64,000 nt of DNA, taken from assembly GCF_900114925.1 (NCBI RefSeq), contig NZ_FOUR01000010.1, forward strand, positions 1 through 64,000. Reading direction: 5' to 3'. The position numbers and the translations under genes were made by a program. Below the pieces are notes generated by a model. The model did no database searches, was not told where the DNA came from, and saw only the letters and a list, made by a program, of their open reading frames with translations. Positions 1 through 64,000 of this stretch are shown one piece after another (the first letter of the stretch is position 1; every line of letters begins with the position of its first letter). This stretch comes from Marinobacter pelagius (lineage in GTDB: Bacteria; Pseudomonadota; Gammaproteobacteria; Pseudomonadales; Oleiphilaceae).

Positions 1-437
1 ATGAGTCCCCGCCCATTCTCCCAAGCACCAAAGGTGCACTGATGCGCCCTGGTCGTGAACCATCAAGAGACTGGTGCCACACGTTGGCAAACCACGACAT
101 CTGTATCCACTTGGACACGATCAGGCACCGACGGTTTTCTGGGGCTTCGGCCAGGGGCCGCCTCGCTGTTCGCGACCAGCGGTCTTGATCCTGATGGGTG
201 TCTGGTGCGGATCAGTCCGCAACCACCACTGAGAACAACGGGTGCGTATTGGAAGGGAGGAGCCACCACAACCGGCGGTTGTGGTGGATTGGCATTGCCT
301 GTTGACTACGGCTGGCTAATGGGTGACCCCATTTTCACAATGCCATTCCCGGAGTCAGACCTAAACTCGGGGTCAGATGAAAGCCTTCATCTGACCCCAT
401 CTTCAAACCAGCTCTCCCCGGGGTCTGATGAAAACTT
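1..437. other. Left-edge non-coding stretch
   Basis: I see no convincing gene here. A frame open from the window edge ends in a stop at 40-42 and could be the last codons of a gene lying to the left. The middle (about 60-260) is GC-rich and full of short inverted repeats, so a structured RNA or the end of a mobile element is possible, but I cannot name one. A reading frame at 55-492 exists but has no family resemblance and runs through two repeat palindromes. A fragment at 321-339 looks like the right half of the REP palindrome found later in the window. Confidence 0.4.
263..287. repeat. Perfect 11-bp hairpin
   Basis: Arms CCACCACAACC (263-273) and GGTTGTGGTGG (277-287) are perfectly complementary around a 3-nt loop. 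No T-run follows on either strand, so this is not a classical intrinsic terminator. It may belong to a structured RNA or a mobile-element end. Confidence 0.55.
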
Positions 438-449
438 TCATCTGACCCC
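369..449. repeat. REP-like palindromes, cluster A (2 copies)
   Basis: Two 30-bp units lie at 369-398 and 420-449. Both are of the GATGAA/TTCATC subtype. The unit at 369 is symmetric; the unit at 420 is in reverse orientation, with its TTCA tail to the right. The second unit overlaps the end of the minus-strand hydrolase gene and provides its last codons and its TGA stop. Confidence 0.85.
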
Positions 450-1331
450 ACTTTCACCCTCTCCCAAAAACTCCAGAACCGCCTCCCGATAAGCCGGAAT
501 CACAAATGTCGACCCATGCCCCGTATCGGTCTGCAAAAACCGTTTCGGCTCCCCAGCCGCCTCATACAGCGCCACCCCATGGTGAAACGGAATGATCCCG
601 TCCCGAACGCTGTGAATCACCATCACCGGCACCGGTGCAATGTCGTCGATCCTTTCCACCCCCTCATATTCCGAGGGAATGGTCCAACTCAACGGCACCT
701 GGAACGGCCAGGTCAGCCAGAACGCATCAAGCTTTTCCCGGGCAATACCCCGGAAGCCGGAGAAGGTGCCGTCAAGGATGACGCCGTCCAGTGCCGGGCG
801 CTCCTCCCTCTGCACCCATTCACTGGCCAGGGCAATCCCGAGGGCACCGCCAAGGCTCTGGCCGAGAATATGGATGGGCCTCTCGCCAACGTCATCCCGG
901 TTAACCAGCCAGCGAAACCCGGTCTCCACATCGTGCAGGGCGCCCTCTATGTCCGCATCGCCGGTGGACCGGCCGAAGCCCCGGTAGTCGATGGTAAACA
1001 CGTTATAGCCTTGCTCAGGCAGCCAGGCGACGTTCAGGATATGGCTGCTGATGTTCTGGGCATTGCCGTGCAGGAAATACACCGTCCCCCGGGGCTCATC
1101 GCCGTCCGCCTGGGCCGGCAGCCACCAGCCGTGAAGCCTCTCGCCATCCGCGGTATCCAGATAGACGTCCTCGTAATCAAGGTTGAGCCGGTCCGGGGTG
1201 ACATAGGTGATGTCATCGGGGTAGAAGAAAACACTGCTGCAGCCGCCCTGAACAACCGCCAAAGCGACGATCAAGGCGGTGAGCAGCGGTTTCCTGAGAC
1301 TCAGAAGTAAGCGTGCAGTCCGGCGTGCCAT
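438..1331 (-). CDS. Alpha/beta hydrolase lipoprotein
   Basis: This 297-residue protein starts with a lipoprotein signal peptide ending in a lipobox (VQGGC, Cys31), so it is probably anchored in the envelope. The hydrolase fold is supported by an HGNAQN oxyanion-type motif, the nucleophile elbow GQSLGG, a late Asp in SVRDG and a His in DTGHGS, which together give a plausible Ser-Asp-His triad. Homologues are annotated as serine aminopeptidase S33 or BEM46-type hydrolases; the substrate is unknown. The start overlaps the end of the DUF4105 gene by 31 bp, suggesting translational coupling. The last codons (Gly-Val-Arg-stop) are encoded inside a REP palindrome, so the C-terminus may have been changed by the repeat's insertion. 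Confidence 0.85.
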   Translation of the reverse strand: MARRTARLLLSLRKPLLTALIVALAVVQGGCSSVFFYPDDITYVTPDRLNLDYEDVYLDTADGERLHGWWLPAQADGDEPRGTVYFLHGNAQNISSHILNVAWLPEQGYNVFTIDYRGFGRSTGDADIEGALHDVETGFRWLVNRDDVGERPIHILGQSLGGALGIALASEWVQREERPALDGVILDGTFSGFRGIAREKLDAFWLTWPFQVPLSWTIPSEYEGVERIDDIAPVPVMVIHSVRDGIIPFHHGVALYEAAGEPKRFLQTDTGHGSTFVIPAYREAVLEFLGEGESGVR

Positions 1332-3166
1332 GTGCTCTGGTACCTGTCGTAATGGTCTTCCCGGGTGAACTCGGCAAACAGGCTGAATTCCCGGCCGAGA
1401 TGCCAGTTGCCTTTGATATAGGCCTGATCCTGTCGGTGCTGGCTGCTGACGATCCAGGCTTTGGTCCGGGCGCCGGCCATCAGGCTGAACCGGTTGTTCT
1501 GGTGCAGCACGCCGAGGTCCGCGCCCGGTGCGGCGTCATAGCCCCGGCGCAGGTCGTCGTCGATTTCCAGGTCGGCGGTGGCGATGGCAAAGGCCTGGGT
1601 GGAATCCCCCAGCGCCCAGCTGCCTCCGGCACCGCCTTCAAAGTAGGGCGCCAGCACCCGATCCCCGCCAGTGTCCGTCCGTCTTCCGCCAAAACCGACC
1701 TGCCAGGACAGGGGGGAGAAGAACTGGTCCCTCGGGCTCAGGGAGCGGATTTCCACGCCCACCAGTTGTTCCACCTGCAACTCGTCGTTGTCCGTGTAGT
1801 ATCGGGCATCCAGGCGCAGGAACTGCAGCTGAGCCCCAGGCCGGTAACCCGCCGGAGGGTCCAGCACGTCGTGGTAGGCCGGCCGGAAGGTGAGCTGGGT
1901 AAATTCCCGGTGAGCCAGCTGACCGGCTCCCAGGCTCACCCGGAAGGTGTCATGGCCCTGGTCATCGCGAACGTCGGGCTCCGGTGGTCGGGAGCTGGCC
2001 TCCACACCGTCAATCCGGCTCCGGGAAACCAGCAGCTCATGGGACAGAGGCGCGGCATGTTCCCTGGGCCAGCCTTCGGCCTCGCTCTGGTAACGCACAT
2101 AGTCGTAGGTGGCATCGAGCACCCTGGCCCGTTCCCGGTCACTCAGTTGTTGGACCTCGGGTGCATCTGTCTCAACATAGCCGTTGGCGATCGCTGCCGA
2201 CAGGGTCTGATGCTCGTCCGGCAGTTCCGAGATCTGGTAAGCCACCGAAGTGGCCGCCGAGGGCCGGTAATACACCTCTTCCACCAGGTTCTTGTCCACG
2301 ACCCAGCGCACGGTATCGGAGGGAATAGCGTGAGTGCTCACTTCCCCCAGCAGGTCGGTTCCCGGGCGCGCCACATCAATCAGCGCCAGCAGCCGGTAGG
2401 CACAGTTCTCGTCGAAGAAGTAGTAGTCGAAATTCTTGTCCTGGATTTCCCAGGCGTGGGCCAGCAGCAGGTCGACCTCACTCTGGTCCAGATTCAGGGT
2501 GTATTCCCACAGGTCCCGGTGTTCGATGTCCGAGTACAGACGGATCTTCTCGTAATAGGGCTGTACCGTGGTGATGCCCGGATAGCCGCCGAAGATGCCC
2601 TTGTAGGCAAACAGGATCTCACTGTCGTGGGCGGCCGCATCGGCGGCATAGGAAATGGTGTTGGCCAGCAGCAGGTTGGTTTCCTCGTCTTCCTGGGGCG
2701 GGTCGAGCCGCAGGAAAGTGTGCCCGAACATGGAGGAAGGACTGTTCAGGTAGGAGGCTGCAAACACCAGGGTGACGGTTTCGGTGTTCAGGGTATCTTT
2801 CCAGTCCTGGTACTCCGGGCAGGAAACTTCGGAGTCCGGCAGGTCCAGGCGGTCCCGGAGCCAGGCATCCCTGGCCGGGAAACGGCAGCGGGCATGATCG
2901 TTGCCACCGCCGGGTTCCTGGATCCCCGCCAGGGTGGCTTCAAGCTCGGCCCGGGGCGAGTGCTTGCCGTTCTCACTCAGGAAGAAAGCCGGGTCGTCGG
3001 CCTGGCTGGTGTAGCCATCGCCGAAGGTGTCGGTGTGGTAGTGGCCCAGTGTCAGCCAGGCCGGGTCCTGGTGCAGGTTTTCTGGAATTGGTTGTTGGTT
3101 GGCGTGGAGGTTGAAGCTGACGGCAAGGCAGAGAATCGCTTGCCCGAAACGCACGGTCTGGCCCAT
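1301..3166 (-). CDS. DUF4105 envelope protein
   Basis: This 621-residue protein has an N-terminal signal peptide. The central region carries the DUF4105 (Lnb N-terminal periplasmic domain) signature: SMFGHTFLR around a conserved His, and later YFFDENCAYRLL with conserved Asn-Cys. Family knowledge suggests a papain-like Cys/His hydrolase fold in the periplasm. The C-terminal third is rich in alternating aromatic and polar residues and ends HAGLHAYF, which resembles a beta-barrel-like or outer-membrane-associated tail. It sits between the DUF3015 gene upstream and a lipoprotein hydrolase downstream with overlapping ends, so the three probably form one envelope module. The substrate is unknown. 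Confidence 0.85.
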   Translation of the reverse strand: MGQTVRFGQAILCLAVSFNLHANQQPIPENLHQDPAWLTLGHYHTDTFGDGYTSQADDPAFFLSENGKHSPRAELEATLAGIQEPGGGNDHARCRFPARDAWLRDRLDLPDSEVSCPEYQDWKDTLNTETVTLVFAASYLNSPSSMFGHTFLRLDPPQEDEETNLLLANTISYAADAAAHDSEILFAYKGIFGGYPGITTVQPYYEKIRLYSDIEHRDLWEYTLNLDQSEVDLLLAHAWEIQDKNFDYYFFDENCAYRLLALIDVARPGTDLLGEVSTHAIPSDTVRWVVDKNLVEEVYYRPSAATSVAYQISELPDEHQTLSAAIANGYVETDAPEVQQLSDRERARVLDATYDYVRYQSEAEGWPREHAAPLSHELLVSRSRIDGVEASSRPPEPDVRDDQGHDTFRVSLGAGQLAHREFTQLTFRPAYHDVLDPPAGYRPGAQLQFLRLDARYYTDNDELQVEQLVGVEIRSLSPRDQFFSPLSWQVGFGGRRTDTGGDRVLAPYFEGGAGGSWALGDSTQAFAIATADLEIDDDLRRGYDAAPGADLGVLHQNNRFSLMAGARTKAWIVSSQHRQDQAYIKGNWHLGREFSLFAEFTREDHYDRYQSTWHAGLHAYF

Positions 3167-3246
3167 GGAGAAGATTGATCCGGGTCGTTGGGAAATCGGT
3201 CAGGCGCCGTCCCTGGCGCCATGTCCTTCCTTGCGGTTAACGGTTG

Positions 3247-3711
3247 TTATGCCGCCACGTATTTGCTCAGAGCCTGGTCCTGCTCCAGCAGCGCAACGAT
3301 GGCATCCACGGCTTCACCGGAAGTGGTGTCGGCGTCCGGGAAGATGGTTGCGAAGTTGTCCTGGAGTACCTTGCGGAATGCGTCACGGTCGGCTTCCTCT
3401 ACGCCCAGCAGAACCGCCAGGGTATCGAGGTTTTCACCGGAGCCACGGGACATGTCACGGGCAACCTTGTCGATGTTGCTGTCCATGTACATGGCCATGG
3501 ATTGAACAGACTGGTTGGTCTGACAGCCCAGGGTGCCGGTGGTCATACCAAAGGTCTGGTTACCGAAGGTACCGTTGGTGGTGGCGGCCAGAACGTGGGG
3601 AGCAATACCGGATTGTCCTTTCCAGATCATGGCACCCACGCCACAGCCCGGCTGGGCGAAAGCCATGGAGGAAGCACCCAGAAGAATTGCACCTGCGATC
3701 AGTTTTTTCAT
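3247..3711 (-). CDS. DUF3015 periplasmic protein
   Basis: This 154-residue protein has a clear signal peptide (MKKLIAGAILLGASSMAFA) followed by QPGCGVGAMIWKGQ, a typical DUF3015 opening. Two conserved cysteines (in PGCGVG and LGCQT) could form a disulphide. A good ribosome site (AAGGAG) lies upstream of the ATG. The gene is first in a minus-strand set followed by DUF4105 and a hydrolase gene. The 80-bp gap to the next gene holds GGCGCC repeats that could form a hairpin and lower downstream expression. The function of the family is unknown. Confidence 0.85.
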   Translation of the reverse strand: MKKLIAGAILLGASSMAFAQPGCGVGAMIWKGQSGIAPHVLAATTNGTFGNQTFGMTTGTLGCQTNQSVQSMAMYMDSNIDKVARDMSRGSGENLDTLAVLLGVEEADRDAFRKVLQDNFATIFPDADTTSGEAVDAIVALLEQDQALSKYVAA

Positions 3712-4004
3712 TATCCACTCCTTTCTGTGGTTTTTTGCAGTCGTCGCATTGATCTCCCGGCCGGCCCCATCGGGGACAGCCGGGAAGGAACGGCCCTGAC
3801 AGGTCCTGTGGAGACAGGTAGACCGTTGGCTTGAGTATAGTCCAAGTTCCGGATTCGCAAGTGAAAGGATTCGTGAGTAATTGATTTATGTCGGATTTTT
3901 CACGCTGACGGCGCTGGGATGTGTCTCTTTTCAGGCCATATGGACCAAAAAGCCGGGGCGTGTCGCCACGCTCCGGCTGTTCTGCCGATCCTTCGGGGTG
4001 GCTG

Positions 4005-4706
4005 TCAGCCGCCGAGATACGCGTTGCGCACGTCCGGGTTGGCCAGCAGGTTCTTGCCGGTGTCGTGCAGGCGGATCCGTCCGGTCTCCAGCACGTAGCC
4101 ACGGTCCGCCAGGTTCAGGGCCTGGTGGGCGTTCTGCTCCACCAGGAACACCGTGATGCCTTCTTCCCGCAACTGGCCGATGATCTCGAAGATCTGCTGG
4201 ATCACGATCGGTGCCAGCCCCAGGGACGGCTCGTCCAGGATGATCATCCGGGGCTTGCTCATCAGGGCCCGGCCGATGGCCAGCATCTGCTGCTCACCAC
4301 CGGACATGGTGCCGGCGCGCTGGTGCTCCCGCTCCTTGAGCCGGGGGAACAGGTCATAGACATGGTCCTGGCTCTTGCGGATCTCCGCCTTGGTATTGAA
4401 GAACCCGCCCATGTGCAGGTTCTCTTCCACGGTCAGGCCGGAGAAAACCCGCCGGCCCTCGGGCACAATCGAAATGCCGGAGCGCATGATCTGGGAGGTG
4501 GGCTCGTTGGTGATGTCCCGGCCTTCCAGGATCACCCGACCGGAGCTTGCCTGGGGGCTGCCGCAGACGGTCATCAGCAAGGTGGTCTTGCCGGCACCGT
4601 TGGCACCGATCAGGGAGACGATCTCGCCTTTCTTGACCTCGACCGATACCCCGTGCAGCGCCTCGATTTTCCCGTAATGGGTATGAACATTCTCAAGTAC
4701 TAGCAT
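4005..4706 (-). CDS. livF: LivF, branched-chain amino acid ABC transporter ATPase
   Basis: This 233-residue cytoplasmic ATPase has Walker A (GANGAGKT), the ABC signature MSGGEQQML and Walker B (MIILDEPSLGLAP) in order, with the length typical of LivF. It pairs with LivG to drive uptake of leucine, isoleucine, valine or similar substrates through LivHM. It is the last gene of the minus-strand liv cluster, 9 bp downstream of livG. Confidence 0.95.
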   Translation of the reverse strand: MLVLENVHTHYGKIEALHGVSVEVKKGEIVSLIGANGAGKTTLLMTVCGSPQASSGRVILEGRDITNEPTSQIMRSGISIVPEGRRVFSGLTVEENLHMGGFFNTKAEIRKSQDHVYDLFPRLKEREHQRAGTMSGGEQQMLAIGRALMSKPRMIILDEPSLGLAPIVIQQIFEIIGQLREEGITVFLVEQNAHQALNLADRGYVLETGRIRLHDTGKNLLANPDVRNAYLGG

Positions 4707-4715
4707 GGTTGGTCC

Positions 4716-5471
<756 letters not shown>

Positions 5472-5477
5472 TGTCTG

Positions 5478-6749
5478 TCACCCCTGCTCTTTGAGTTCGA
5501 TTTGAATGCGGCGCATGGGCAACAAGCCCTGCGGACGCCAGACCATCATCAGCACCATGGCGGCACCAAAGATGAGCATCCGGTATTCAGAGAACTCCCG
5601 GGCGAGCTCGGGCAGGATGGTGACGGCAATTGCAGCCAGGATCACCCCGACCTGTGAGCCCATGCCACCCAGGACCACGATGGCCAGGATGATGGCGGAC
5701 TCAAGGAATACGAAGGATTCCGGGCTGATAAAGCCCTGCTTGGAGGCAAACACGGTACCGGCAAAGCCGGCAAAGAAAGCGCCAATGGTGAAGGCCGAGA
5801 GCTTCACCGCGGTGCGGCTCATGCCCAGGGAGCGGGCTGCGATCTCGTCTTCCCGCAGGGCTTCCCAGGCGCGACCCACGGGCATACGCATGAAGCGGCG
5901 GATGACCAGCAGGGTGAAGACGGCCAGGACCAGGGCAATCAGGTACAGGAAGATCACTTTGTGCTCGCCGGAGTAGGCGATGCCGAAAGTCTCGTGGAAG
6001 GAGACATTGCCTTCCTCCTTGACCCGGCGGCCGAACTCCATGCCGAACAGGGTCGGATCCGGAATGCCGCCGATGCCGTTGGGGCCGCCGGTGAGGGTAG
6101 TCCAGTTGTTCAGCAGGATACGGATAATCTCCCCGAAACCCAGGGTGACAATGGCGAGATAGTCACCACGTAACCGGAGCACCGGAAAGCCCAGCACAAA
6201 CCCGAACAGGGCGGCGAGCAGGGCGCCGATCGGCAAGGCCAGCCAGAAGGAGATCCCGAAGTACTGGGACAGCAGCGCAAAGGTGTAGGCACCCACCGCA
6301 TAGAAGGCGACATAGCCGAGGTCGAGCAGGCCGGCCAGGCCCACCACCACGTTCAGCCCGAGGGCCAGCATGATATAGATGAGCACCAGGGTGGCCAGAT
6401 CGACTGCCCCGCGGGACACGATGAACGGCCAGACCAGGGCGAGCAGGATGATCGCCACAAAGAATACCCGCTCCATAAGCAGGCGCCTTTCCTGGGAGAT
6501 CGGACCGCGCTTGGCCATTGGGTTGAGGTTCGGAACCTTGCCGAACACACCCATGATGCTGTCGCGGAACAGCTGGAACAGGAAAACCGCCACCGCAGCG
6601 AGGAATACATTGATCACGGTGGCTGTGGTCGCGCCTTCCAGGGCAACAGATGTGCCCTGGGCAACCAGGTTCAGCCCCAGGATCGGGTAGGCGATGATTA
6701 TAGTGATTATTGCACAGAACAGTGCGTGCTTAAGGTTATGAGCAGCCAT
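5478..6749 (-). CDS. livM: LivM, branched-chain amino acid ABC transporter permease
   Basis: This 423-residue inner membrane protein has about ten hydrophobic segments. The N-terminal extension (about residues 1-100) corresponds to the DUF3382 region found in high-affinity LivM proteins. The permease motif [20 protein letters not shown] and the later EAAA-like loop ([15 protein letters not shown]) that contacts the ATPases are clear. Its start codon overlaps the livH stop by one base, so translation is probably coupled. Confidence 0.95.
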
Positions 6750-7672
6750 CAGATCTTCTCAACCTCCGGTTTGCCAAGCAGGCCGGTGGGTTTGAACAGC
6801 AGAATCAGGATGAGCAGGCTGAACGAGATGACATCCTTGTACTCGCCGCTGAGGTAGCCGGACGTCATGCTTTCTGCCACGCCGAGTATCAGACCGCCGA
6901 GCATCGCACCCGGGATGCTTCCGATACCGCCGAGGACGGCTGCTGTGAAGGCTTTCAGGCCGGCAATGAAGCCGAACAGGGGATCGACCGAGCCGTAGTA
7001 CATGCCTAACAGGAGGCCTGCCACGGCAGCGAGGGCTGCGCCGATCACGAAGGTTGCCGAGATGATCCGGTTGGTATCAATACCCAGCAGGTTGGCCATG
7101 CCCAGGTCCTGGGAAACCGCACGACAGGCGCGACCGGTCCGGGAGCGGGCAATGAACAGCGACAGGGCTGTCATACAGATCAGCGTGGTGATGAAGATGG
7201 TGATCTGCATGTAGGACAGAGACATCTGGAAGCCATCGCCGGAACCAAAATTGAAGCCGCCTTCGATCAGGGCCGGGAAGCCGATGTTGCGGGAACCCTG
7301 TGCCAGGTGCACGTAGTTCTGCAGGAAGATGGACATACCGATGGCGGAAATTAGCGGGATCAGCCGGTGGCGCCCGCGAACCGGCCGGTAGGCAACCCGT
7401 TCCACTGCCCAGCCCATGGAGCTGGAGACCAGCATGGCGCAGATCAGCGCCACGATCAGGATCACCGGTAGCCAGGCAACGCCGAGGGAGGCCAGGCCGG
7501 TAATGGCAATCAGCGCGGTGTAGGCGCCAATCATGTAGATCTCACCATGGGCAAAGTTGATCATGCCGATGATGCCGTAAACCATCGTGTAACCGATGGC
7601 GATCAGGGCATAGGTGCTCCCGATCGTCAGCCCGTTAATGAGCTGCTGAGAGAAGTAAAGGAGGTCTTGCAT
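6749..7672 (-). CDS. livH: LivH, branched-chain amino acid ABC transporter permease
   Basis: This inner membrane permease begins [20 protein letters not shown], which matches the usual LivH N-terminus. I therefore prefer the start at 7672 although the frame stays open to 7735; an ATG at 7711 has a better ribosome-site match, so the start is not certain. The motifs [16 protein letters not shown] and [16 protein letters not shown] are typical. It is the first gene after the terminator that separates livK from the membrane and ATPase genes. Confidence 0.93.
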
Positions 7673-7771
7673 TGTTTTTGAACTCCGAAGGCCCGCTCCC
7701 TCCGCTTCCATGCCCCTGGTCCGGGTTATCCGCACCGGGGGCAGGGGAGAATCAACAGGAGCCTAGAAAAA

Positions 7772-7801
7772 CACCTTCTCCCGGATCGCGGTGAGAAGGT
7801 G
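7772..7801 (-). terminator. Intrinsic terminator between livK and livH
   Basis: On the minus strand, CACCTTCTC (7801-7793) pairs with GAGAAGGTG (7780-7772) and is followed by TTTTT. Placed just after livK, it should end most transcripts and let some reach livHMGF, giving more binding protein than membrane components. Confidence 0.8.
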
Positions 7802-7834
7802 CTCTCATTATTACCGTTTGTTAACGATTTTGGC

Positions 7835-8947
7835 TCAGTTTACCGGAGTTTTGCTGCCGTCTGAATGCCATTCGTACACAACAAACTCGAATGACTTCAT
7901 GTCGCCGGCTTCGTCGTATTCAACGGTGCCGATCGGAGTTTGGAAGGTGCCACTGCGCAGGGCTTGGGCAACCTCGAACGGATCGGTGGATTCAGCCTGT
8001 TCGATACCATTGGCAATCAGCTGAACCGCGGTGTAGGAGGTCAGCACGAACGGGCCGGAGGGGTCTTCGCCCTTGTCCTGGAAGGCCTTGACCAGTTCCT
8101 GGTTCTCGGCTTTCTGATCGAATGCCGGCGGCAGGGTTACCAGCAGGCCTTCAGCAGCCTCGCCGGCGATGGTGTTGATGTCCTTGTTGCCGACACCTTC
8201 AGGACCCATGAACTTGGCGTCCAGGTCAGCCTGGCGCGCTTGGCGCAGGATCAGGCCCAGCTCAGGGTGGTAGCCGCCGTAGTAGACGTAGTCCACATCC
8301 GCCTGCTTGAGCTTGGTGACCAGGGAGGAGAAGTCCTTGTCGCCCGCGGTGATACCTTCGAACATGGCGATTTCAACGCCCTGATCCTTGAGGGTATCGC
8401 GCACGGCGGTGGCGATGCCTTCACCGTACTGCTGTTTGTCGTGAACGATGGCAACACGCTCAGGGTTCTGGCTGGCGATGTAGTTGCCGGCGACCGGCCC
8501 CTGCATGCTGTCCAGACCGATGGTGCGGAACACCAGCTCATAACCGCGCTCGGTGATTTCCGGGCTGGTGGAAGCCGGGGTGACCATCAGGATGCCTTCA
8601 TCCTCGTAGATGTCAGAGGCCGGCTGGGTGGAGCTGGAGCACAGGTGGCCTACGACAAAGCCGACACCGTCGTTAACCAGGCTGTTGGCTACGGTAACGG
8701 CCTGCTTCGGGTCACAGACGTCGTCATATTCGACGGCGACCAGCTCTTCGCCCATCACGCCACCGTTGGCGTTGATCTGCTCGATGGCCATACGGGCACC
8801 GGAGAACTGCATGTCACCGTACTGGGCTACGGGGCCGGTCATCGGGCCGGCAATACCAATCTGGATCTCTGCGGCTGCCTGACCGGCGGCCATCAATGCA
8901 ACAGAAGTGCTTACAGCGGTTGCGAGTTTTTTCACTGAGGTTCTCAT
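7835..8947 (-). CDS. livK: LivK/LivJ-type branched-chain amino acid binding protein
   Basis: This 370-residue periplasmic binding protein has a signal peptide cleaved after GQAAA. The mature start EIQIGIAGPMTGPVAQYGD and the motif VGFVVGHLCSSSTQPASDIY are typical of the Leu/Ile/Val-binding family; the first Cys of a probable disulphide is in YDDVCDPKQA. It is the first gene of the liv operon and is followed by a terminator that probably sets expression ratios. The ligand range (Leu/Ile/Val, possibly Ala or Thr) cannot be read from sequence alone. Confidence 0.93.
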   Translation of the reverse strand: MRTSVKKLATAVSTSVALMAAGQAAAEIQIGIAGPMTGPVAQYGDMQFSGARMAIEQINANGGVMGEELVAVEYDDVCDPKQAVTVANSLVNDGVGFVVGHLCSSSTQPASDIYEDEGILMVTPASTSPEITERGYELVFRTIGLDSMQGPVAGNYIASQNPERVAIVHDKQQYGEGIATAVRDTLKDQGVEIAMFEGITAGDKDFSSLVTKLKQADVDYVYYGGYHPELGLILRQARQADLDAKFMGPEGVGNKDINTIAGEAAEGLLVTLPPAFDQKAENQELVKAFQDKGEDPSGPFVLTSYTAVQLIANGIEQAESTDPFEVAQALRSGTFQTPIGTVEYDEAGDMKSFEFVVYEWHSDGSKTPVN

Positions 8948-9142
8948 TAGGTCAGTCCTGTTTTGTTCAGGGTTATTCTTGTGTTCTCAGAGAGCAAACA
9001 AACACCACGGGCTGCCGCTTGTCAAGCCGGGCCGGCCAGTGTTTGTTCAGGAACACAACTTTTCCAAACGTGTCCGCGTTGAAGACAGAAAGCTCCAACC
9101 TGGCAGAATGCCTGCAAAGCGTGTGCCTGACTGAGAAAAGTG

Positions 9143-10102
9143 TCACGCGTCCGTGCTGTTCTCTTCCTGATCCGGGAATACCAGTGTGCGGAAGCTTTCG
9201 TGTTCGCGCAACTGTTCGAAGCTCGGATCCACGGAAGCATCGTCCCGATAGGCTTCCGAAATATCGATGGCTTTCTCCAGCGTGCTGACGGCGTCTTCCC
9301 AGCGGCCGATCTCGGCATAGGCGCAGGCCAGCTGGTAATGGGCGTGGCCGTTCTGCGGGTCCAGTTTCAGGGCCCGGCGGCACAGGCTGATGGCCCAGAG
9401 CGGCTCCTGCATTTCAAGAACGGCATCGGCCTTGTAGCTGAGGGCTTCCACATCGTCCGGCCGGAGGTCGAGGATGCGGTCGTAGGCGGCGATCTTGTTC
9501 TGCTGGGAGGTTTCCTGGCTTGCCTTGAGCCAGAGCGAGTGCACCTCGTTGGTGCGTTCGATCTCGGCCTGGTTCTGGTGAATGATGTCGGATTTCTGCT
9601 GCAGCTGTTCCTCGATGGCCTTGAGGCGCTTCTCGTACTCCACCACCAGTTCGTTAACCCGTTTTTCCGCGACACTGGCCAGCTGGTTGCGCATGTCCCG
9701 GATCGAGTTCCAGCCGATCACAACCAGGATGGAGGTGGCACCGGCAATCAGATAGAAGAAGTAGGTGACTGTATCGGTAGCGTAGGACATGGTCTTGTCG
9801 GCCACGGACAATTCTTTATCGACCACCTTCTCGATCAGCTCGGCGCGGGTGTCCATCATCTCCTTGCGCAGGGCCTTGCTTTCCTCCAGCAGGTAGAGCT
9901 CGATAAACGGCGTGTACATGGGTTCTTCCAGATCCGCCAGAGCGGCGGCCACGTCGTCGGCGGTGACATCGTCGTCCATGGATGGCCGCTCGCCGGTGTC
10001 CTGGGCGGCCGCATTCCCGGCCAGGAGGAGCAGGCACAGCACGGTGCCGGTGCGCATTGTCCTGAGCAATGGCAGGAGCGAGAGGATGAATCGGTTGATC
10101 AT
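9143..10102 (-). CDS. Membrane-anchored TPR protein
   Basis: This 319-residue protein has an N-terminal signal sequence ending AGNAAAQ, an acidic stretch (MDDDVTADDVAAAL), a single hydrophobic segment (about residues 108-128, FFYLIAGATSILVVIGW), a charged coiled-coil-like stretch (about 135-180) and TPR units toward the C-terminus (YDRILDLRPDDVEALSYKA, CRRALKLDPQNGHAHYQLA). The layout suggests an inner-membrane scaffold whose TPR domain faces one compartment. It stands alone between livK and a divergent MarR-type regulator. Partners are unknown. Confidence 0.8.
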   Translation of the reverse strand: MINRFILSLLPLLRTMRTGTVLCLLLLAGNAAAQDTGERPSMDDDVTADDVAAALADLEEPMYTPFIELYLLEESKALRKEMMDTRAELIEKVVDKELSVADKTMSYATDTVTYFFYLIAGATSILVVIGWNSIRDMRNQLASVAEKRVNELVVEYEKRLKAIEEQLQQKSDIIHQNQAEIERTNEVHSLWLKASQETSQQNKIAAYDRILDLRPDDVEALSYKADAVLEMQEPLWAISLCRRALKLDPQNGHAHYQLACAYAEIGRWEDAVSTLEKAIDISEAYRDDASVDPSFEQLREHESFRTLVFPDQEENSTDA

Positions 10103-10241
10103 GGTACTGCGTCCGTTTTGCGGTTTTGGAAAACAGCTGACCTTAGCATAGTGGCTGGCGGAAAAAATGCCGTACAGACAGTTTAAAGGGGGATCAGGCG
10201 AAGTTAAGTGGAAGTGCCCACTTGCATTTAGGGGTACAAAG

Positions 10242-10260
10242 ACCTCTAATAGTTAGAGGT
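10242..10260. promoter_or_regulatory. Candidate operator of the MarR-type regulator
   Basis: Perfect inverted repeat ACCTCTAA-tag-TTAGAGGT (8-bp arms, 3-bp spacer) lies 8 bp upstream of the regulator's GTG start. Its size and position fit an autoregulatory MarR site, but binding is inferred. Confidence 0.6.
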
Positions 10261-10268
10261 ATAAACAA

Positions 10269-10787
10269 GTGTTGAGTAGTCGGAGCAACTCTGTGGACAA
10301 TTACGAACAGGTGCTGGTAGCGCTTCGCCGCGTCATCCGGGCAACGGATCTTCATTCCAAGCGGCTGAGCAAGCATGCCGGGCTCACCGGCCCGCAACTG
10401 CTGATCATGCGTACCATCCGGGACCTGGGGGAGGTGACCATCGGCACCATCGCCGACAAGGTCAGCCTGAGCCAGGCCACCGTGACCACCATTCTGGACC
10501 GGCTGGAACACCGCAAGCTGGTCTATCGCGTCCGCAGCACCAAGGACAAGCGTAAGGTCCACGCCCATCTGACCGAAGAGGGCGCCGACATCCTCTCCCG
10601 CGCCCCGAATCCCCTGCAGGAAGACTTCATCCAGAAGTTCCAGAGCCTGCACGAGTGGGAGCAGACCATGATCCTGGCCTCGTTGCAGCGCGTGGCGAAC
10701 ATGATGGACGCAGACGAGATCGACGCCTCGCCGGTGCTGACTGTGGGTTCGGTGTTGAAGGATGACGGCTGGAAGGAGAAGGCCTGA
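10269..10787 (+). CDS. MarR-family regulator, CosR/EctR type
   Basis: This 172-residue winged-helix regulator contains NYEQVLVALRRVIRATDLHS and an intact recognition region (SLSQATVTTILDRLEHRKLV), followed by a wing with RSTKDKRKVHAHLT. The long C-terminal part (EWEQTMILASLQRVANMMDA, ending DASPVLTVGS) matches the CosR/EctR group that controls compatible-solute and ectoine genes in marine bacteria. No ectoine genes are in this window, so it acts elsewhere or has another target. The start is a GTG; a palindrome just upstream suggests autoregulation. Three REP units follow the stop codon. Confidence 0.85.
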   Translation: MLSSRSNSVDNYEQVLVALRRVIRATDLHSKRLSKHAGLTGPQLLIMRTIRDLGEVTIGTIADKVSLSQATVTTILDRLEHRKLVYRVRSTKDKRKVHAHLTEEGADILSRAPNPLQEDFIQKFQSLHEWEQTMILASLQRVANMMDADEIDASPVLTVGSVLKDDGWKEKA

Positions 10788-10798
10788 GGTGTGAAAAA

Positions 10799-10966
10799 GG
10801 GGTCAGAAGAAGGCGTTCTTCAGACCCCGGAGTTGGCAAGGCTTGGCAGTGTTCGCCGGGTGAAAATGGGGTCAGATGAAGGCTTTCATCAGACCCCGGC
10901 CTGGCCCCCGGAGTGGGCGCGGTTCCCGAGGTATGCGGGGTCTGAAGAACGCCTTCTTCTGACCCC
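10799..10966. repeat. REP-like palindromes, cluster B (3 copies)
   Basis: Units lie at 10799-10828 (GAAGAA subtype, forward), 10868-10897 (GATGAA, forward) and 10937-10966 (GAAGAA, reverse). They fill the gap between the convergent marR-type and lon genes. The forward copies have an A-rich GAAAA tail on their left. Confidence 0.88.
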
Positions 10967-10993
10967 ACCTTCACACATGCTCCCGAGTCCCAA

Positions 10994-13444
10994 TCAATGC
11001 ACCGAAGACCCCTTCCGCGGCTTGTTCCCAAAGCAGACCTGAAACACATCGTTATAATGCCGCGCAAAATTCACCGTCAGCCCTTCCTTGAGATACTCGG
11101 GCAGCTCCTCATAATCCCCCCGGTTCGCCTCCGGCAGGATCAGGTTACTGATCTTCTGCCGCCGCGCCGCGATCACCTTCTCCCGGATGCCGCCAACGGG
11201 CAGCACCTGGCCAGTCAGGGTCAGCTCCCCGGTCATGGCGATGTTCTGCTGGGGCGCCTCCTTCCGGGCGATGGACAGCAGCGCGGTGGCCATGGTGACC
11301 CCGGCACTCGGGCCGTCCTTCGGCGTCGCGCCCTCCGGCACATGCAGGTGCACAAAGGACTTGTCGAAAAAGGTCGGATCGCCCTTGTACCGCTTCAGGT
11401 TGGATGACACGTAGCTGTACGCGATCTCCGCCGATTCCCGCATGACATCCCCCAGCTGCCCGGTCAGCTTGAAGCCCCGCTGGCTGCTGTGGATGCGGGA
11501 CGCCTCGATGCTCAGCGTAGCGCCACCCATGGCGGTCCAGGCCAGACCGGTGACAACCCCGGTACCTTTCAGTGACTTTTCCTTGCGGAAGGCGGGCTGC
11601 CCCAGGTACTCGGCCAGGTCTGCCACGCCCACTTTCACCGGCTGGTCCGGATTATCCAGCAGCTTCACGATGCCCTTGCGGATGATCTTGTGCAGCAGCT
11701 TCTCGAGGTTCCGCACACCGGCTTCCCGGGCATACCCCTCGATCACCTGCCTGAGGGCGGCGTCGGTGACATTGAGCTGTTTCTTCAGCAACCCTGCGCG
11801 CTTGAGCAGCCGCGGCATCAGATGATGCTTGGCGATCGCCAGCTTCTCCTCGGTGATGTAGCCGGACAGGCGAATCACATCCATCCGGTCCAGCAGCGGC
11901 CGCGGAATGGTATCCAGCTGGTTGGCGGTGCAGATGAACAGCACCTTGGACAGGTCCATGCGGACATCCAGGTAATGGTCGAGGAACTCCCGGTTCTGCT
12001 CCGGATCCAGGGTTTCCAGCAGGGCAGAGGCCGGGTCCCCCTGGTACGACGCACCGATCTTGTCGATCTCGTCCAGCATGATCACCGGGTTGGCGACCTT
12101 CGAGTCCTTCAGGGCCTGCACGAACTTACCCGGCATCGCGCCGATGTAGGTGCGGCGGTGGCCCTTGATTTCGGCCTCGTCACGCATGCCGCCAACGCTG
12201 AACCGGTAGAACTTGCGGCCCAGGGCATCGGCAACGGAATGCCCGATGGAGGTCTTGCCCACGCCAGGCGGGCCCACGAGCAGCAGGATCGAGCCGCTGA
12301 CTTCGCCCTTGAAGGTGCCCTCGGCCAGGAATTCGACGATGCGGTCTTTCACATCATCCAGGCCGTCATGGTCCCGGTCCAGGATGCGCCGGGCCTCGGC
12401 CAGGTCGAAATGGTCCTCGGAATACTGGCCCCAGGGCACCTGGGTGAGCCAGTCCAGATAATTGCGGGTAACGCCGTATTCCGGTGAGCCCTGTTCCAGC
12501 ACCTGCAGTTTCTGAAGTTCATCCCGGAAGCGTTCCTGTACCGGCTCGGGAGGATTCAGCTTGGCCATTCGCTCCTCAAAGCGCTCCGCGTCGGCGGTCT
12601 TGTCATCCTTGGCCATGCCCAGCTCGCGCTGGATGACCTTGAGCTGTTCCCGCAGGAAGAACTCGCGCTGATGCTTCTGGACCTTCTCGTTGACCTCTTC
12701 ACTGATCTCTGACTGCAGTCGTGCTACTTCCTGTTCCTTGCGCATCAGCAACAGGACTTTTTCCATGCGCCGGAGCAGGGGCACGGTATCCAGCACATCC
12801 TGGAGCTCGGGCCCTGGCGCACTGGTCATGGAGGCGCCGAAATCAGCCAGGGGCGAGCTGTCGTCTGGCCCAAAACGGGACAGGTATTGTTTCACCTCCT
12901 CGCCATAGAGCGGGTTGGTTCGCAGCAGCTCCTTGATGGCGCTGATGATGGCCAGGGTATAGGCCTTCAGCTCGTCTGCGTCTTCCTCAGGCTCAGTCGG
13001 ATACTCCACCTCCACCAGGTAGGGAGGTTTGCGCCGCAACCATTGAACGATGCGGAACCGCTGCAGGCCCTGGGCGATAAACTGGACCTTGCCGCTTTCC
13101 TTCTGGGCATGGTGCACACGCACCGCACAACCGATGGTTTCCAGCTGATCGCTGGCGGGGATGCCCTGTTCGGCGTCGTGTTCCTCCACGTAGCAGATGC
13201 CGAGCACGCGATGATCGGTCTCGCCCACGCGCTTGAGGGTTTCATGCCAGGGATCCTGATTGACCACCACCGGCTGAACCTGGGCCGGGAAGAACGGCCG
13301 ATTGGAAACCGGCAGCACATACATGCGCCGGGGCATGATCTGCTGGGGCAGGGCAAGGCTTTTGCTGTGCTCGTCCTTGCCGATGTATTCGGTCACGTCT
13401 TCTTCGAATTCCTCAAGGCTGTCATTGCGGTTGTCGTCATTCAT
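10994..13444 (-). CDS. lon: ATP-dependent Lon protease
   Basis: About 816 residues with the Lon layout: N-terminal substrate domain (PRRMYVLPVSNRPFFPAQ, about 40-250), AAA+ module with Walker A GPPGVGKT (about residue 390) and Walker B MLDEIDKIG, and the protease domain with the Ser-Lys dyad (Ser in PKDGPSAGVT, Lys further on in REKVIAARR). It degrades misfolded and regulatory proteins in the cytoplasm. I chose the ATG at 13444 because GAGGG lies upstream; the frame is open to an ATG at 13474. It is not in a clpP-clpX-lon cluster, so it may be the second Lon paralogue that many Pseudomonas-like genomes carry. It faces away from the thioredoxin-like gene. Confidence 0.93.
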   Translation of the reverse strand: MNDDNRNDSLEEFEEDVTEYIGKDEHSKSLALPQQIMPRRMYVLPVSNRPFFPAQVQPVVVNQDPWHETLKRVGETDHRVLGICYVEEHDAEQGIPASDQLETIGCAVRVHHAQKESGKVQFIAQGLQRFRIVQWLRRKPPYLVEVEYPTEPEEDADELKAYTLAIISAIKELLRTNPLYGEEVKQYLSRFGPDDSSPLADFGASMTSAPGPELQDVLDTVPLLRRMEKVLLLMRKEQEVARLQSEISEEVNEKVQKHQREFFLREQLKVIQRELGMAKDDKTADAERFEERMAKLNPPEPVQERFRDELQKLQVLEQGSPEYGVTRNYLDWLTQVPWGQYSEDHFDLAEARRILDRDHDGLDDVKDRIVEFLAEGTFKGEVSGSILLLVGPPGVGKTSIGHSVADALGRKFYRFSVGGMRDEAEIKGHRRTYIGAMPGKFVQALKDSKVANPVIMLDEIDKIGASYQGDPASALLETLDPEQNREFLDHYLDVRMDLSKVLFICTANQLDTIPRPLLDRMDVIRLSGYITEEKLAIAKHHLMPRLLKRAGLLKKQLNVTDAALRQVIEGYAREAGVRNLEKLLHKIIRKGIVKLLDNPDQPVKVGVADLAEYLGQPAFRKEKSLKGTGVVTGLAWTAMGGATLSIEASRIHSSQRGFKLTGQLGDVMRESAEIAYSYVSSNLKRYKGDPTFFDKSFVHLHVPEGATPKDGPSAGVTMATALLSIARKEAPQQNIAMTGELTLTGQVLPVGGIREKVIAARRQKISNLILPEANRGDYEELPEYLKEGLTVNFARHYNDVFQVCFGNKPRKGSSVH

Positions 13445-13664
13445 GCCGTCGTTGCATCCCTCAAAGGTTGTCATCGCACGGGCGATGGTGAACAGTGGCC
13501 CGCGATCAGGTCTACTTGCGTATGTAGCGGCAGTTACGGTTATTTCAAGGATTTGGCTTTACGACAGTGGCGGAGAGTCCGTGGCTGCGGAAGCTTGATT
13601 TTCCCGCCATTGACCCCATGATCGAGGCAGATTCATATATTCATTCAACGGTTCAGGTGCCCAG

Positions 13665-14528
13665 ATGAGCAACTCGCCCCACGTTTTTGACGCCACCATG
13701 GAGAATTTTCAGCAGGAGGTGATGGATGCCTCCGCCAACACGCCCATCCTGATCGATGTCTGGGCCGAGTGGTGTGCGCCGTGCAAGCAGCTGATGCCGA
13801 TTCTCGAGAAACTGGCCAACGAGTACGACGGTGGTTTCAGGTTGGCCAAGGTCAACGCCGACGAACAGCAGGAGCTCACCGCAAGCCTCGGCGTGCGCAG
13901 CCTGCCGACCGTGATCCTCGTGAAGGATGGCCAGGCAGTGGACGGCTTCAACGGCGCCCAGCCGGAGAGCGAAATCCGCAAGGTGCTGGACAAGCACGTG
14001 GAAGCGCCCAAGGAAGATCCCTATGACGCCGCCCACCGCCTGTGGGAAAACGGCGACGTTAACGGAGCGCTGGAGATCCTCACCGAGCTGAACCGCCAGG
14101 ACCCCGAAAACATGAAGGTCCTGATCGACCTGGCGCAGCTGAAAGCGGAAACCGGAGACCTGGAAACCGCCGAGCAGGTGCTGGAAAGCCTGCCGCCGGA
14201 AGAAAAGATGCAGCACCAGGCGAAACAGCTGGCGGCCCGCATCAAGTTCATGAAACAGGCCGGCGAGCTGCCCCCGGTGGCCGAACTCCAGAAAAAGCTG
14301 GAGGCCGAGCCGAAAAACGCCGAAGCCCTCCACCAGCTGGCCCTGCAGCACGTGCTCAAAGACGAAAACGCCGAAGCCATGGACCTGCTGATTCGCCTGA
14401 TGCAGGCCGACAGCACCTACAAGGACGGCATCGCCAGGACCACCCTGATCGAACTGTTCGACAAACTCGGCAACAACAATCCGGACGTGCGCACCTATCG
14501 TAGAAAGCTGTACACACTAATGCACTGA
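13665..14528 (+). CDS. CnoX/YbbN-like thioredoxin-TPR chaperone
   Basis: This 287-residue cytoplasmic protein has an N-terminal thioredoxin domain with the redox motif WCAPC (Cys37, Cys40) and cis-Pro segment RSLPTVIL, followed by TPR-like helices (about 120-287). Proteins of this layout are CnoX (YbbN) redox-regulated holdases that pass clients to GroEL and DnaK. Unlike E. coli YbbN, both active-site Cys are kept, so it may also reduce disulphides. The neighbouring lon gene fits a protein quality theme, but the two are divergently transcribed. Two REP units follow the stop. Confidence 0.88.
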   Translation: MSNSPHVFDATMENFQQEVMDASANTPILIDVWAEWCAPCKQLMPILEKLANEYDGGFRLAKVNADEQQELTASLGVRSLPTVILVKDGQAVDGFNGAQPESEIRKVLDKHVEAPKEDPYDAAHRLWENGDVNGALEILTELNRQDPENMKVLIDLAQLKAETGDLETAEQVLESLPPEEKMQHQAKQLAARIKFMKQAGELPPVAELQKKLEAEPKNAEALHQLALQHVLKDENAEAMDLLIRLMQADSTYKDGIARTTLIELFDKLGNNNPDVRTYRRKLYTLMH

Positions 14529-14578
14529 CGGAGACAGTACGTGGGGGCTGCCTAACCCCGGGAAACAGTCCAAACACC

Positions 14579-14661
14579 GGGGTCTGATGAAAGCCTTCAT
14601 CTGACCCCAACTTCACGCCGTGCCCCCACTCGGGGTCTGATGAAAACCTTCATCTGACCCC
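14579..14661. repeat. REP-like palindromes, cluster C (2 copies)
   Basis: Units at 14579-14608 and 14632-14661 are both GATGAA subtype and reverse orientation, each with the CCCCAnnTTCA tail on the right. They separate the cnoX-like gene from the HNH gene. Confidence 0.88.
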
Positions 14662-14683
14662 ACCTTCAAACCACCCCAAAGCC

Positions 14684-15004
14684 ATGCTCAAACTCCCACC
14701 CCAACCCCACCACTGCGAACTCTGCCAACGCCACGTCGCCAAACTCACCCGCCACCACCTCATCCCCAAACACCTGCACCGCAAAAAGCGCTTCCAGAAA
14801 CTGTTCACCAAGGAAGAGCTCATAACCCGAACCCTGTGGGTATGCCGGCCATGCCATAGCGCCATTCATCGCGCGTGCTCTGAGTATGAGCTGGGGCTGC
14901 ATTACAACACCCGGGACAAGCTGATGGAGCTGGAGGAATTGAGGGTATTCGTGGAGTGGATTCGGGAGAAGCCAGCGGGGTTTGTGCCGAAGCGAGGAAG
15001 GTGA
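14684..15004 (+). CDS. Small HNH-family protein
   Basis: This 106-residue protein has CELC, then TRHHLIPKHLH, then CRPCHSAIH: two Cys pairs that can hold a structural zinc plus a His-His-Asn-like HNH/beta-beta-alpha core. Small stand-alone HNH proteins of this form are common in Pseudomonas-like genomes and are annotated as HNH endonucleases without known biology. There is no good ribosome site in front of the ATG, and a REP tail ends about 15 bp upstream; another REP follows 30 bp after the stop, so the gene sits in a REP-gene-REP block. Confidence 0.75.
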   Translation: MLKLPPQPHHCELCQRHVAKLTRHHLIPKHLHRKKRFQKLFTKEELITRTLWVCRPCHSAIHRACSEYELGLHYNTRDKLMELEELRVFVEWIREKPAGFVPKRGR

Positions 15005-15033
15005 GGGTTAGTGAAGCGGTAGGGGGCAAGGTC

Positions 15034-15063
15034 GGGGTCAGATGAAAGCTTTCATCTGACCCC
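15034..15063. repeat. REP-like palindrome D
   Basis: A single symmetric unit of the GATGAA subtype, followed by TTTTTCA. It lies between the convergent HNH and lipoprotein genes, and with the T-run it could also end transcripts on the plus strand. Confidence 0.85.
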
Positions 15064-15117
15064 TTTTTCATAAGGCTAACTGGCGCGCTCGCAATTCAGT
15101 TTGCCAGTCCATGAGGC

Positions 15118-17058
15118 TTACTTCCGGGTCATGAAACCAACTTCAATGTCGGTTGAGTCATCGGAGTGGGTGATCAGGAAAGCAAACTCATCAAAGCTTC
15201 CGGCAAGCTGCCAGATTTGGGCAGTGGCGGTTTCGCCCGCCCCGAAGTCCAGTGTTGCCTTGCCGGAGGTATCGATGCTCCAGTCGCAGGCTACGCCTGA
15301 GTATGTGCATGCGTTACTGCTGTTGATGATGAGCTCGTTGTCCACAGTATTTTCGGTGGGGATTTTGACATTAAAAGTCCCGACGAAATCTGCATCGCTG
15401 ATTGGCTGAGTCTTGCTCGCACGTCGAACCTCAATTGCGGTTCCGAACTCTGTCCGCTCTGGGAAGTACATGGAGTTCGCCGACTCAAAGACCCGGAAGG
15501 TGTCAGAGAATTCCTCTGTGCCAATAACCTGCCCGTCCGCATCTCGGTATTCGACAGTTTCGGTTTCAGTCAGCTCACCAGTGGCATCGTTTACTGCCCA
15601 TTGACTCTCGTATACAGAAGCAACTTGAGTTCCGTCGCTTTCGTAAGCGTCGTTGTGATAGTCGTACACAGTTCCGCTGGCTTTGTAGACCAGAATGACG
15701 GTTTCCTCTTTCTCCTCATTCCTCGCAACAAGCGCCTTGCCTGCAAAGGACTCAGTGATCACCGGGTTTGCTTGAGAGATGCTCGTGGCTGTGCCTACGT
15801 TAAGTAAGTTGCCCAGGCTGTCAAAGTCCAGGTAGATGCCAATGCGCTTGCCTTGTGCCGAGAGCAGGTGTAACTCGTCTGTGCTGGTATCGGCCTGACC
15901 ACGCTCATCAGGCACTTCAAGTGCTCCGTTAGTGATGGTCGCATTGGTCATACCGACGTCTGACAAGAACTCAGCGCTCATCTCAGAATCAATGGTCAGG
16001 ATGTCATTCTTGGTTTCCGACAGAGTCCCGTCGCTGCTCTTGGTTACCGTCGCCAGAAGGTAGGACTGAGTGCTGTCAGGTTGGGTGAACGGTTTGGTGG
16101 AATAGAGCTTGAGAGTGCTGTTGTCAACGCCCTCGAGGATCAAGTAATAAGGACTACCGTCGGTTGATTCTACGGCACAGGCGGTGAAGGTTTCAGTAAC
16201 ACCGTTGTCGGTGAATTGAAGAGAGCCAGCCGTTGGTATGTTCCAAGTGCTGCCGGTTTTCTTCTCAGAGAATCCCATGTCGTTATGGAATTCGGTAATG
16301 GTGTCGCCAGCGGCACCGAAGCTCATCAGGTTGATTTCTTTATCATTAGCCTCTGATCGGATAAATCCGTAGGTTTTGTAAACTAGATGTTCAGAAGTAA
16401 CGGGCGTCGTACCCGTGCCACAGCTTGTTACTGGGTTTTCAGCGGCAAGCGTTTCTTCCAGGTGGCTTTTAGCCGCTGCCTCAGTCACCAGATCAGTTGG
16501 AGCGACTGTATTCTTGCTGGCCACTGAAAGGATGATGTTTTTGACTGATTCAAGATCTGCTGTCGCAACATCGGTCGGGTTCTGATTGGCCGCTTTGTCA
16601 CGGGCTTCCCGTGTGATCGTTATACCATTGTCCGGAATCCCGTCGTCATCCAGAGTCTGAAGAACCCGAGCAATGTTTGCTGTTTTGGCGGGATCATTGG
16701 CAGCCAGGTCGACCGGAGTAACAAGTCCTTTCGCGTTCACTGAACCGAAGTTGATCGTGCCCAGTTTGAAGGAAACAGTCTCGCCATCGTTGTAATTGAA
16801 CTCGCCGTTGCTATTGGTGATGCCCTTGTAGCCGGCACTAGTCTCATACTCGATGCCATCCACTGCACTGTCCACGAACCGGCCAGTTTCTGACCCTACG
16901 GAGATAGTAGTGCTGGTGTCATCAGTTGTCGGCGGTTGTTCTTCGATGTTTGCGGTGTCATTGGAAGATGAGCTTGAAGATCCTCCGCCGCATGCTGTCA
17001 TGCCAGCAGTGAGTGAAGCTGTGAGAATGGCGAGCAAAAGTTTCTTTTTTTCGAACAT
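15118..17058 (-). CDS. Large secreted lipoprotein of unknown function
   Basis: The frame is open to 17136, but the signal peptide begins at MFEKKKLLLAILTASL, so I place the start at 17058. A lipobox (GMTAC) is followed by a glycine/serine/asparagine-rich linker. The first 150 mature residues hold a domain seen in many marine lipoproteins (GRFVDSAVDGIEYETSAGYK, then NGEFNYNDGETVSFKLG and GLVTPVDL), which looks like an extracellular beta domain. The rest is beta-rich and acidic with no family I recognise. A perfect 12-bp inverted repeat lies about 200 bp upstream. Confidence 0.75.
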   Translation of the reverse strand: MFEKKKLLLAILTASLTAGMTACGGGSSSSSSNDTANIEEQPPTTDDTSTTISVGSETGRFVDSAVDGIEYETSAGYKGITNSNGEFNYNDGETVSFKLGTINFGSVNAKGLVTPVDLAANDPAKTANIARVLQTLDDDGIPDNGITITREARDKAANQNPTDVATADLESVKNIILSVASKNTVAPTDLVTEAAAKSHLEETLAAENPVTSCGTGTTPVTSEHLVYKTYGFIRSEANDKEINLMSFGAAGDTITEFHNDMGFSEKKTGSTWNIPTAGSLQFTDNGVTETFTACAVESTDGSPYYLILEGVDNSTLKLYSTKPFTQPDSTQSYLLATVTKSSDGTLSETKNDILTIDSEMSAEFLSDVGMTNATITNGALEVPDERGQADTSTDELHLLSAQGKRIGIYLDFDSLGNLLNVGTATSISQANPVITESFAGKALVARNEEKEETVILVYKASGTVYDYHNDAYESDGTQVASVYESQWAVNDATGELTETETVEYRDADGQVIGTEEFSDTFRVFESANSMYFPERTEFGTAIEVRRASKTQPISDADFVGTFNVKIPTENTVDNELIINSSNACTYSGVACDWSIDTSGKATLDFGAGETATAQIWQLAGSFDEFAFLITHSDDSTDIEVGFMTRK

Positions 17059-17260
17059 CACTGTTTCCGTTGTCATTAGTAAGAGAATGGCAGCATTGCC
17101 TGGAATGCTACCTACTGCAGTGGGGGTATCAGGCAAGGAGGATTCGGATAATTGGTGAGTCGTCCCTGATCAATACTCCCGAAGCCCATGTGTTCTGTTA
17201 AGGGCTATAAGAAAGTAGGTTTTTCTCGTTACAGGGACAATTTTAGGTTTGCAAATGATT

Positions 17261-17296
17261 GTTAAATATCAAGTTTTGTTTTGGTTGATATTTAAC
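17261..17296. repeat. Perfect 12-bp AT-rich inverted repeat
   Basis: Arms GTTAAATATCAA and TTGATATTTAAC flank a 12-nt GT-rich loop. The composition and the position upstream of the lipoprotein gene suggest a regulator site or cruciform. It is not followed by a T-run of terminator quality. Confidence 0.6.
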
Positions 17297-17362
17297 AAGT
17301 CAATAGGCGGAAAGGGTATTTGGTTGATCTGGGGCAGGGGTTTAGGGGTCCGGCATGAAAAA

Positions 17363-17392
17363 GGGGTCAGATGAAGGCTTTCATCTGACCCC
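17363..17392. repeat. REP-like palindrome E
   Basis: A single symmetric unit of the GATGAA subtype with both tails (TGAAAAA on the left, a TTTGA-like sequence on the right), about 70 bp beyond the 3' end of the KamA-family gene. Confidence 0.85.
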
Positions 17393-17461
17393 GACTTTGA
17401 CCCCGGCTTCGGTCCCGACACCGAGTGGGGTTATCCCCATCTGGGGGCTGGCAACAAGTTC

Positions 17462-18826
17462 TTAGCCGTTGCCTTTCTTCATCTGCTCATACTCGTCCTC
17501 GAAGAAGAACTTCTCCTCTCCGAAAGCCGGTTCCAGCTCGTGCAGCCAGGTGGCTGTGTCGCTGTACTTGGCGAAGAACGGGCGCTGTACCCAGTCCGGG
17601 TTGCGGCCCTGGAGGAAGCGCAGGACGAAGACCTTCTCACCTTTGATTTCGGTGATGCCCTGGATCTCCACCTTGCCGGGGCCGGCGCTCATGCTCGGGC
17701 CGCGGGCGGTGCGGGCCAGGCCGGAGACCTGCTTCATGGCCTCGCGGTAGATGTTGTAGGCCTCTGCCAGCGGCACCTCGAAGTAGTTCTTGGCGCCGGT
17801 GTCCCGCTCTACGAACATGTAGTAGGGAATGATGCCCAGCTTCACTTCTTTCTTCCACAGCTTGGCCCAGGCATCGGCATCGTCGTTGACGTGCTTGATC
17901 AGCGGGCCCTGGGCGCGGATTTCGGCACCGGTGGCACGGATGCGGCGGATGGCCTCTTCCGCGATTTCGGTGGTGATTTCCTGCCAGTGGTTGTAGTGGG
18001 CCATGATGGCGACGTGTTTGCCGGCGTCGACCAGCTTGGCGAACAGCTCGATCAGCTCGTCCGCATCCTTGTCGGTCACGAAGCGATACGGCCAGAAGGT
18101 CAGGGCCTTGGTACCGATGCGGATGGTCTGGATGTGGTCAAATTCCGGCTCCAGCAGCGGCTCCAGGTACTGGACCAGGTTCTTGGTCTTCATCACCATC
18201 GGGTCGCCACCGGTGACCAGCAGGTCGGTCACTTCGGTGTGCTCTTTCAGATAGCCGTGAAGCTTCTCGGCTTCGGTGCTGGCCATCTTCAGGTCTTTGT
18301 CACCCACGAACTGCGCCCACCTGAAACAGAAGGTGCAGTAGGAGTGGCAGGTCTGGCCCTGAGCCGGGAAGAACAGCACGGTCTCGCGGTACTTGTGCTG
18401 AACGCCGTCGAGCACTTCACCGTCCAGTTCCGGCATATTCATTTCCATCTGGCCGGCCGGGTGCGGGTTCAGTTCGTCCCGGATTTCCTTGGCGGCGGCC
18501 TGGATTTCCTTCTTGTCGGCACCATCCCGGTGCAGCGCTGCCATACGCTCGAAATGTTCGTCCTTCAACATCCCTTTTTGAGGGAAGACAAGTTGGTAGA
18601 TCGGATCGTTGGGTACATTGTCCCAGTTGATCAGTTCGTTGATCACATACTCGTTGACCCGGAATGGCAGCACGCTGGCTACCACCTTCATTTCAAACAG
18701 GGTCTCTTCGGGGAGATTCTGGATGATTTCGATCTTGTCGAGCTGGCGGTCGGTGTAGACCTTGAAACGCCGTTCCTCGAACTCCGTAGTGGGAATCCGG
18801 TTCGGAAAGGTGACGATGGAGTTCAT
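17462..18826 (-). CDS. KamA-family radical SAM aminomutase-like protein
   Basis: This 454-residue protein has the radical SAM motif CHSYCTFC (Cys160, Cys164, Cys167) followed by FRW and a GGDP motif (LLVTGGDPMV), as in lysine 2,3-aminomutase and its relatives. These enzymes use a 4Fe-4S cluster, SAM and PLP to move an amino group from the alpha to the beta carbon. I could not pin down the PLP lysine. No acetyltransferase of the beta-lysine osmolyte route is next to it, so lysine versus glutamate or another substrate is open. A 21-bp palindrome (18857-18877) of FadR-type operator form lies just upstream of the start. Confidence 0.82.
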   Translation of the reverse strand: MNSIVTFPNRIPTTEFEERRFKVYTDRQLDKIEIIQNLPEETLFEMKVVASVLPFRVNEYVINELINWDNVPNDPIYQLVFPQKGMLKDEHFERMAALHRDGADKKEIQAAAKEIRDELNPHPAGQMEMNMPELDGEVLDGVQHKYRETVLFFPAQGQTCHSYCTFCFRWAQFVGDKDLKMASTEAEKLHGYLKEHTEVTDLLVTGGDPMVMKTKNLVQYLEPLLEPEFDHIQTIRIGTKALTFWPYRFVTDKDADELIELFAKLVDAGKHVAIMAHYNHWQEITTEIAEEAIRRIRATGAEIRAQGPLIKHVNDDADAWAKLWKKEVKLGIIPYYMFVERDTGAKNYFEVPLAEAYNIYREAMKQVSGLARTARGPSMSAGPGKVEIQGITEIKGEKVFVLRFLQGRNPDWVQRPFFAKYSDTATWLHELEPAFGEEKFFFEDEYEQMKKGNG

Positions 18827-18856
18827 AGATCGCCCTCTGTTGTTGCCAATGACAGA

Positions 18857-18877
18857 AAAAGTGGTCGGACCACTTTT
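18857..18877. promoter_or_regulatory. FadR-type palindromic operator upstream of kamA-like gene
   Basis: Perfect 10+1+10 palindrome with arms AAAAGTGGTC and GACCACTTTT. Its core TGGTCGGACCA fits the TGGTnnnACCA consensus of FadR-subfamily GntR regulators (PdhR, LldR, GlcC). It lies about 30-50 bp upstream of the start codon. The regulator is not identified. Confidence 0.6.
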
Positions 18878-19493
18878 CCGGTGGTTAAAAAACGGGCAGG
18901 CAAGTATACATAAATCGGAATTTATTTTCAGGTCTAATTAAAAAATGTCGCCAAAGATGTAGGGTGCGCGGCTTGAAGGAGCTTAAAAGCATCTGAAAAT
19001 AAAAGAGAAATAGATCGAAGAAAGAGTCAGATCGGTGCCGGATCATTTAGTAACGCTATGAATTTTGGGCGTGTTCGGAAAACTACGACCTTGGTCTGAT
19101 TCTGGTTGTGTGGTGGTCTGAAAAAGGTCATTCTTGCGTAAGTAACCGCAATGGAATGTTGTTCGAAGGGCCCTATGGGCCCATTTGATTGCTTTGCTCA
19201 ATCAAAATGTAGTAAAAACACTACAACTTCGGGCGCATCAATGTGAGCACGCTCTCGAATCACCGGCTTGCCGCGGGCCAAAAGCCTGATTCCACAGGGC
19301 CAGCCGGGCAGGAAAACTTTGAAAGCTGTTCTATGCTTGATGGAGGTTCCATGTACTGTCCTGCAGTACCGCCATCAGGCTGATACACCCATAACAATTA
19401 CTCTGCATTTTCACGCAGCTTATCGACACTGTATGCGCAGCGGCTGCTGATCGTGGCCCGCGCTGCACCTTTTGATGCCAAGGGGAGGGTTTG
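18878..19493. other. Long intergenic region ahead of aceE
   Basis: More than 600 bp with no gene on either strand that I can support. It must hold the divergent promoters of the kamA-like gene and aceE. The notable content is a run of three adjacent inverted repeats at 19168-19225. The stretch 18880-19160 is AT-rich and otherwise featureless to my eye. Confidence 0.6.
19168..19225. promoter_or_regulatory. Three adjacent hairpins in the aceE upstream region
   Basis: Perfect inverted repeats follow one another: GGGCCC-tat-GGGCCC (19168-19182), TTTGATTG...CAATCAAA (19184-19206) and TGTAGT-aaaaac-ACTACA (19208-19225). They lie about 270-325 bp before the aceE start. They could be operator sites or part of a structured leader. 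Confidence 0.5.
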
Positions 19494-22157
19494 ATGTACC
19501 AGGACGATGATCCCATTGAAACCAGTGAATGGCTTGACGCACTGGAATCTCTGATCGAGAACGAAGGCGTTGAGCGAGCCAAATATATTCTGGAGCGACT
19601 CTCCGAGCGCGCCAGCCGCGATGGCACCGAGTTGCCGTATTCCATTACCACGCCGTTCCGCAACACCATTCCGGTGATTCAGCAGGCCCAGATGCCGGGC
19701 GACCTTTTCATGGAGCGTCGTATCCGTTCCCTGATCCGCTGGAACGCCATGGCCATGGTGGTCCGCGCCAACAAGCGCCCGGGCGAGCTCGGTGGCCATA
19801 TTTCTACCTTCTCCTCGGCTGCCACGCTCTACGACGTGGGCTTCAACTACTTCTTCCACGGTGGCGACGAGAAGCGCGAGTCCGACCTGGTGTATTTCCA
19901 GGGTCACGCGGCGCCAGGTATCTACGCCCGCTCTTTCCTGGAAGGTCGGTTCGACGAATCGCAGCTGGACAAGTACCGGGAAGAGGTCGATGGCGAAGGC
20001 CTGTCCTCCTACCCGCACCCCTGGCTGATGCCGGATTACTGGCAGTTCCCCACGGTTTCCATGGGCCTTGGGCCGATTCAGGCCATTTACCAGGCCCACG
20101 TCATGAAGTACCTGCACAGCCGCGAGCTGATCGACATGGACGGCCGCAAGGTATGGGGCTTCCTGGGTGACGGCGAGTGCGACGAGCCGGAAACCCTGGG
20201 CTCCATCTCCAAGGCGGGCCGTGAAGGTCTGGACAACCTGATCTTCGTGGTCAACTGTAACCTGCAGCGTCTGGACGGCCCGGTCCGTGGTAACGGCAAG
20301 ATCATCCAGGAACTGGAAGGTGTCTTCCGCGGTGCCGGCTGGAACGTGATCAAGGTGGTCTGGGGCCGCATGTGGGATCCGCTGTTCGAGAAAGACGAAG
20401 ACGGCATCATGCAGCGGACCATGGATGAAATCTGCGATGGCGACCTGCAGAACTACGTGTTCCAGGGGCCGGCCTACACCCGCAAGGAATTCTTCGGCAA
20501 GCATCCGGAGCTGGCCAAGCTGGCGGAGAACCTGTCCGACGAGGACATCGCCAAGCTCAACCGCGGTGGTCACGACCCGTACAAGGTCTACGCGGCCTAT
20601 CACAAGGCCGTCAACCAGGCCAACGGCAAGCCGACTGTGATCCTCGCCCACACCATCAAGGGCTATGGTTTCGGCGCGGCGGGCGAAGCCCAGAACACCG
20701 CCCACTCCCTGAAGAAGCTGGACAAGGACACCCTGAAGGAATTCCGGGACCGCTTCGGTGTGCCGCTGAAGGACGACGAGCTGGAAGAAATTCCTTACTA
20801 CCGTCCGGCGCCGGACAGCCCCGAGATGGTATACATGAAGAAGCGTCGCCAGGATCTGGGTGGCTTCTATCCGAAGCGTCGTAAGGACTGCCAGCCGTTG
20901 CAGATTCCCGAGCTGGATATCTTCAAGCAGGTGCTGGAAGGCTCCAACGGCCGCGAGATCTCCACCACCATGGCGTTCGTGCGCATTCTCACAGCCCTGG
21001 TGAAGGACAAGCGCATCGGCAAGCGCGTGGTACCAATCGTGCCGGACGAAGCCCGGACCTTTGGTATGGAGGGCATGTTCCGTCAGCTGGGTATCTACAC
21101 CTCCGAGGGCCAGAAATACGTGCCCCAGGACCGTGACCAGATCATGTATTACCGGGAGGACAAGAAAGGCCAGATCCTCCAGGAAGGTATCAACGAAGAC
21201 GGTTCCATGGCCGCCTGGATGGCAGCAGCTACTTCCTACAGCACCAACAACTTCCCGCTGATCCCGTTCTATGTGTTCTATTCCATGTTCGGCTTCCAGC
21301 GGATCGGTGACCTGGCCTGGGCCTCCGGTGACATCCAGGCCCGTGGCTTCCTGATCGGTGGCACTGCCGGCCGTACCACCCTTAACGGTGAAGGCCTGCA
21401 GCACCAGGACGGCCACAGCCACATCCTGGCCAACACCATCCCGAACTGTAAGGCCTACGACCCGGCCTACGGCTACGAGATGGCCGTGGTGATCCGTCAC
21501 GGTATGAAGGAGATGTTCGAGGAGAACCGGAACGTCTTCTACTACCTGACCATCGAAAACGAGATGTACGAGCAGCCGGCGATGCCGAAGGACTGCGAGG
21601 ACGGCATCATCAAGGGTATGTACAAGTACGAGTCTGTTGAAACCAAGGGCCGCAAGAAGAGCCCGCGGGTCCAGCTGCTCGGCTCCGGCGCCATCCTCAA
21701 CGAGGTTCGTGCCGCCGCCCAGATGCTGAAAGACGACTGGGGCGTGGCCTCGGACGTGTGGAGCGTGACCAGCTACAACGAACTGGCCCGCGACGGTCAG
21801 CACGTGGAGCGCTGGAACCACCTGCACCCGGACGACAAGCCCAAGAAGGCCTACGTCACCCAGATGCTGGAGAAGGAGCAGGGGCCGGTGGTGTCCTCCA
21901 CCGACTACATCAAGCTGCACTCCGAGCAGCTGCGGGCGTTCATCCCCAAGACCTTCATGACCCTGGGCACCGACGGCTTCGGCCGCAGCGATACCCGCGA
22001 GAAGCTGCGTAACTTCTTCGAGGTGGATCGCTACTACGTGACAGTCACCGCGCTGTCCGCCCTGGCCAAAGACGGAGAGATCAAGGAAGAGCAGGTTCTC
22101 GAAGCCATGCGCAAGTACGGAATCGATCGCAACAAAACGAACCCGGTGCTGAGCTAA
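19494..22157 (+). CDS. aceE: Pyruvate dehydrogenase E1 component
   Basis: About 887 residues, the usual length of the homodimeric E1 of Gram-negative bacteria. The frame opens with a TTG at 19491, but the ATG at 19494 is 4 nt after a strong AGGGGAGGG site and is preferred. The thiamine diphosphate motif is present (GDGECDEPE then NLIFVVNCNLQ), as are GHAAPGIYARSFLEGR and the transketolase-like central domain (GLQHQDGHSH). It decarboxylates pyruvate and passes the acetyl group to the E2 lipoyl domains. aceF follows 10 bp later; no lpd is nearby. Confidence 0.97.
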   Translation: MYQDDDPIETSEWLDALESLIENEGVERAKYILERLSERASRDGTELPYSITTPFRNTIPVIQQAQMPGDLFMERRIRSLIRWNAMAMVVRANKRPGELGGHISTFSSAATLYDVGFNYFFHGGDEKRESDLVYFQGHAAPGIYARSFLEGRFDESQLDKYREEVDGEGLSSYPHPWLMPDYWQFPTVSMGLGPIQAIYQAHVMKYLHSRELIDMDGRKVWGFLGDGECDEPETLGSISKAGREGLDNLIFVVNCNLQRLDGPVRGNGKIIQELEGVFRGAGWNVIKVVWGRMWDPLFEKDEDGIMQRTMDEICDGDLQNYVFQGPAYTRKEFFGKHPELAKLAENLSDEDIAKLNRGGHDPYKVYAAYHKAVNQANGKPTVILAHTIKGYGFGAAGEAQNTAHSLKKLDKDTLKEFRDRFGVPLKDDELEEIPYYRPAPDSPEMVYMKKRRQDLGGFYPKRRKDCQPLQIPELDIFKQVLEGSNGREISTTMAFVRILTALVKDKRIGKRVVPIVPDEARTFGMEGMFRQLGIYTSEGQKYVPQDRDQIMYYREDKKGQILQEGINEDGSMAAWMAAATSYSTNNFPLIPFYVFYSMFGFQRIGDLAWASGDIQARGFLIGGTAGRTTLNGEGLQHQDGHSHILANTIPNCKAYDPAYGYEMAVVIRHGMKEMFEENRNVFYYLTIENEMYEQPAMPKDCEDGIIKGMYKYESVETKGRKKSPRVQLLGSGAILNEVRAAAQMLKDDWGVASDVWSVTSYNELARDGQHVERWNHLHPDDKPKKAYVTQMLEKEQGPVVSSTDYIKLHSEQLRAFIPKTFMTLGTDGFGRSDTREKLRNFFEVDRYYVTVTALSALAKDGEIKEEQVLEAMRKYGIDRNKTNPVLS

Positions 22158-22167
22158 GGAGACCGCC

Positions 22168-23808
22168 ATGAGTGAACAGGAAATCAAGGTTCCCGATCTC
22201 GGCGGTGCTGATGAAGTCGAGATCATCGAAATCATCGCCAGCGAAGGGGATTCGGTTGAGGAAGAAGATCCGATTCTGACCGTGGAGTCCGACAAGGCTT
22301 CCGTCGAGCTGCCGGCGCCTCTCAAGGGCAAGATCACCAAGATCACCGTCAAGGTGGGTGACAAGGTCAGCGAAGGCGATGTCGTCGGTATGATGGAGGT
22401 CAGCGGTGAGTCCGGTGGCTCCGACGAGTCTGCCGGCGAGGAGCAGGAGGAGGAAAAGGCTGAAGAGCAAGCTGAGGCCAAATCCGAAGAGAGCAAACCT
22501 GCGCCGAAAAAGAAATCCGGCGGCAGCCGTAAGGAGACGGTCAAGGTCCCGAACCTGGACGGTTTCGACAACGTGCCGGTCATCGAGATCAACGTCTCCG
22601 AAGGCGACACCATCGAGGCGGACGATCCGCTGGTGACTGTGGAGTCCGACAAGGCGACGATGGAAGTGCCGTCTCCCTATGCCGGCAAGGTGGAAAAGAT
22701 CCTGGTGAAGGAGGGGGACAAGCTCTCCGAGGGTGACGACCTGCTGGAGATGACCATCGTCGAAGAAGGTGGCGAGGAAGAGGAAGCGCCTTCCGCGCCG
22801 GCGAAGGAAGAGAAAGCGGAAAGCAAGCCTGCCGAGAAGCCGAAGCAGGAAGCTACGCCGCAGCCCCAGGGTTCCACCTACGAGCCGCCGTCACCGGGTG
22901 CCAAGGTCCATGCCGGCCCGGCCGTGCGCAAGTTGGCCCGAGAGCTGGGTGCGGATCTGACCCGCGTGAAGGGCAGTGGCCCGAAAGGCCGGATTGTGAA
23001 GGACGACGTCCAGGCCTATGTGAAGGGTCAGCTGCAGCAGGCCCAGCAGGGCGGCGGTGTGGCTACCGGCTCCGGTATTCCGGGTGTGAAACTGCCGGAC
23101 TTCAGCCAGTTCGGCGAGGTGGAGCGCGAGTCCATGTCGCGCATGATGGCGGCCACGGCCACCAACATGCAGCGCAGCTGGCTGAACGTGCCTCACGTGA
23201 CCCAGTTTGACGAAGCCGACATCACCGAGATGGAGAGCTTCCGCAAGGCCCAGAAGGCAGCGGGCGAGAAGAAGGGCGTGAAGATGACGCCACTTCCGTT
23301 CCTGCTCAAGGCTTGTGCGGCTGCACTGGCGGAACTGCCCCAGTTCAACGTGTCCCTGGACATGGAGCGCAAGGAGGTGGTTCGCAAGAAGTACATCCAC
23401 ATCGGTATCGCGGTGGATACCCCGCACGGTCTGATGGTTCCGGTCATCCGTGACGTGGACCAGAAGGGTCTGTGGGATCTGGCGGCCGAGAGTGCCGAGC
23501 TGGCCCAGAAGGCACGGGACAAGCAGCTGAAGCCTGCCGAGATGCAGGGTGCCTGCTTTACCATCACCAGTCTGGGTGGCATCGGTGGTACCGCGTTCAC
23601 GCCGATCGTGAACACGCCGGAGGTGGCGATCCTCGGTGTCTCCAAGGCGGCCATGAAGCCGGTCTGGGATGGCAACGAGTTCCAGCCGCGGCTGATGCTG
23701 CCGCTGTCGCTGTCCTACGACCACCGTGCGGTGAACGGGGCTGATGCGGCGCGGTTTACCAACCTGTTGACGCAGCTGTTGGGGGATATTCGGACGCTGC
23801 TGCTGTAA
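22168..23808 (+). CDS. aceF: Pyruvate dehydrogenase E2, dihydrolipoamide acetyltransferase
   Basis: This 546-residue protein has two lipoyl domains (lipoyl-lysine motifs ESDKAS near residue 43 and ESDKAT near residue 160) joined by acidic/lysine-proline linkers, a peripheral subunit-binding domain (AGPAVRKLARELGADLTRVKG) and the catalytic domain with YDHRAVNGADAARF. The usual DHRVIDGA motif has Asn for Asp here, as in Pseudomonas-type AceF; the catalytic His is kept. Two lipoyl domains rather than three is a normal variation. It forms the core of the complex with AceE and a remote Lpd. An unusual long-stem terminator element follows 45 bp after the stop. Confidence 0.96.
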   Translation: MSEQEIKVPDLGGADEVEIIEIIASEGDSVEEEDPILTVESDKASVELPAPLKGKITKITVKVGDKVSEGDVVGMMEVSGESGGSDESAGEEQEEEKAEEQAEAKSEESKPAPKKKSGGSRKETVKVPNLDGFDNVPVIEINVSEGDTIEADDPLVTVESDKATMEVPSPYAGKVEKILVKEGDKLSEGDDLLEMTIVEEGGEEEEAPSAPAKEEKAESKPAEKPKQEATPQPQGSTYEPPSPGAKVHAGPAVRKLARELGADLTRVKGSGPKGRIVKDDVQAYVKGQLQQAQQGGGVATGSGIPGVKLPDFSQFGEVERESMSRMMAATATNMQRSWLNVPHVTQFDEADITEMESFRKAQKAAGEKKGVKMTPLPFLLKACAAALAELPQFNVSLDMERKEVVRKKYIHIGIAVDTPHGLMVPVIRDVDQKGLWDLAAESAELAQKARDKQLKPAEMQGACFTITSLGGIGGTAFTPIVNTPEVAILGVSKAAMKPVWDGNEFQPRLMLPLSLSYDHRAVNGADAARFTNLLTQLLGDIRTLLL

Positions 23809-23852
23809 ATCTCCGCTGAATCCGCCCCCAGCCTTGATGGTTCGGGGGTGTC

Positions 23853-23958
23853 GAGAGGCGGGTACTGCGATTCAGAACACGCTACGAGCACATCCCTGTG
23901 CGCTTGTTTCGGGCCGTCCCTGGCCCTCAACAGTTCTGAATCGCAGTACCCGCCTCTC
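23853..23958. repeat. Conserved-core/variable-arm element, copy 1 (terminator-like)
   Basis: A 26-bp perfect inverted repeat (23853-23878 with 23933-23958) encloses a 54-nt core (23879-23932). The core is in reverse orientation relative to copies 2 and 3 and matches them at 48 of 54 positions. The right arm is directly followed by seven T residues, so on the plus strand the whole structure works as a very long intrinsic terminator for aceEF. The arms share no sequence with the arms of the other copies. Confidence 0.85.
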
Positions 23959-24014
23959 TTTTTTTGTCTCCGAGTTATCCCAGCTTTATTCATACGCAGG
24001 GGGTAGAATGCTCC

Positions 24015-24180
24015 GGGGTCAGAAGAACGCCTTCTTCTGACCCCTTCTTGGACTGATCCCCAAAGCTCGAACGCTCAGGGGTCTGAAGAACACTTTCTTC
24101 TGACCCCTTCTTGGACTAACCCCCAAAGCTTTGGCGCTGACCTCCAAAACGGGGTCAGATGAAGGTTTTCATCAGACCCC
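24015..24180. repeat. REP-like palindromes, cluster F (3 copies)
   Basis: Units at 24015-24044 (GAAGAA, symmetric), 24078-24107 (GAAGAA, reverse) and 24151-24180 (GATGAA, forward) lie between aceF and the convergent porin gene. The spacers between the first units share CTTCTTGGACT and CCCCAAAGCT, showing that the repeat plus its flank was duplicated together. Confidence 0.88.
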
Positions 24181-24276
24181 TGATCTGCCTCAGGCTCCAG
24201 AGTTAGCTCGGGAATGTCGGAGCTGGGCAAGGTGGAGGAGCGAGGCAAAACCTGTTGCTCTCCCACAAACGAAAAA

Positions 24277-24296
24277 GCCCCGGCAAATGCCGGGGC
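24277..24296 (-). terminator. Intrinsic terminator of the porin gene
   Basis: On the minus strand, GCCCCGGCA pairs with TGCCGGGGC around a 2-nt loop and is followed by TTTTT (24276-24272). It lies about 30 bp beyond the porin stop codon. Confidence 0.9.
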
Positions 24297-24326
24297 CTTT
24301 CCGAGTTAACTTCTAAAAAGGAAGGA

Positions 24327-25463
24327 TTAGAAGTTGTACTGTGCTGCGAACATCAGGCGGTTAGCGTCAGCTGATTCGCCGGCAACGGTTTCCTGATCGA
24401 AGTAACCGTATTCAACGCCCATCATGACGTTTTGAACCGGTGTCCACATGTAGTTGACGAACAGGTTCTGGTTGGTTTCCGGATCTGCATCAGTTGTTGC
24501 GCCTGCAGCAATTGCATCGTCCAGGTCCAGAGTAGTCATGCCATATGCTACGTTGATGCTGCTGCCGCCGCCCAGTGCCATGCTAACGCCGATGTTACCG
24601 CCATAGCCTTCGATGGTTTCTACGCTATCGCCATCGATGTAGGCGCTTGGGCCATAGTAGTTAGAGCCGGAGCGCCACAGGTAGCCGGTGGCTCCATCGG
24701 TGTAGTTGATTGCACCCTGAACAGAGAACATGTCGCTCAGTTTCAGTTTGGCGCTAGCTGCAGCTGAGAAGCCGATAGCGCTGTCATCGTTCACGCCATC
24801 ATCGGCTGTGACCTGGCTGGCCGAAGCAGAGGCTGCATAGGAGAAAGCGTCAACCGAATCTTCGATGCGTGCAGTGAAGGCGGGAGCTGAGGTGCGAGTG
24901 TTGCCGCCAGCGGCCAGTACTGCTTGAGAGCTCGGATCTTCAATGGCGAAGGACATTGGCCCAGTGGTGTAACGGATCTGCTCGGTACGATCCCAGCTGC
25001 CGTGGCTACCAGCAATACCATCAAAGTCGAGTGTCGGGGTAGAGCCTACGAAGCTGATTGTGTTGGACCATGTACGGCCAGCCAAAAAGCCCTGATAGGT
25101 ACCGTAGGCGTGACGCATACGCAGGCTGCCTGCGCTGTTGCCGGCACCACGGAAATCGCCCTCAATGTTAACCATTACGCCAGAGGCGTGGTTTACTTTC
25201 ACGCCGATACGGCTTTGTTGTACATCCGCACCGAAGTGGCCATCAATCTCTTCGTTGGCTGGAGTAAAAGAACCGGCGCGAGTGGATACTGCGCGGTTGT
25301 CATCGATATCGTAGCTCATGTTCAGACGAGCATAACCATACAGGCTAGCATCGACATCATCGCCGACGTTCAGGGTCAGAGCGCCTGCTTGTCCAGCTAC
25401 GCCCATCACCGCTACTGCTGCCGTCGCACGAATTGCCATTCTCAATTTGTTGTTGCTTTGCAT
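24327..25463 (-). CDS. DcaP-like outer-membrane porin
   Basis: The start at 25463 (MQSNNKLRMAIRATAAVAVM) is chosen because a signal peptide begins there and GGAGA lies upstream; the frame is open to 25529. The mature protein of about 355 residues opens VDASLYGYARLNMSYD and ends in a C-terminal Phe (FAAQYNF), as expected of a trimeric outer-membrane barrel in the DcaP-like group. Alternating hydrophobic strands fill the rest. Substrates are probably small anionic or dicarboxylic compounds by family, but this is not certain. A strong terminator follows the gene. Confidence 0.85.
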   Translation of the reverse strand: MQSNNKLRMAIRATAAVAVMGVAGQAGALTLNVGDDVDASLYGYARLNMSYDIDDNRAVSTRAGSFTPANEEIDGHFGADVQQSRIGVKVNHASGVMVNIEGDFRGAGNSAGSLRMRHAYGTYQGFLAGRTWSNTISFVGSTPTLDFDGIAGSHGSWDRTEQIRYTTGPMSFAIEDPSSQAVLAAGGNTRTSAPAFTARIEDSVDAFSYAASASASQVTADDGVNDDSAIGFSAAASAKLKLSDMFSVQGAINYTDGATGYLWRSGSNYYGPSAYIDGDSVETIEGYGGNIGVSMALGGGSSINVAYGMTTLDLDDAIAAGATTDADPETNQNLFVNYMWTPVQNVMMGVEYGYFDQETVAGESADANRLMFAAQYNF

Positions 25464-25538
25464 CGTTGTTGTCTCCACACATTTGTTGTTGTTGGACCCA
25501 CAAACAAGGTAGTTACGAATCCATGACAATTCAAATAA

Positions 25539-25561
25539 ATTCGTCGATTATTAAGACGAAT
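25539..25561. promoter_or_regulatory. Inverted repeat upstream of the porin gene
   Basis: ATTCGTC-gattattaa-GACGAAT (7-bp arms) lies in the 160-bp region between the divergent porin and exonuclease genes. It may be an operator for either; no regulator is known. Confidence 0.4.
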
Positions 25562-25626
25562 GTCTATAGGCGGATTTCGTTGATATACAGACATCTGCGG
25601 TTGACCTTTCGTCGTAATGGTGAGCA

Positions 25627-27078
25627 ATGACCTCCCAAAGTACATACCTTACAGACAACACCTTTGCGTTTCTGGATATTGAAACCACCGGGGGCAATTC
25701 GTCCCATGACCGCATAACGGAAATCGGCATCCGGTTCTGGCGAGCCGGTGAGGTGGTCGGAGAGTGGCAGACACTGCTTAACCCCGAAACCAGGATTTCA
25801 CCATTTATTGAACGGCTTACCGGTATCAGCAATGAGATGGTGGCCGGAGCGCCGGTGTTCGGGGAGGTGGCGGATGAGCTGGAAGCGCAGTTGAAGGGTT
25901 GTGTGTTCGTGGCCCACAACGCGCGCTTTGATTACGGCTTCATTAAATCCGAGTTCCGGCGGCTGGGCCGGATGTTCTCTGCCCGGGTACTGTGCACGGT
26001 GAAACTCTCAAGAAGGCTGTATCCCGAGTTCCGGCGCCACAACATGGATGCGCTGATTGCCCGTCATGGCCTCGCGCAGGTGCAGCGGCACCGGGCCATG
26101 GGAGATGTGTCCGCGATGCTGGCGTTTTTCGAGCATGCCCGGAACGAGCATGGCGCCGAACCCATGGAGAACGCCATCCGGGAGTTGCTGCAAAAGCCCA
26201 GCGTGCCCTCGAACCTGCCGCCGGGCATCATGGATGAGTTGCCCCGTGTGCCGGGTGTGTATCGGTTCTATGGTGAGAACGATGTGCTGCTCTACGTGGG
26301 CAAAAGCACCAATATTGCCCAGCGGGTCGCTTCCCACTTTTCCGGGGATCACAACTCCAGCCGCGGCGTGCGGATGTCGGAAAGCCTGCGGCGTGTGGAG
26401 TGGACGGAGACCGCCGGAGAGTTAGGGGCACTACTGCTCGAGCTGAAGCAGATCAAGGCCCTCAAACCCATGTTCAACCGTCGCTCCCGGGCGGCGAAGA
26501 ACCTGGTCAGCATCGAGCTGACAACCAACGAATCCGGCTACCTGCAGGCCCGGCTGGTGCGGGAGATCGAACCACATAGGCTTGGGGGCTATTTCGGACT
26601 GTTTCGCAGCAAGCGGGATGCGGAACGGGCACTCAGCGGCATCGCGGCCAAGAACGAGCTGTGCAATCAGCTGCTGGGCCTGGAGCCCGAGCACGAAGGC
26701 GCCTGCTTCCAGCGCACCCTCGGCCGGTGCAAGGGCGCCTGTGAAGGGGAAGAGGATGTCGTTCGCTACAACCTGCGGACGCAGATCGCCTTCCACGGCC
26801 TGCGCCTGACAACCTGGCCCTGGCAGGGGCCGGTCGGCATTGTCGAGCGTAACGAGAAAACCGGGCGGACGGACATCCTGGTGGTCTACAACTGGATACA
26901 CGTCGCCACTGTTCACCACGAAGACGAACTGCACGACCTCTCCCTGCGCGGTCAGTCAGTGACCTTTGATCTCGATTCGTACAAACTGCTGGTCAAGACA
27001 CTTCTCGGACGTGGCAGCAAGCCCCCGCGCCTGATCGAACTGCCGTCCACCGGCACACCGGATGTTCTTATGCCCTGA
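25627..27078 (+). CDS. DEDDh exonuclease fused to GIY-YIG nuclease
   Basis: This 483-residue protein joins two nucleases. Residues 1-175 are a DnaQ-like 3'-5' exonuclease with FLDIETTG (Asp17, Glu19), AHNARFDYGF and a late HRAMGD, giving the DEDDh set. Residues about 205-290 are a GIY-YIG domain (PGVYRFYGENDVLLYVGKST), as in UvrC and Cho. The C-terminal part resembles the region after GIY-YIG in such fusions, with several Cys (ELCNQ, GACFQRTLGRCKGACEG). The layout suggests incision followed by trimming in DNA repair, but that is inference. It stands alone between the porin gene and the AST genes. Confidence 0.85.
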   Translation: MTSQSTYLTDNTFAFLDIETTGGNSSHDRITEIGIRFWRAGEVVGEWQTLLNPETRISPFIERLTGISNEMVAGAPVFGEVADELEAQLKGCVFVAHNARFDYGFIKSEFRRLGRMFSARVLCTVKLSRRLYPEFRRHNMDALIARHGLAQVQRHRAMGDVSAMLAFFEHARNEHGAEPMENAIRELLQKPSVPSNLPPGIMDELPRVPGVYRFYGENDVLLYVGKSTNIAQRVASHFSGDHNSSRGVRMSESLRRVEWTETAGELGALLLELKQIKALKPMFNRRSRAAKNLVSIELTTNESGYLQARLVREIEPHRLGGYFGLFRSKRDAERALSGIAAKNELCNQLLGLEPEHEGACFQRTLGRCKGACEGEEDVVRYNLRTQIAFHGLRLTTWPWQGPVGIVERNEKTGRTDILVVYNWIHVATVHHEDELHDLSLRGQSVTFDLDSYKLLVKTLLGRGSKPPRLIELPSTGTPDVLMP

Positions 27079-27172
27079 GTGGCGTATTATGGAACGGTCC
27101 GCATTCGTACCTAGTGCGAATCTGAAACATTGCCTGCTATGTTAAAGGTTTAGATCCCGCTGAGAGAGATTT

Positions 27173-28387
27173 ATGAACAAAGAGCCCGTTTCCCGCGAAC
27201 TGTTTGATGAAGTCATGGTGCCCAACTACGCCCCCGGAAGCATCATCCCGGTGCGCGGTGAAGGCTCTCGCATCTGGGACCAGGAAGGTCGGGAGTTCGT
27301 GGATCTCCAGGGTGGTATCGCCGTAACCTGCCTCGGCCACTCCCACCCCGGGCTCATCGGCGCACTCCAGGAACAGGCCGAGAAAATCTGGCACCTGTCC
27401 AACGTCATGACCAACGAACCGGCCTTGCGCCTGGCCAAGACCCTGTGCGACCTCACCTTCGCCGAACGTGTATTCTTCGCCAACTCCGGCGGCGAAGCCA
27501 ACGAAGCCGCCTTCAAACTGGCCCGTCGCTATGGGTGGGAACACTTCGGTCCGGAGAAGAACGAAATCATCTCGTTCACCAACTCCTTCCACGGCCGCAC
27601 CCTGTTCACCGTCAGCGTCGGTGGCCAGCCCAAGTACCTCGAAGGCTTCGAACCGGCTCCGGGCGGCATTCACCACGCCGAGTACAACAACCTCGACTCC
27701 GTGAAGGCCCTGATCTCCAAAGAGAAAACCTGCGCCGTCGTGGTTGAACCGATCCAGGGCGAAGGCGGCGTCATGCCCGCCGATCCCGAATTCCTCAAAG
27801 GTTTGCGCAAGTTGTGCGACGAAAACGACGCCCTGCTGGTCTTCGACGAAGTCCAGACCGGCGTCGGCCGTACCGGTCACCTGTACGCCTACGAAATGTA
27901 CGACGTCGTCCCGGACATCCTCTCCAGCGCCAAGGGCCTCGGCGGCGGCTTCCCGGTAGCGGCCATGCTCACCACCGCCAAAATCGCCGCCAGCCTCGGC
28001 GTCGGCACCCACGGCAGCACCTACGGCGGCAACGCTCTGGCCTGCGCCGTGGCCCAGAAAGTCGTCGACACCATCAGCCAGCCGGAAATCCTCAAGGGCG
28101 TCAAAGCCCGCTCCGACAAACTCCGCAAGGGCATGATGGACATCGGCGAGCGTTACGGCATCTTCAGCGAAGTCCGCGGTGCTGGCCTGTTGCTGGGCTG
28201 TGTACTGACCGAGAAATGGCAGGGCAAGGCCAAGGATTTCCTGAATGCCGGTCTCGATGAAGGTGTGATGGTACTGGTCGCCGGCGGAAACGTTGTCCGC
28301 CTGGCGCCGTCACTGATCATCCCGGATCAGGACATCGAAGAAGCGCTAGAGCGCTTCGAAAGAGCAGTTGAGAAGTTGACGGCATAA
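27173..28387 (+). CDS. aruC: Succinylornithine/acetylornithine aminotransferase
   Basis: This 404-residue class III PLP aminotransferase has the cofactor lysine in [25 protein letters not shown] for phosphate binding, and [11 protein letters not shown]. Its place at the head of aruFG-astD-astB makes it the succinylornithine transaminase of the AST pathway (AstC/AruC), although such enzymes often also serve arginine biosynthesis as ArgD. A GAGAGA site precedes the ATG. A 54-nt-core repeat element (copy 2) sits between this gene and aruF. Confidence 0.94.
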
Positions 28388-28407
28388 TGACCAAGTAGGC
28401 CGGAGCT

Positions 28408-28499
28408 CGGTTCCCCACGCCGGGAATGTTGAAGGCCAGGGAAGGCCTGAAACAAGCGCACATGGACGTGCTCGTAGCGGTTCCCGGCGTGGGGAACCG
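28408..28499. repeat. Conserved-core/variable-arm element, copy 2
   Basis: A perfect 19-bp inverted repeat (28408-28426 with 28481-28499) encloses the 54-nt core (28427-28480). Weaker complementarity continues outward, with GGCCGG on the left and CCGGCC on the right. It is intercistronic, between aruC and aruF, and no T-run follows, so it is not a plain terminator here. The core differs from copy 3 at one position. Confidence 0.85.
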
Positions 28500-28550
28500 G
28501 GCTTGGGCCGGCCGGACAACTCCGATACAAGTAAGTAACAGGAAGCAACT

Positions 28551-29570
28551 ATGTGGCTAGTCCGTCCGGCAACCCCAGCTGACCTGGAACCGATCCTGGA
28601 AATCGCAGGCACCCAGGGCGCCAGACTGTCCTCGACACTCCCGAAACAGCAGGAAGCCCTGGCCAACAAAATCCGCCACTCCCAGGACTCCTTCGCCGGC
28701 AAAACCAGCGACGAAGAAGAACCCCCAAGATTCCTCTTCGTCCTCGAAAACACCGAAACCGGCGAAATCCTCGGCACCGCAGGCATCGACGCCCGCGCCG
28801 GCAACGGCCAGCCGTTCTACAACTACCGACGCGACGCCCTCATCCACGCCTCCCACGAACTGGGCGTCTCCCGGCGAGTTGAAGTTCTGTACCCCAGCCA
28901 CGGCCTGACCGACCAGAGCCTGCTCTGCTCCTTCGCCATCAAACCCGAACTGCGAACCACCGACGCCTTCGAACTGCTCTCCCGGGCCCGTCTGCTGTTC
29001 ATCGCCGAACACCGCGAATGGTTCAGCAACCGAATGGTCGTCGAGATCCAGGGCGTCCAGGAAGACGATGGCAGCGTGCCCTTCTGGGACAGCCTCGGGC
29101 GGCACTTCTTCAACATGGATTTCCAGACCGCCGACCAGTATTCGGGAACCCTCAGCAAGACCTTCATCGCCGAACTGATGCCGCCGAACCCCATCTACGT
29201 CACCCTGCTCAGCACCAAAGCACAGGACGCCATGGGCCAGGCCCATAAACTGACCGTGCCCAACCTGGAACTGCTGCAACGGGAGGGATTCCAGGCCGGC
29301 TGCTACCTCGATATCTTCGACGCCGGCCCGGTGCTCGAGGCCCGCACCGACAGCCTGCGAACACTGGTCACCAGCGATCGCAAGGAATTGCATGCCAGCC
29401 ACGAGGACGCCGGGGAAAACTGCCTCATCGCCGCCGGGGAGGGCGCGGATTTCCGTTGCGCCCTGACCCCGGTCGCGGTCACCCTCGAAGGAAAAGTACA
29501 GGTTCCGGTTCGCACCTGGCAGCTGCTTAACAAGAGCGCCGGCGACACCGTAAGGATCGCGCCGCTATGA
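28551..29570 (+). CDS. aruF: Arginine N-succinyltransferase, alpha subunit
   Basis: This 339-residue protein of the AstA/AruF family opens MWLVRPATPADLEPILEIAG and carries SSTLPKQQEALANKI, FYNYRRDALIHASHELGV and FIAELMPPNPIYVTLL. With AruG it forms the succinyltransferase that starts arginine and ornithine breakdown (arginine + succinyl-CoA). AGGAAG precedes the start. aruG follows 28 bp later. Confidence 0.95.
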   Translation: MWLVRPATPADLEPILEIAGTQGARLSSTLPKQQEALANKIRHSQDSFAGKTSDEEEPPRFLFVLENTETGEILGTAGIDARAGNGQPFYNYRRDALIHASHELGVSRRVEVLYPSHGLTDQSLLCSFAIKPELRTTDAFELLSRARLLFIAEHREWFSNRMVVEIQGVQEDDGSVPFWDSLGRHFFNMDFQTADQYSGTLSKTFIAELMPPNPIYVTLLSTKAQDAMGQAHKLTVPNLELLQREGFQAGCYLDIFDAGPVLEARTDSLRTLVTSDRKELHASHEDAGENCLIAAGEGADFRCALTPVAVTLEGKVQVPVRTWQLLNKSAGDTVRIAPL

Positions 29571-29598
29571 ATCGGAATCGCAAACAGGAGGCCCGGCC

Positions 29599-30732
29599 AT
29601 GCTGGTAATCCGGCCACTGCAGGAAAACGACCTCGACGATCTCTACACCATGGCGCTCAATGCCGGTAAGGGCCTGACCACCCTGCCTGCCGATCGCGAG
29701 TTGCTGCAACGCAAGATCAATCATGCCCGGGAAACTTTCAACCAGCGTTGCGCGCCGGAAGCCGGGTTATACCTGTTCGCTCTGCAGGACATTGCCACCG
29801 GCAAGGCCGTGGGCATCAGCGGAATCCAGGCCCGGGTCGGGTTGGACGAGGTGTTCTACAATTACCGGCTGAGCCTCACCGTCAACGCATCGAAAGAGCT
29901 TGGCGTGCATGTGCGAACGCCCACCCTGCAACTGTCCAACGACATGACCGACACCAGTGAGATCTGCTCGCTGTTGCTGTCGGATGATTACAAGGGCGGC
30001 GGCAACGGGCTGCTGCTGTCCCGTTGCCGGTTCATGTACCTGGACGAGTTCCGCAAGCACTTCTCCGAGAAGGTCTTTGCCGAAATGCGCGGGGTGTCCG
30101 ACCGGAACGGGCAGAGCCCGCTCTGGGATGCGTTGGGGGCCAAGTTCTTCGACATGGAATTCAGCGAGGCGGACAAGCTCTCCGGGCTCGGCAACAAGTC
30201 GTTCATCGCCGAACTGATGCCCAAGTACCCCATCTATGTGCCGATGTTGCCGGACTCGGCGCGGGCGGTTATCGGCCGGGTGCACGAGAATACCGTGCCG
30301 GCGCTGAAGATGCTCCAGGCCGAGGGCTTCAACTTCAACGGCCTGGTGGACATCTTCGATGGCGGCCCGGTGGTGGAAGCGTTTGTGCACAATATCCGCA
30401 CCATTCGCGAGAGTGTGAACCGCTATGTCCTGGTCACCAGTAAGCCCATGAGTCTGGAGGCGCCGCCGGCGGAGCGGGTAATGGTTTCAAACCGTTCCTT
30501 CCGGGACTTCCGGGTGACCACGATGCCGGCGAAGTACATCGGCCCCGAGACTGTCCGGATGCCGCCGGAAGTGGCAGAGGCGTTACAGGTGCAGTCCGGG
30601 GATTCGGTGCGCCTGGCGCCCTTGAAAGAAGGCGGTTTCTGGCCCATTCATTCCCATAGGGAAAGCGAAAATACTGATGAACTATCCCAGAGCAGGATCA
30701 AGAAGTACCGTAGCCATTCATCGTGGGACTGA
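29599..30732 (+). CDS. aruG: Arginine N-succinyltransferase, beta subunit
   Basis: This 377-residue paralogue of AruF opens MLVIRPLQENDLDDLYTMAL. It shares FYNYRLSLTVNASKELGVHV, LWDALGAKFFDMEFSEADKL and FIAELMPKYPIYVPML. The C-terminal tail (about the last 30 residues) runs past the normal family end and is rich in Ser, Arg and Glu, so it may be a recent extension. AGGAGG lies 7 nt ahead of the ATG. Confidence 0.94.
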   Translation: MLVIRPLQENDLDDLYTMALNAGKGLTTLPADRELLQRKINHARETFNQRCAPEAGLYLFALQDIATGKAVGISGIQARVGLDEVFYNYRLSLTVNASKELGVHVRTPTLQLSNDMTDTSEICSLLLSDDYKGGGNGLLLSRCRFMYLDEFRKHFSEKVFAEMRGVSDRNGQSPLWDALGAKFFDMEFSEADKLSGLGNKSFIAELMPKYPIYVPMLPDSARAVIGRVHENTVPALKMLQAEGFNFNGLVDIFDGGPVVEAFVHNIRTIRESVNRYVLVTSKPMSLEAPPAERVMVSNRSFRDFRVTTMPAKYIGPETVRMPPEVAEALQVQSGDSVRLAPLKEGGFWPIHSHRESENTDELSQSRIKKYRSHSSWD

Positions 30733-32250
<1,518 letters not shown>

Positions 32251-32275
32251 TGACTGACGGAAGCGGAAGCAAAGT

Positions 32276-33616
32276 ATGAGCCAACACGCGGTGGAAGCAA
32301 ACTTTGATGGCCTGGTGGGACCCACGCACAACTACGCCGGGTTGTCCTGGGGCAATGTCGCCTCCAAGTCCAATGTGAGATCTGTCTCCAATCCGAAGGA
32401 AGCGGCACTCCAGGGTCTGGCGAAGATGAAGCGGCTGGCCGACCGGGGCTATGTGCAGGGCGTCCTGCCACCCCACGAGCGGCCGCACCTTCCAACCCTG
32501 CGGGCGCTCGGGTTCGCGGGCTCCGATGGGGACATTCTCAAGAAAGTCGCGGCCGAAGCGCCAGCACTCCTGGCGGCCGTTTCCTCCGCATCGCCCATGT
32601 GGACTGCAAACGCCGCAACGGTCTCACCCAGTGCCGATACCGCCGATCACCGGGTGCACTTCACGCCCGCGAACCTGAGCGCCAAGTTCCACCGGTCCAT
32701 CGAACATGAGGTGACCGGCCGCGCCCTGAAGGCCATCTTCACCGACGAGAGCTACTTCGCCCACCACCCGGCGTTGCCGTCGGTCAGCCATTTCGGGGAC
32801 GAAGGCGCGGCCAATCACACCCGGCTGTGCAGCGGTTATGGCGAGCCCGGCGTGGAGCTGTTTGTGTATGGCCAGATTGCCTTCAATGAAGATGCCCCGG
32901 CCCCGGTGAAATACCCGGCCCGGCAGACTCTGGAAGCGTCACAGGCGATTGCCCGTTTGCACGGTCTGAGGGACCGGAACCTGGTATTTGCCCAGCAGAA
33001 CCCGGCGGCTATCGATGCCGGGGTGTTCCACAATGACGTCATCGCTGTGGGCAATGGCAACACCCTGTTCTACCACGAGCTGGCTTTCCTGGACGAGGAT
33101 CGGGTGCTGGCGGATGTCCGTTCCCGACTCTCCGGGGCGGAGCTTGAAGCGGTTCGCGTCAGCAGCGCCGAGGTGCCCCTCGAGGATGCGGTCGCCTCCT
33201 ACCTGTTCAACAGCCAGCTGCTCAATACGCCTGATGGCATGTTGCTGGCGGTCCCCGGAGAATGCCGGGAGATCCCCTCGGTCAGCCGGTACCTGGATAG
33301 CCTGGTAGCTTCCGGCGGCCCGATCACCTCGGTGGAGGTCTTTGATGTCAAACAGTCCATGCGCAATGGCGGTGGTCCGGCCTGTCTGAGACTGCGGGTG
33401 GTGCTGACCGACGATGAACTCAAGGCGATCAATCGGGGCGTGATCCTCACAGACCAGTTGTACGAGCGGTTGACGACCTGGGTGGAGGCGCACTACCGGG
33501 ATGAACTGTCCCAGGAGGATCTGGGCGATCCCATGCTGCTGGAGGAAGTGCGCAAGGCGCTGGATGAGCTCACCGGTATCCTGGGGCTCGGCTCGATCTA
33601 CGACTTCCAGCTTTGA
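32276..33616 (+). CDS. astB: N-succinylarginine dihydrolase
   Basis: This 446-residue protein of the amidinotransferase fold opens with [19 protein letters not shown] and has [10 protein letters not shown] and [14 protein letters not shown], the usual AstB landmarks with the catalytic Cys near the end (PACLRL). It turns succinylarginine into succinylornithine, ammonia and carbon dioxide. It is the last gene of this plus-strand run; astE lies 5 kb away on the other strand. Confidence 0.95.
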
Positions 33617-33626
33617 GTTTTTAGTC

Positions 33627-34262
33627 TCACGCGCTGATCGATGAGGTCAGCATGTCCATGGTGTGCCGGATGAGGGTGTCGGCGGAGAAATCGCTGGTGC
33701 CCTCGGCCATCTCCGCCTGGCACAGCAAAATCACCCCGTGCAGGGCGCCGCGCAGGTAGAGCGCGGTCTCGATAGGATCGCGAATCCGTTCCCGGCTCAT
33801 GGTGCCATCGGCAAGCCCCTGCTCGATGGCGCCCACCATCAGCTCCATCAGCTCGTTCTTGGAACACAGCATCTCGTGGGCCTGGATTTCGTCGGCATCT
33901 GCCATGGCGGTGGAGGCCTTGGTCAGGGCCGAGAAGTAATCCGGCTCGTCCTGGTAGAACCGGTAATAGGCCTCACCCATGGCGCGGATCTGGGCCAGCC
34001 CCTTGCTTTGAGTTTTACGCGCTTCCTCGAACCGGCTCACCAGACTCTGGCCCGCCCGCAACATGATCCCTCGCTGAATGGCTGCCTTGTCCTTGAAGTA
34101 CACATACAGCAGGGCCCGGCTCAGGCTGGCGGTACGGGCGATGTCATCCATCGAGGTCTTGTCATACCCCTTCTCTGAAAACACCAGTTCCGCGGCGTCC
34201 AGAATGGCGTCGTAACGGGCCTGTTTTTCGCGTTCGCGGCGGGATTTCAGTGGTTCACTCAT
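33627..34262 (-). CDS. TetR-family regulator of the RND pump
   Basis: 211 residues with an N-terminal TetR helix-turn-helix (AILDAAELVFSEKGYDKTSM then LSRALLYVYFKDKAAI) and a divergent ligand domain. The frame is open further upstream, but MSEPLKSRREREKQARYDAI is the natural start. It is divergent from a membrane-fusion/RND gene pair, and the 163-bp gap holds TTGACA-att-TGTCAA, a likely operator for both directions. Repression of the pump is inferred from layout. Confidence 0.87.
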   Translation of the reverse strand: MSEPLKSRREREKQARYDAILDAAELVFSEKGYDKTSMDDIARTASLSRALLYVYFKDKAAIQRGIMLRAGQSLVSRFEEARKTQSKGLAQIRAMGEAYYRFYQDEPDYFSALTKASTAMADADEIQAHEMLCSKNELMELMVGAIEQGLADGTMSRERIRDPIETALYLRGALHGVILLCQAEMAEGTSDFSADTLIRHTMDMLTSSISA

Positions 34263-34324
34263 GGGGCGTTCCGGTTGGTTCAAACAGCAGGTCATGATAC
34301 CTGAAACCCGATAAAAACCGATTA

Positions 34325-34355
34325 TTGACAATTTGTCAAAGAATGACATGATGTC
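34325..34355. promoter_or_regulatory. Candidate TetR operator region
   Basis: TTGACA-att-TGTCAA (34325-34339) is a perfect inverted repeat, closely followed by GACAT-g-ATGTC. Both lie between the TetR gene and the efflux genes, where a repressor controlling both sides would bind. Confidence 0.6.
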
Positions 34356-34425
34356 TGAAAACTGGGTGGGGTAATCCACGGATGCGATTGCTCCTATCCG
34401 AAGGCAGGGATGGAAGGATCGGTTT

Positions 34426-35508
34426 ATGAAAATGCATCGACTTGGCGCAGCGATGGTTCCCGTTGCGCTGTTCTCACTGTTGCTGGCGGGCTGCAAGGCC
34501 GGCGATGTGTCGCCGGAAGCCAAACCCGCGGCGGTTTCCGTCCGTGTTGCAGAGGTATCCGGCGGGCTCGAAGAGGAGCTGCCCCTGCGGTTCTCCGGTA
34601 TCGTTCAGGCGGCGCAGCGCGCGACCCTGACCTTCCAGGTCAGCGGTACTCTAAGGGAACGGTCCGTTGAGCTGGGTGAAAGCGTGAAGGCCGGGGACGT
34701 GCTGGCTCGCGTCTATAATCCCGCCCTGGAACCGGCCACCGATTCGGCCCGTGCCCGGCTGGAAGAGCTGGTGACTCAGTACCAACAGGCGGCACGGGAG
34801 TGGGAACGTTCCAGCCGCCTGCATGAACGGGGCGTGGTCTCGGAACAGGCGCTGGAACAGCTCGCCGCCCGGCGGGACGGCCTGAAAGCCAGTGTCGCCA
34901 CGGCCGAGGCCTCCCTGGCGGAAGCAATACGGTTGCTGGAAGAGAGCACCCTGAAGGCGCCTTTCGGCGGCCGGATCGAGGCGTTACTGGTGGAGAAAGA
35001 CGAGTTTGTGGCGGCCGGCCAGCCGGTCATGCGGTTGTCCTCTTCCAATGGCCGGGAAGTGGAAGTGCGGGTGCCAGCTTATCTGCTGGACCACGTGAGC
35101 CTCGGGCAAACGTTACCGGTGTGGGCGGTCCATGACCGGAATCTGGCTGCGGTGACAGGATCGGTGGTCGAGATTGCCCAGGGCAGTGCGATCAGGGGTG
35201 AACTCCACCCGATACTGGTCAGCCTGCCGGAAGCGTCCCTGGAGCCGGGGCAGCCGGTGGAAGTGGGTATCACCCCAGCCAGCGTCCCGGCAATGACAGT
35301 GCCCCTGTTATCAGTCCTCCGGGATCCCGGTGGTACCACTGTATTCCGGGTGCGCGATGACCGGGCCGATCGCATTCCGGTGCAGGTCCAGCGCATTGTC
35401 GGCGAGCAGGTGGCGGTGCGCTCCGAAGCCCTGAAGCCGGGTGACCAGGTGGTCTATGCCGGCATGACCCGGCTGGCGGACGGCGATACCGTGGAGATCC
35501 GGCGATGA
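34426..35508 (+). CDS. RND efflux periplasmic adaptor lipoprotein
   Basis: This 360-residue membrane-fusion protein has a lipobox (LLLAGC). The barrel-sandwich halves are visible (RATLTFQVSGTL...VKAGDVLARV and LKAPFGGRIEALLVEKDEFV) around a coiled-coil hairpin (about residues 100-170). It links an inner-membrane RND pump to an outer-membrane channel; no channel gene is in the window. Its stop overlaps the pump start by 4 bp (ATGA). Confidence 0.9.
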   Translation: MKMHRLGAAMVPVALFSLLLAGCKAGDVSPEAKPAAVSVRVAEVSGGLEEELPLRFSGIVQAAQRATLTFQVSGTLRERSVELGESVKAGDVLARVYNPALEPATDSARARLEELVTQYQQAAREWERSSRLHERGVVSEQALEQLAARRDGLKASVATAEASLAEAIRLLEESTLKAPFGGRIEALLVEKDEFVAAGQPVMRLSSSNGREVEVRVPAYLLDHVSLGQTLPVWAVHDRNLAAVTGSVVEIAQGSAIRGELHPILVSLPEASLEPGQPVEVGITPASVPAMTVPLLSVLRDPGGTTVFRVRDDRADRIPVQVQRIVGEQVAVRSEALKPGDQVVYAGMTRLADGDTVEIRR

Positions 35509-38500
35509 CTCGCCGGCTACTGAACGGCCAGCGCCTGCTGGGCATGGTGGTGACCATGCTGTGCCTGCTCGGGATTGCCGCCTACAGCACCATGCCCCGG
35601 CAGGAGGATCCTTCCTTTCCCTACCGGGCTGGCCTGATTACGGTGAACTATCCGGGTGCCAGTGCGGAGGCGGTGGAACGGCTGGTTCTCCAGCCCCTGG
35701 CCGATGAGCTGCGCCAGGTAGAGGAAGTCGAATTCAGCCAGGGTACGGCCCGTACCGGGGTAGCCCTGGTCAGGCTGCGGCTGGAAGATCACATTTACGA
35801 TACCGATCCGGCCTGGGACCGGGTGCGCCAGGCCATGGAACGGGCCAGGCTGGATTTCCCCGATGATGTGGGCCAGATGGCCCTGGACGACCGCCTGATT
35901 GATATCCCGGCCATTGTTCTGGCTGTCGGGGGCTCACCCTCGGTAACCGAACTCTCCGAGGTCGCCGAGCGGCTTAAACAGAATCTGGCCGATATCCCCG
36001 GTGTTTCCCGCATTGAGCTGGACGGTGACGCCGACGAGCAGATTACTCTGGCCCTGGATGATGCCGCCTTGTTCCGTCTGGGCATCTCTCCCTCCCGGGT
36101 GCTCGATACCCTGGCAAGGCGCAACCAGACCATCCCCGGCGGTTTCGTGGTGGTGGACGGCCGGCGATTGTCAGTCCTGCCCAACAGTGAATTTGCCGAT
36201 ATTGATGCCATCCGCGCCACGCCGATTGAACTGCCCGATGGCTCCCAGGTGCCGCTGGCGGCTGCGGCCGACGTCTGGCGGGGCCCCGCCGAACCGCGCC
36301 AACCCGAAACCTGGTACGACGGTGAGCGGGTGGTGCTGGTCTCCCTGATCATGGAGGAGGGCACCACCGATGCTATCCGCTTTGGTGAACAGGTGCGGGA
36401 GCGGATTGAACAATTGCGCCCGGATTTCGCCCCCTACGAAATCCGGGAAATGTTCTTCCAGCCGGACAAGGTGGAGGAACGGCTGGACAACCTGGCCTGG
36501 AGCCTGGTGCTGTCGGTCCTGATCATTGTCGGCGTGGTGTTCACCGGCATGGGTTTGCGCATGGGTTTGCTGGTCGCTTCCATCCTGCCCATGGTGGCCA
36601 TGATCAGCATCGGCCTGTACGACCTCGGCGGCGGTGTGCTGCACCAGGTGGCGGTTATCGGCATGGTGATCTCCCTGGGAATCCTGATCGACAACGCCAT
36701 CGTCATCGTGGAGAACATCCAGGGCCATCTGGACCAGGGCATGCGTCGACTCGATGCCCTGCGCAAGGCGGTAGCTGAGCTGGCCGGGCCTCTGGGCGCC
36801 TCCACCGGCACCACCCTGGCGGCGTTTGCACCCCTGTTGCTGTCCAAGGGCGGTGCGGCGGATTTTACCCGTGGCGTCCCGGTGATGATCATGCTGACGC
36901 TGTCGGTCAGCTACCTGCTGGCAATCTCGGCGGTGCCGTTGCTGGCGGCCCGGTTTCTGAAACCAAGGAAGAACGTGCACCGCGACCGGCTGATCGGCCT
37001 GGCCCGGTTCCTGGGTGGACTGGTGGCGAACAACCCGAAACGGCTGATTGCCGCCGGAACGGTGCTGGTAGCGATCAGCCTCGCGCTGACGCCGTTCACG
37101 GCCCAGCAGTTCTTCCCCAACGCCGATCGTCCCCGGGTGATTGTTGAACTCTACATGCCCGAAGGCACCGACCAGGCCCGCACCGCCGAGGCAGCCGCCC
37201 GCCTGGAACAGGCCATCCGCACCCAGCCCGACGCCCTGGAAGTTCACCGTTTCGTCGGCTTTACCGGCCCGAGTTTCTATTACAACCTCCAGCGCGCGCC
37301 CCAGGCGCCCAACCGGGCCCGGCTCGTAATTCGTACACCGACCCTGGCCGATACCACCGAGATGGTGCGCTGGGTTCGGGCCCATGCCAGTGAACAGATG
37401 CCCGAGCTGGACCTCACCGTGGGCGTGCTGGGGCAGGGGCCACCTCGCGCAGCACCGGTGGAGATCCGCATCTATCATGCCGACGATGCCAAGAGGACCG
37501 AAGCGGTTGAGCAGGTGTTCGCGACTTTGCGGCGCGTGCCGGGCACCGTGGATGTGCGCCATGATCTTGATATCGGCGTACCTAGCATTGCCATCGACGT
37601 CGATGACGCCTCCGCCGCCCGTTATGGCCTGACCCGTGCCGACGTGGCCCAGAGCCTTTATGGCCAGAGCTTCGGTGTGGTCGCCGAACGCTACCGCCAG
37701 GAAGACGATCCGATTCCGCTGGTCCTGCGATCCCGGGAAGGAACCGCGTTGCCCCTGTCGCGCCTGTTGTCCGTCAACATCTACAACAGCAATGGCGACG
37801 CGGTGCCCTTGGCGGCGGTGGCTAACGTGGAAACCAGCTGGGAACCGGCTGCCCGGTACCTCCGGGACGGTGTTCCGGTGAACACAGTCACCGCCAACCT
37901 GCTCAAAGACTACAGCTTCAGCCAGGCCCTGGACGGCCTCTATGCCGGCCTCGAAAACAACCCGTTACCCGAAGGTACGCGGATGGAAATGGGCGGCGAC
38001 GCCGAAGGCTCCGGCGATGCCAACGGCGCCCTGCTCAAAGCCGCGCCCATCGGAGTGCTGTTGCTGTTGTTCTTCCTGCTGCTGCAGTTCAACTCCTTCC
38101 GCCGGGTCGGCGTCATCCTGCTGACCGTCCCTCTTGCAGCCGTCGGTATCTTCCCCGGCCTGGTGCTATCCGGCTCGCCCTTCGGCTTCCAGTCCTTGCT
38201 GGGCGTCATCGCCCTGGTGGGCATCGTGGTCAACAACGCCATCGTCCTGCTGGACGTTATGGACCGGGAGCTGGAAAAAGGCAGCGACATCCGCGATGCC
38301 GTCCGCAGCGCGGTGGAACAACGCACCCGCCCCATCCTGCTAACCACCGCCACCACCGTCGCCGGCCTGCTGCCGCTGGCGTTCTCCAGCAGCACGCTGT
38401 GGCCGCCGATGGCCTGGGCGATTATCTCTGGCCTGCTGGCCTCGACGGTGCTCACGCTGTTGGTGGTGCCTTCGGTTTGTGTGCAGGTGATTCGGGAGAA

Positions 38501-38531
38501 AGTGCCGGAGCCGGAGAATGCGCCGGCTTGA
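35505..38531 (+). CDS. RND-family efflux permease
   Basis: This 1008-residue inner-membrane pump has the RND duplication: a TM helix, a large periplasmic loop, TM bundle, second loop and TM bundle. The TM4 motif reads GILIDNAIVIVEN, keeping the first of the two proton-relay Asp residues seen in AcrB and replacing the second with Asn, as in many heavy-metal or HAE-2-like pumps. Substrates are unknown. The last codons are copied in a 77-bp duplication just downstream. Confidence 0.92.
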   Translation: MTRRLLNGQRLLGMVVTMLCLLGIAAYSTMPRQEDPSFPYRAGLITVNYPGASAEAVERLVLQPLADELRQVEEVEFSQGTARTGVALVRLRLEDHIYDTDPAWDRVRQAMERARLDFPDDVGQMALDDRLIDIPAIVLAVGGSPSVTELSEVAERLKQNLADIPGVSRIELDGDADEQITLALDDAALFRLGISPSRVLDTLARRNQTIPGGFVVVDGRRLSVLPNSEFADIDAIRATPIELPDGSQVPLAAAADVWRGPAEPRQPETWYDGERVVLVSLIMEEGTTDAIRFGEQVRERIEQLRPDFAPYEIREMFFQPDKVEERLDNLAWSLVLSVLIIVGVVFTGMGLRMGLLVASILPMVAMISIGLYDLGGGVLHQVAVIGMVISLGILIDNAIVIVENIQGHLDQGMRRLDALRKAVAELAGPLGASTGTTLAAFAPLLLSKGGAADFTRGVPVMIMLTLSVSYLLAISAVPLLAARFLKPRKNVHRDRLIGLARFLGGLVANNPKRLIAAGTVLVAISLALTPFTAQQFFPNADRPRVIVELYMPEGTDQARTAEAAARLEQAIRTQPDALEVHRFVGFTGPSFYYNLQRAPQAPNRARLVIRTPTLADTTEMVRWVRAHASEQMPELDLTVGVLGQGPPRAAPVEIRIYHADDAKRTEAVEQVFATLRRVPGTVDVRHDLDIGVPSIAIDVDDASAARYGLTRADVAQSLYGQSFGVVAERYRQEDDPIPLVLRSREGTALPLSRLLSVNIYNSNGDAVPLAAVANVETSWEPAARYLRDGVPVNTVTANLLKDYSFSQALDGLYAGLENNPLPEGTRMEMGGDAEGSGDANGALLKAAPIGVLLLLFFLLLQFNSFRRVGVILLTVPLAAVGIFPGLVLSGSPFGFQSLLGVIALVGIVVNNAIVLLDVMDRELEKGSDIRDAVRSAVEQRTRPILLTTATTVAGLLPLAFSSSTLWPPMAWAIISGLLASTVLTLLVVPSVCVQVIREKVPEPENAPA

Positions 38532-38748
38532 GGGGATGGAGATTTGGGCTCGGGGGAGGATTAAGATGGGGTCAGAAGAAGGTTTTCTTCAGACCCCGGA
38601 GTCTGCATCAGATCCCTGGGGTTGGTTTGGCTCTCGGGACTGATTGAACTTGGGGTCAGAAGAAGGTTTTCCGCCGGCTTGAGGGGGCGGAGATTTGAGT
38701 TCGGGGGAGGATTAAGATGGGGTCAGAAGAAGGCTTTCTTCAGACCCC
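38521..38748. repeat. 77-bp direct duplication carrying the RND gene's 3' end
   Basis: Segments 38521-38597 and 38672-38748 are near-identical, with five differences that are all transitions. Each runs from the last codons and stop of the RND gene to the end of a REP palindrome. The junction falls in a truncated REP at about 38652-38670, giving a 151-bp period. This looks like a REP-linked tandem duplication. Confidence 0.85.
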
Positions 38749-38807
38749 TGGGGTGGTGGCTGGCTCCAGGGTCGGTCGGGGTCTGATGAACGCTTTCATC
38801 TGACCCC
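38568..38807. repeat. REP-like palindromes, cluster G (3 full, 1 truncated)
   Basis: Units at 38568-38597 (GAAGAA, forward), about 38652-38670 (GAAGAA, left half only), 38719-38748 (GAAGAA, forward) and 38778-38807 (GATGAA, reverse). The last unit's tail supplies the TGA stop of the minus-strand astE gene. Confidence 0.88.
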
Positions 38808-38811
38808 ATCT

Positions 38812-39864
38812 TCACCTTTCCAGGCCGCTAGCCCTGGCCCGGATCATCAGGCCAACCCGCTGCCCCACAGGCACCTCCCGGTTCGGAAACACAATCGCCT
38901 CCGGCACCGTACCCACCCGATAGCAGGTCTCCCCATCTTCCCAAATCACCGTGCCTGGTTCGTACTCGGTGAAATTGGCCACGTCGTCGGGAACATGGAA
39001 TTGGAAATTCTCGCCCGTGTTCAGTATTTCATGGACAACCTCGAAAATGGTGAGGTGACCAAGATCCCTGGATTCCGCAGGCGCAGGCTCCCCCCGAAAC
39101 CGACGCCGCAGCGCATCCCGGATACCGGCAAACCGGCCTAGATCGTTTTGCCCGAACGGTCGGACCTTCCCAAGCTCCACAGTAAAACTCTCCGCGCCCA
39201 GCTCCGAGGAAGTGAACGACGAAAACGTGGTACCCGCCTTATGCTGCAAAAGCAACGTCTCCACCTCCGCCTCCAGCAAGAAGCGACATTGCTCGACAGG
39301 CACCTCCCGCCCCTCAACAAACGGATACAGCGCAAACTTCTCCCGAAGCGAAGGGCGAATCGCGGTATGCAGATCGTAATGACTCAACGCCAACCCCGAA
39401 TGCTTTCGGGCAAACTCCCGACACAACTGTTCCAACTCCGAAGCACGGCCGGCCTCAGGCAGTCCCCGGTATTCGTCCCGGCCATGGGCCCCGGCAAACA
39501 GCCGGTTCATGTTGACGTCAATAAACCGCTCACCGGCAACCATGGCCGGGGGATTACCCAGGATCAGCAGCAGCGGGCAAGTGAGCGTCCACTCGCCGGC
39601 CAGGAGTTCGTTTACAAGCTGATTCAACACCTCAATCGGCGCTGTCTCGTTGCCATGCACTCCGGCAGAAACAATCAGGGCTTCGTGGTTGGGATTAGAA
39701 TGAGTGGCCGCCGGAGTGAGTTCCAGCACGCCGACGTTGGGCCGAACAATGTCGGTTCCGTCGGGAAGTCGGGCCAATGCTGGTGTCAGTTCGGACGAAG
39801 CGTTGGCGAGGCTATGCGCAAGCCAATCAGAAGAGGCATCAAAGAGAATCCTGAAACCTGACAT
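38812..39864 (-). CDS. astE: Succinylglutamate desuccinylase
   Basis: About 350 residues with the zinc carboxypeptidase-like AstE fold: the zinc ligands sit in SAGVHGNETAPIE, and the later His in LSHYDLHTAIRPS; Glu in FTVELGKVRPFG is the probable catalytic residue. It releases succinate and glutamate, the last AST step. The start MSGFRILFDAS at 39864 is preferred; the frame runs further upstream through a repeat element. It is inverted and separated from the other AST genes by an efflux module. The stop codon TGA lies in the tail of a REP palindrome. Confidence 0.92.
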   Translation of the reverse strand: MSGFRILFDASSDWLAHSLANASSELTPALARLPDGTDIVRPNVGVLELTPAATHSNPNHEALIVSAGVHGNETAPIEVLNQLVNELLAGEWTLTCPLLLILGNPPAMVAGERFIDVNMNRLFAGAHGRDEYRGLPEAGRASELEQLCREFARKHSGLALSHYDLHTAIRPSLREKFALYPFVEGREVPVEQCRFLLEAEVETLLLQHKAGTTFSSFTSSELGAESFTVELGKVRPFGQNDLGRFAGIRDALRRRFRGEPAPAESRDLGHLTIFEVVHEILNTGENFQFHVPDDVANFTEYEPGTVIWEDGETCYRVGTVPEAIVFPNREVPVGQRVGLMIRARASGLER

Positions 39865-39892
39865 AGCTGAATCCCCGTGATGAGTCTGGGGG

Positions 39893-39996
39893 CAGTCGGT
39901 CTGTTTCCTTCCGGGAATGTTGAAGGCCAGGGATGGCCTGAAACAAGCGCACATGGACGTGCTCGTAGCGGTTCCCGGAAGGAAACAGACCGACTG
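39893..39996. repeat. Conserved-core/variable-arm element, copy 3
   Basis: A perfect 25-bp inverted repeat (39893-39917 with 39972-39996) encloses the 54-nt core (39918-39971). It lies between the end of the artM-like gene and the start of astE, both on the minus strand, so it would sit inside any read-through transcript. No T-run follows on either strand. Only the inner TTCCCGG of the arm is shared with copy 2. Confidence 0.85.
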
Positions 39997-40038
39997 ACCT
40001 TGCACCAAAAGCCAAGCGGCCTCTCTATCGTGAAAGGC

Positions 40039-40761
40039 TCAAGAACCCACAGGCCTCTGATGCCGCAAAAGATGATTCTCAAGCTTGCGGAAAGCAAACA
40101 CCAGAACAAACGTCAGCGCCATATAAAGCAGTGCCACAAAAATAAACGCCTCAAACGGCGCATAAAACCGCGAGTAAATATTCCGCGCCGCCCCGGTCAG
40201 ATCCACAATCGTCACCACACTCGCAATCGCACTCGAATGCAGCATGAAAATCACCTCATTCGAATACGCCTGCACTGCCCGCCGGGCCGCACTCGGCAAC
40301 ACAATGCGCCGCATCCGCATCCACCAGTTCATGCCATAGGCCTTGGCCGCCTCAATCTCCCCGTGCGGAGTCGACACAATCGCCCCCCGAATAATCTCCG
40401 TGGTATAGGCACAGGTATTCAGGGCAAACGCCAGCAGGGCAGGGTAGAACGGCTCCCGGAAAATCTCCCACCAGAAAGTTTCCTGGATACCGGGAATCTG
40501 GGCAATACCGTAGTAGATGATATACAGCTGGATCAGCAGCGGCGTGCCGCGGAACAGATAGGTGTAGATCCAGACTGGCCCGGACACCAGCGGATTCTTC
40601 GATGTCCGCAGAATCGCCAGTGGAATCGCGAACACCAGGCCGATCACCAGCGACAGGAATACCAGCTGCACGGTATTCACCATGCCATCCCAGTACTCCA
40701 TGATGGTCATGGCGGTAAAAATGTCGTTCTGGTCCAGCCACTGGGCAATAAAATCAGGCAT
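40039..40761 (-). CDS. Basic amino acid ABC transporter permease (HisM/ArtM/AotM type)
   Basis: This 240-residue inner-membrane permease has about five TM segments. The conserved loop contacting the ATPase is EIEAAKAYGMNWWMRMRRIVLPSA. It pairs with the next upstream gene (4 bp away) to form the channel for arginine, ornithine or histidine. The neighbouring AST genes favour arginine/ornithine. Confidence 0.92.
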   Translation of the reverse strand: MPDFIAQWLDQNDIFTAMTIMEYWDGMVNTVQLVFLSLVIGLVFAIPLAILRTSKNPLVSGPVWIYTYLFRGTPLLIQLYIIYYGIAQIPGIQETFWWEIFREPFYPALLAFALNTCAYTTEIIRGAIVSTPHGEIEAAKAYGMNWWMRMRRIVLPSAARRAVQAYSNEVIFMLHSSAIASVVTIVDLTGAARNIYSRFYAPFEAFIFVALLYMALTFVLVFAFRKLENHLLRHQRPVGS

Positions 40762-40764
40762 GCC

Positions 40765-41469
40765 TTAACTCCCCTGGACCACGCCAACATTGGCCCGTTT
40801 GTTGAGCCACTTGATGAACAGCTCGGAGCCCGCCGTAAGCCCCAGGTAAACCGCCGCAACCGGAATGAAGAAATGGAACGGCATACGTTCCGCCTTGGCG
40901 GCTTCCTCGGCAACCCGGACCATATCGGTCAGGCCGATGATGGACACCAGGGCCGTAGTTTTCAGCAGTACCTGCCAGTTATTACCAATGCCCGGCAGGG
41001 CGTGGCGCAGCATCTGCGGAAACATGATGCGCCGGAACGTATGCCAGCGCGTGAACCCGTAGGCTCTTGCTGCTTCGATCTGGCCCTTTTCCACGGCCAG
41101 GAAGGCGCCGCGGAAAGTCTCCGTCATGTAGGCACCAAAAATCAGCCCGATCGTAACCACCCCGGAGATGAATGGATCGAACTGGAAGAAAAAGTCGATT
41201 TCGTACGCGTCCCAGAGGTAATCCGACAGGATGTTCACGCCCACCTGGCCACCGTAGTAGAACAGCAACATCATCACCAGGTCGGGCACTCCCCGGATTA
41301 CCGTGGTGTAAAAAGTTGCGATACCTTTTGCGAGGCGGTTGCCGGACAGTTTCGAGGAGGCGCCAATGAGGCCCAGAGTAAGAGCCAGGACCAGGGAGAG
41401 GAACGCCAGTTCAATGGTGACCACTGCTCCGTCAAGCAGTTCCGGGCCATAGCCTTTCAGGTCGAGCAT
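40765..41469 (-). CDS. Basic amino acid ABC transporter permease (HisQ/ArtQ/AotQ type)
   Basis: About 234 residues with the permease loop QIEAARAYGFTRWHTFRRIM. The start MLDLKGYGPELLDGAVVTIE at 41469 matches the usual family N-terminus; a GTG at 41499 is also in frame but lies inside a GC hairpin. It forms the membrane channel with the HisM-like permease. Confidence 0.92.
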   Translation of the reverse strand: MLDLKGYGPELLDGAVVTIELAFLSLVLALTLGLIGASSKLSGNRLAKGIATFYTTVIRGVPDLVMMLLFYYGGQVGVNILSDYLWDAYEIDFFFQFDPFISGVVTIGLIFGAYMTETFRGAFLAVEKGQIEAARAYGFTRWHTFRRIMFPQMLRHALPGIGNNWQVLLKTTALVSIIGLTDMVRVAEEAAKAERMPFHFFIPVAAVYLGLTAGSELFIKWLNKRANVGVVQGS

Positions 41470-41488
41470 TGGGAAATCCGGTAGAGGA

Positions 41489-41510
41489 GGGGCGGCCACA
41501 GGGCCGCCCC
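41489..41510. promoter_or_regulatory. GC-rich hairpin between binding protein and permease genes
   Basis: GGGGCGGCC pairs with GGCCGCCCC around a short loop, 7 bp after the binding-protein stop. No T-run follows, so it more likely protects the upstream message or slows read-through, keeping binding protein in excess. Confidence 0.65.
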
Positions 41511-41517
41511 TGGCAGT

Positions 41518-42273
41518 TTAGATCTTGATGTCGTAGTTGAAGTATTTCTCCATGATGGCGTCATAGGTGCCATCATTCTTGAGCTTCTTCAGGGCTGCGT
41601 TCACCTTGTTGGCAAGCTCCTTGTCACGCTTGCGCATGGCAACAGCCACGCCCTGGCCAAGCTTGACCGGCGCGCCCACTTCCTTGAAACCTTCCTGGGA
41701 AAGGATGGTCTGCTCACCTACCGGGTAGTCCACAAACACCACGTCCAGGCGCTGACCTTCCAGGTCCAGGACCATGTCTTCAGCGGTGGTATAACGCTTG
41801 ATGGTGGCGATGCCGCCGAATTCCTCGGTGGCGTGGGTGTCCATGGTGGTGCCACGCTGCACACCGATGGTCTTGCCTTCCATCTCTTCCTTGCTGGTCA
41901 CGTCAGCAGAGAAACCGTCACGGGCGAACCAGCCACCCGGAGTGATGTAGTACGGGTCGGAGAACAGAACGCGCTCGGCCCGCTCTTCGGTGATGGACAT
42001 GGACGAGAAGATGGCGTCGTACTTGCGAGCCAGCAGGCCCGGAATCATGCCATCCCAGGCCTGAATGACGAATTCGCATTCGGCCTTGAGTTCCTCGCAC
42101 ATGGCTTCGGCCAGCTCGACCTCGAAACCGGTCAGCTCGCCGTTTTCATCACGGTATTCGAACGGCTCGTAGGGCACGTCGAAGGCGAGGCGGATTTCTT
42201 TCCAGTCCTTGGCCTGGACCGTGCCGGCGGCCATGGCCAGGGCGCAACTTGCTGCAACAATCAGTTTCTTCAT
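41518..42273 (-). CDS. Basic amino acid periplasmic binding protein (HisJ/ArtJ/AotJ type)
   Basis: This 251-residue protein has a signal peptide ending AGTVQA. The mature part contains FDVPYEPFEYRDENGELTG and DAIFSSMSITEERAERVLFS, typical of the lysine/arginine/ornithine-binding family. It follows the ATPase gene by about 80 bp and precedes the two permeases. Ligand by context: arginine or ornithine. Confidence 0.92.
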   Translation of the reverse strand: MKKLIVAASCALAMAAGTVQAKDWKEIRLAFDVPYEPFEYRDENGELTGFEVELAEAMCEELKAECEFVIQAWDGMIPGLLARKYDAIFSSMSITEERAERVLFSDPYYITPGGWFARDGFSADVTSKEEMEGKTIGVQRGTTMDTHATEEFGGIATIKRYTTAEDMVLDLEGQRLDVVFVDYPVGEQTILSQEGFKEVGAPVKLGQGVAVAMRKRDKELANKVNAALKKLKNDGTYDAIMEKYFNYDIKI

Positions 42274-42354
42274 GTGTCACTTCTCCAATTTTATGCCTTG
42301 TGGGCTATTTTTTAGGTATTTTTATTCCGACACAGGTCAAGATAGCACTCAGCG

Positions 42355-43125
42355 TCAGAACTTGGGAGCCAGGAACTGTTTCATGCGCTCCGAGTCAGGG
42401 TTGTCGAACACTTTTTGAGGCGAGCCCTGTTCCTCGATCACGCCCTGATGCAAAAACAGGACCTGAGTTGACACATCCTTTGCAAACGCCATCTCGTGGG
42501 TGACCACGATCATGGTGCGGCCTTCCTCGGCCAGGCTTTGCATGACCCTCAGCACCTCGCCCACCAGTTCCGGGTCGAGTGCCGATGTGGGTTCGTCAAA
42601 CAGCATCACTTCCGGTTCCATGGCCAGTGCCCGGGCAATCGCAGCACGTTGCTGCTGGCCGCCGGACATCTGGGCCGGGTAGTAATCCTTGCGTTCGTAG
42701 ATACCGACTTTCTGGAGATAGGCCTCGGCGCGCTCGATGGCTTCCTTTTTGGGGACCTTGAGCACGTTCACCGGCGCTTCAATGATGTTTTCCAGCACCG
42801 TCATGTGAGACCAGAGATTGAAGCTCTGGAAGACCATGGAAAGCTTGGAGCGGATCTGCTCAACCTGTTTGTTATCGGCCGGAATCCGCTCACCCTTGCG
42901 ATTGGTGGCGAACCGGATTGGGTCACCGTGCACGATAATGTCGCCGGAGGTGGGCGTCTCCAGCAGGTTGATGCAGCGCAGGAAGGTACTCTTGCCGGAC
43001 CCGGAGCTGCCAATCAGGGACACCACATCGCCTTTGCGGGTCTCCAGTGACACTCCCTTGAGTACTTCAAGCTTGCCAAAGGTCTTGTGAATGTCCCTGC
43101 AGATCAAGGGAGCTTGGTCCGCCAT
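42355..43125 (-). CDS. Basic amino acid ABC transporter ATPase (HisP/AotP type)
   Basis: This 256-residue ATPase has Walker A GSSGSGKS, signature [16 protein letters not shown] and Walker [15 protein letters not shown]. It is the first gene of the minus-strand transporter operon, ATPase then binding protein then permeases. Confidence 0.93.
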
Positions 43126-43161
43126 GGGTGACTCCTGAGATTTAGTTCAAAGGCGCATGTT

Positions 43162-43938
43162 TTACGGACTGTGGCGGCCGAAATCAATACCTGATTGATG
43201 AGGATTGCGGCCGTTCGGTATGACTTGGCTGCGAATCACCTTGTTTCCCTGCTGTTCCATGTCCTTCAGTGCATCGCTGACAAAACGCACGTGGGCAGTC
43301 GCTACCTTCTGGGCTGCTGCGGGTTTGCAATTCATGATGGCATCATAGAGCTGTCGGTGCTGACGCACGATGGTCTTGCGCATCTCCTCCCGGGGATTGA
43401 GGTTGGCGACCGCCGCATGGACCGTCAACAGCATCATGCTCTTCAGACCGCTGAGAAGGTGGACCAGTACCGGGTTGTGGGAGGCTTCCACAATCGCCTG
43501 GTGGAAGCCGTGGTCCGGCTTGGCGTTGCTCAGCGGATCGGTTTCCTCCAGTGCCCGGAAGGCCTTGGTAATCCGGTGCTTGTCGAGGCTGGTGGCCCGT
43601 TGGGCTGCCAGGAACGCCGCCTGTCCCTCAAGCTGTTCCCGAACTTCGAGTAAGTCATAAAGAGTGCGCGGATGCCCCTCGTAAAGCTGCATCAGGGGGC
43701 TTTGTTCTTCGAACTCGCCGGTCTCCGGGACCAGGCTGGCAACAAAGGAGCCCTTGCCGTGCCGGGTTTCGATCACGCCACGGCCCTGCAATTCGTGCAG
43801 GGCTTCGCGGATGATCGCGCGGGACACGCGCAGGCGCGCTGCGAGCTGCCGCTCGGATGGAATCTTTTGCCCCGGAGCCAGCCCACCATCAAGGATGAGG
43901 CGCTCCAGCCGATATGAGATTTCCTGGGAAATAGCCAT
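43162..43938 (-). CDS. glcC: GlcC-like GntR/FadR-family regulator
   Basis: The start at 43938 (MAISQEISYRLERLILDGGL) is the natural GntR opening; the frame is open further upstream. About 258 residues: winged helix (PSERQLAARLRVSRAIIREAL then GRGVIETRHGKGSFV) and a C-terminal FadR-type all-helical ligand domain (FCD). It is divergent from a TRAP transporter and glcGDEF genes, which makes it a GlcC-type sensor of glycolate or another 2-hydroxyacid. Two identical TGGTCTGACCA sites lie in the divergent region. Confidence 0.87.
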   Translation of the reverse strand: MAISQEISYRLERLILDGGLAPGQKIPSERQLAARLRVSRAIIREALHELQGRGVIETRHGKGSFVASLVPETGEFEEQSPLMQLYEGHPRTLYDLLEVREQLEGQAAFLAAQRATSLDKHRITKAFRALEETDPLSNAKPDHGFHQAIVEASHNPVLVHLLSGLKSMMLLTVHAAVANLNPREEMRKTIVRQHRQLYDAIMNCKPAAAQKVATAHVRFVSDALKDMEQQGNKVIRSQVIPNGRNPHQSGIDFGRHSP

Positions 43939-43958
43939 GGGATTGCCTGTGTGAATCG

Positions 43959-43969
43959 TGGTCTGACCA
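43959..43969. promoter_or_regulatory. FadR-type operator at the glcC-like gene
   Basis: TGGTCTGACCA, a TGGTnnnACCA palindrome typical of FadR-subfamily GntR proteins, lies about 20 bp upstream of the regulator's start codon. It suggests autoregulation. Confidence 0.7.
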
Positions 43970-44073
43970 GTGACCCTTGTAATTGTCCGTGATTGGTCCG
44001 TCAACCAATGTGCTCCCAAGCCCCTAAAATATGGCTGATCGAGCGGAATTCGTCCATTTACCATACAGGAAAA

Positions 44074-44088
44074 ACTGGTCTGACCAGT
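44074..44088. promoter_or_regulatory. FadR-type operator facing the TRAP/glc operon
   Basis: ACTGGTC-t-GACCAGT, a perfect 15-bp palindrome with the same core as the site at 43959, lies about 115 bp ahead of dctP. It probably controls the dctPQM-glcGDEF operon. Confidence 0.72.
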
Positions 44089-44203
44089 AGCGTCTCGACT
44101 GGACTAAATGCGATTTGACTACGAATATCTTTGTAATGTCGGCGTGTGCGCCGGCGTTAGACCTGACGCTTACTAAAAAAACAATGCTAACGGAGACGTC
44201 TCG

Positions 44204-45340
44204 ATGACCTCGAACAAGCACATCCGTAATAACTGTGACTCCGGTGAGACCCCACCTCGCCGCAATTTCCTCAAGACTGCCGTTGTTGGTGCCGCTTTTG
44301 CCGGTGCAATGATGATGGGCGCCGGACAGGCCCATGCAGCTACCACGTGGAAGATCCAGTCCGTCTGGGATGCAGGTACCGTGGGCTACGACCTGTTCGA
44401 ACAATGGTGCAACAGCATGGAAGAGAAGTCCGGTGGCGAGCTGATCTTCAAGCCGTTCCCGGCCAAGGCCGTTGCTGCCGACAATAACGCCCTGTTCGAT
44501 TCCGTACGTAATGGCGTACTGCAGGGTATGAACCCGTTCACCCTGTACTGGTCCGGCAAGATTCCGGCCTCTGTATTCCTGTCTTCCTACCCCGCCGGTC
44601 CGGACCAGCCTCACCAGTGGGATACCATGTTCTACTCCATGGGCATGCTGGAAAAGACCCGGGAAATCTACAAGAAGTACGGTCTGTTCTACGTTGGCCC
44701 GATCCAGCACGACGCCAACATCATCCACTCCAAGAAGCCGGTAAACAGCCTTGAAGACCTCAAGGGCATGAAGATCCGTGTTCCGGGTGGCATGGTGGCC
44801 GAGGTATTCCAGCAGTTCGGCGTTTCCACCGTGAGCCTGCCGGGTTCCGACATCTTCCCGGCCCTGGAAAAGGGCACCATCGACGCGGCTGACTACGTGG
44901 GCCCCGCAGTGAACTGGGAACTGGGCTTCTCCCAGGTGACCGATTACATCATGTTCGGACCTCCTGGCGTCATGTCTGTCTACCAGCCGGTGGACCTGAT
45001 GGACCTGACCGTCAACCTGCGCGCCTGGAACTCCCTGGATCCGAAACTGCAGCAGCTGGTTGAGGACGAAGTGCGGAACTATTCCCAGAAGCACTACCTG
45101 ACCATTCAGCAGCGCAACATCGAGGCGATGGAGAAGTTCAAGGAAGCGGGGGACACCGTTACCCGTTTGAGCCAGGAAGACTTGCAGGAATTCCGTCGCG
45201 CGGCCATTCCGATCTGGTACAAGTGGGCCAACAAAGATGACGACGCCCGTGCCATTTTCGACATGCAGCTCGAGTACATGATGAACGAGACTGTGGGCTA
45301 TGTTGACGAGTCTGACCTTGAGGGTGTACCGGGCCGGTAA
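44204..45340 (+). CDS. dctP: TRAP transporter binding protein (DctP type)
   Basis: This 378-residue protein has a twin-arginine signal (PPRRNFLKTAVVGAAF) ending AQAHA. The mature DctP-fold domain has WDAGTVGYDLFEQWCNSMEE, HSKKPVNSLEDLKGMKIRVP and the helix with the carboxylate-binding Arg in that strand. It collects an organic acid in the periplasm; glycolate, lactate or another 2-hydroxyacid fits the operon. A hairpin follows before dctQ. Confidence 0.9.
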   Translation: MTSNKHIRNNCDSGETPPRRNFLKTAVVGAAFAGAMMMGAGQAHAATTWKIQSVWDAGTVGYDLFEQWCNSMEEKSGGELIFKPFPAKAVAADNNALFDSVRNGVLQGMNPFTLYWSGKIPASVFLSSYPAGPDQPHQWDTMFYSMGMLEKTREIYKKYGLFYVGPIQHDANIIHSKKPVNSLEDLKGMKIRVPGGMVAEVFQQFGVSTVSLPGSDIFPALEKGTIDAADYVGPAVNWELGFSQVTDYIMFGPPGVMSVYQPVDLMDLTVNLRAWNSLDPKLQQLVEDEVRNYSQKHYLTIQQRNIEAMEKFKEAGDTVTRLSQEDLQEFRRAAIPIWYKWANKDDDARAIFDMQLEYMMNETVGYVDESDLEGVPGR

Positions 45341-45371
45341 CGCCTTCTTGAATCAATAAAAAAAGAAACGA

Positions 45372-45416
45372 GGGGAAGGACAGGGACAGCTCCGAAGGAG
45401 ACGTTCCGCCTTCCCC
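45372..45416 (+). promoter_or_regulatory. Hairpin between dctP and dctQ
   Basis: GGGGAAGG (45372-45379) pairs with CCTTCCCC (45409-45416), with an inner CTCC/GGAG stem, followed by GTTTTG. It may be a partial terminator or a processing site keeping binding-protein message in excess. Confidence 0.65.
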
Positions 45417-45441
45417 GTTTTGTGGCTGAGGATGCAACAAC

Positions 45442-46146
45442 ATGTCTGATCTTGAAGGTTTCGGATTCGTATTGCCGCACTGGTTCTACTGGGGCTGGCT
45501 TGCGGTCATGCCGCTGATCATGATGGCCTGGGACAAGTGGAGTAGTGGCCATGGAGGCGAGACTGCCGAACCGGAATTGACACCGGGCGAACTGCAGGCG
45601 GAAGAGGACGACCCGCTGATCTATCTCCAGTTCGAGGGTAACTGGTTTACCAAGGTGGTTGACTGGATCTGTGACAAATCCGGTCTGTTCGTGTCGTTCT
45701 GGACGGTGAACGCCGTCGTGTTCTATTTCTTTGAAGTGGTCATGCGCTACCTCTTCAACATGCCGACCATCTGGGTGCATGAATCCAGCTTCCTGTTGCT
45801 GGGCATGCAGTACCTGCTGGCCGGAGCGTTCGCCATGCTTCACGGCGCCCATGTGCGGGTTGACGTGATGTATAACCTGTTGCCGGTACGGGGCAGGGTC
45901 GGCATGGATATCTTTACCTCCATGTTCTTCTTCATGTTCGCCCTGGTACTGATGATTACCTCCTGGACCTTTTTCCAGAACTCCTATTCCATGAATGAAA
46001 CCACGGTTGAGACCTGGGGCATTCAGTACTGGCCCGTGAAAGGCATGATGGTACTGGGTTCAGTCCTTCTCTTACTCGCAGGCATATCCAAACTGATCAA
46101 GGATATCGTCCTGTTCGTCCGTCTTGGCCGGGAGCGCACCGCATGA
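45442..46146 (+). CDS. dctQ: TRAP transporter small membrane subunit (DctQ type)
   Basis: This 234-residue inner-membrane protein has an N-terminal hydrophobic segment, a charged cytoplasmic stretch and then the DctQ four-helix region (FWTVNAVVFYFFEVVMRYLF then LLGMQYLLAGAFAMLHGAHV). The extra N-terminal part makes it longer than a minimal DctQ. Its stop overlaps the dctM start (ATGA). Confidence 0.9.
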   Translation: MSDLEGFGFVLPHWFYWGWLAVMPLIMMAWDKWSSGHGGETAEPELTPGELQAEEDDPLIYLQFEGNWFTKVVDWICDKSGLFVSFWTVNAVVFYFFEVVMRYLFNMPTIWVHESSFLLLGMQYLLAGAFAMLHGAHVRVDVMYNLLPVRGRVGMDIFTSMFFFMFALVLMITSWTFFQNSYSMNETTVETWGIQYWPVKGMMVLGSVLLLLAGISKLIKDIVLFVRLGRERTA

Positions 46147-47678
46147 GCACAAATACAACAACTGCGCCGGGCAGCAACCTGATCGGTAAGCTGAGTACCT
46201 GGCTGATGATAGCCGCCACTGTGGGGCTGGCGTTTGTCATCTGTGTTGAGATGATCAACATTTTGTTCTACGACCCTTGGAGTGACGAGAAATTCCTGTT
46301 CAAGCTCTCGGGCAGTCTTTCGGACGTCAAGATCGGGCCTCTGACCTATCTGATGTTCGGTTCCCTGGCCGTGGCCCTGATGATGGGGCTGCCGCTGGCA
46401 TTCGTGACCGGCGGCCTCGGGGTCATGTTCATCTATCTGGTGGGCGACTCGCTGATGCTGAACATCGTGCCGAGCCGCATCTTCCCGATGATGACCAACT
46501 CCGACCTTGCCGCGATACCGCTGTTCATTTTCATGGCCTCCATGCTCGAGCGTGCGGGCCTGATCGAGGAAATGTTCAGCGTGGTCTACAAGTGGATGGG
46601 TGGCCTCAGTGGTGGCCTGGCAACGGCGACCATCCTGGCTTCCACCATTCTCGCTGCGATGGTTGGTGTTATCGGCGCGGCGGTGGTCACCATGGGGATT
46701 ATCGCCCTGCCGGCGATGCTCAAGCGTGGCTATGACCACAAGATCGCACTCGGTTCGATCATGGCCGGTGGCACCCTGGGGATCCTGATCCCGCCGTCAA
46801 TCCTGGCCATCCTCTATGCCGTTGTGGCACAGCAGTCGGTGGGAGAATTGTACCTGGGTTCCATCATTCCGGGCCTTCTGTTGTCCGGCTTCTACATCGC
46901 CTATGTGCTGATCCGCAGCTGGATCAACCCGAAGCTGGGCCCGCCGGTGCCGATGGAAGAGCGCATTTCCTTCAGGGAAAAGCTCCTTCTCCTGAAAAGC
47001 CTGATCGCTCCGCTGATCCTGGTGTTCCTGGTGCTGGGCCTGCTGTTCGGTGGTATTGCAACGCCCGTTGAGGCCGCCGGTATCGGTTCCTTCGGTGCCA
47101 TCGTGGTTGCCATGATGCACGGCAAGTTCTCCATCGGCGGCCTGCGTGAAGCCTCCGTGACCACCGCCAAGGCCTCCGCCATGGTGCTGTGGATCATGTT
47201 CGGTGCCTCGGTCTTCGTTGGCTTCTACATTCTGCAGGGCGGTCAGCAGTTCGTGACCGACGCCATCCTCGGAACCGGTCTGTCGGCCTACGGCATCCTG
47301 TTCCTGCTGATGGTACTGCTGGTCATCCTCGGCATGTTCCTGGACTGGGTAGGGATTCTGCTGCTGGCAGTGCCCATCTTCATTCCGATCGTCGAAGCAC
47401 TGGAATTCCCGGGTCTGCTGGGCTTCCCGCCGGTGGCCGGTGAGGACGTGGTGCTCTGGTTCGGTGTGCTCTACCTGGTCAACATGCAGATGTCCTTCCT
47501 GAGTCCGCCTTTCGGCTACGCGCTGTTCTACATTCGCGGCGTATGCCCGCCGGAAATCTCCATGGGCACGATCTTCAAGTCGTCCCTGGTGTTCCTGGCG
47601 ATCCAGGCGTTCGGACTGTTCATGTGTATTCTCATCCCCGGCATTGTCACCTGGCTGCCAGGGCTGGTTTACGGTTAA
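46143..47678 (+). CDS. dctM: TRAP transporter large permease (DctM type)
   Basis: This 511-residue sodium-coupled permease has about 12 or more TM segments and the family motifs AAIPLFIFMASMLERAGLIE and GGTLGILIPPSILAILYAV. It works with DctP and DctQ to import a carboxylate. It is followed 22 bp later by a GlcG-like gene. Confidence 0.93.
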   Translation: MSTNTTTAPGSNLIGKLSTWLMIAATVGLAFVICVEMINILFYDPWSDEKFLFKLSGSLSDVKIGPLTYLMFGSLAVALMMGLPLAFVTGGLGVMFIYLVGDSLMLNIVPSRIFPMMTNSDLAAIPLFIFMASMLERAGLIEEMFSVVYKWMGGLSGGLATATILASTILAAMVGVIGAAVVTMGIIALPAMLKRGYDHKIALGSIMAGGTLGILIPPSILAILYAVVAQQSVGELYLGSIIPGLLLSGFYIAYVLIRSWINPKLGPPVPMEERISFREKLLLLKSLIAPLILVFLVLGLLFGGIATPVEAAGIGSFGAIVVAMMHGKFSIGGLREASVTTAKASAMVLWIMFGASVFVGFYILQGGQQFVTDAILGTGLSAYGILFLLMVLLVILGMFLDWVGILLLAVPIFIPIVEALEFPGLLGFPPVAGEDVVLWFGVLYLVNMQMSFLSPPFGYALFYIRGVCPPEISMGTIFKSSLVFLAIQAFGLFMCILIPGIVTWLPGLVYG

Positions 47679-47700
47679 TCAATTCAAGGAGTAAATCGAT

Positions 47701-48126
47701 ATGTTGACGATCAATCGGCTGGATATTGCCGACGCACGGATCCTGATTGAAGGCGCGGCTGAAAAGGCCCGCGAGATCGGTGTTCCCATGTGCATCGCGG
47801 TGGTTGACGAGTCTGGTAACCTGATTGCGTTCGAGCGTATGGACGGCGGCAAGATCACCAGTGTGACCATTGCCCAGGACAAGGCGTTCACCGCAGCGGC
47901 AGCCAAGAAAGCCACCCATGACTACAACAAGGTGAACACGCCGGGTAGTCTGGCTTTCGGTATCCATACGGAAGTGGGGTGTCGCATCAGCTCCGTCGGT
48001 GGCGGCCTGCCGGTGATCGTCAACGGTGAGGTGGTCGGTGGTATCGGTCTCAGCTCGGGCACGCCGCAGCAGGACATGGACTGCGCGCAGGCCGGTATCG
48101 ATTACTTCGAAACCAAACGCAAGTAA
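47701..48126 (+). CDS. glcG: GlcG/HbpS-family protein
   Basis: This 141-residue cytoplasmic protein of the HbpS-like (DUF336) fold opens ADARILIEGAAEKAREIGVP and has VVDESGNLIAFERMDG and IVNGEVVGGIGLSSGTPQQD. E. coli GlcG is encoded in the glycolate operon without a settled role; some relatives bind haem or cobalamin. Here it sits between the TRAP genes and glcDEF. A GC hairpin follows. Confidence 0.87.
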   Translation: MLTINRLDIADARILIEGAAEKAREIGVPMCIAVVDESGNLIAFERMDGGKITSVTIAQDKAFTAAAAKKATHDYNKVNTPGSLAFGIHTEVGCRISSVGGGLPVIVNGEVVGGIGLSSGTPQQDMDCAQAGIDYFETKRK

Positions 48127-48144
48127 ACGCTGTCTCACCTGAAC

Positions 48145-48166
48145 GGGCGGGCGATCGGGCCCGCCC
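48145..48166. promoter_or_regulatory. GC hairpin between glcG and glcD
   Basis: GGGCGGGC pairs with GCCCGCCC around a 6-nt loop, about 20 bp after the glcG stop, without a T-run. It is a likely message-stability or weak attenuation structure inside the operon. Confidence 0.6.
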
Positions 48167-48217
48167 ACGTTATCCGCGCCCACGCGGATTCGACGACATC
48201 CAGAATCAGAGAACGTT

Positions 48218-49690
48218 ATGAATACCAAGCCGAAAGCCAGCAAAGCGCAGCTGGCGGAGCAGTTCCGGTCATTCATTGATCCGGAATACGTCATCACCGA
48301 TGACGAAACCCTGAAACCTTACGAGTGTGACGGCCTCGCGATGTACCGCGAAATGCCCATGCTTGTGGTGCTGCCGGAGACCGTGGAGCAGGTGCAACGC
48401 GTGATGCGCATCTGCCATGAAAACGACGTGCCGGTGGTTGCCCGCGGTGCCGGAACCGGCCTTTGCGCCGGCGCCATGCCGCACAAGGAAGGGGTGGTGC
48501 TCTCGCTGGCCAAGTTCAACCGGATTATCAAGATCGATCCACTCGGTCGAACGGCAAGGCTGCAGCCCGGTGTCCGTAACCTCGCCATCAGTGAAGAGGC
48601 GGCCCAGTACGGCCTGTATTACGGCCCGGATCCCTCGTCCCAGATCGCCTGCACCATCGGCGGCAATGTGGCGGAGAACTCCGGGGGCGTTCACTGCCTA
48701 AAGTATGGCCTGACTGTTCACAACATCCTGAGTGTCGAGATGGTGACCGCCGAGGGCGATCTGATCACCATCGGCAGCGATGGTCTGGATAGCTGTGGCA
48801 TGGATCTGCTGGCGCTGATTACCGGTTCCGAGGGCCTGCTGGGTGTGGTTACCGAAGTGAAGGTGAAACTCCTGCCAACCCCGGAAGTTGCCCAGGTAAT
48901 CATGGCCGGCTTCGACAGTGTGGAGAAGGGCGGCGATGCCGTCGGCGGTATCATCTCCCACGGGATTATCCCCGGTGGCCTGGAGATGATGGACAGCCAC
49001 GCCATCATTGCCGCTGACGACTTTGCCCAGGCAGGTTACCCGCGCGACGCCAAGGCGCTGCTGCTGTGCGAGGTCGATGGTACCGAGGAAGAGGTGCACG
49101 AACATATCGCCGAGGCCGAGGAAGTTTTCCGCAAGCTGGGGGCAACCTCGATCCGGACCTCCCAGAGCGAGGAAGAGCGCGCCCTGTTGTGGAAGGGCCG
49201 CAAGTCCGCCTTCCCGGCGGTCGGTCGGATCTCGCCGGATTATTACTGCATGGACGGTACCATTCCCCGTCGCCATCTCGCCCGTGTCCTGCTGGAAATG
49301 GAAAAGATGTCCGACAAGTATGGTCTGCGCGTGGCCAACGTGTTCCATGCCGGGGACGGGAATCTGCACCCCCTGATCCTGTTCGATGCGAACGTTCCGG
49401 GTGAATTCGAGATCACCGAGGAATTCGGCAGCAAGATCCTCGAATTGTGTGTGGAAGTGGGTGGCTGTATCACCGGTGAACATGGTGTCGGCGTCGAGAA
49501 GATCCGCCAGATGGCGGTGCAGTTCAACGATGAAGAACTACAGCAGTTCCACGACGTCAAAGCCGCGTTTGATCCGACCGGCATCCTGAACCCGGGCAAG
49601 GGGGTTCCCACCCTCAAGTTCTGCCAGGAATACCGCTCCATCGAACACAAGCAACACAAGCACGAACAGACGGACGCCGCCCATGGCTGA
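48218..49690 (+). CDS. glcD: Glycolate oxidase FAD subunit
   Basis: This 490-residue FAD-linked oxidase has the PCMH FAD domain (VVARGAGTGLCAGAMPHKEGV, IGGNVAENSGGVHCLKYG) and the C-terminal oxidase domain with HAGDGNLHPLILFD and GCITGEHGVGVEK. It oxidises glycolate to glyoxylate with GlcE and GlcF at the membrane. Its stop overlaps the glcE start by 8 bp. Confidence 0.94.
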   Translation: MNTKPKASKAQLAEQFRSFIDPEYVITDDETLKPYECDGLAMYREMPMLVVLPETVEQVQRVMRICHENDVPVVARGAGTGLCAGAMPHKEGVVLSLAKFNRIIKIDPLGRTARLQPGVRNLAISEEAAQYGLYYGPDPSSQIACTIGGNVAENSGGVHCLKYGLTVHNILSVEMVTAEGDLITIGSDGLDSCGMDLLALITGSEGLLGVVTEVKVKLLPTPEVAQVIMAGFDSVEKGGDAVGGIISHGIIPGGLEMMDSHAIIAADDFAQAGYPRDAKALLLCEVDGTEEEVHEHIAEAEEVFRKLGATSIRTSQSEEERALLWKGRKSAFPAVGRISPDYYCMDGTIPRRHLARVLLEMEKMSDKYGLRVANVFHAGDGNLHPLILFDANVPGEFEITEEFGSKILELCVEVGGCITGEHGVGVEKIRQMAVQFNDEELQQFHDVKAAFDPTGILNPGKGVPTLKFCQEYRSIEHKQHKHEQTDAAHG

Positions 49691-50750
49691 TATGACCCAA
49701 CAGTTACAGGAGCAAGTTCTCCAGGCCCGCACCAACGGGCAGAAACTCAACATCGTCGGTGGCGGTACCAAGGCATTCATGGGCCGCGCTGCTGACCCGG
49801 AGGCCGACACCCTGAGCCTGGCCGGGCACACCGGCATCGTGGAATACCATCCGGTGGAGCTGGTGCTGACGGTGCGCGCCGGTACACCGATCAAGGACAT
49901 CGAGGCCGCGCTGGCCGAAGAAGGGCAGTGCCTACACTTCGAGCCGCCCCGGTTCGGTGATGCCTCCACCATCGGCGGCACCCTGGCGTGCAATCTGTCC
50001 GGGCCGGCCAGGCCCTGGACCGGCTCGGTCCGGGATCAGGTACTGGGCATCCGCCTGCTGAACGGCAAGGGCGAGCACATGCGTTTTGGTGGCCAGGTGA
50101 TGAAGAACGTGGCCGGTTACGATGTCTCCCGTCTGCAGGCCGGCGCCATGGGTACCCTCGGCGTTATCACCGAAATCAGCATGAAGGTGATGCCGAAGCC
50201 GGCTGCCACAGCAACGCTGGTGGAAGAGATGGCCCTCGAAGACGTCATCGACTACATGAACCGCCGGGCTGGTGAGCCCAAGCCCATCACCGGTGCCTGC
50301 TGGGTCGATGGCAAGGTTTACCTGCGCCTGTCCGGTGCCCGGTCCGCTGTCGAGGCAACGGCCGAGAAATGGTCCGGAGAGGTCATGGAAGGCGGTGATG
50401 ACTTCTGGCAGCAGGTGCGCGACATGCAGCACGAATTCTTCGCCGGCAACGACGTGCCGCTCTGGCGCTTGTCGGTGGATTCCACCGCGCCCAACCCCAA
50501 CGTTGAGGGAAACTGGTTCATCGACTGGGCCGGCTCCCAGCGCTGGTTCCGTGGTGAGGCCAGCCTCGGTGACCTGGAGCCAGTGGCCAGGGCCGCCGGC
50601 GGTCAGGTGAGCCTGTTCCGCGGTGGCGATCGTTCCGGCGAAGTCATGCACAGCCAACCCGAGGCGCTGAAAACCATCCAGCGCCGTGTGAAGAACTCGT
50701 TCGACCCCGACGGCATCTTCAATCCCGGCCGTCTCTATAGCTGGTTGTAA
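49683..50750 (+). CDS. glcE: Glycolate oxidase FAD-binding subunit GlcE
   Basis: This 355-residue protein carries only the FAD-binding half of the family (GTPIKDIEAALAEEGQ, STIGGTLACNLSGPARPWTG, VMKNVAGYDVSRLQAGAMGT) and ends FDPDGIFNPGRLYS. It is the second flavoprotein-like subunit of the GlcDEF complex. It overlaps glcD and is 2 bp from glcF. Confidence 0.94.
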   Translation: MADMTQQLQEQVLQARTNGQKLNIVGGGTKAFMGRAADPEADTLSLAGHTGIVEYHPVELVLTVRAGTPIKDIEAALAEEGQCLHFEPPRFGDASTIGGTLACNLSGPARPWTGSVRDQVLGIRLLNGKGEHMRFGGQVMKNVAGYDVSRLQAGAMGTLGVITEISMKVMPKPAATATLVEEMALEDVIDYMNRRAGEPKPITGACWVDGKVYLRLSGARSAVEATAEKWSGEVMEGGDDFWQQVRDMQHEFFAGNDVPLWRLSVDSTAPNPNVEGNWFIDWAGSQRWFRGEASLGDLEPVARAAGGQVSLFRGGDRSGEVMHSQPEALKTIQRRVKNSFDPDGIFNPGRLYSWL

Positions 50751-50752
50751 TT

Positions 50753-51961
50753 ATGCAAACGAATCTGGTTCAACAATTTGCCAATACTCCCGAAGGACAG
50801 GAGGCCGAGTCCATCCTCAGGGCCTGTGTGCACTGTGGTTTCTGTACCGCCACCTGCCCGACCTATCAGGAACTGAATGACGAGCGTGACGGTCCCCGTG
50901 GCCGGATCTACCTGATGAAGATGTTCCTGGAAGGTGAGGAAATCACCGAGAAGACCCGGGATCATCTGGACCGCTGTCTGACCTGTCGCAGTTGCGAGAC
51001 CACCTGTCCCTCCGGCGTTCAGTATGGCCGGCTGGTGGATATCAGCCGTGGTCTGATCGAGAAGGAAGTGCCCCGGGAGCCGAAGGACAAGTGGCTGCGC
51101 TGGGGTCTGGCGCGGGTCCTGCCGAACCGGCAGCTGTTTGGCCTGCTGCTGCGTATGGGGCAGGTATTCCGCCCGGTGCTGCCGGAGAAGCTGCGCACCA
51201 AGGTGCCGCCGCGCAAGAGCGCGAGCCCCTGGCCTGCGGCCAGTCATAACCGGGTTGTGCTGGCCCTGGCCGGCTGTGTTCAGCCCTCGGCAACGCCGAA
51301 CACCAACGCCGCTGCGGCTCGTGTTCTGGACAAGCTCGGTATCACCATGGTCGAAGCGCCGGAAGCCGGCTGCTGCGGCGCGGTGAACTACCACCTGTCC
51401 GAACATGAGAAAGGCCTGGAGCGCATGCGCCAGAACATCGACGCCTGGTGGCCCGCCATCGAGGCCGGCGCGGAGGCGATCGTCATGACCGCGTCCGGTT
51501 GCGGTGCCATGGTGCAGGACTACGGTCACCTGCTGAAGGATGATCCGGTCTACGCCGCCAAGGCCAAGAAAGTCAGCGAACTGTGCACCGACCTGGGCGC
51601 GTTCCTGCTCAAGCAGGACCTGGAAAAGCTCAAGCTCAACCAGAGCCCGGGCAAGGTGGCTTTCCATTGCCCCTGCACCCTGCAGCACGCCATGAAGCAG
51701 AGCGGGGTGGTGGAGCAAGTGCTGACCAAGGCTGGCGTCGAACTGGCGCAGACCAAGGACAAGCACCTGTGCTGCGGCTCCGCCGGCACCTACTCGGTGC
51801 TGCAGCCCGAGCTGAGCCAGAAACTACTCGACAACAAGCTCAAGGCCCTGACCGTGGACAACCCGGACCGCATCGTGACCGCCAACATCGGCTGCCAGAT
51901 GCACCTGGAAACCAAGTCCCCGGTGCAGGTGAATCACTGGATCGAATTGCTCGACCAGTGA
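50753..51961 (+). CDS. glcF: Glycolate oxidase iron-sulfur subunit GlcF
   Basis: This 402-residue protein has two CxxCxxCxxxCP ferredoxin motifs near the N-terminus (CVHCGFCTATCP, CLTCRSCETTCP) and two CCG motifs later (EAGCCGAVNYH, LCCGSAGTY). It passes electrons from GlcDE to the respiratory chain. It is the last gene of the operon; five REP units follow. Confidence 0.95.
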   Translation: MQTNLVQQFANTPEGQEAESILRACVHCGFCTATCPTYQELNDERDGPRGRIYLMKMFLEGEEITEKTRDHLDRCLTCRSCETTCPSGVQYGRLVDISRGLIEKEVPREPKDKWLRWGLARVLPNRQLFGLLLRMGQVFRPVLPEKLRTKVPPRKSASPWPAASHNRVVLALAGCVQPSATPNTNAAAARVLDKLGITMVEAPEAGCCGAVNYHLSEHEKGLERMRQNIDAWWPAIEAGAEAIVMTASGCGAMVQDYGHLLKDDPVYAAKAKKVSELCTDLGAFLLKQDLEKLKLNQSPGKVAFHCPCTLQHAMKQSGVVEQVLTKAGVELAQTKDKHLCCGSAGTYSVLQPELSQKLLDNKLKALTVDNPDRIVTANIGCQMHLETKSPVQVNHWIELLDQ

Positions 51962-51971
51962 TCCTGAAGAC

Positions 51972-52240
51972 GGGGTCAGAAGAAAGCTTTCTTCTGACCC
52001 CATTTTCAATTCAGGGGTCCCACCCCAGGGGTCTGATGAAGCCCTTCATCTGACCCCAAGTTCACCCCAGCCCCCAGGTTGGCTACATCTCAGGGGTCTG
52101 ATGAAGCTCTTCATCTGACCCCAATTTCAAGTCAGCCACCAAGTGGGCTATAGTCTGGCACCGAGGTTAAAACGGGGTCAGATGAACGAGTTCATCAGAC
52201 CCCAACCTCCGGGGTAAGAAGAACGCCTTCTTCTAACCCC
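51972..52240. repeat. REP-like palindromes, cluster H (5 copies)
   Basis: Units at 51972-52001 (GAAGAA, symmetric), 52028-52057 (GATGAA, reverse), 52093-52122 (GATGAA, reverse), 52174-52203 (GATGAA, forward) and 52211-52240 (GAAGAA variant starting GGGGTAAGAA). They fill the 315-bp gap between glcF and the DUF4124 gene. This is the densest cluster in the window, and the last unit has matched TAA/CTA changes near both ends. Confidence 0.88.
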
Positions 52241-52276
52241 TACTTCAAAAAAACCAACTTCACAGGACGTGAACCC

Positions 52277-52714
52277 ATGCCAAGGATCAAGGCCACAGCC
52301 CTGCTTTGCCTGTTAGCCACCACCCCGGCCCATGCTGAAGTCTACCGCTGGACGGACGCCAACGGCGCCATCCATTTCTCCGACAAGCCACCCAAACGCC
52401 TGCCGCACCGGGAGCTCGAGCTCCGGAATCCGGTCACCGTCCCCATGTCCGAGAACCTCCGCCAGTCCCGGAAAATCTCGGCGACCCGGGACGAAGTGCA
52501 AACCATGCTGACGGCCTCGGACCGGCCTCAGAAGTCCCGAAGCAGCCGCCGCAGCGATGATAAACAGGCGAAGACGTGCGACGGCTACCGGAACAAGCTC
52601 GACCGGATCCAGTCCCAGCTACGGGCAGGTTACAAGAACGACCGCGGCAACAGCCTGCGGGAAAAACGGCGGCGCCTGAGCAAGGCCTACAGCCGGGAGT
52701 GCATCCTGCGTTAG
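52277..52714 (+). CDS. DUF4124 periplasmic protein
   Basis: This 145-residue protein has a signal peptide ending TPAHA. DUF4124 follows at once (EVYRWTDANGAIHFSDKPP). A basic, helical C-terminal part (SRRSDDKQAKTCDGYRNKL and REKRRRLSKAYSRECI) contains two Cys that could pair. Function unknown. Its stop overlaps the end of the convergent LysE-type gene by 4 bp. Confidence 0.85.
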   Translation: MPRIKATALLCLLATTPAHAEVYRWTDANGAIHFSDKPPKRLPHRELELRNPVTVPMSENLRQSRKISATRDEVQTMLTASDRPQKSRSSRRSDDKQAKTCDGYRNKLDRIQSQLRAGYKNDRGNSLREKRRRLSKAYSRECILR

Positions 52715-53334
52715 GCCGCGCGCTTGAAGCTGGCCAGCGCCATGGCGGCGGTCACGAACAGACCGCCGAACACCCGGTTCATCTGCCGCTGCCGTTGTGG
52801 CGTGGTCATGAACCGGAACAGCTGGCTGGCCAGCAGGGCATAGCCCAGCATCACCAGGCAATCCACCAGAATCAGTGTGGTGCCCATAGTGATCAGCTGC
52901 GGGCCGTGGGGCGCATCGGCGATCAGAAACTGCGGAAACAAAGCCACCAGGAATACCGTGGCCTTGGGATTGGTCAGGTTAACCAGTGCGGCATTCCAGA
53001 ACTGCCGGCGGTGACTGATGGCGCTCTGATCTTCCTCGACAGCCTCCATCACCGGCTCCCGCCACTTCTGGATACCCAGCCAGACCAGATAGGCCACGCC
53101 CACCCATTTGATGACGGTCAGCGCGGTAGTGGAAGATGCGACGATGGCGCCAAGGCCCGCGCCCACCAGGACAATCTGCGCGCCATAACCCAGCTGAAGA
53201 CCAAGAATGGCTGGCAGTGACCGTTTCACGCCGTAGCGCAGGCCATTGCTCATGGTATTCACAGCGCCTGCACCGGGGGAGACGCTGATCAGGATCGCCG
53301 CGACCAGAAAGGTCAGCCAGAGGGTGAGTGTCAT
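52711..53334 (-). CDS. LysE/RhtB-family amino acid exporter
   Basis: This 207-residue inner-membrane protein has about six TM helices and the family opening (SVSPGAGAVNTMSNGLRYGVK) and LTNPKATVFLVALFPQFL. It probably exports a neutral or hydroxylated amino acid; the substrate is not readable from sequence. It is divergent from arfA. Confidence 0.88.
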   Translation of the reverse strand: MTLTLWLTFLVAAILISVSPGAGAVNTMSNGLRYGVKRSLPAILGLQLGYGAQIVLVGAGLGAIVASSTTALTVIKWVGVAYLVWLGIQKWREPVMEAVEEDQSAISHRRQFWNAALVNLTNPKATVFLVALFPQFLIADAPHGPQLITMGTTLILVDCLVMLGYALLASQLFRFMTTPQRQRQMNRVFGGLFVTAAMALASFKRAA

Positions 53335-53364
53335 TCCTTACGCTCTTGAAATCTCAGGGAGTGT

Positions 53365-53370
53365 TATAAT
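53365..53370 (+). promoter_or_regulatory. Candidate -10 box of arfA
   Basis: A perfect TATAAT lies about 40 bp upstream of the arfA start. The best -35 candidate (TTGAAA at 53346-53351) is closer than usual, so the -35 is uncertain. Confidence 0.5.
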
Positions 53371-53411
53371 AGCGCCTGTTTGAAGCCAGCCATTAACGAG
53401 GAGTAGCTGAA

Positions 53412-53567
53412 ATGGCCAAAAAACGCGCCAAAGCGACCCGGCACAGTGCCGTGCAGCGGGAGCTGAGAACGCCAAAATACCAGATGCGGGTTGTCGAGGA
53501 CAAAACCAAATACAAGCGCAGCCGGGACAAGACCGTACGAGTGGAGGGTTTTCGCAAGGCCGCGTGA
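53412..53567 (+). CDS. arfA: ArfA-like alternative ribosome-rescue factor
   Basis: This is a 51-residue, very basic protein. MAKKRAKATRHSAVQRELRTPKYQ leads into RVVEDKTKYKRSRDK, which resembles the ArfA pattern of a short helix, a P-x-F/Y-x-x-R segment and a Lys/Arg-rich tail that enters the empty mRNA channel. GAGGAG lies 9 nt upstream of the ATG. The stop codon is in the loop of a strong hairpin, as known for arfA messages, whose truncated form is controlled by tmRNA. The family fit is moderate in sequence but strong with this structure. Confidence 0.75.
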   Translation: MAKKRAKATRHSAVQRELRTPKYQMRVVEDKTKYKRSRDKTVRVEGFRKAA

Positions 53568-53592
53568 TCGTGGTTTTACGAAAACCTTCCAC
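53541..53592 (+). promoter_or_regulatory. Stop-codon hairpin of arfA
   Basis: Positions 53541-53564 pair with 53569-53592 around the 4-nt loop TGAT, which contains the TGA stop. All 24 positions pair, counting G-U wobbles, except one C-A mismatch in the middle. Such a hairpin can be cut by RNase III or end transcription before the stop, giving a non-stop message. Confidence 0.85.
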
Positions 53593-53595
53593 CTC

Positions 53596-54408
53596 TTATT
53601 CCTTGAAATACACCACCTGATGGCTGGTGGCCAGAAGCCGGCCATCGGCACTCCAGACTTCGGCACTCTGGTCGAAGAAGCCTTTACCGAAATGCAGGCC
53701 CCGGGCATGGCCCAGTACATGGGCGGTACCAAGCTGGCGTAACTGCTCCGCATCTGCGTGGAAGTAGGTAGTCAGCGCTACAGTACCGATCGGTACCAGT
53801 TTGGGGCGGCGAATGTAGATCCTCGGGAAGAACACGTCGCACAGGGCTGCCAGTGACAGATAGTCCAGCGGCCGGGGTGGTTCATCCCGCATCCACAACA
53901 GGCTCTCCGAGGGGTGGTTTTCACTCGGCTGGCCGCCCAGGGCACCTTCGATAAACCGCATGTCGTAGCACCGGGTCCATACCGGCGCGCCCTGGCGCAT
54001 GGGTGTTTGCTCTACCTCTTCCGCCGCCGGCGCCTCCGGGAAACTGGCATCCGTGGTGCTCCAGGTGTCCCGCCCCTTGGCGGTCACGGCGGTGGCAAAG
54101 GCAACCACTTCCGCTCCCTGAACCAGCTCAGCGAACCAGTGCTGGCTACTGCGGTTGGTCCGGATTGGTCTGGCCCGGGCTTCGAATTCGCCTTCGGCAA
54201 TGGGAGCCGCGAAGTGCACGGTCAGGGAGACCGGCTCGCCCAGCAGCTCGTCGTGGCTGAGCACGGCATTGAGCAGGGTCGCGCCGGTCACGCCGCCAAA
54301 AGGGCCCACCATGTTCTGGTAGGCAGGGCTGGTCTGCCCCGAGAAAACTCCACCAATGACTGGCCGGAGCGACACCGCTTGATCAAACACATGCGACGGC
54401 GAATTCAT
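53596..54408 (-). CDS. Acyl-CoA thioesterase-like double hotdog protein
   Basis: This 270-residue protein has the TesB-like arrangement of two hotdog domains: N-terminal MVGPFGGVTGATLLNAVLSH and C-terminal PIGTVALTTYFHADAEQL with ARGLHFGKGFFDQSAEVWS. It probably hydrolyses an acyl-CoA in the cytoplasm. GAGGTAACC precedes the start. Its 3' end abuts the arfA hairpin. Confidence 0.85.
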   Translation of the reverse strand: MNSPSHVFDQAVSLRPVIGGVFSGQTSPAYQNMVGPFGGVTGATLLNAVLSHDELLGEPVSLTVHFAAPIAEGEFEARARPIRTNRSSQHWFAELVQGAEVVAFATAVTAKGRDTWSTTDASFPEAPAAEEVEQTPMRQGAPVWTRCYDMRFIEGALGGQPSENHPSESLLWMRDEPPRPLDYLSLAALCDVFFPRIYIRRPKLVPIGTVALTTYFHADAEQLRQLGTAHVLGHARGLHFGKGFFDQSAEVWSADGRLLATSHQVVYFKE

Positions 54409-54540
54409 GGTTACCTCGTTGTTTTTGGTTTTACGTAGCTTGCGAAGCGTTCAGTGTAACAAAAGCTTCACAAAGGGCCATGGTGTGGCTGCTACCCTGT
54501 ACGCTCTGGTTACACAAGGAAAGTCGGGAGTCAGGCCTCA

Positions 54541-55299
54541 ATGAGGATCATTGCTTTTTACAGTCCCAAGGGTGGTGTTGGCAAGACAGCGGCGGCCGTC
54601 AACATTGCCTACCTGGCGAGTCAGGACAATTGCCGCACCCTGCTATGGGATCTGGATCCCCAGGGCGCCTCCAGTTTTTACCTGGCAGGCGCCGAAACGG
54701 TGAAGGGGCGCAAGTTATCCAAGCTGCTCGAGGGCAAGGCGCCTATCGCCAAGTTCATTCATGACGATGTTTATCCCGGACTGGACTTCATTCCCGCCCA
54801 TACCAGCTTCCGCAACTTTGATATCAAGCTGGAGCAGGAATCCGGCAGCAATGTTCTGCGGGACATGCTTGCGCCTCTCTCGGAAGAGACCAGCCTGGTG
54901 ATCCTGGATTGCCCGCCCACGCTGTCACGGTTGACCGAGCAAGTGCTGGAAGTGGCAGACCGGGTGTATGTACCGGTGGTGCCGACCTGGCTGGCAGTGA
55001 ACAGCTGGAACCAGTTGCAGCAGTTCGTGAAGGACAAGAAACTCGGCGCCCGCAAGCTGCGTCCCTTTTTCTCCATGGTCGATCGCCGGAAAAACCTGCA
55101 CAAGGAAATTGTGGAGCAGGGCCGCGAGGTTCTGCCGAATGGTATGGGGGTGGCCGTACCCTATGCCAGCGTGGTTGAGCGCATGGGCGAAGAGGGACTG
55201 CCGCTGGAGCGGTTGGCTCCCCATAGCCCGGCTGCTGAGGTATATCGGCAGATATGGGCCGGAATCCGGCAGGATTTGTGGAAACGGAGACCGGGTTAG
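54541..55299 (+). CDS. ParA-family ATPase
   Basis: This 252-residue protein has the deviant Walker A SPKGGVGKTAAAVNIAY, the A' motif LVILDCPPTLS and the length of a small chromosomal or orphan ParA. There is no parB-like partner next to it, so a role in positioning something other than the chromosome is possible. A good intrinsic terminator follows at 55453. Confidence 0.87.
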   Translation: MRIIAFYSPKGGVGKTAAAVNIAYLASQDNCRTLLWDLDPQGASSFYLAGAETVKGRKLSKLLEGKAPIAKFIHDDVYPGLDFIPAHTSFRNFDIKLEQESGSNVLRDMLAPLSEETSLVILDCPPTLSRLTEQVLEVADRVYVPVVPTWLAVNSWNQLQQFVKDKKLGARKLRPFFSMVDRRKNLHKEIVEQGREVLPNGMGVAVPYASVVERMGEEGLPLERLAPHSPAAEVYRQIWAGIRQDLWKRRPG

Positions 55300-55663
55300 A
55301 GGTTGATTTCGATGCCCTGTGATCCTGGCTTTCTTGTGCTTCGGTAGGTTGGTGGCCAACTGTCATAATTCTGAAACGCTGTGCTGGCAAAGTAACTTCT
55401 AGAAAAGCTCGATCTGCATCGTTGAGTTTTCTTTTATCGTGTCATTTCGTGTAACCGGGGAGTTCTGCTTCCCGGTTTTTTTATGCCTGTTTCGCTCCAG
55501 CGAGTAACTGCCGGGCCCCTCAGAAACAAACCGTCTTGAAACGATACGGTTTATCCCGGATTGGTCTTAGAAAACTGATCGGGAGCAGTTTTTCTGTCAT
55601 GTACCTGGGTTATATTGGAGCACGATTTAAATGTAACCGTTCGTAATCAGGGAGTGCCCCCAT
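55300..55663. other. Intergenic region after the ParA gene
   Basis: About 360 bp without a gene. It holds the terminator at 55453-55482 and presumably the promoter of the small gene at 55664. I see no other structure of note. Confidence 0.6.
55453..55482 (+). terminator. Intrinsic terminator
   Basis: AACCGGG (55453-55459) pairs with CCCGGTT (55471-55477) and is followed by a run of T. It lies about 150 bp after the ParA gene and is the likely end of its transcript. Confidence 0.85.
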
Positions 55664-55924
55664 ATGAACGCGCGTCATCTTGAACTCTTCCCGCTCAACG
55701 ATCCCCGGCTCACGATACAGCCCCACGAAACGGAAACCGAAACCCCAGCTGACGAGAGCAAGTCCATGTTCGATCTGTGCAAGGATGATGGCGAGGTTGT
55801 CGGCTACGTGAAGACCTGGGTCCACGATGATGGCTTTGCCGGCTTTGTTCACTTCGACCCGGACGGCAACGTGGTGGACTGGCAGGTGTGCAGCAAGCCG
55901 GGAACGGACGTATCGCTCAACTAG
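55664..55924 (+). CDS. Small hypothetical acidic protein
   Basis: This 86-residue, acidic protein (rich in Asp/Glu, for example TETETPADESKSMFDL) has no signal peptide or membrane segment. GGAG lies ahead of the ATG. The second half (GYVKTWVHDDGFAGFVHFDP) looks like a small beta domain. I do not recognise the family. The gene is isolated. Confidence 0.65.
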   Translation: MNARHLELFPLNDPRLTIQPHETETETPADESKSMFDLCKDDGEVVGYVKTWVHDDGFAGFVHFDPDGNVVDWQVCSKPGTDVSLN

Positions 55925-55964
55925 GGCAAAGCGTTGTTCCCCCGGCCAGCTGAATCCAGCCCGG

Positions 55965-56930
55965 TCAGAAATTGGTAATCAGAAGATACGTGGTGTAACC
56001 CACGAAGACCGCCAACAGGGCCGCACCTTCCAGGCGGTTGATTCTGCCCGGGCCGCGGAACCCATACCCGAGCACGAACAGGGCGAGGGTCAGGCCGGCC
56101 ATCACCGGCAGGTCACGTATCAGCACCTCGTCGGCTACGCTGATAGGCGTGATCAGGCCGGCAATGCCAACCACCGCCAGGGTGTTGAACAGGTTTGAAC
56201 CGAGAATGTTGCCCAGGGCCAGATCGTGTTCACCCTTGCGGGCAGCGATGATCGAGGAGGCCAGTTCCGGCAGGGAGGTTCCCACGGCCACGATGGTGAG
56301 GCCGATGATCAGGTCACCGACGCCGAAAGCGGTAGCGAGATCCACTGCGCCCCACACCAGAATGCGGGAGCTGATAATCAACAGCACCAGGCCAGCTGCC
56401 AGCCAGAACAACGCCTTGCGGATCGGCATGGCGTGAGTCTCCAGCTCTGCGCTCACTTCTGTCGCCATCGGATCATCCGGCGTACGCATGCCGGACCAGA
56501 TGCTCCAGCCTATCAACGCAAAAAATACACCGAGCAGAACCGCCGCATCCAGCGTACTCAGTGTGCCATCAAGTAGTTGCCATACAGCAAACAGGGTAAC
56601 CAGGGTCAGGATCGGCAGCTCCTTCCGCATCACCTGGGAATGAACCGCGATTGGGGCCATGAGTGCGGTGATGCCTAGAATCAGGGCAATGTTTGTGATG
56701 TTGGAACCATAGGCATTGCCCAGAGCCAGACCGGGGTTGCCCTGGGACGCAGCGAGCGCGGATACCACCATCTCCGGTGCGGACGTGCCAAACCCGACCA
56801 CGACCATGCCGATCAACAGCGGCGGCATGCCGAAATAGCCAGCTGTGACCGCCGAGCCTTCCACAAAACGATCCGCACTCCAGACCAGCAGGATGAGGCC
56901 GACAGCAATGGCGAGCAGGGCAATGAGCAT
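55965..56930 (-). CDS. Calcium/sodium antiporter (YrbG/CaCA family)
   Basis: This 321-residue inner-membrane protein has about ten TM helices in two inverted halves with the alpha-repeat motifs GFGTSAPEMVVSALAASQGN...LGNAYGSNITN and AVGTSLPELASSIIAARKGE...LGNILGSNLFN, which hold the cation-coordinating Glu residues. It probably exchanges Ca2+ for Na+ or H+. Confidence 0.93.
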   Translation of the reverse strand: MLIALLAIAVGLILLVWSADRFVEGSAVTAGYFGMPPLLIGMVVVGFGTSAPEMVVSALAASQGNPGLALGNAYGSNITNIALILGITALMAPIAVHSQVMRKELPILTLVTLFAVWQLLDGTLSTLDAAVLLGVFFALIGWSIWSGMRTPDDPMATEVSAELETHAMPIRKALFWLAAGLVLLIISSRILVWGAVDLATAFGVGDLIIGLTIVAVGTSLPELASSIIAARKGEHDLALGNILGSNLFNTLAVVGIAGLITPISVADEVLIRDLPVMAGLTLALFVLGYGFRGPGRINRLEGAALLAVFVGYTTYLLITNF

Positions 56931-56989
56931 GATGACAAACTCCGGGTTTCAAGCGCGCGAATTTAAAGGCATTCGCGAGTAACCAGCAA

Positions 56990-58229
56990 TCAGATACTTC
57001 TACCTATTACCCGATGAGCATAGACCCCGACGACGCCAAGGCCAGAGAGCCCGGCCGTGATCATCAGCACCGGGTAACCCCCGAGATCGGCAATCATACC
57101 TCCGAGTACCCCGAACACACCTGCGGCGACCACCTGGATGGAGGCCTGCACGGTGAAGTCGGTACCCGCCCATTGCCTTCGGCAGACATTCATCATCATG
57201 GCGAACAGCACTACGGTGGATGCTCCGTCGGCAAGTTGTTCGGCCAGGCCGACGGCGTAGACGGTTGAAATCTCCACGGTTGGTTCTGCGGCCAGAACCC
57301 ACGCCATGATTGTCAGTGACTGGGCAATGCCCGCCAGAATCAGGGCGCGATGACCTCCCATCAGGGTATACAGCCATCCCCCGAGAGCCGCCCCGATAAG
57401 CCCTGCCAGAGTAGTGATGAGCGTGAAAGTACCAATGGCCTGAGAGGTCCAGCCGGCATCCGACAGCATCGGACGAATCATGCCCGAGCCCATTGCATCC
57501 GCCACCTTGTATCCGATGACCATCAGCAGCCAGAACGCCATGCCGGGCTGGCGCCAGAAGGCAATGAAGGCAGTCCTCAGGTTGCCATTACCCGAGTCTG
57601 GTAAGGCATCCAGCGAAAGAGGTTTGCGCACGCCCCGGAATCGGCCCACCACAAACAGCAGTGCCACCAGCAACAGGGCGGGTAAGAGCAGCGCGGTTTC
57701 GGCTTCCAGATAACCAGTGACAATCAACAGCAGGCTGCCGCCCGCGAGCATGCCTACTTTGTAGCCTGCCACCTGGATGGTGTTGGCCAGCCCGCGCCAG
57801 TGAGGGGCAATCCGGCGCACTGCCAGGCCGTCGGTGACAATATCCTGGGTCGCCATCAGCAGGTTGATCGTCATGACCAGTAACGCGGCGACTGCCAGGC
57901 CGGAAGCGCTGCCGGGTACCAGTCCGAGCCATGCCAGCACAATCAGGAGCAATGCAGCGGTTAACTGCAGCCGCAACATCCAGGAGAAAGGCGTCTGGCC
58001 ATGCATCAGGCTGCGGTCAACGAACGGCGCCCAGAACGCCTTAAGCACCCAGGGCAATAAGCAGTTTCAGCGCGCCAATCCAGGTGAGGGATACGCCGGC
58101 TTCCCGCCAGAATACGGGCAGGGCATGGGCGAACAGCCCGGATGGCAGGCCCTGGGCCACGTAAAGGGCCAGGAGGGTGGTCAGAATTCCCTTTGGTATT
58201 TCGGGCTGATGGACATTTGGCTGGGGCAT
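56990..58229 (-). pseudogene. Frameshifted AmpG-like MFS transporter
   Basis: The N-terminal part ([20 protein letters not shown] to LLIALGA, from 58229) stops at a TAA near 58042; the rest ([15 protein letters not shown] onward, to 56990) is in another frame. The joined protein would be about 410 residues with 12 TM helices, like AmpG-type muropeptide or peptide carriers. At the break, minus-strand GCCCTGGGTG looks like GCCCTGCCCTGGGTG with one CCCTG unit missing, a 5-bp slip at a direct repeat. It may be a real null allele, a sequencing error or a phase-like switch. The gene ends about 90 bp from a dead IS3 element. Confidence 0.8.
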
Positions 58230-58350
58230 GGGGTGTGTGGTCCAAACGATCCGGAAGTGGCTGGCCACAATGATACGGTTAGTTGAGTTCCGGCTGAATC
58301 ACTGAAAAGGCCAATTGGACTTCTCCCACTAAGCGTGACACGCCCCAGCC

Positions 58351-59203
58351 TCAAACGGAGGCCATTTCAAAGGCCTCTGGGCTGACGCCACCCAGGTGGG
58401 TGTGACGTCGAGCCCGGTTGTAAAACACCTCGATGTAGTCGAACACATCCGCCTTGGCCAGATGACGGGGTTTGTAGATCCGCTGTCGGATACGCTCTTT
58501 TTTCAGACTACTGAAGAAGGATTTCGCCACTGCATTATCCCAACAGTTGCCTCGCCGACTCATGCTGGGATCCAGGTTGTGGGCGCGACAGAAACGATAC
58601 CAGTCATCACTGCCGTATTGGGTGCATTGATCCGAACGGATGAGTACCTTTTCGTTCGGGCGTCGACGCCAGACGGCCATTAGCAGCGCGCCCACGACCA
58701 AGCTGCGATGCAGTGTCGATTTCATCGACCAGCCCATCACGCGACGTGAGAACAGGTCGACCACCACCGCCAGATACAACCAGACTTGCCAGGTACGAAT
58801 GTAGGTGATGTTGGTCGCCCAGGCTTTGTCTGGGCGGCCCACAGTGAATTCACGTTGGAGCTTGTTTGGGTTAAGGATCGACGGTCTTCCGGCGATCACT
58901 CGCGGTGCTTTGTAGGCTCGCAACGCCTTGATTTTATGTTCTTTCATTAACCGGGCGACCCGGTTCTTGCCGCACGTTTCACTAGCCTCTCGAAGGTCCA
59001 GAAACACCCGCGGCGCACCGTACACGCCAGAGCTGCCTTGGTACGATGCCAGGATCTGCGTTAGCAGCCGCTGGTTATCAATAGCTCGGTCAGACAAGGG
59101 CTTATGCAGCCATTGATAAAACCCGCTACGGGCCACCTGGAGCGCGCGACACATGGCCATGGTTGAATTGGTGTCGGTGATCGTTGATGAATCGGTACTT
59201 CAC
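58351..59203 (-). pseudogene. IS3-family orfB transposase, catalytically dead and frameshifted
   Basis: A GTG at 59203 overlaps the orfA stop (GTGA), starting VKYRFINDHRHQF; then the frame breaks near 59165 and the rest continues from MAMCRALQVARSGFYQWL to 58351. The rve integrase core has lost two of its three acidic residues: the first Asp is Asn in WATNITYI, the second Asp is kept (RSDQCTQY), and the Glu 36 residues later is Lys in DNAVAKSFF. GNCWDNA and the ending FYNRARRHTHLGGVSPEAF are otherwise conserved. It cannot be active as written. Confidence 0.88.
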
Positions 59204-59484
59204 TCGGGCTCTCTGGCAAAGTACCGAGCGGCCTTTTTTAGGATATCCCGCTCTTCTTCAATCCGACGCATTTGGGCCCGCAGCCTGAGAGTCTCGCTCT
59301 TGGCTTCGACCAACTCAGCGGCCTGTTCATCGGATTTATCCGGTTTCACGGCCTTAACCCATTTATACGAGCTGTGAGCCGAGACTCCCAGTCCTTGCGA
59401 TACTTCGGCGACGGTATAGCCCCGCTCCAGCACCTGTCGGACCGCTTCATCCTTGAATTCCGAGGGATAACGTTGGTTGCTCAC
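59200..59484 (-). CDS. IS3-family orfA (transposase helix-turn-helix subunit)
   Basis: This 94-residue protein has an HTH (YPSEFKDEAVRQVLERGYTV then VSQGLGVSAHSSYKWVKA) and a C-terminal leucine-zipper-like helix (LRLRAQMRRIEEERDILKKA). It is intact, but its orfB partner is dead, so it has no transposition role on its own. Confidence 0.9.
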   Translation of the reverse strand: MSNQRYPSEFKDEAVRQVLERGYTVAEVSQGLGVSAHSSYKWVKAVKPDKSDEQAAELVEAKSETLRLRAQMRRIEEERDILKKAARYFAREPE

Positions 59485-59507
59485 GGCAATTCCTCCTATG
59501 CTCTAAT

Positions 59508-59585
59508 CATAGGCTAGGAGTGTCTACTGCACCGGGGTAAGTCCAACCATAGGCTAGGCGTGTCCACTAGAGTAGGGAAAGTCCA
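59508..59585. repeat. Tandem right ends of the IS3 element
   Basis: CATAGGCTAGGAGTGTC... (59508-59545) and CATAGGCTAGGCGTGTC... (59548-59585) are two 38-bp, diverged copies of the right terminus at a 40-bp step. They may record a one-ended event, a nested insertion or an abortive second copy. Confidence 0.7.
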
Positions 59586-59694
59586 GTGTGTCATTTCACC
59601 TGAGTAGCGCGCCTTAAGATAACCGTTAGAGACTATCAACAAAACGAATAGAACTTTCGTTTCGACACATATCCTTGAGATCATGGGGTTGCCG

Positions 59695-60111
59695 ATGGTA
59701 GACGTTTTGACAAGCAGCCAAAGATCCTTCTGCATGTCGCAGATACGGTCCAAAAACACTAAGCCGGAAATCGCTCTAAGAAAGGCGCTTTGGCATTGTG
59801 GCTTTCGCTACCGAGTGAAGAATTCTCTGCCAGGTCGCCCCGATATAGTATTCTCCGGCAGCAAGACGGCTATCTTTGTCGATGGTTGTTTTTGGCATAA
59901 ATGTCCGGATCACTTCGTATATCCGAAAAACCGGGCAGGATTTTGGCGAGAGAAGATTGAAGGTAACGTGCAGCGCGATCGGCGAGTAGAGGAAATGCTC
60001 CGTACGCAGGGATGGTTCGCGCTTCGATTTTGGGAACACGAAATCATGGAATCCCCAGACGACTGTGTTCGACGAGTAGCAGAGATATTGGAGCAAAGAC
60101 GCAGGATTTGA
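59695..60111 (+). CDS. vsr: Very short patch repair endonuclease Vsr
   Basis: About 138 residues. The start MVDVLTSSQRSFCMSQIRSK at 59695 matches the usual Vsr opening (an ATG at 59683 is in frame). Motifs RSKNTKPEIALRKALW, GRPDIVFSGSKTAIFVDGCF and FWHKCPDH hold the PD-(D/E)XK-like Asp and the zinc and active-site His/Cys. It nicks T:G mismatches left by deamination of 5-methylcytosine. The gene lies 128 bp ahead of an m5C methyltransferase, its expected partner. Local composition is more AT-rich than upstream. Confidence 0.93.
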   Translation: MVDVLTSSQRSFCMSQIRSKNTKPEIALRKALWHCGFRYRVKNSLPGRPDIVFSGSKTAIFVDGCFWHKCPDHFVYPKNRAGFWREKIEGNVQRDRRVEEMLRTQGWFALRFWEHEIMESPDDCVRRVAEILEQRRRI

Positions 60112-60239
60112 GAAGCTCGGGAATGACTGCCAAATTGGAAAATCTCATGGGAGCAAGGACATTAGGGGCTTAGTGGGGACTCTGGTAGACTTGGCCCGTG
60201 CGCTTTTAGCTGTATATTCTCTTTACTCAGTGGCTCTGG

Positions 60240-61241
60240 ATGTGTTCTTCAATGGTAACTTTCGTGGATCTATTTTGTGGCGGCGGTCTGGGCGCTAGAG
60301 GCGCAGTAAATGCGGGCGCGACCCCCCTATTGGGGGTAGACGCTTGGGATCGCGCGACGGAAACGTATAAAGCTAATTTTCCCGACGCTCATGTCATCTG
60401 TGATCGGATCGAAAACATAGAGCCACTAAATTTGGCAAAAGAATATAGTCCGGATGTTCTTTTGACATCCCCCGAATGCACGTCGCACTCAATCGCTAGA
60501 GGCGCTAAACCGGCTCGCGAAGAAAGCCGGGAAACAGCTATCGGCATTATCCCATGGCTAGAAGCCATGAACCCAAGGTGGTTGATCGTTGAAAATGTAA
60601 ACCGAATGAAACGTTGGGATAGGCACAACGAACTAGTCGAGTCGATTGAAGAATATGGTTACACCGTCAGCGATCTTTATCTGAACGCTGCTGATTTTGG
60701 TGCTTCCCAGGCAAGAAAACGAATGTTCCTAGTATGCGATCGGGAGGGAACCTACGTGACCAAAAAAGACCTGCTAAATAAGTTTGGCAAAAAAGAACTA
60801 CCCGCGAGTTCCGTTATCGACACCAGTGGCAAATACAAGTCAAAACCGCTTTATCACCCCCGCCGGGCGAAAGCTACTCTCGACCGTGCCGAGAGAGGGA
60901 TTGAGGCTCTTGGAAAAGGTGAAGACTTCATTATCGTCTATTATGGGTCGGATTATGCGGGGGGGTGGCAAAGACTCGATGCGCCTCTCAGAACCATAAC
61001 CACGATCGACCGGTTTGGGTTGGTGACTTGGGATCGGGATACTCCGATGTTAAGAATGCTACAACCTTCGGAACTGATAAGAGCCATGAGCGGTGGTGAG
61101 GATCACTTGCTGCCTCATGGGAGTAGAAGGGAAAAAGTGAAGCTGTGTGGCAATGGGGTATGCTCGCCCGTTATGGAGGCTTTGTTCCGACACATAAGCT
61201 CGGAGATGGAGCAGGGTTGTTGTATATCTGAGGCATCGTAG
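60240..61241 (+). CDS. DNA (cytosine-5) methyltransferase
   Basis: This 333-residue m5C methyltransferase has motif I FVDLFCGGGLGARG, motif IV with the catalytic Cys as SPECTSHS (Pro-Glu-Cys instead of the usual Pro-Pro-Cys), motif VI VENV, motif VIII QARKRMF and motif X CGNGVCSPV. The target site is unknown. It lies between vsr and an AspBHI-like restriction gene only 3 bp downstream, so the two are almost certainly co-transcribed. Confidence 0.92.
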   Translation: MCSSMVTFVDLFCGGGLGARGAVNAGATPLLGVDAWDRATETYKANFPDAHVICDRIENIEPLNLAKEYSPDVLLTSPECTSHSIARGAKPAREESRETAIGIIPWLEAMNPRWLIVENVNRMKRWDRHNELVESIEEYGYTVSDLYLNAADFGASQARKRMFLVCDREGTYVTKKDLLNKFGKKELPASSVIDTSGKYKSKPLYHPRRAKATLDRAERGIEALGKGEDFIIVYYGSDYAGGWQRLDAPLRTITTIDRFGLVTWDRDTPMLRMLQPSELIRAMSGGEDHLLPHGSRREKVKLCGNGVCSPVMEALFRHISSEMEQGCCISEAS

Positions 61242-61244
61242 TCC

Positions 61245-62405
61245 ATGAGTCTCGAAGAAATGGATTTGGAGATAGACCAAGTATATGAAGGCTCACGAAA
61301 CGGGAATTCTTCCGATGACCCTCTGCCCAGATTACTCGGTGTGGACAATGGAGCAGGCTTCAGGCACTTGGGCAAACGTCCAGGAACTGAAACACTTAAG
61401 CTTCTGGTTTTGAAGTCCAACTTTAACGACCCTGACTGGCCAGATCACCTCGATTATGAGACCGGTCTCTTAACTTACTACGGTGATAATAAAAAGGTTG
61501 GCGATCTTCATTCGACGCCGAGACAGGGAAACCTGATCTTAAAAAATCTCTTTGAAACGACACATGCAAGCTCACACTCGGCTCACTTTCCGGTAATTCT
61601 TGTTTTCGGTGGAACGGGGATTTATAGAGACGTCCGATTTTTGGGGCTTGCTGTTCCTGGGGCTGCATCACTCGGTCCTGACGAGGACCTCGTTGCCCTC
61701 TGGAGATCGAATGGGCCTAGTGAAACCCGATTTCAGAACTACAAAGCAAGGTTTACGGTTTTAGATGTGGCCAGGATTAGTCGCGCTTGGCTTACTGATG
61801 TCGCTAACGGAAATGCAGTCGAGTCCCCACATGCTCCAAAGGCTTGGCTTGATTGGGTTTTTAGTAGGAAATATCGCCCTCTCGTTGCCCCCCACAGCCT
61901 GGATATAAGGTCGAAAGCTCAACAGTTGCCTGCGGGGAAAGTTGATAAAAATATTATTCAACTAATCTACGAGAACTATTGTGACGATCCATTTGCCTTT
62001 GAGAGGTGTGCCGTAGCGATTGCGCAGCTGATGATGCCGGACATCGAGTATATTGACCTTACACGCCCATGGAGAGACGGTGGGCGAGATGCTATAGGTA
62101 AGTACAAAATCGGCACAGGAAAGAGTGCAATTGACGTTGAGTTTGCCCTAGAGGCAAAGTGCTACCAGAGCAATACAGGTGTTGGGGTAAAGGCTCTCTC
62201 TAGATTGATATCGAGATTGCGGCACCGACAGTTTGGCATATTGGTGACCACGTCTTACCTTTCAGAGCAGGCATATCAAGAGTTAAAAGAAGATGGTCAT
62301 CCAATTGTGATTATCGCAGCAAATGACATTGTCAGGCTGATCAAGGAAAAAATTTCTTCAGACAAAATCGCAATCGCAAACTGGCTTGAGAGCTTGGCAA
62401 AATAG
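61245..62405 (+). CDS. AspBHI-like restriction endonuclease
   Basis: This 386-residue protein has an N-terminal half (IDQVYEGSRNGNSSDDPL, LLGVDNGAGFRHLG, LLTYYGDN) matching the SRA-like recognition domain of AspBHI, and a C-terminal Mrr-type PD-(D/E)XK nuclease (RDGGRDAIGKY ... EFALEAKCYQ, about residues 278-308). AspBHI itself cuts methylated DNA; here the adjacent methyltransferase would normally protect the host, so this copy may instead read unmodified sites, or cut DNA methylated in another context. A GC hairpin follows the stop. Confidence 0.85.
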   Translation: MSLEEMDLEIDQVYEGSRNGNSSDDPLPRLLGVDNGAGFRHLGKRPGTETLKLLVLKSNFNDPDWPDHLDYETGLLTYYGDNKKVGDLHSTPRQGNLILKNLFETTHASSHSAHFPVILVFGGTGIYRDVRFLGLAVPGAASLGPDEDLVALWRSNGPSETRFQNYKARFTVLDVARISRAWLTDVANGNAVESPHAPKAWLDWVFSRKYRPLVAPHSLDIRSKAQQLPAGKVDKNIIQLIYENYCDDPFAFERCAVAIAQLMMPDIEYIDLTRPWRDGGRDAIGKYKIGTGKSAIDVEFALEAKCYQSNTGVGVKALSRLISRLRHRQFGILVTTSYLSEQAYQELKEDGHPIVIIAANDIVRLIKEKISSDKIAIANWLESLAK

Positions 62406-62432
62406 CCCCTCAAACTTTACGCGACGTTCGAT

Positions 62433-62452
62433 ATGGCGGCCGGAGCCGCCAT
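62433..62452. terminator. Hairpin between convergent restriction and FtsK-like genes
   Basis: ATGGCGGC-cgga-GCCGCCAT is a perfect 8-bp stem in the 74-bp gap between convergent genes, without a long T-run. It could serve as a weak two-way terminator. Confidence 0.55.
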
Positions 62453-62478
62453 TCTGTTCGAAATGCCCCCACTTTAGA

Positions 62479-64000
62479 CTAAGTTTTCGCACATTGGACT
62501 CTGGTCAACTTGCCCTCTGCTTTGATTAGGGCATCACCTTTTCCGTTTAAAGTTTCCGCACCGGTCTCGTCAATAATCACCCGGCTTTCTGTGGCACTTT
62601 TAACCCTCAAGGCAAGCTGTGCTGGTAGGTTAGAGCGCAGGTTGGTGCTGATTACCTCAGCACTGGGTTTCTGCGTGGCAATAATCACATGAATACCCGC
62701 CGCACGAGCTTTTTGCGCTAATCGCTTGAGGTATGCCTCAATTTGCTTTTTCATTTCTTTTTCAGAAGTGAGATCGGCATACTCATCGAGCACAACGACC
62801 CACCATGGAATTCTCTGGTCCGGGTCAACTTTCGCGTTATATTCAGGAAGCGATCTGGTTTTCTGCTCCTTGAGCTTCTCATAACGGCGCTGCATTTCCT
62901 CTACTGCGCTCTCTAGCAATTCAAGCGCATCTGAGTCATCCCAACCAATCGCGCCTTCAAGGTAGCTGCTCTCTTCATACTGACTTAGCTCTGTGCCTTT
63001 AGGGTCGACCAGCATGAGCCTCAATTCATCTGGACTGTAATAGTGAATTAGGCCATCAAGAATAGTGTTTAGGGCCTCAGATTTTCCGCTTCCCGTTGTA
63101 CCGCCTATGAGAAGATGGGGAGAGTTCGAGGAGGAAAAGTTAAGATCTACAATTTGCCCGTAACCATCCTCTCCGAGCGGAGCAGCAAGCTCATTGCTAG
63201 GTCGAGTCCATCTCTTCCACATGTCGGTCGCGTCAACGTAGTAGCGATCAGCTTGGCTCTTTGGTACGTCGATTGTCACATAGCCCTGATGGTTCCCAAA
63301 TCGGATGTTCTGGTCTTGATCAAGTGTTAAAGCCAATTTCAAAACATCGGCTTTTTCTGACAGCCTCCGGGGATCTACCGCTTTGCCGGGTTTAACTCGA
63401 TAAAGGATCGATGCAGGGCCCTCGATAAAGCGCATTGACGGGTCTTCAGGCTGCTGAACAGATACCCCGAATTCGCCAAATTTATCCAGAACCTTTTGGT
63501 ATCGTTTAATTAAGTCTGCCTCACTGAGTTTTCCTCGGGGAGGGGGGGCGCCCTCATCAGCTTCGTTGGGCACCGAAGAAAGAACGCTTTCTGGCGGTTT
63601 ATCTGATTCAGAGGGTACTAAAGGACCTGAAGACTCCTTGGTAGTTGGGTGCTGCTCCGTCTGAATGAACGTGGAGGTTTCGCCGGCTATCAAATCATGC
63701 ACTTGGTTTTTATACGATTTGATGACTTGTATCGCCCCATCGCGCTCGTAGTCACCCTGAAGCTGTCCTTCCTCGCTATAACAACATATGGAATAGAGAC
63801 CGGAGATGGATCTAAGCCTGTAATCCCCATTTCTGAAATCATTCCTCATCTTTTCCGGCAGGCGGTATTTGTCATCAGCAACTTCGTTTATGGCCATCCC
63901 ATAGTACGCCCTTGCTTCTGGGTTCACGTTTTCCATGGCCGCCAGCAAGTGCTCTCGCCACAACCGGGCGTCGACAGCTTCTGTTTGATCGTCGTTAAAG
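62479..64000 (-). CDS. dptH: FtsK-like ATPase, probable DptH (5' part beyond the window)
   Basis: The frame is open to the right edge, so the gene is cut at its 5' end; about 506 residues are visible. The visible part ends with an FtsK/SpoIIIE-type ATPase: Walker A GGTTGSGKSEALN, Walker B WVVVLDEYADL, then HVIIATQKPSAEVISTNLRS. The upstream stretch (MRFIEGPASILYRVKPG, GYVTIDVPKSQADRYYV) and the ending TRVQCAKT recall the C-terminus of DptH, the restriction ATPase of DNA phosphorothioation (Dnd) systems. DptF, DptG and dndBCDE would then lie to the right. It might also be another DNA-translocase defence protein. Confidence 0.65.
   Translation of the reverse strand, partial: FNDDQTEAVDARLWREHLLAAMENVNPEARAYYGMAINEVADDKYRLPEKMRNDFRNGDYRLRSISGLYSICCYSEEGQLQGDYERDGAIQVIKSYKNQVHDLIAGETSTFIQTEQHPTTKESSGPLVPSESDKPPESVLSSVPNEADEGAPPPRGKLSEADLIKRYQKVLDKFGEFGVSVQQPEDPSMRFIEGPASILYRVKPGKAVDPRRLSEKADVLKLALTLDQDQNIRFGNHQGYVTIDVPKSQADRYYVDATDMWKRWTRPSNELAAPLGEDGYGQIVDLNFSSSNSPHLLIGGTTGSGKSEALNTILDGLIHYYSPDELRLMLVDPKGTELSQYEESSYLEGAIGWDDSDALELLESAVEEMQRRYEKLKEQKTRSLPEYNAKVDPDQRIPWWVVVLDEYADLTSEKEMKKQIEAYLKRLAQKARAAGIHVIIATQKPSAEVISTNLRSNLPAQLALRVKSATESRVIIDETGAETLNGKGDALIKAEGKLTRVQCAKT

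Follow-up and report, generated by a model that had tools for sequence, protein, structure and literature searches.

A dispersed, high-copy hairpin family with two ANGGAY loops and locus-specific arms in Marinobacter, related to TwoAYGGAY

Introduction

Three short elements in a 64,000-nt stretch of a Marinobacter genome (the whole stretch is called the window below) share a core of fixed length, and each core is enclosed by its own perfectly self-complementary arms. What such an element is, and how arms that differ from locus to locus stay paired, are the questions raised by this locus. They touch an old problem, namely how an RNA stem can change on both sides and yet never be broken in between. 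Template switching has been proposed to create and maintain RNA stems, with multibase compensatory changes, and the available text of that work calls its strongest evidence for stem maintenance circumstantial (PMC8794818). With about ninety copies in each genome and orthologous sites across many species, together with an adjoining neutral yardstick and a clear all-or-none signal, the family described here makes the question of stem evolution directly testable.

Three copies in the window

Re-reading the sequence bore out the first description of the window: three copies with an exact 54-nt core and perfect arms of 26, 19 and 25 bp (Table 1), and an inner 7-bp piece, CCGGGAA, common to copies 2 and 3. 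Core positions 7-11 pair with 18-22, where the outer pair is G-C in copy 1 but A-T in the other two, and positions 32-35 pair with 42-45 as a second small stem. No fourth copy was found in the window, either by the arm-based finder or by the covariance model built here (R1), which matches copy 1 at C8:23857-23954 on the minus strand (E = 7.3e-17). An Rfam scan of the window at gathering thresholds gave no match.

Table 1. Positions of the three copies, their cores, hexaloops and neighbouring genes in the window
Feature	Position	Strand	Details
Copy 1	23853..23958	-	26-bp arms 23853-23878 and 23933-23958
Core of copy 1	23879..23932	-	subtype B, T-ending: TGTTGAGGGCC-AGGGAC-GGCCCGAAACAAGCGCAC-AGGGAT-GTGCTCGTAGCGT
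ANGGAY hexaloops of copy 1	23916-23921 and 23892-23897	-	
Copy 2	28408..28499	+	19-bp arms 28408-28426 and 28481-28499
Core of copy 2	28427..28480	+	subtype B, G-ending
Hexaloops of copy 2	28438-28443 and 28462-28467	+	AGGGAA and ATGGAC
Class-III aminotransferase gene	27173-28387	+	neighbour of copy 2
astA	28551-29570	+	neighbour of copy 2
Copy 3	39893..39996	+	25-bp arms 39893-39917 and 39972-39996; antisense to both neighbours
Core of copy 3	39918..39971	+	subtype B, G-ending
Hexaloops of copy 3	39929-39934 and 39953-39958	+	AGGGAT and ATGGAC
astE	39777-38812	-	neighbour of copy 3
Gene with ABC-permease domain PF00528	40761-40039	-	neighbour of copy 3

Genes were called with a simple codon-usage script. 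The sequence-only reading had placed copies 2 and 3 between arginine-related genes; this is corrected to an aminotransferase gene and astA for copy 2, and to astE and a PF00528 gene for copy 3.

The three copies are predicted to be very stable on both strands (-57 to -73 kcal/mol), as would be expected of intergenic hairpins that act as intrinsic terminators or insulators between genes, and the T-run after copy 1, earlier read as a terminator, does exist. However, the ANGGA strand of copy 1 is the minus strand, and the T-run follows the antisense strand. Among 61 copies from the same genome, TTTT within 12 nt after the arm was found in none on the ANGGA strand and in one, copy 1, on the other strand. 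Given this lack of a T-run after the stem, the intrinsic terminator was rejected, and a conserved two-loop core would have no role in such a structure. We regard the terminator or insulator explanation as a whole as most improbable.

Copy number and distribution

The search for further copies to which the sequence-only reading pointed found them in large numbers. With R1, the own genome yielded 92 strong copies (E ≤ 4.9e-9; 150 of 1552 candidates scored), and a DNA search of the genus Marinobacter gave matches in 111 of 124 genomes. After a similarity search with a query that included no more than 7 bp of each arm, all 30 copies read had perfect arms of 15-31 bp. The three window copies belong to this dispersed family of putative hairpin RNAs, which is present in high copy number and is related to TwoAYGGAY.

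Across the class, R1 detected the family in 41 of 274 genomes, the own one included (E 1e-5; 15 candidates scored per genome), and the Rfam model of TwoAYGGAY (RF01731) in 24 of 369 genomes at E 1e-3 (7 scored per genome); both are lower bounds, and the two counts, which come from differing samples and limits, serve for scale only. RF01731 exceeds its gathering cut-off in 15 of the 369 genomes, where other genera pass. The family suggests a scattered candidate CsrA-binding system in gammaproteobacteria that the Rfam cut-off hides in Marinobacter. Viral contigs gave no exact match to the one pattern searched. Judged by titles and abstract openings, no description of the family in Marinobacter was found among the papers listed.

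Relationship to TwoAYGGAY and CsrA-binding RNAs

In the own genome, 47 matches to RF01731 were obtained at E ≤ 10, none of them above the gathering cut-off, and the best scored 41.3 bits against a cut-off of 43. The sequence-only reading did not recognise a family; the Marinobacter element is a divergent relative of TwoAYGGAY that stays below the gathering score. Like TwoAYGGAY, it has two hairpins with AYGGAY-type hexaloops within a poorly conserved outer stem, has an unpaired GA/AG beside hairpin 1 (in subtype B sequences), and occurs in gammaproteobacteria. It differs in its score, in its loops, which are ANGGAY, and, as far as the available descriptions of TwoAYGGAY go, in its 92 strong genomic copies, its locus-private perfect arms and its outward-facing pairs.

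RF01731 belongs to clan CL00106, which is also the home of CsrC. ANGGA-type hexaloops are the recognition element of CsrA/RsmA. The Marinobacter element carries ANGGA within its hairpin loops, csrA is present once in the own genome, and the element is most likely a putative CsrA/RsmA-binding RNA. Like the sponge RNAs CsrB/CsrC and RsmX/Y/Z, it has several GGA loops and could titrate CsrA/RsmA. Those RNAs are encoded at few loci with many GGA sites each, whereas here about ninety loci carry two sites each. The RsmY model gave 16 weak matches in the own genome, none above its cut-off (best 28.2 bits against 57), and these are uninformative because weak matches also occur in 10 of 14 controls. 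In the available portions of the sources, TwoAYGGAY is predicted to bind CsrA (PMC4333381) and is listed as probably an RNA and probably not cis-regulatory (PMC2864571).

Fold, loops and genomic setting

One strand of the element folds into a long closing stem (arms mostly 20-30 bp) topped by two short hairpins, each with an ANGGAY hexaloop. In the alignment of the 61 copies, gathered by a finder that requires inner arms (no own-genome locus was lost thereby), 27 of 33 pairs covary; in the outer stem 21 of 22 do so, and 99.8% of cells are paired. Pairs were kept through changes on both sides in 487 cells, against 125 in shuffles, which upholds the compensatory change first noticed among the three window copies. 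Core and paired arms are far beyond chance.

A set of 153 copies with distinct arms was obtained from 197 places, located without demanding the loop motif, after dropping 33 with duplicate arms and 11 with more than 5 of 18 unpaired (10 with an 85-nt insert and one with a core indel). The core holds at least two A-N-GGA in 152 of the 153; in the 10 dropped copies with the 85-nt insert, this module interrupts loop 2. Across 163 copies, base N is T in 78, G in 47, A in 36 and C in 2 for loop 1, and T in 110, G in 45, C in 6 and A in 2 for loop 2. Since all four bases occur in each loop, the motif here is ANGGAY rather than AYGGAY.

Over 18 bp of arm in the 153 copies, the non-Watson-Crick pairs on the ANGGA strand comprise 20 G-U and 5 A-C (p = 0.004), pointing to selection on the folded ANGGA strand. 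An earlier count over 22 bp, from a finder-based set with orthologs unmerged, gave 36 G-U and 2 A-C; that finder demanded perfect inner arms, and the bias is weaker (20 to 5) without that demand. Copies with at least three non-Watson-Crick pairs are nearly absent (1 of 163 and 2 of 153).

None of the 61 copies lies inside a called gene, and their orientation to genes is random (left gene + 34, - 27; right gene + 30, - 31). No excess of sigma-70-like promoters was found upstream (score ≥9 in 1 of 61). Together with the random orientation, this counts against an RNA from the ANGGA strand at many loci.

Arms are private to each locus and change in blocks

The outer-arm 15-mers are distinct in all 61 own-genome copies, and among 163 copies from four genomes no non-orthologous pair shares more than 16 of 20 arm positions. 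Within Marinobacter this agrees with the initial view that the element, unlike an ordinary mobile one, lacks fixed ends, and it led us to reject ectopic gene conversion as the origin of new arms. The genus search, in which 7 candidates were scored per genome and a donor could be missed, gave no full-length arm donor; among the candidates so scored in 124 genomes, the full copy-3 arms were found in two other species, in both at the orthologous locus and nowhere else. The suggestion that the core had dropped into the loop of a pre-existing hairpin is not supported. The arms have their own consensus, and rewriting affects their middle part, whereas the core and the inner 7 bp are mostly retained. 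At the astC-astA locus, moreover, the genes lie only 9-23 nt apart in 10 of 30 fetched loci, which leaves no hairpin there.

Orthologous loci were compared among four genomes, with subtype A under-sampled in three of them (subtype B query only). The ortholog finder needs at least 9 perfect inner pairs and missed 6 loci with a near-core mismatch, so that single-sided changes are somewhat undercounted. Of 149 ortholog pairs, 21 differ in subtype or core length; the other 128 show no double change over 22 bp in 46 cases, one or two in 7 and at least three in 75. At 30 loci with at least three species, for which all 149 pairs were kept, 13 hold both identical and rewritten blocks, 4 only 0-1 changes and 9 rewritten blocks without an identical pair. 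Compared with five four-fold sites taken as a control, the arms of orthologs show all-or-none and not graded change. At stem positions 11-15 the rate of change is about double that of four-fold sites (d 0.583 against 0.295), and the other arm segments range from 0.069 to 0.317. With block 11-15 intact, change elsewhere in the arm is also far lower (0.020 at positions 7-10 and 0.061 at 19-27) than at four-fold sites (0.244), which suggests that the element functions in place.

One explanation would be RNA selection alone, acting through ordinary compensatory mutations with wobble intermediates and no special DNA process. The excess of G-U over A-C fits this, and single compensated steps do exist; copy 3 in G089, for example, has one G-C changed to A-T, plus one T-G. 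Yet the all-or-none pattern speaks against it, as does the fast change of positions 11-15, where each change needs two sites. Moreover, 272 of 487 double changes (56%) are transversions, similar to 3942 of 7205 (55%) at four-fold sites, and these are not obtainable through G-U intermediates. We consider this explanation distinctly unlikely.

Alternatively, each locus might have a set of old arm alleles, exchanged between species through homologous recombination. The blocks do act as discrete alleles, and species splits conflict between loci (G000 with G093 against G043 with G117 at C15:277557; G000 with G117 against G043 with G093 at C6:505227). Rewritten pairs, with at least three changes in 11-15, show more divergence in the core (0.050 against 0.015) and lower identity in the adjoining 30-80 bp (0.743 and 0.770 against 0.820 and 0.865); part of the events thus extend past the stem. 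However, rewritten and unchanged loci do not differ in the similarity of their gene flanks 150-400 bp away (0.929 and 0.930). At copy 3, rewriting between species is seen in the mid-stem, with homology kept in outer flank, inner arm and core, and C11:381804 and its G043 ortholog likewise differ mainly in mid-stem, with a homologous adjoining flank. Allelic replacement would also leave the origin of new alleles open, and we hold it to be unlikely.

Proposed function and stem maintenance

The reading that we find moderately probable is a hairpin-RNA family with paired CsrA sites whose stems are kept paired by both selection and DNA-level arm copying. The ANGGA strand would fold and present two predicted CsrA sites, which, given the ANGGAY loops and the single csrA gene, is its most likely job; the elements may act as numerous small sponges, or as hairpins within transcripts of intergenic regions. 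What counts in the stem would be its shape, the sequence mattering only weakly, so arms could differ from locus to locus. Two processes would uphold perfect pairing, namely selection on the folded ANGGA strand and DNA-level copying between arms, by template switching or quasipalindrome correction, so that changes reach both sides at once and in blocks. The sequence-only reading had come close to this with arms made by fold-back synthesis. Template switching between arms is favoured but unproven, with allelic exchange and whole-element turnover competing or contributing; it explains the agreement of the arms, and not by itself the origin of a wholly new block, and the near absence of intermediates with several mismatches also counts against it. 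The likeness to the template-switch cases in the available text of PMC8794818 lies in perfect stems, simultaneous multibase compensatory changes and occasional loop inversion; those cases are rRNA and microRNA genes, whereas here each genome offers many separate copies for comparison with their orthologs in many species.

More tentatively, about a hundred dispersed two-site CsrA hairpins per Marinobacter genome may form a distributed sponge or chromosome-wide landing array, their stems block-rewritten by template switching and changing in mid-stem above the synonymous rate. This stronger version is possible rather than probable. If true, it would be a natural, replicated case in which DNA-level arm copying, and not stepwise wobble compensation, drives RNA stem evolution. 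The explanations weighed here are not all mutually exclusive, and our confidences in them need not total one.

Turnover and mobility of the element

The element could instead be a mobile palindromic DNA repeat of REP/REPIN or MITE type that works as folded single-strand DNA, with ANGGA loops that serve a transposase or are incidental. REP/REPIN sequences are short, dispersed, intergenic palindromes, often in inverted pairs, and REPINs occur as paired units. The Marinobacter element has the same traits: it is dispersed, intergenic and randomly oriented to genes, and close neighbours, 62-183 bp apart, face outwards in all 15 pairs. Single-stranded DNA of the ANGGA strand would likewise be compatible with the G-U bias. 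It differs from REP/REPIN in arms that are distinct at every locus, in the conserved two-loop core inside, and in that no tag common to all subtypes was seen. Shared end sequences are lacking in Marinobacter, where non-orthologous copies in four genomes share no arms and the full copy-3 arms, among the candidates scored in the genus, are confined to orthologous loci; the low arm change around unchanged blocks would likewise favour function in place. Shared arms were found only in genome G190, where a near-identical core occurs at 16 places and the element has been amplified within a larger repeat; the arms are common to the 14 places listed (in one of them apart from one base), and at 2 of the 16 the core lies in the opposite orientation to its flanks. 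Subtype switches and flips at some loci also fit mobility. We rate the mobile repeat as rather unlikely.

Whole-element turnover is seen in the 21 of 149 ortholog pairs with a different subtype or core length. Ortholog sites have the same orientation in 143 cases and are inverted in 2. Spacer inversion was rejected for Marinobacter, since 123 apparent inverted pairs fell to these 2 after filtering, both with a different core and different arms; they look like turnover rather than simple flips. Among the matches listed, the apparent inverted pairs were partners of outward-facing pairs.

Core structure and relationship to TwoAYGGAY

The three elements of the window had been described from sequence alone as a 54-nt core between perfect arms, and this description was borne out (listed below). 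No fourth copy was found when the whole window was searched with an arm-based finder and a covariance model. The core of this subtype (subtype B) has the layout TGTTGAAGGCC-ANGGAY-GGCCTGAAACAAGCGCAC-ANGGAY-GTGCTCGTAGCGK. Hairpin 1, as read from the sequence, consists of TGTT/AACA, then GA/AG, then 5 bp and the hexaloop. A tandem GA is also mentioned for the TwoAYGGAY RNA motif (PMC4333381), and the GA/AG of hairpin 1 matches it.

The proposed covariation was confirmed in 61 sequences: both-side changes occurred in 27 of 33 pairs, 487 cells kept their pairing through such changes (125 in shuffles), and the covariation score was 0.662, compared with 0.151 in shuffles and at most 0.170 in slid controls. 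At least two A-N-GGA loop motifs were present in 152 of 153 copies with distinct arms, collected without demanding the motif, and all four bases occur at N.

In 10 additional copies, an 85-nt module interrupts loop 2. In some copies from several species, a structured module (about 85 nt) lies in the second hairpin after ACANGG, a position prescribed by the search pattern, and breaks the second ANGGA loop; an Rfam scan of the module from four loci gave no convincing match. A third core subtype with its own long arms occurs at loci L206, L209 and L211 (CTTCAAAAACAGGGACGTTTTTGAAGAGCCTACATGGACGTATTCACGGCGT in L206).

Window copies and loci carrying the additional module
Feature	Location	ANGGA strand	Arms or remark
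Copy 1	23853-23958	minus	26 bp
T-run	23959-23965		directly after copy 1
Copy 2	28408-28499	plus	19 bp
Copy 3	39893-39996	plus	25 bp
Loci with ~85-nt module	L083, L107, L125, L137-L139, L143 (two), L144, L146, L153, L166, L196, L199, L202		some overlap at same place
Further locus with module	L203		among astC-astA loci

The family is a divergent, high-copy relative of TwoAYGGAY. Its most unusual trait is that perfectly paired stems are rewritten block by block; its copy number and its outward-facing pairs are unusual as well. The Rfam model RF01731 gave 47 own-genome matches at E 10 or better (best 41.3 bits), none of which reached its cut-off of 43 bits; the 30 inspected mostly belong to a second core subtype of unchanged plan.

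Copy number and distribution

Further copies were sought with 68 bases of copy 3, including just 7 bp of arm on each side. This DNA query gave 32 strong own-genome matches (E 2e-11 or better), and at each of the 30 loci fetched the arms pair perfectly over 15-31 bp. The covariance model made from 61 copies, for which 150 of 1552 candidates were scored, retrieved 92 own-genome copies at E 4.9e-9 or better and 6 further weak matches, one being the opposite strand of a strong match.

The DNA query matches 111 of 124 Marinobacter genomes, own genome counted, and the covariance model matches 41 of 274 genomes (36 of 222 genera) across the class. Among the matches listed for the exact core pattern (at least 80 records), 77 of 80 from named genomes are Marinobacter. 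Metagenome bins labelled Rhodopirellula and Halomonas (L285, L290, L338) also carry this pattern; they may contain mis-binned Marinobacter contigs.

Genomic context

No called gene contains any of the 61 own-genome copies, and their orientation to neighbouring genes is random. The 96 own-genome matches include 15 neighbour pairs spaced no more than 600 bp apart, compared with 1.7 expected. All 15 face outward, 12 comprise two strong matches, and partners, some of unlike subtypes, are 62-183 bp apart (contigs C6, C7, C9, C11, C12, C14 and C16). Four outward pairs of similar spacing appear among the RF01731 matches listed from other genera.

In 61 copies, the stretch 30-110 bp to the right of the core, downstream on the ANGGA strand, contains little T (0.15-0.18) and much A and C; the upstream flank differs in this. 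For copy 1 only, the antisense strand and adjoining T-run would resemble a terminator hairpin serving the 2-oxoacid dehydrogenase acyltransferase gene that lies upstream. The genome has one csrA gene.

Arm sequence and the selected form

The arms are not wholly arbitrary. From the core outward their consensus is AAAA or AGGG, CC, TTTC, five hypervariable bases (positions 11-15) and GGG, G-rich further out. No outer-arm 15-mer occurs twice among the 61 of the genome sample, and no pair of non-orthologous elements shares more than 16 of 20 positions (163 elements, four genomes).

Among 153 copies collected without requiring arms, 126 are perfect over 18 bp, and the 36 unpaired positions comprise 20 G-U, 5 A-C and 11 others. 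The bias to G-U on the ANGGA strand, together with the ANGGAY loops, indicates that selection acts on the folded ANGGA strand. Judged from sequence, this form would most simply be an RNA binding CsrA/RsmA. It could also be single-stranded DNA of the ANGGA strand, which could likewise yield the G-U bias.

Arm change between species

Arm change was followed in 149 reciprocal ortholog pairs between four genomes. Four-fold sites of flanking genes, the neutral yardstick, differ at 0.244 (d 0.295; 29,545 sites) and arm positions 11-15 at 0.405 (d 0.583); positions 0-6, 7-10, 16-18 and 19-27 differ at 0.066, 0.242, 0.159 and 0.259. The five-base block carried 0-5 changes in 50, 8, 24, 35, 19 and 13 pairs, compared with 44, 52, 34, 15, 4 and 1 for five four-fold sites scaled to 149. 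Over 22 bp in 128 comparable pairs, 487 double and 60 other changes were counted; 46 pairs had no double change, 7 had one or two and 75 at least three. The finder used to build the ortholog set failed at 6 loci whose mismatch lies close to the core, so single-sided changes are somewhat undercounted.

Transversions make up 272 of the 487 double changes, like four-fold sites (3942 of 7205). Since double changes are all-or-none and their transversion share is neutral, the arms are not mainly altered by stepwise wobble. Template switching, in which one arm would be copied onto the other during replication, fits the arm data; it has been proposed in general terms for such stem changes (PMC8794818).

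Gene-flank identity at 150-400 bp is equal in unchanged (0.930) and rewritten (0.929) pairs. The adjoining 30-80 bp and the core differ more in rewritten pairs, so part of the events extend past the stem. Where a locus is represented in at least three species (30 loci), both states occur at 13, and a division into fast and slow loci is therefore too simple. At the copy 3 locus, arms are identical in genome G082, G089 differs by a single compensated change and a single T-G, and the mid-stem is rewritten in G117 and G043, with flank and core around it staying homologous.

Turnover and possible mobility

Among the best-scoring 30 astC-astA loci of the genus search, 16 carry the element (4 with the extra module) and 10 have just 9-23 nt. 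Three others show the third core subtype, where the neighbouring gene is more distant, and 1 retains a remnant. Subtype or core length is unlike in 21 of 149 ortholog pairs, and at two orthologous sites the elements differ and point in opposite directions.

Mobility is the main theme competing with the RNA reading. It is favoured by genome G190, from another family, where a near-identical core occurs at 16 places in a repeated unit, the 14 places listed share arms, and the core is flipped relative to its flanks at 2 of 16 places. The unit spans about 220-340 bp (L247-L260), with arms common to many places, and both copies at L247 have the core flipped against the flanks.
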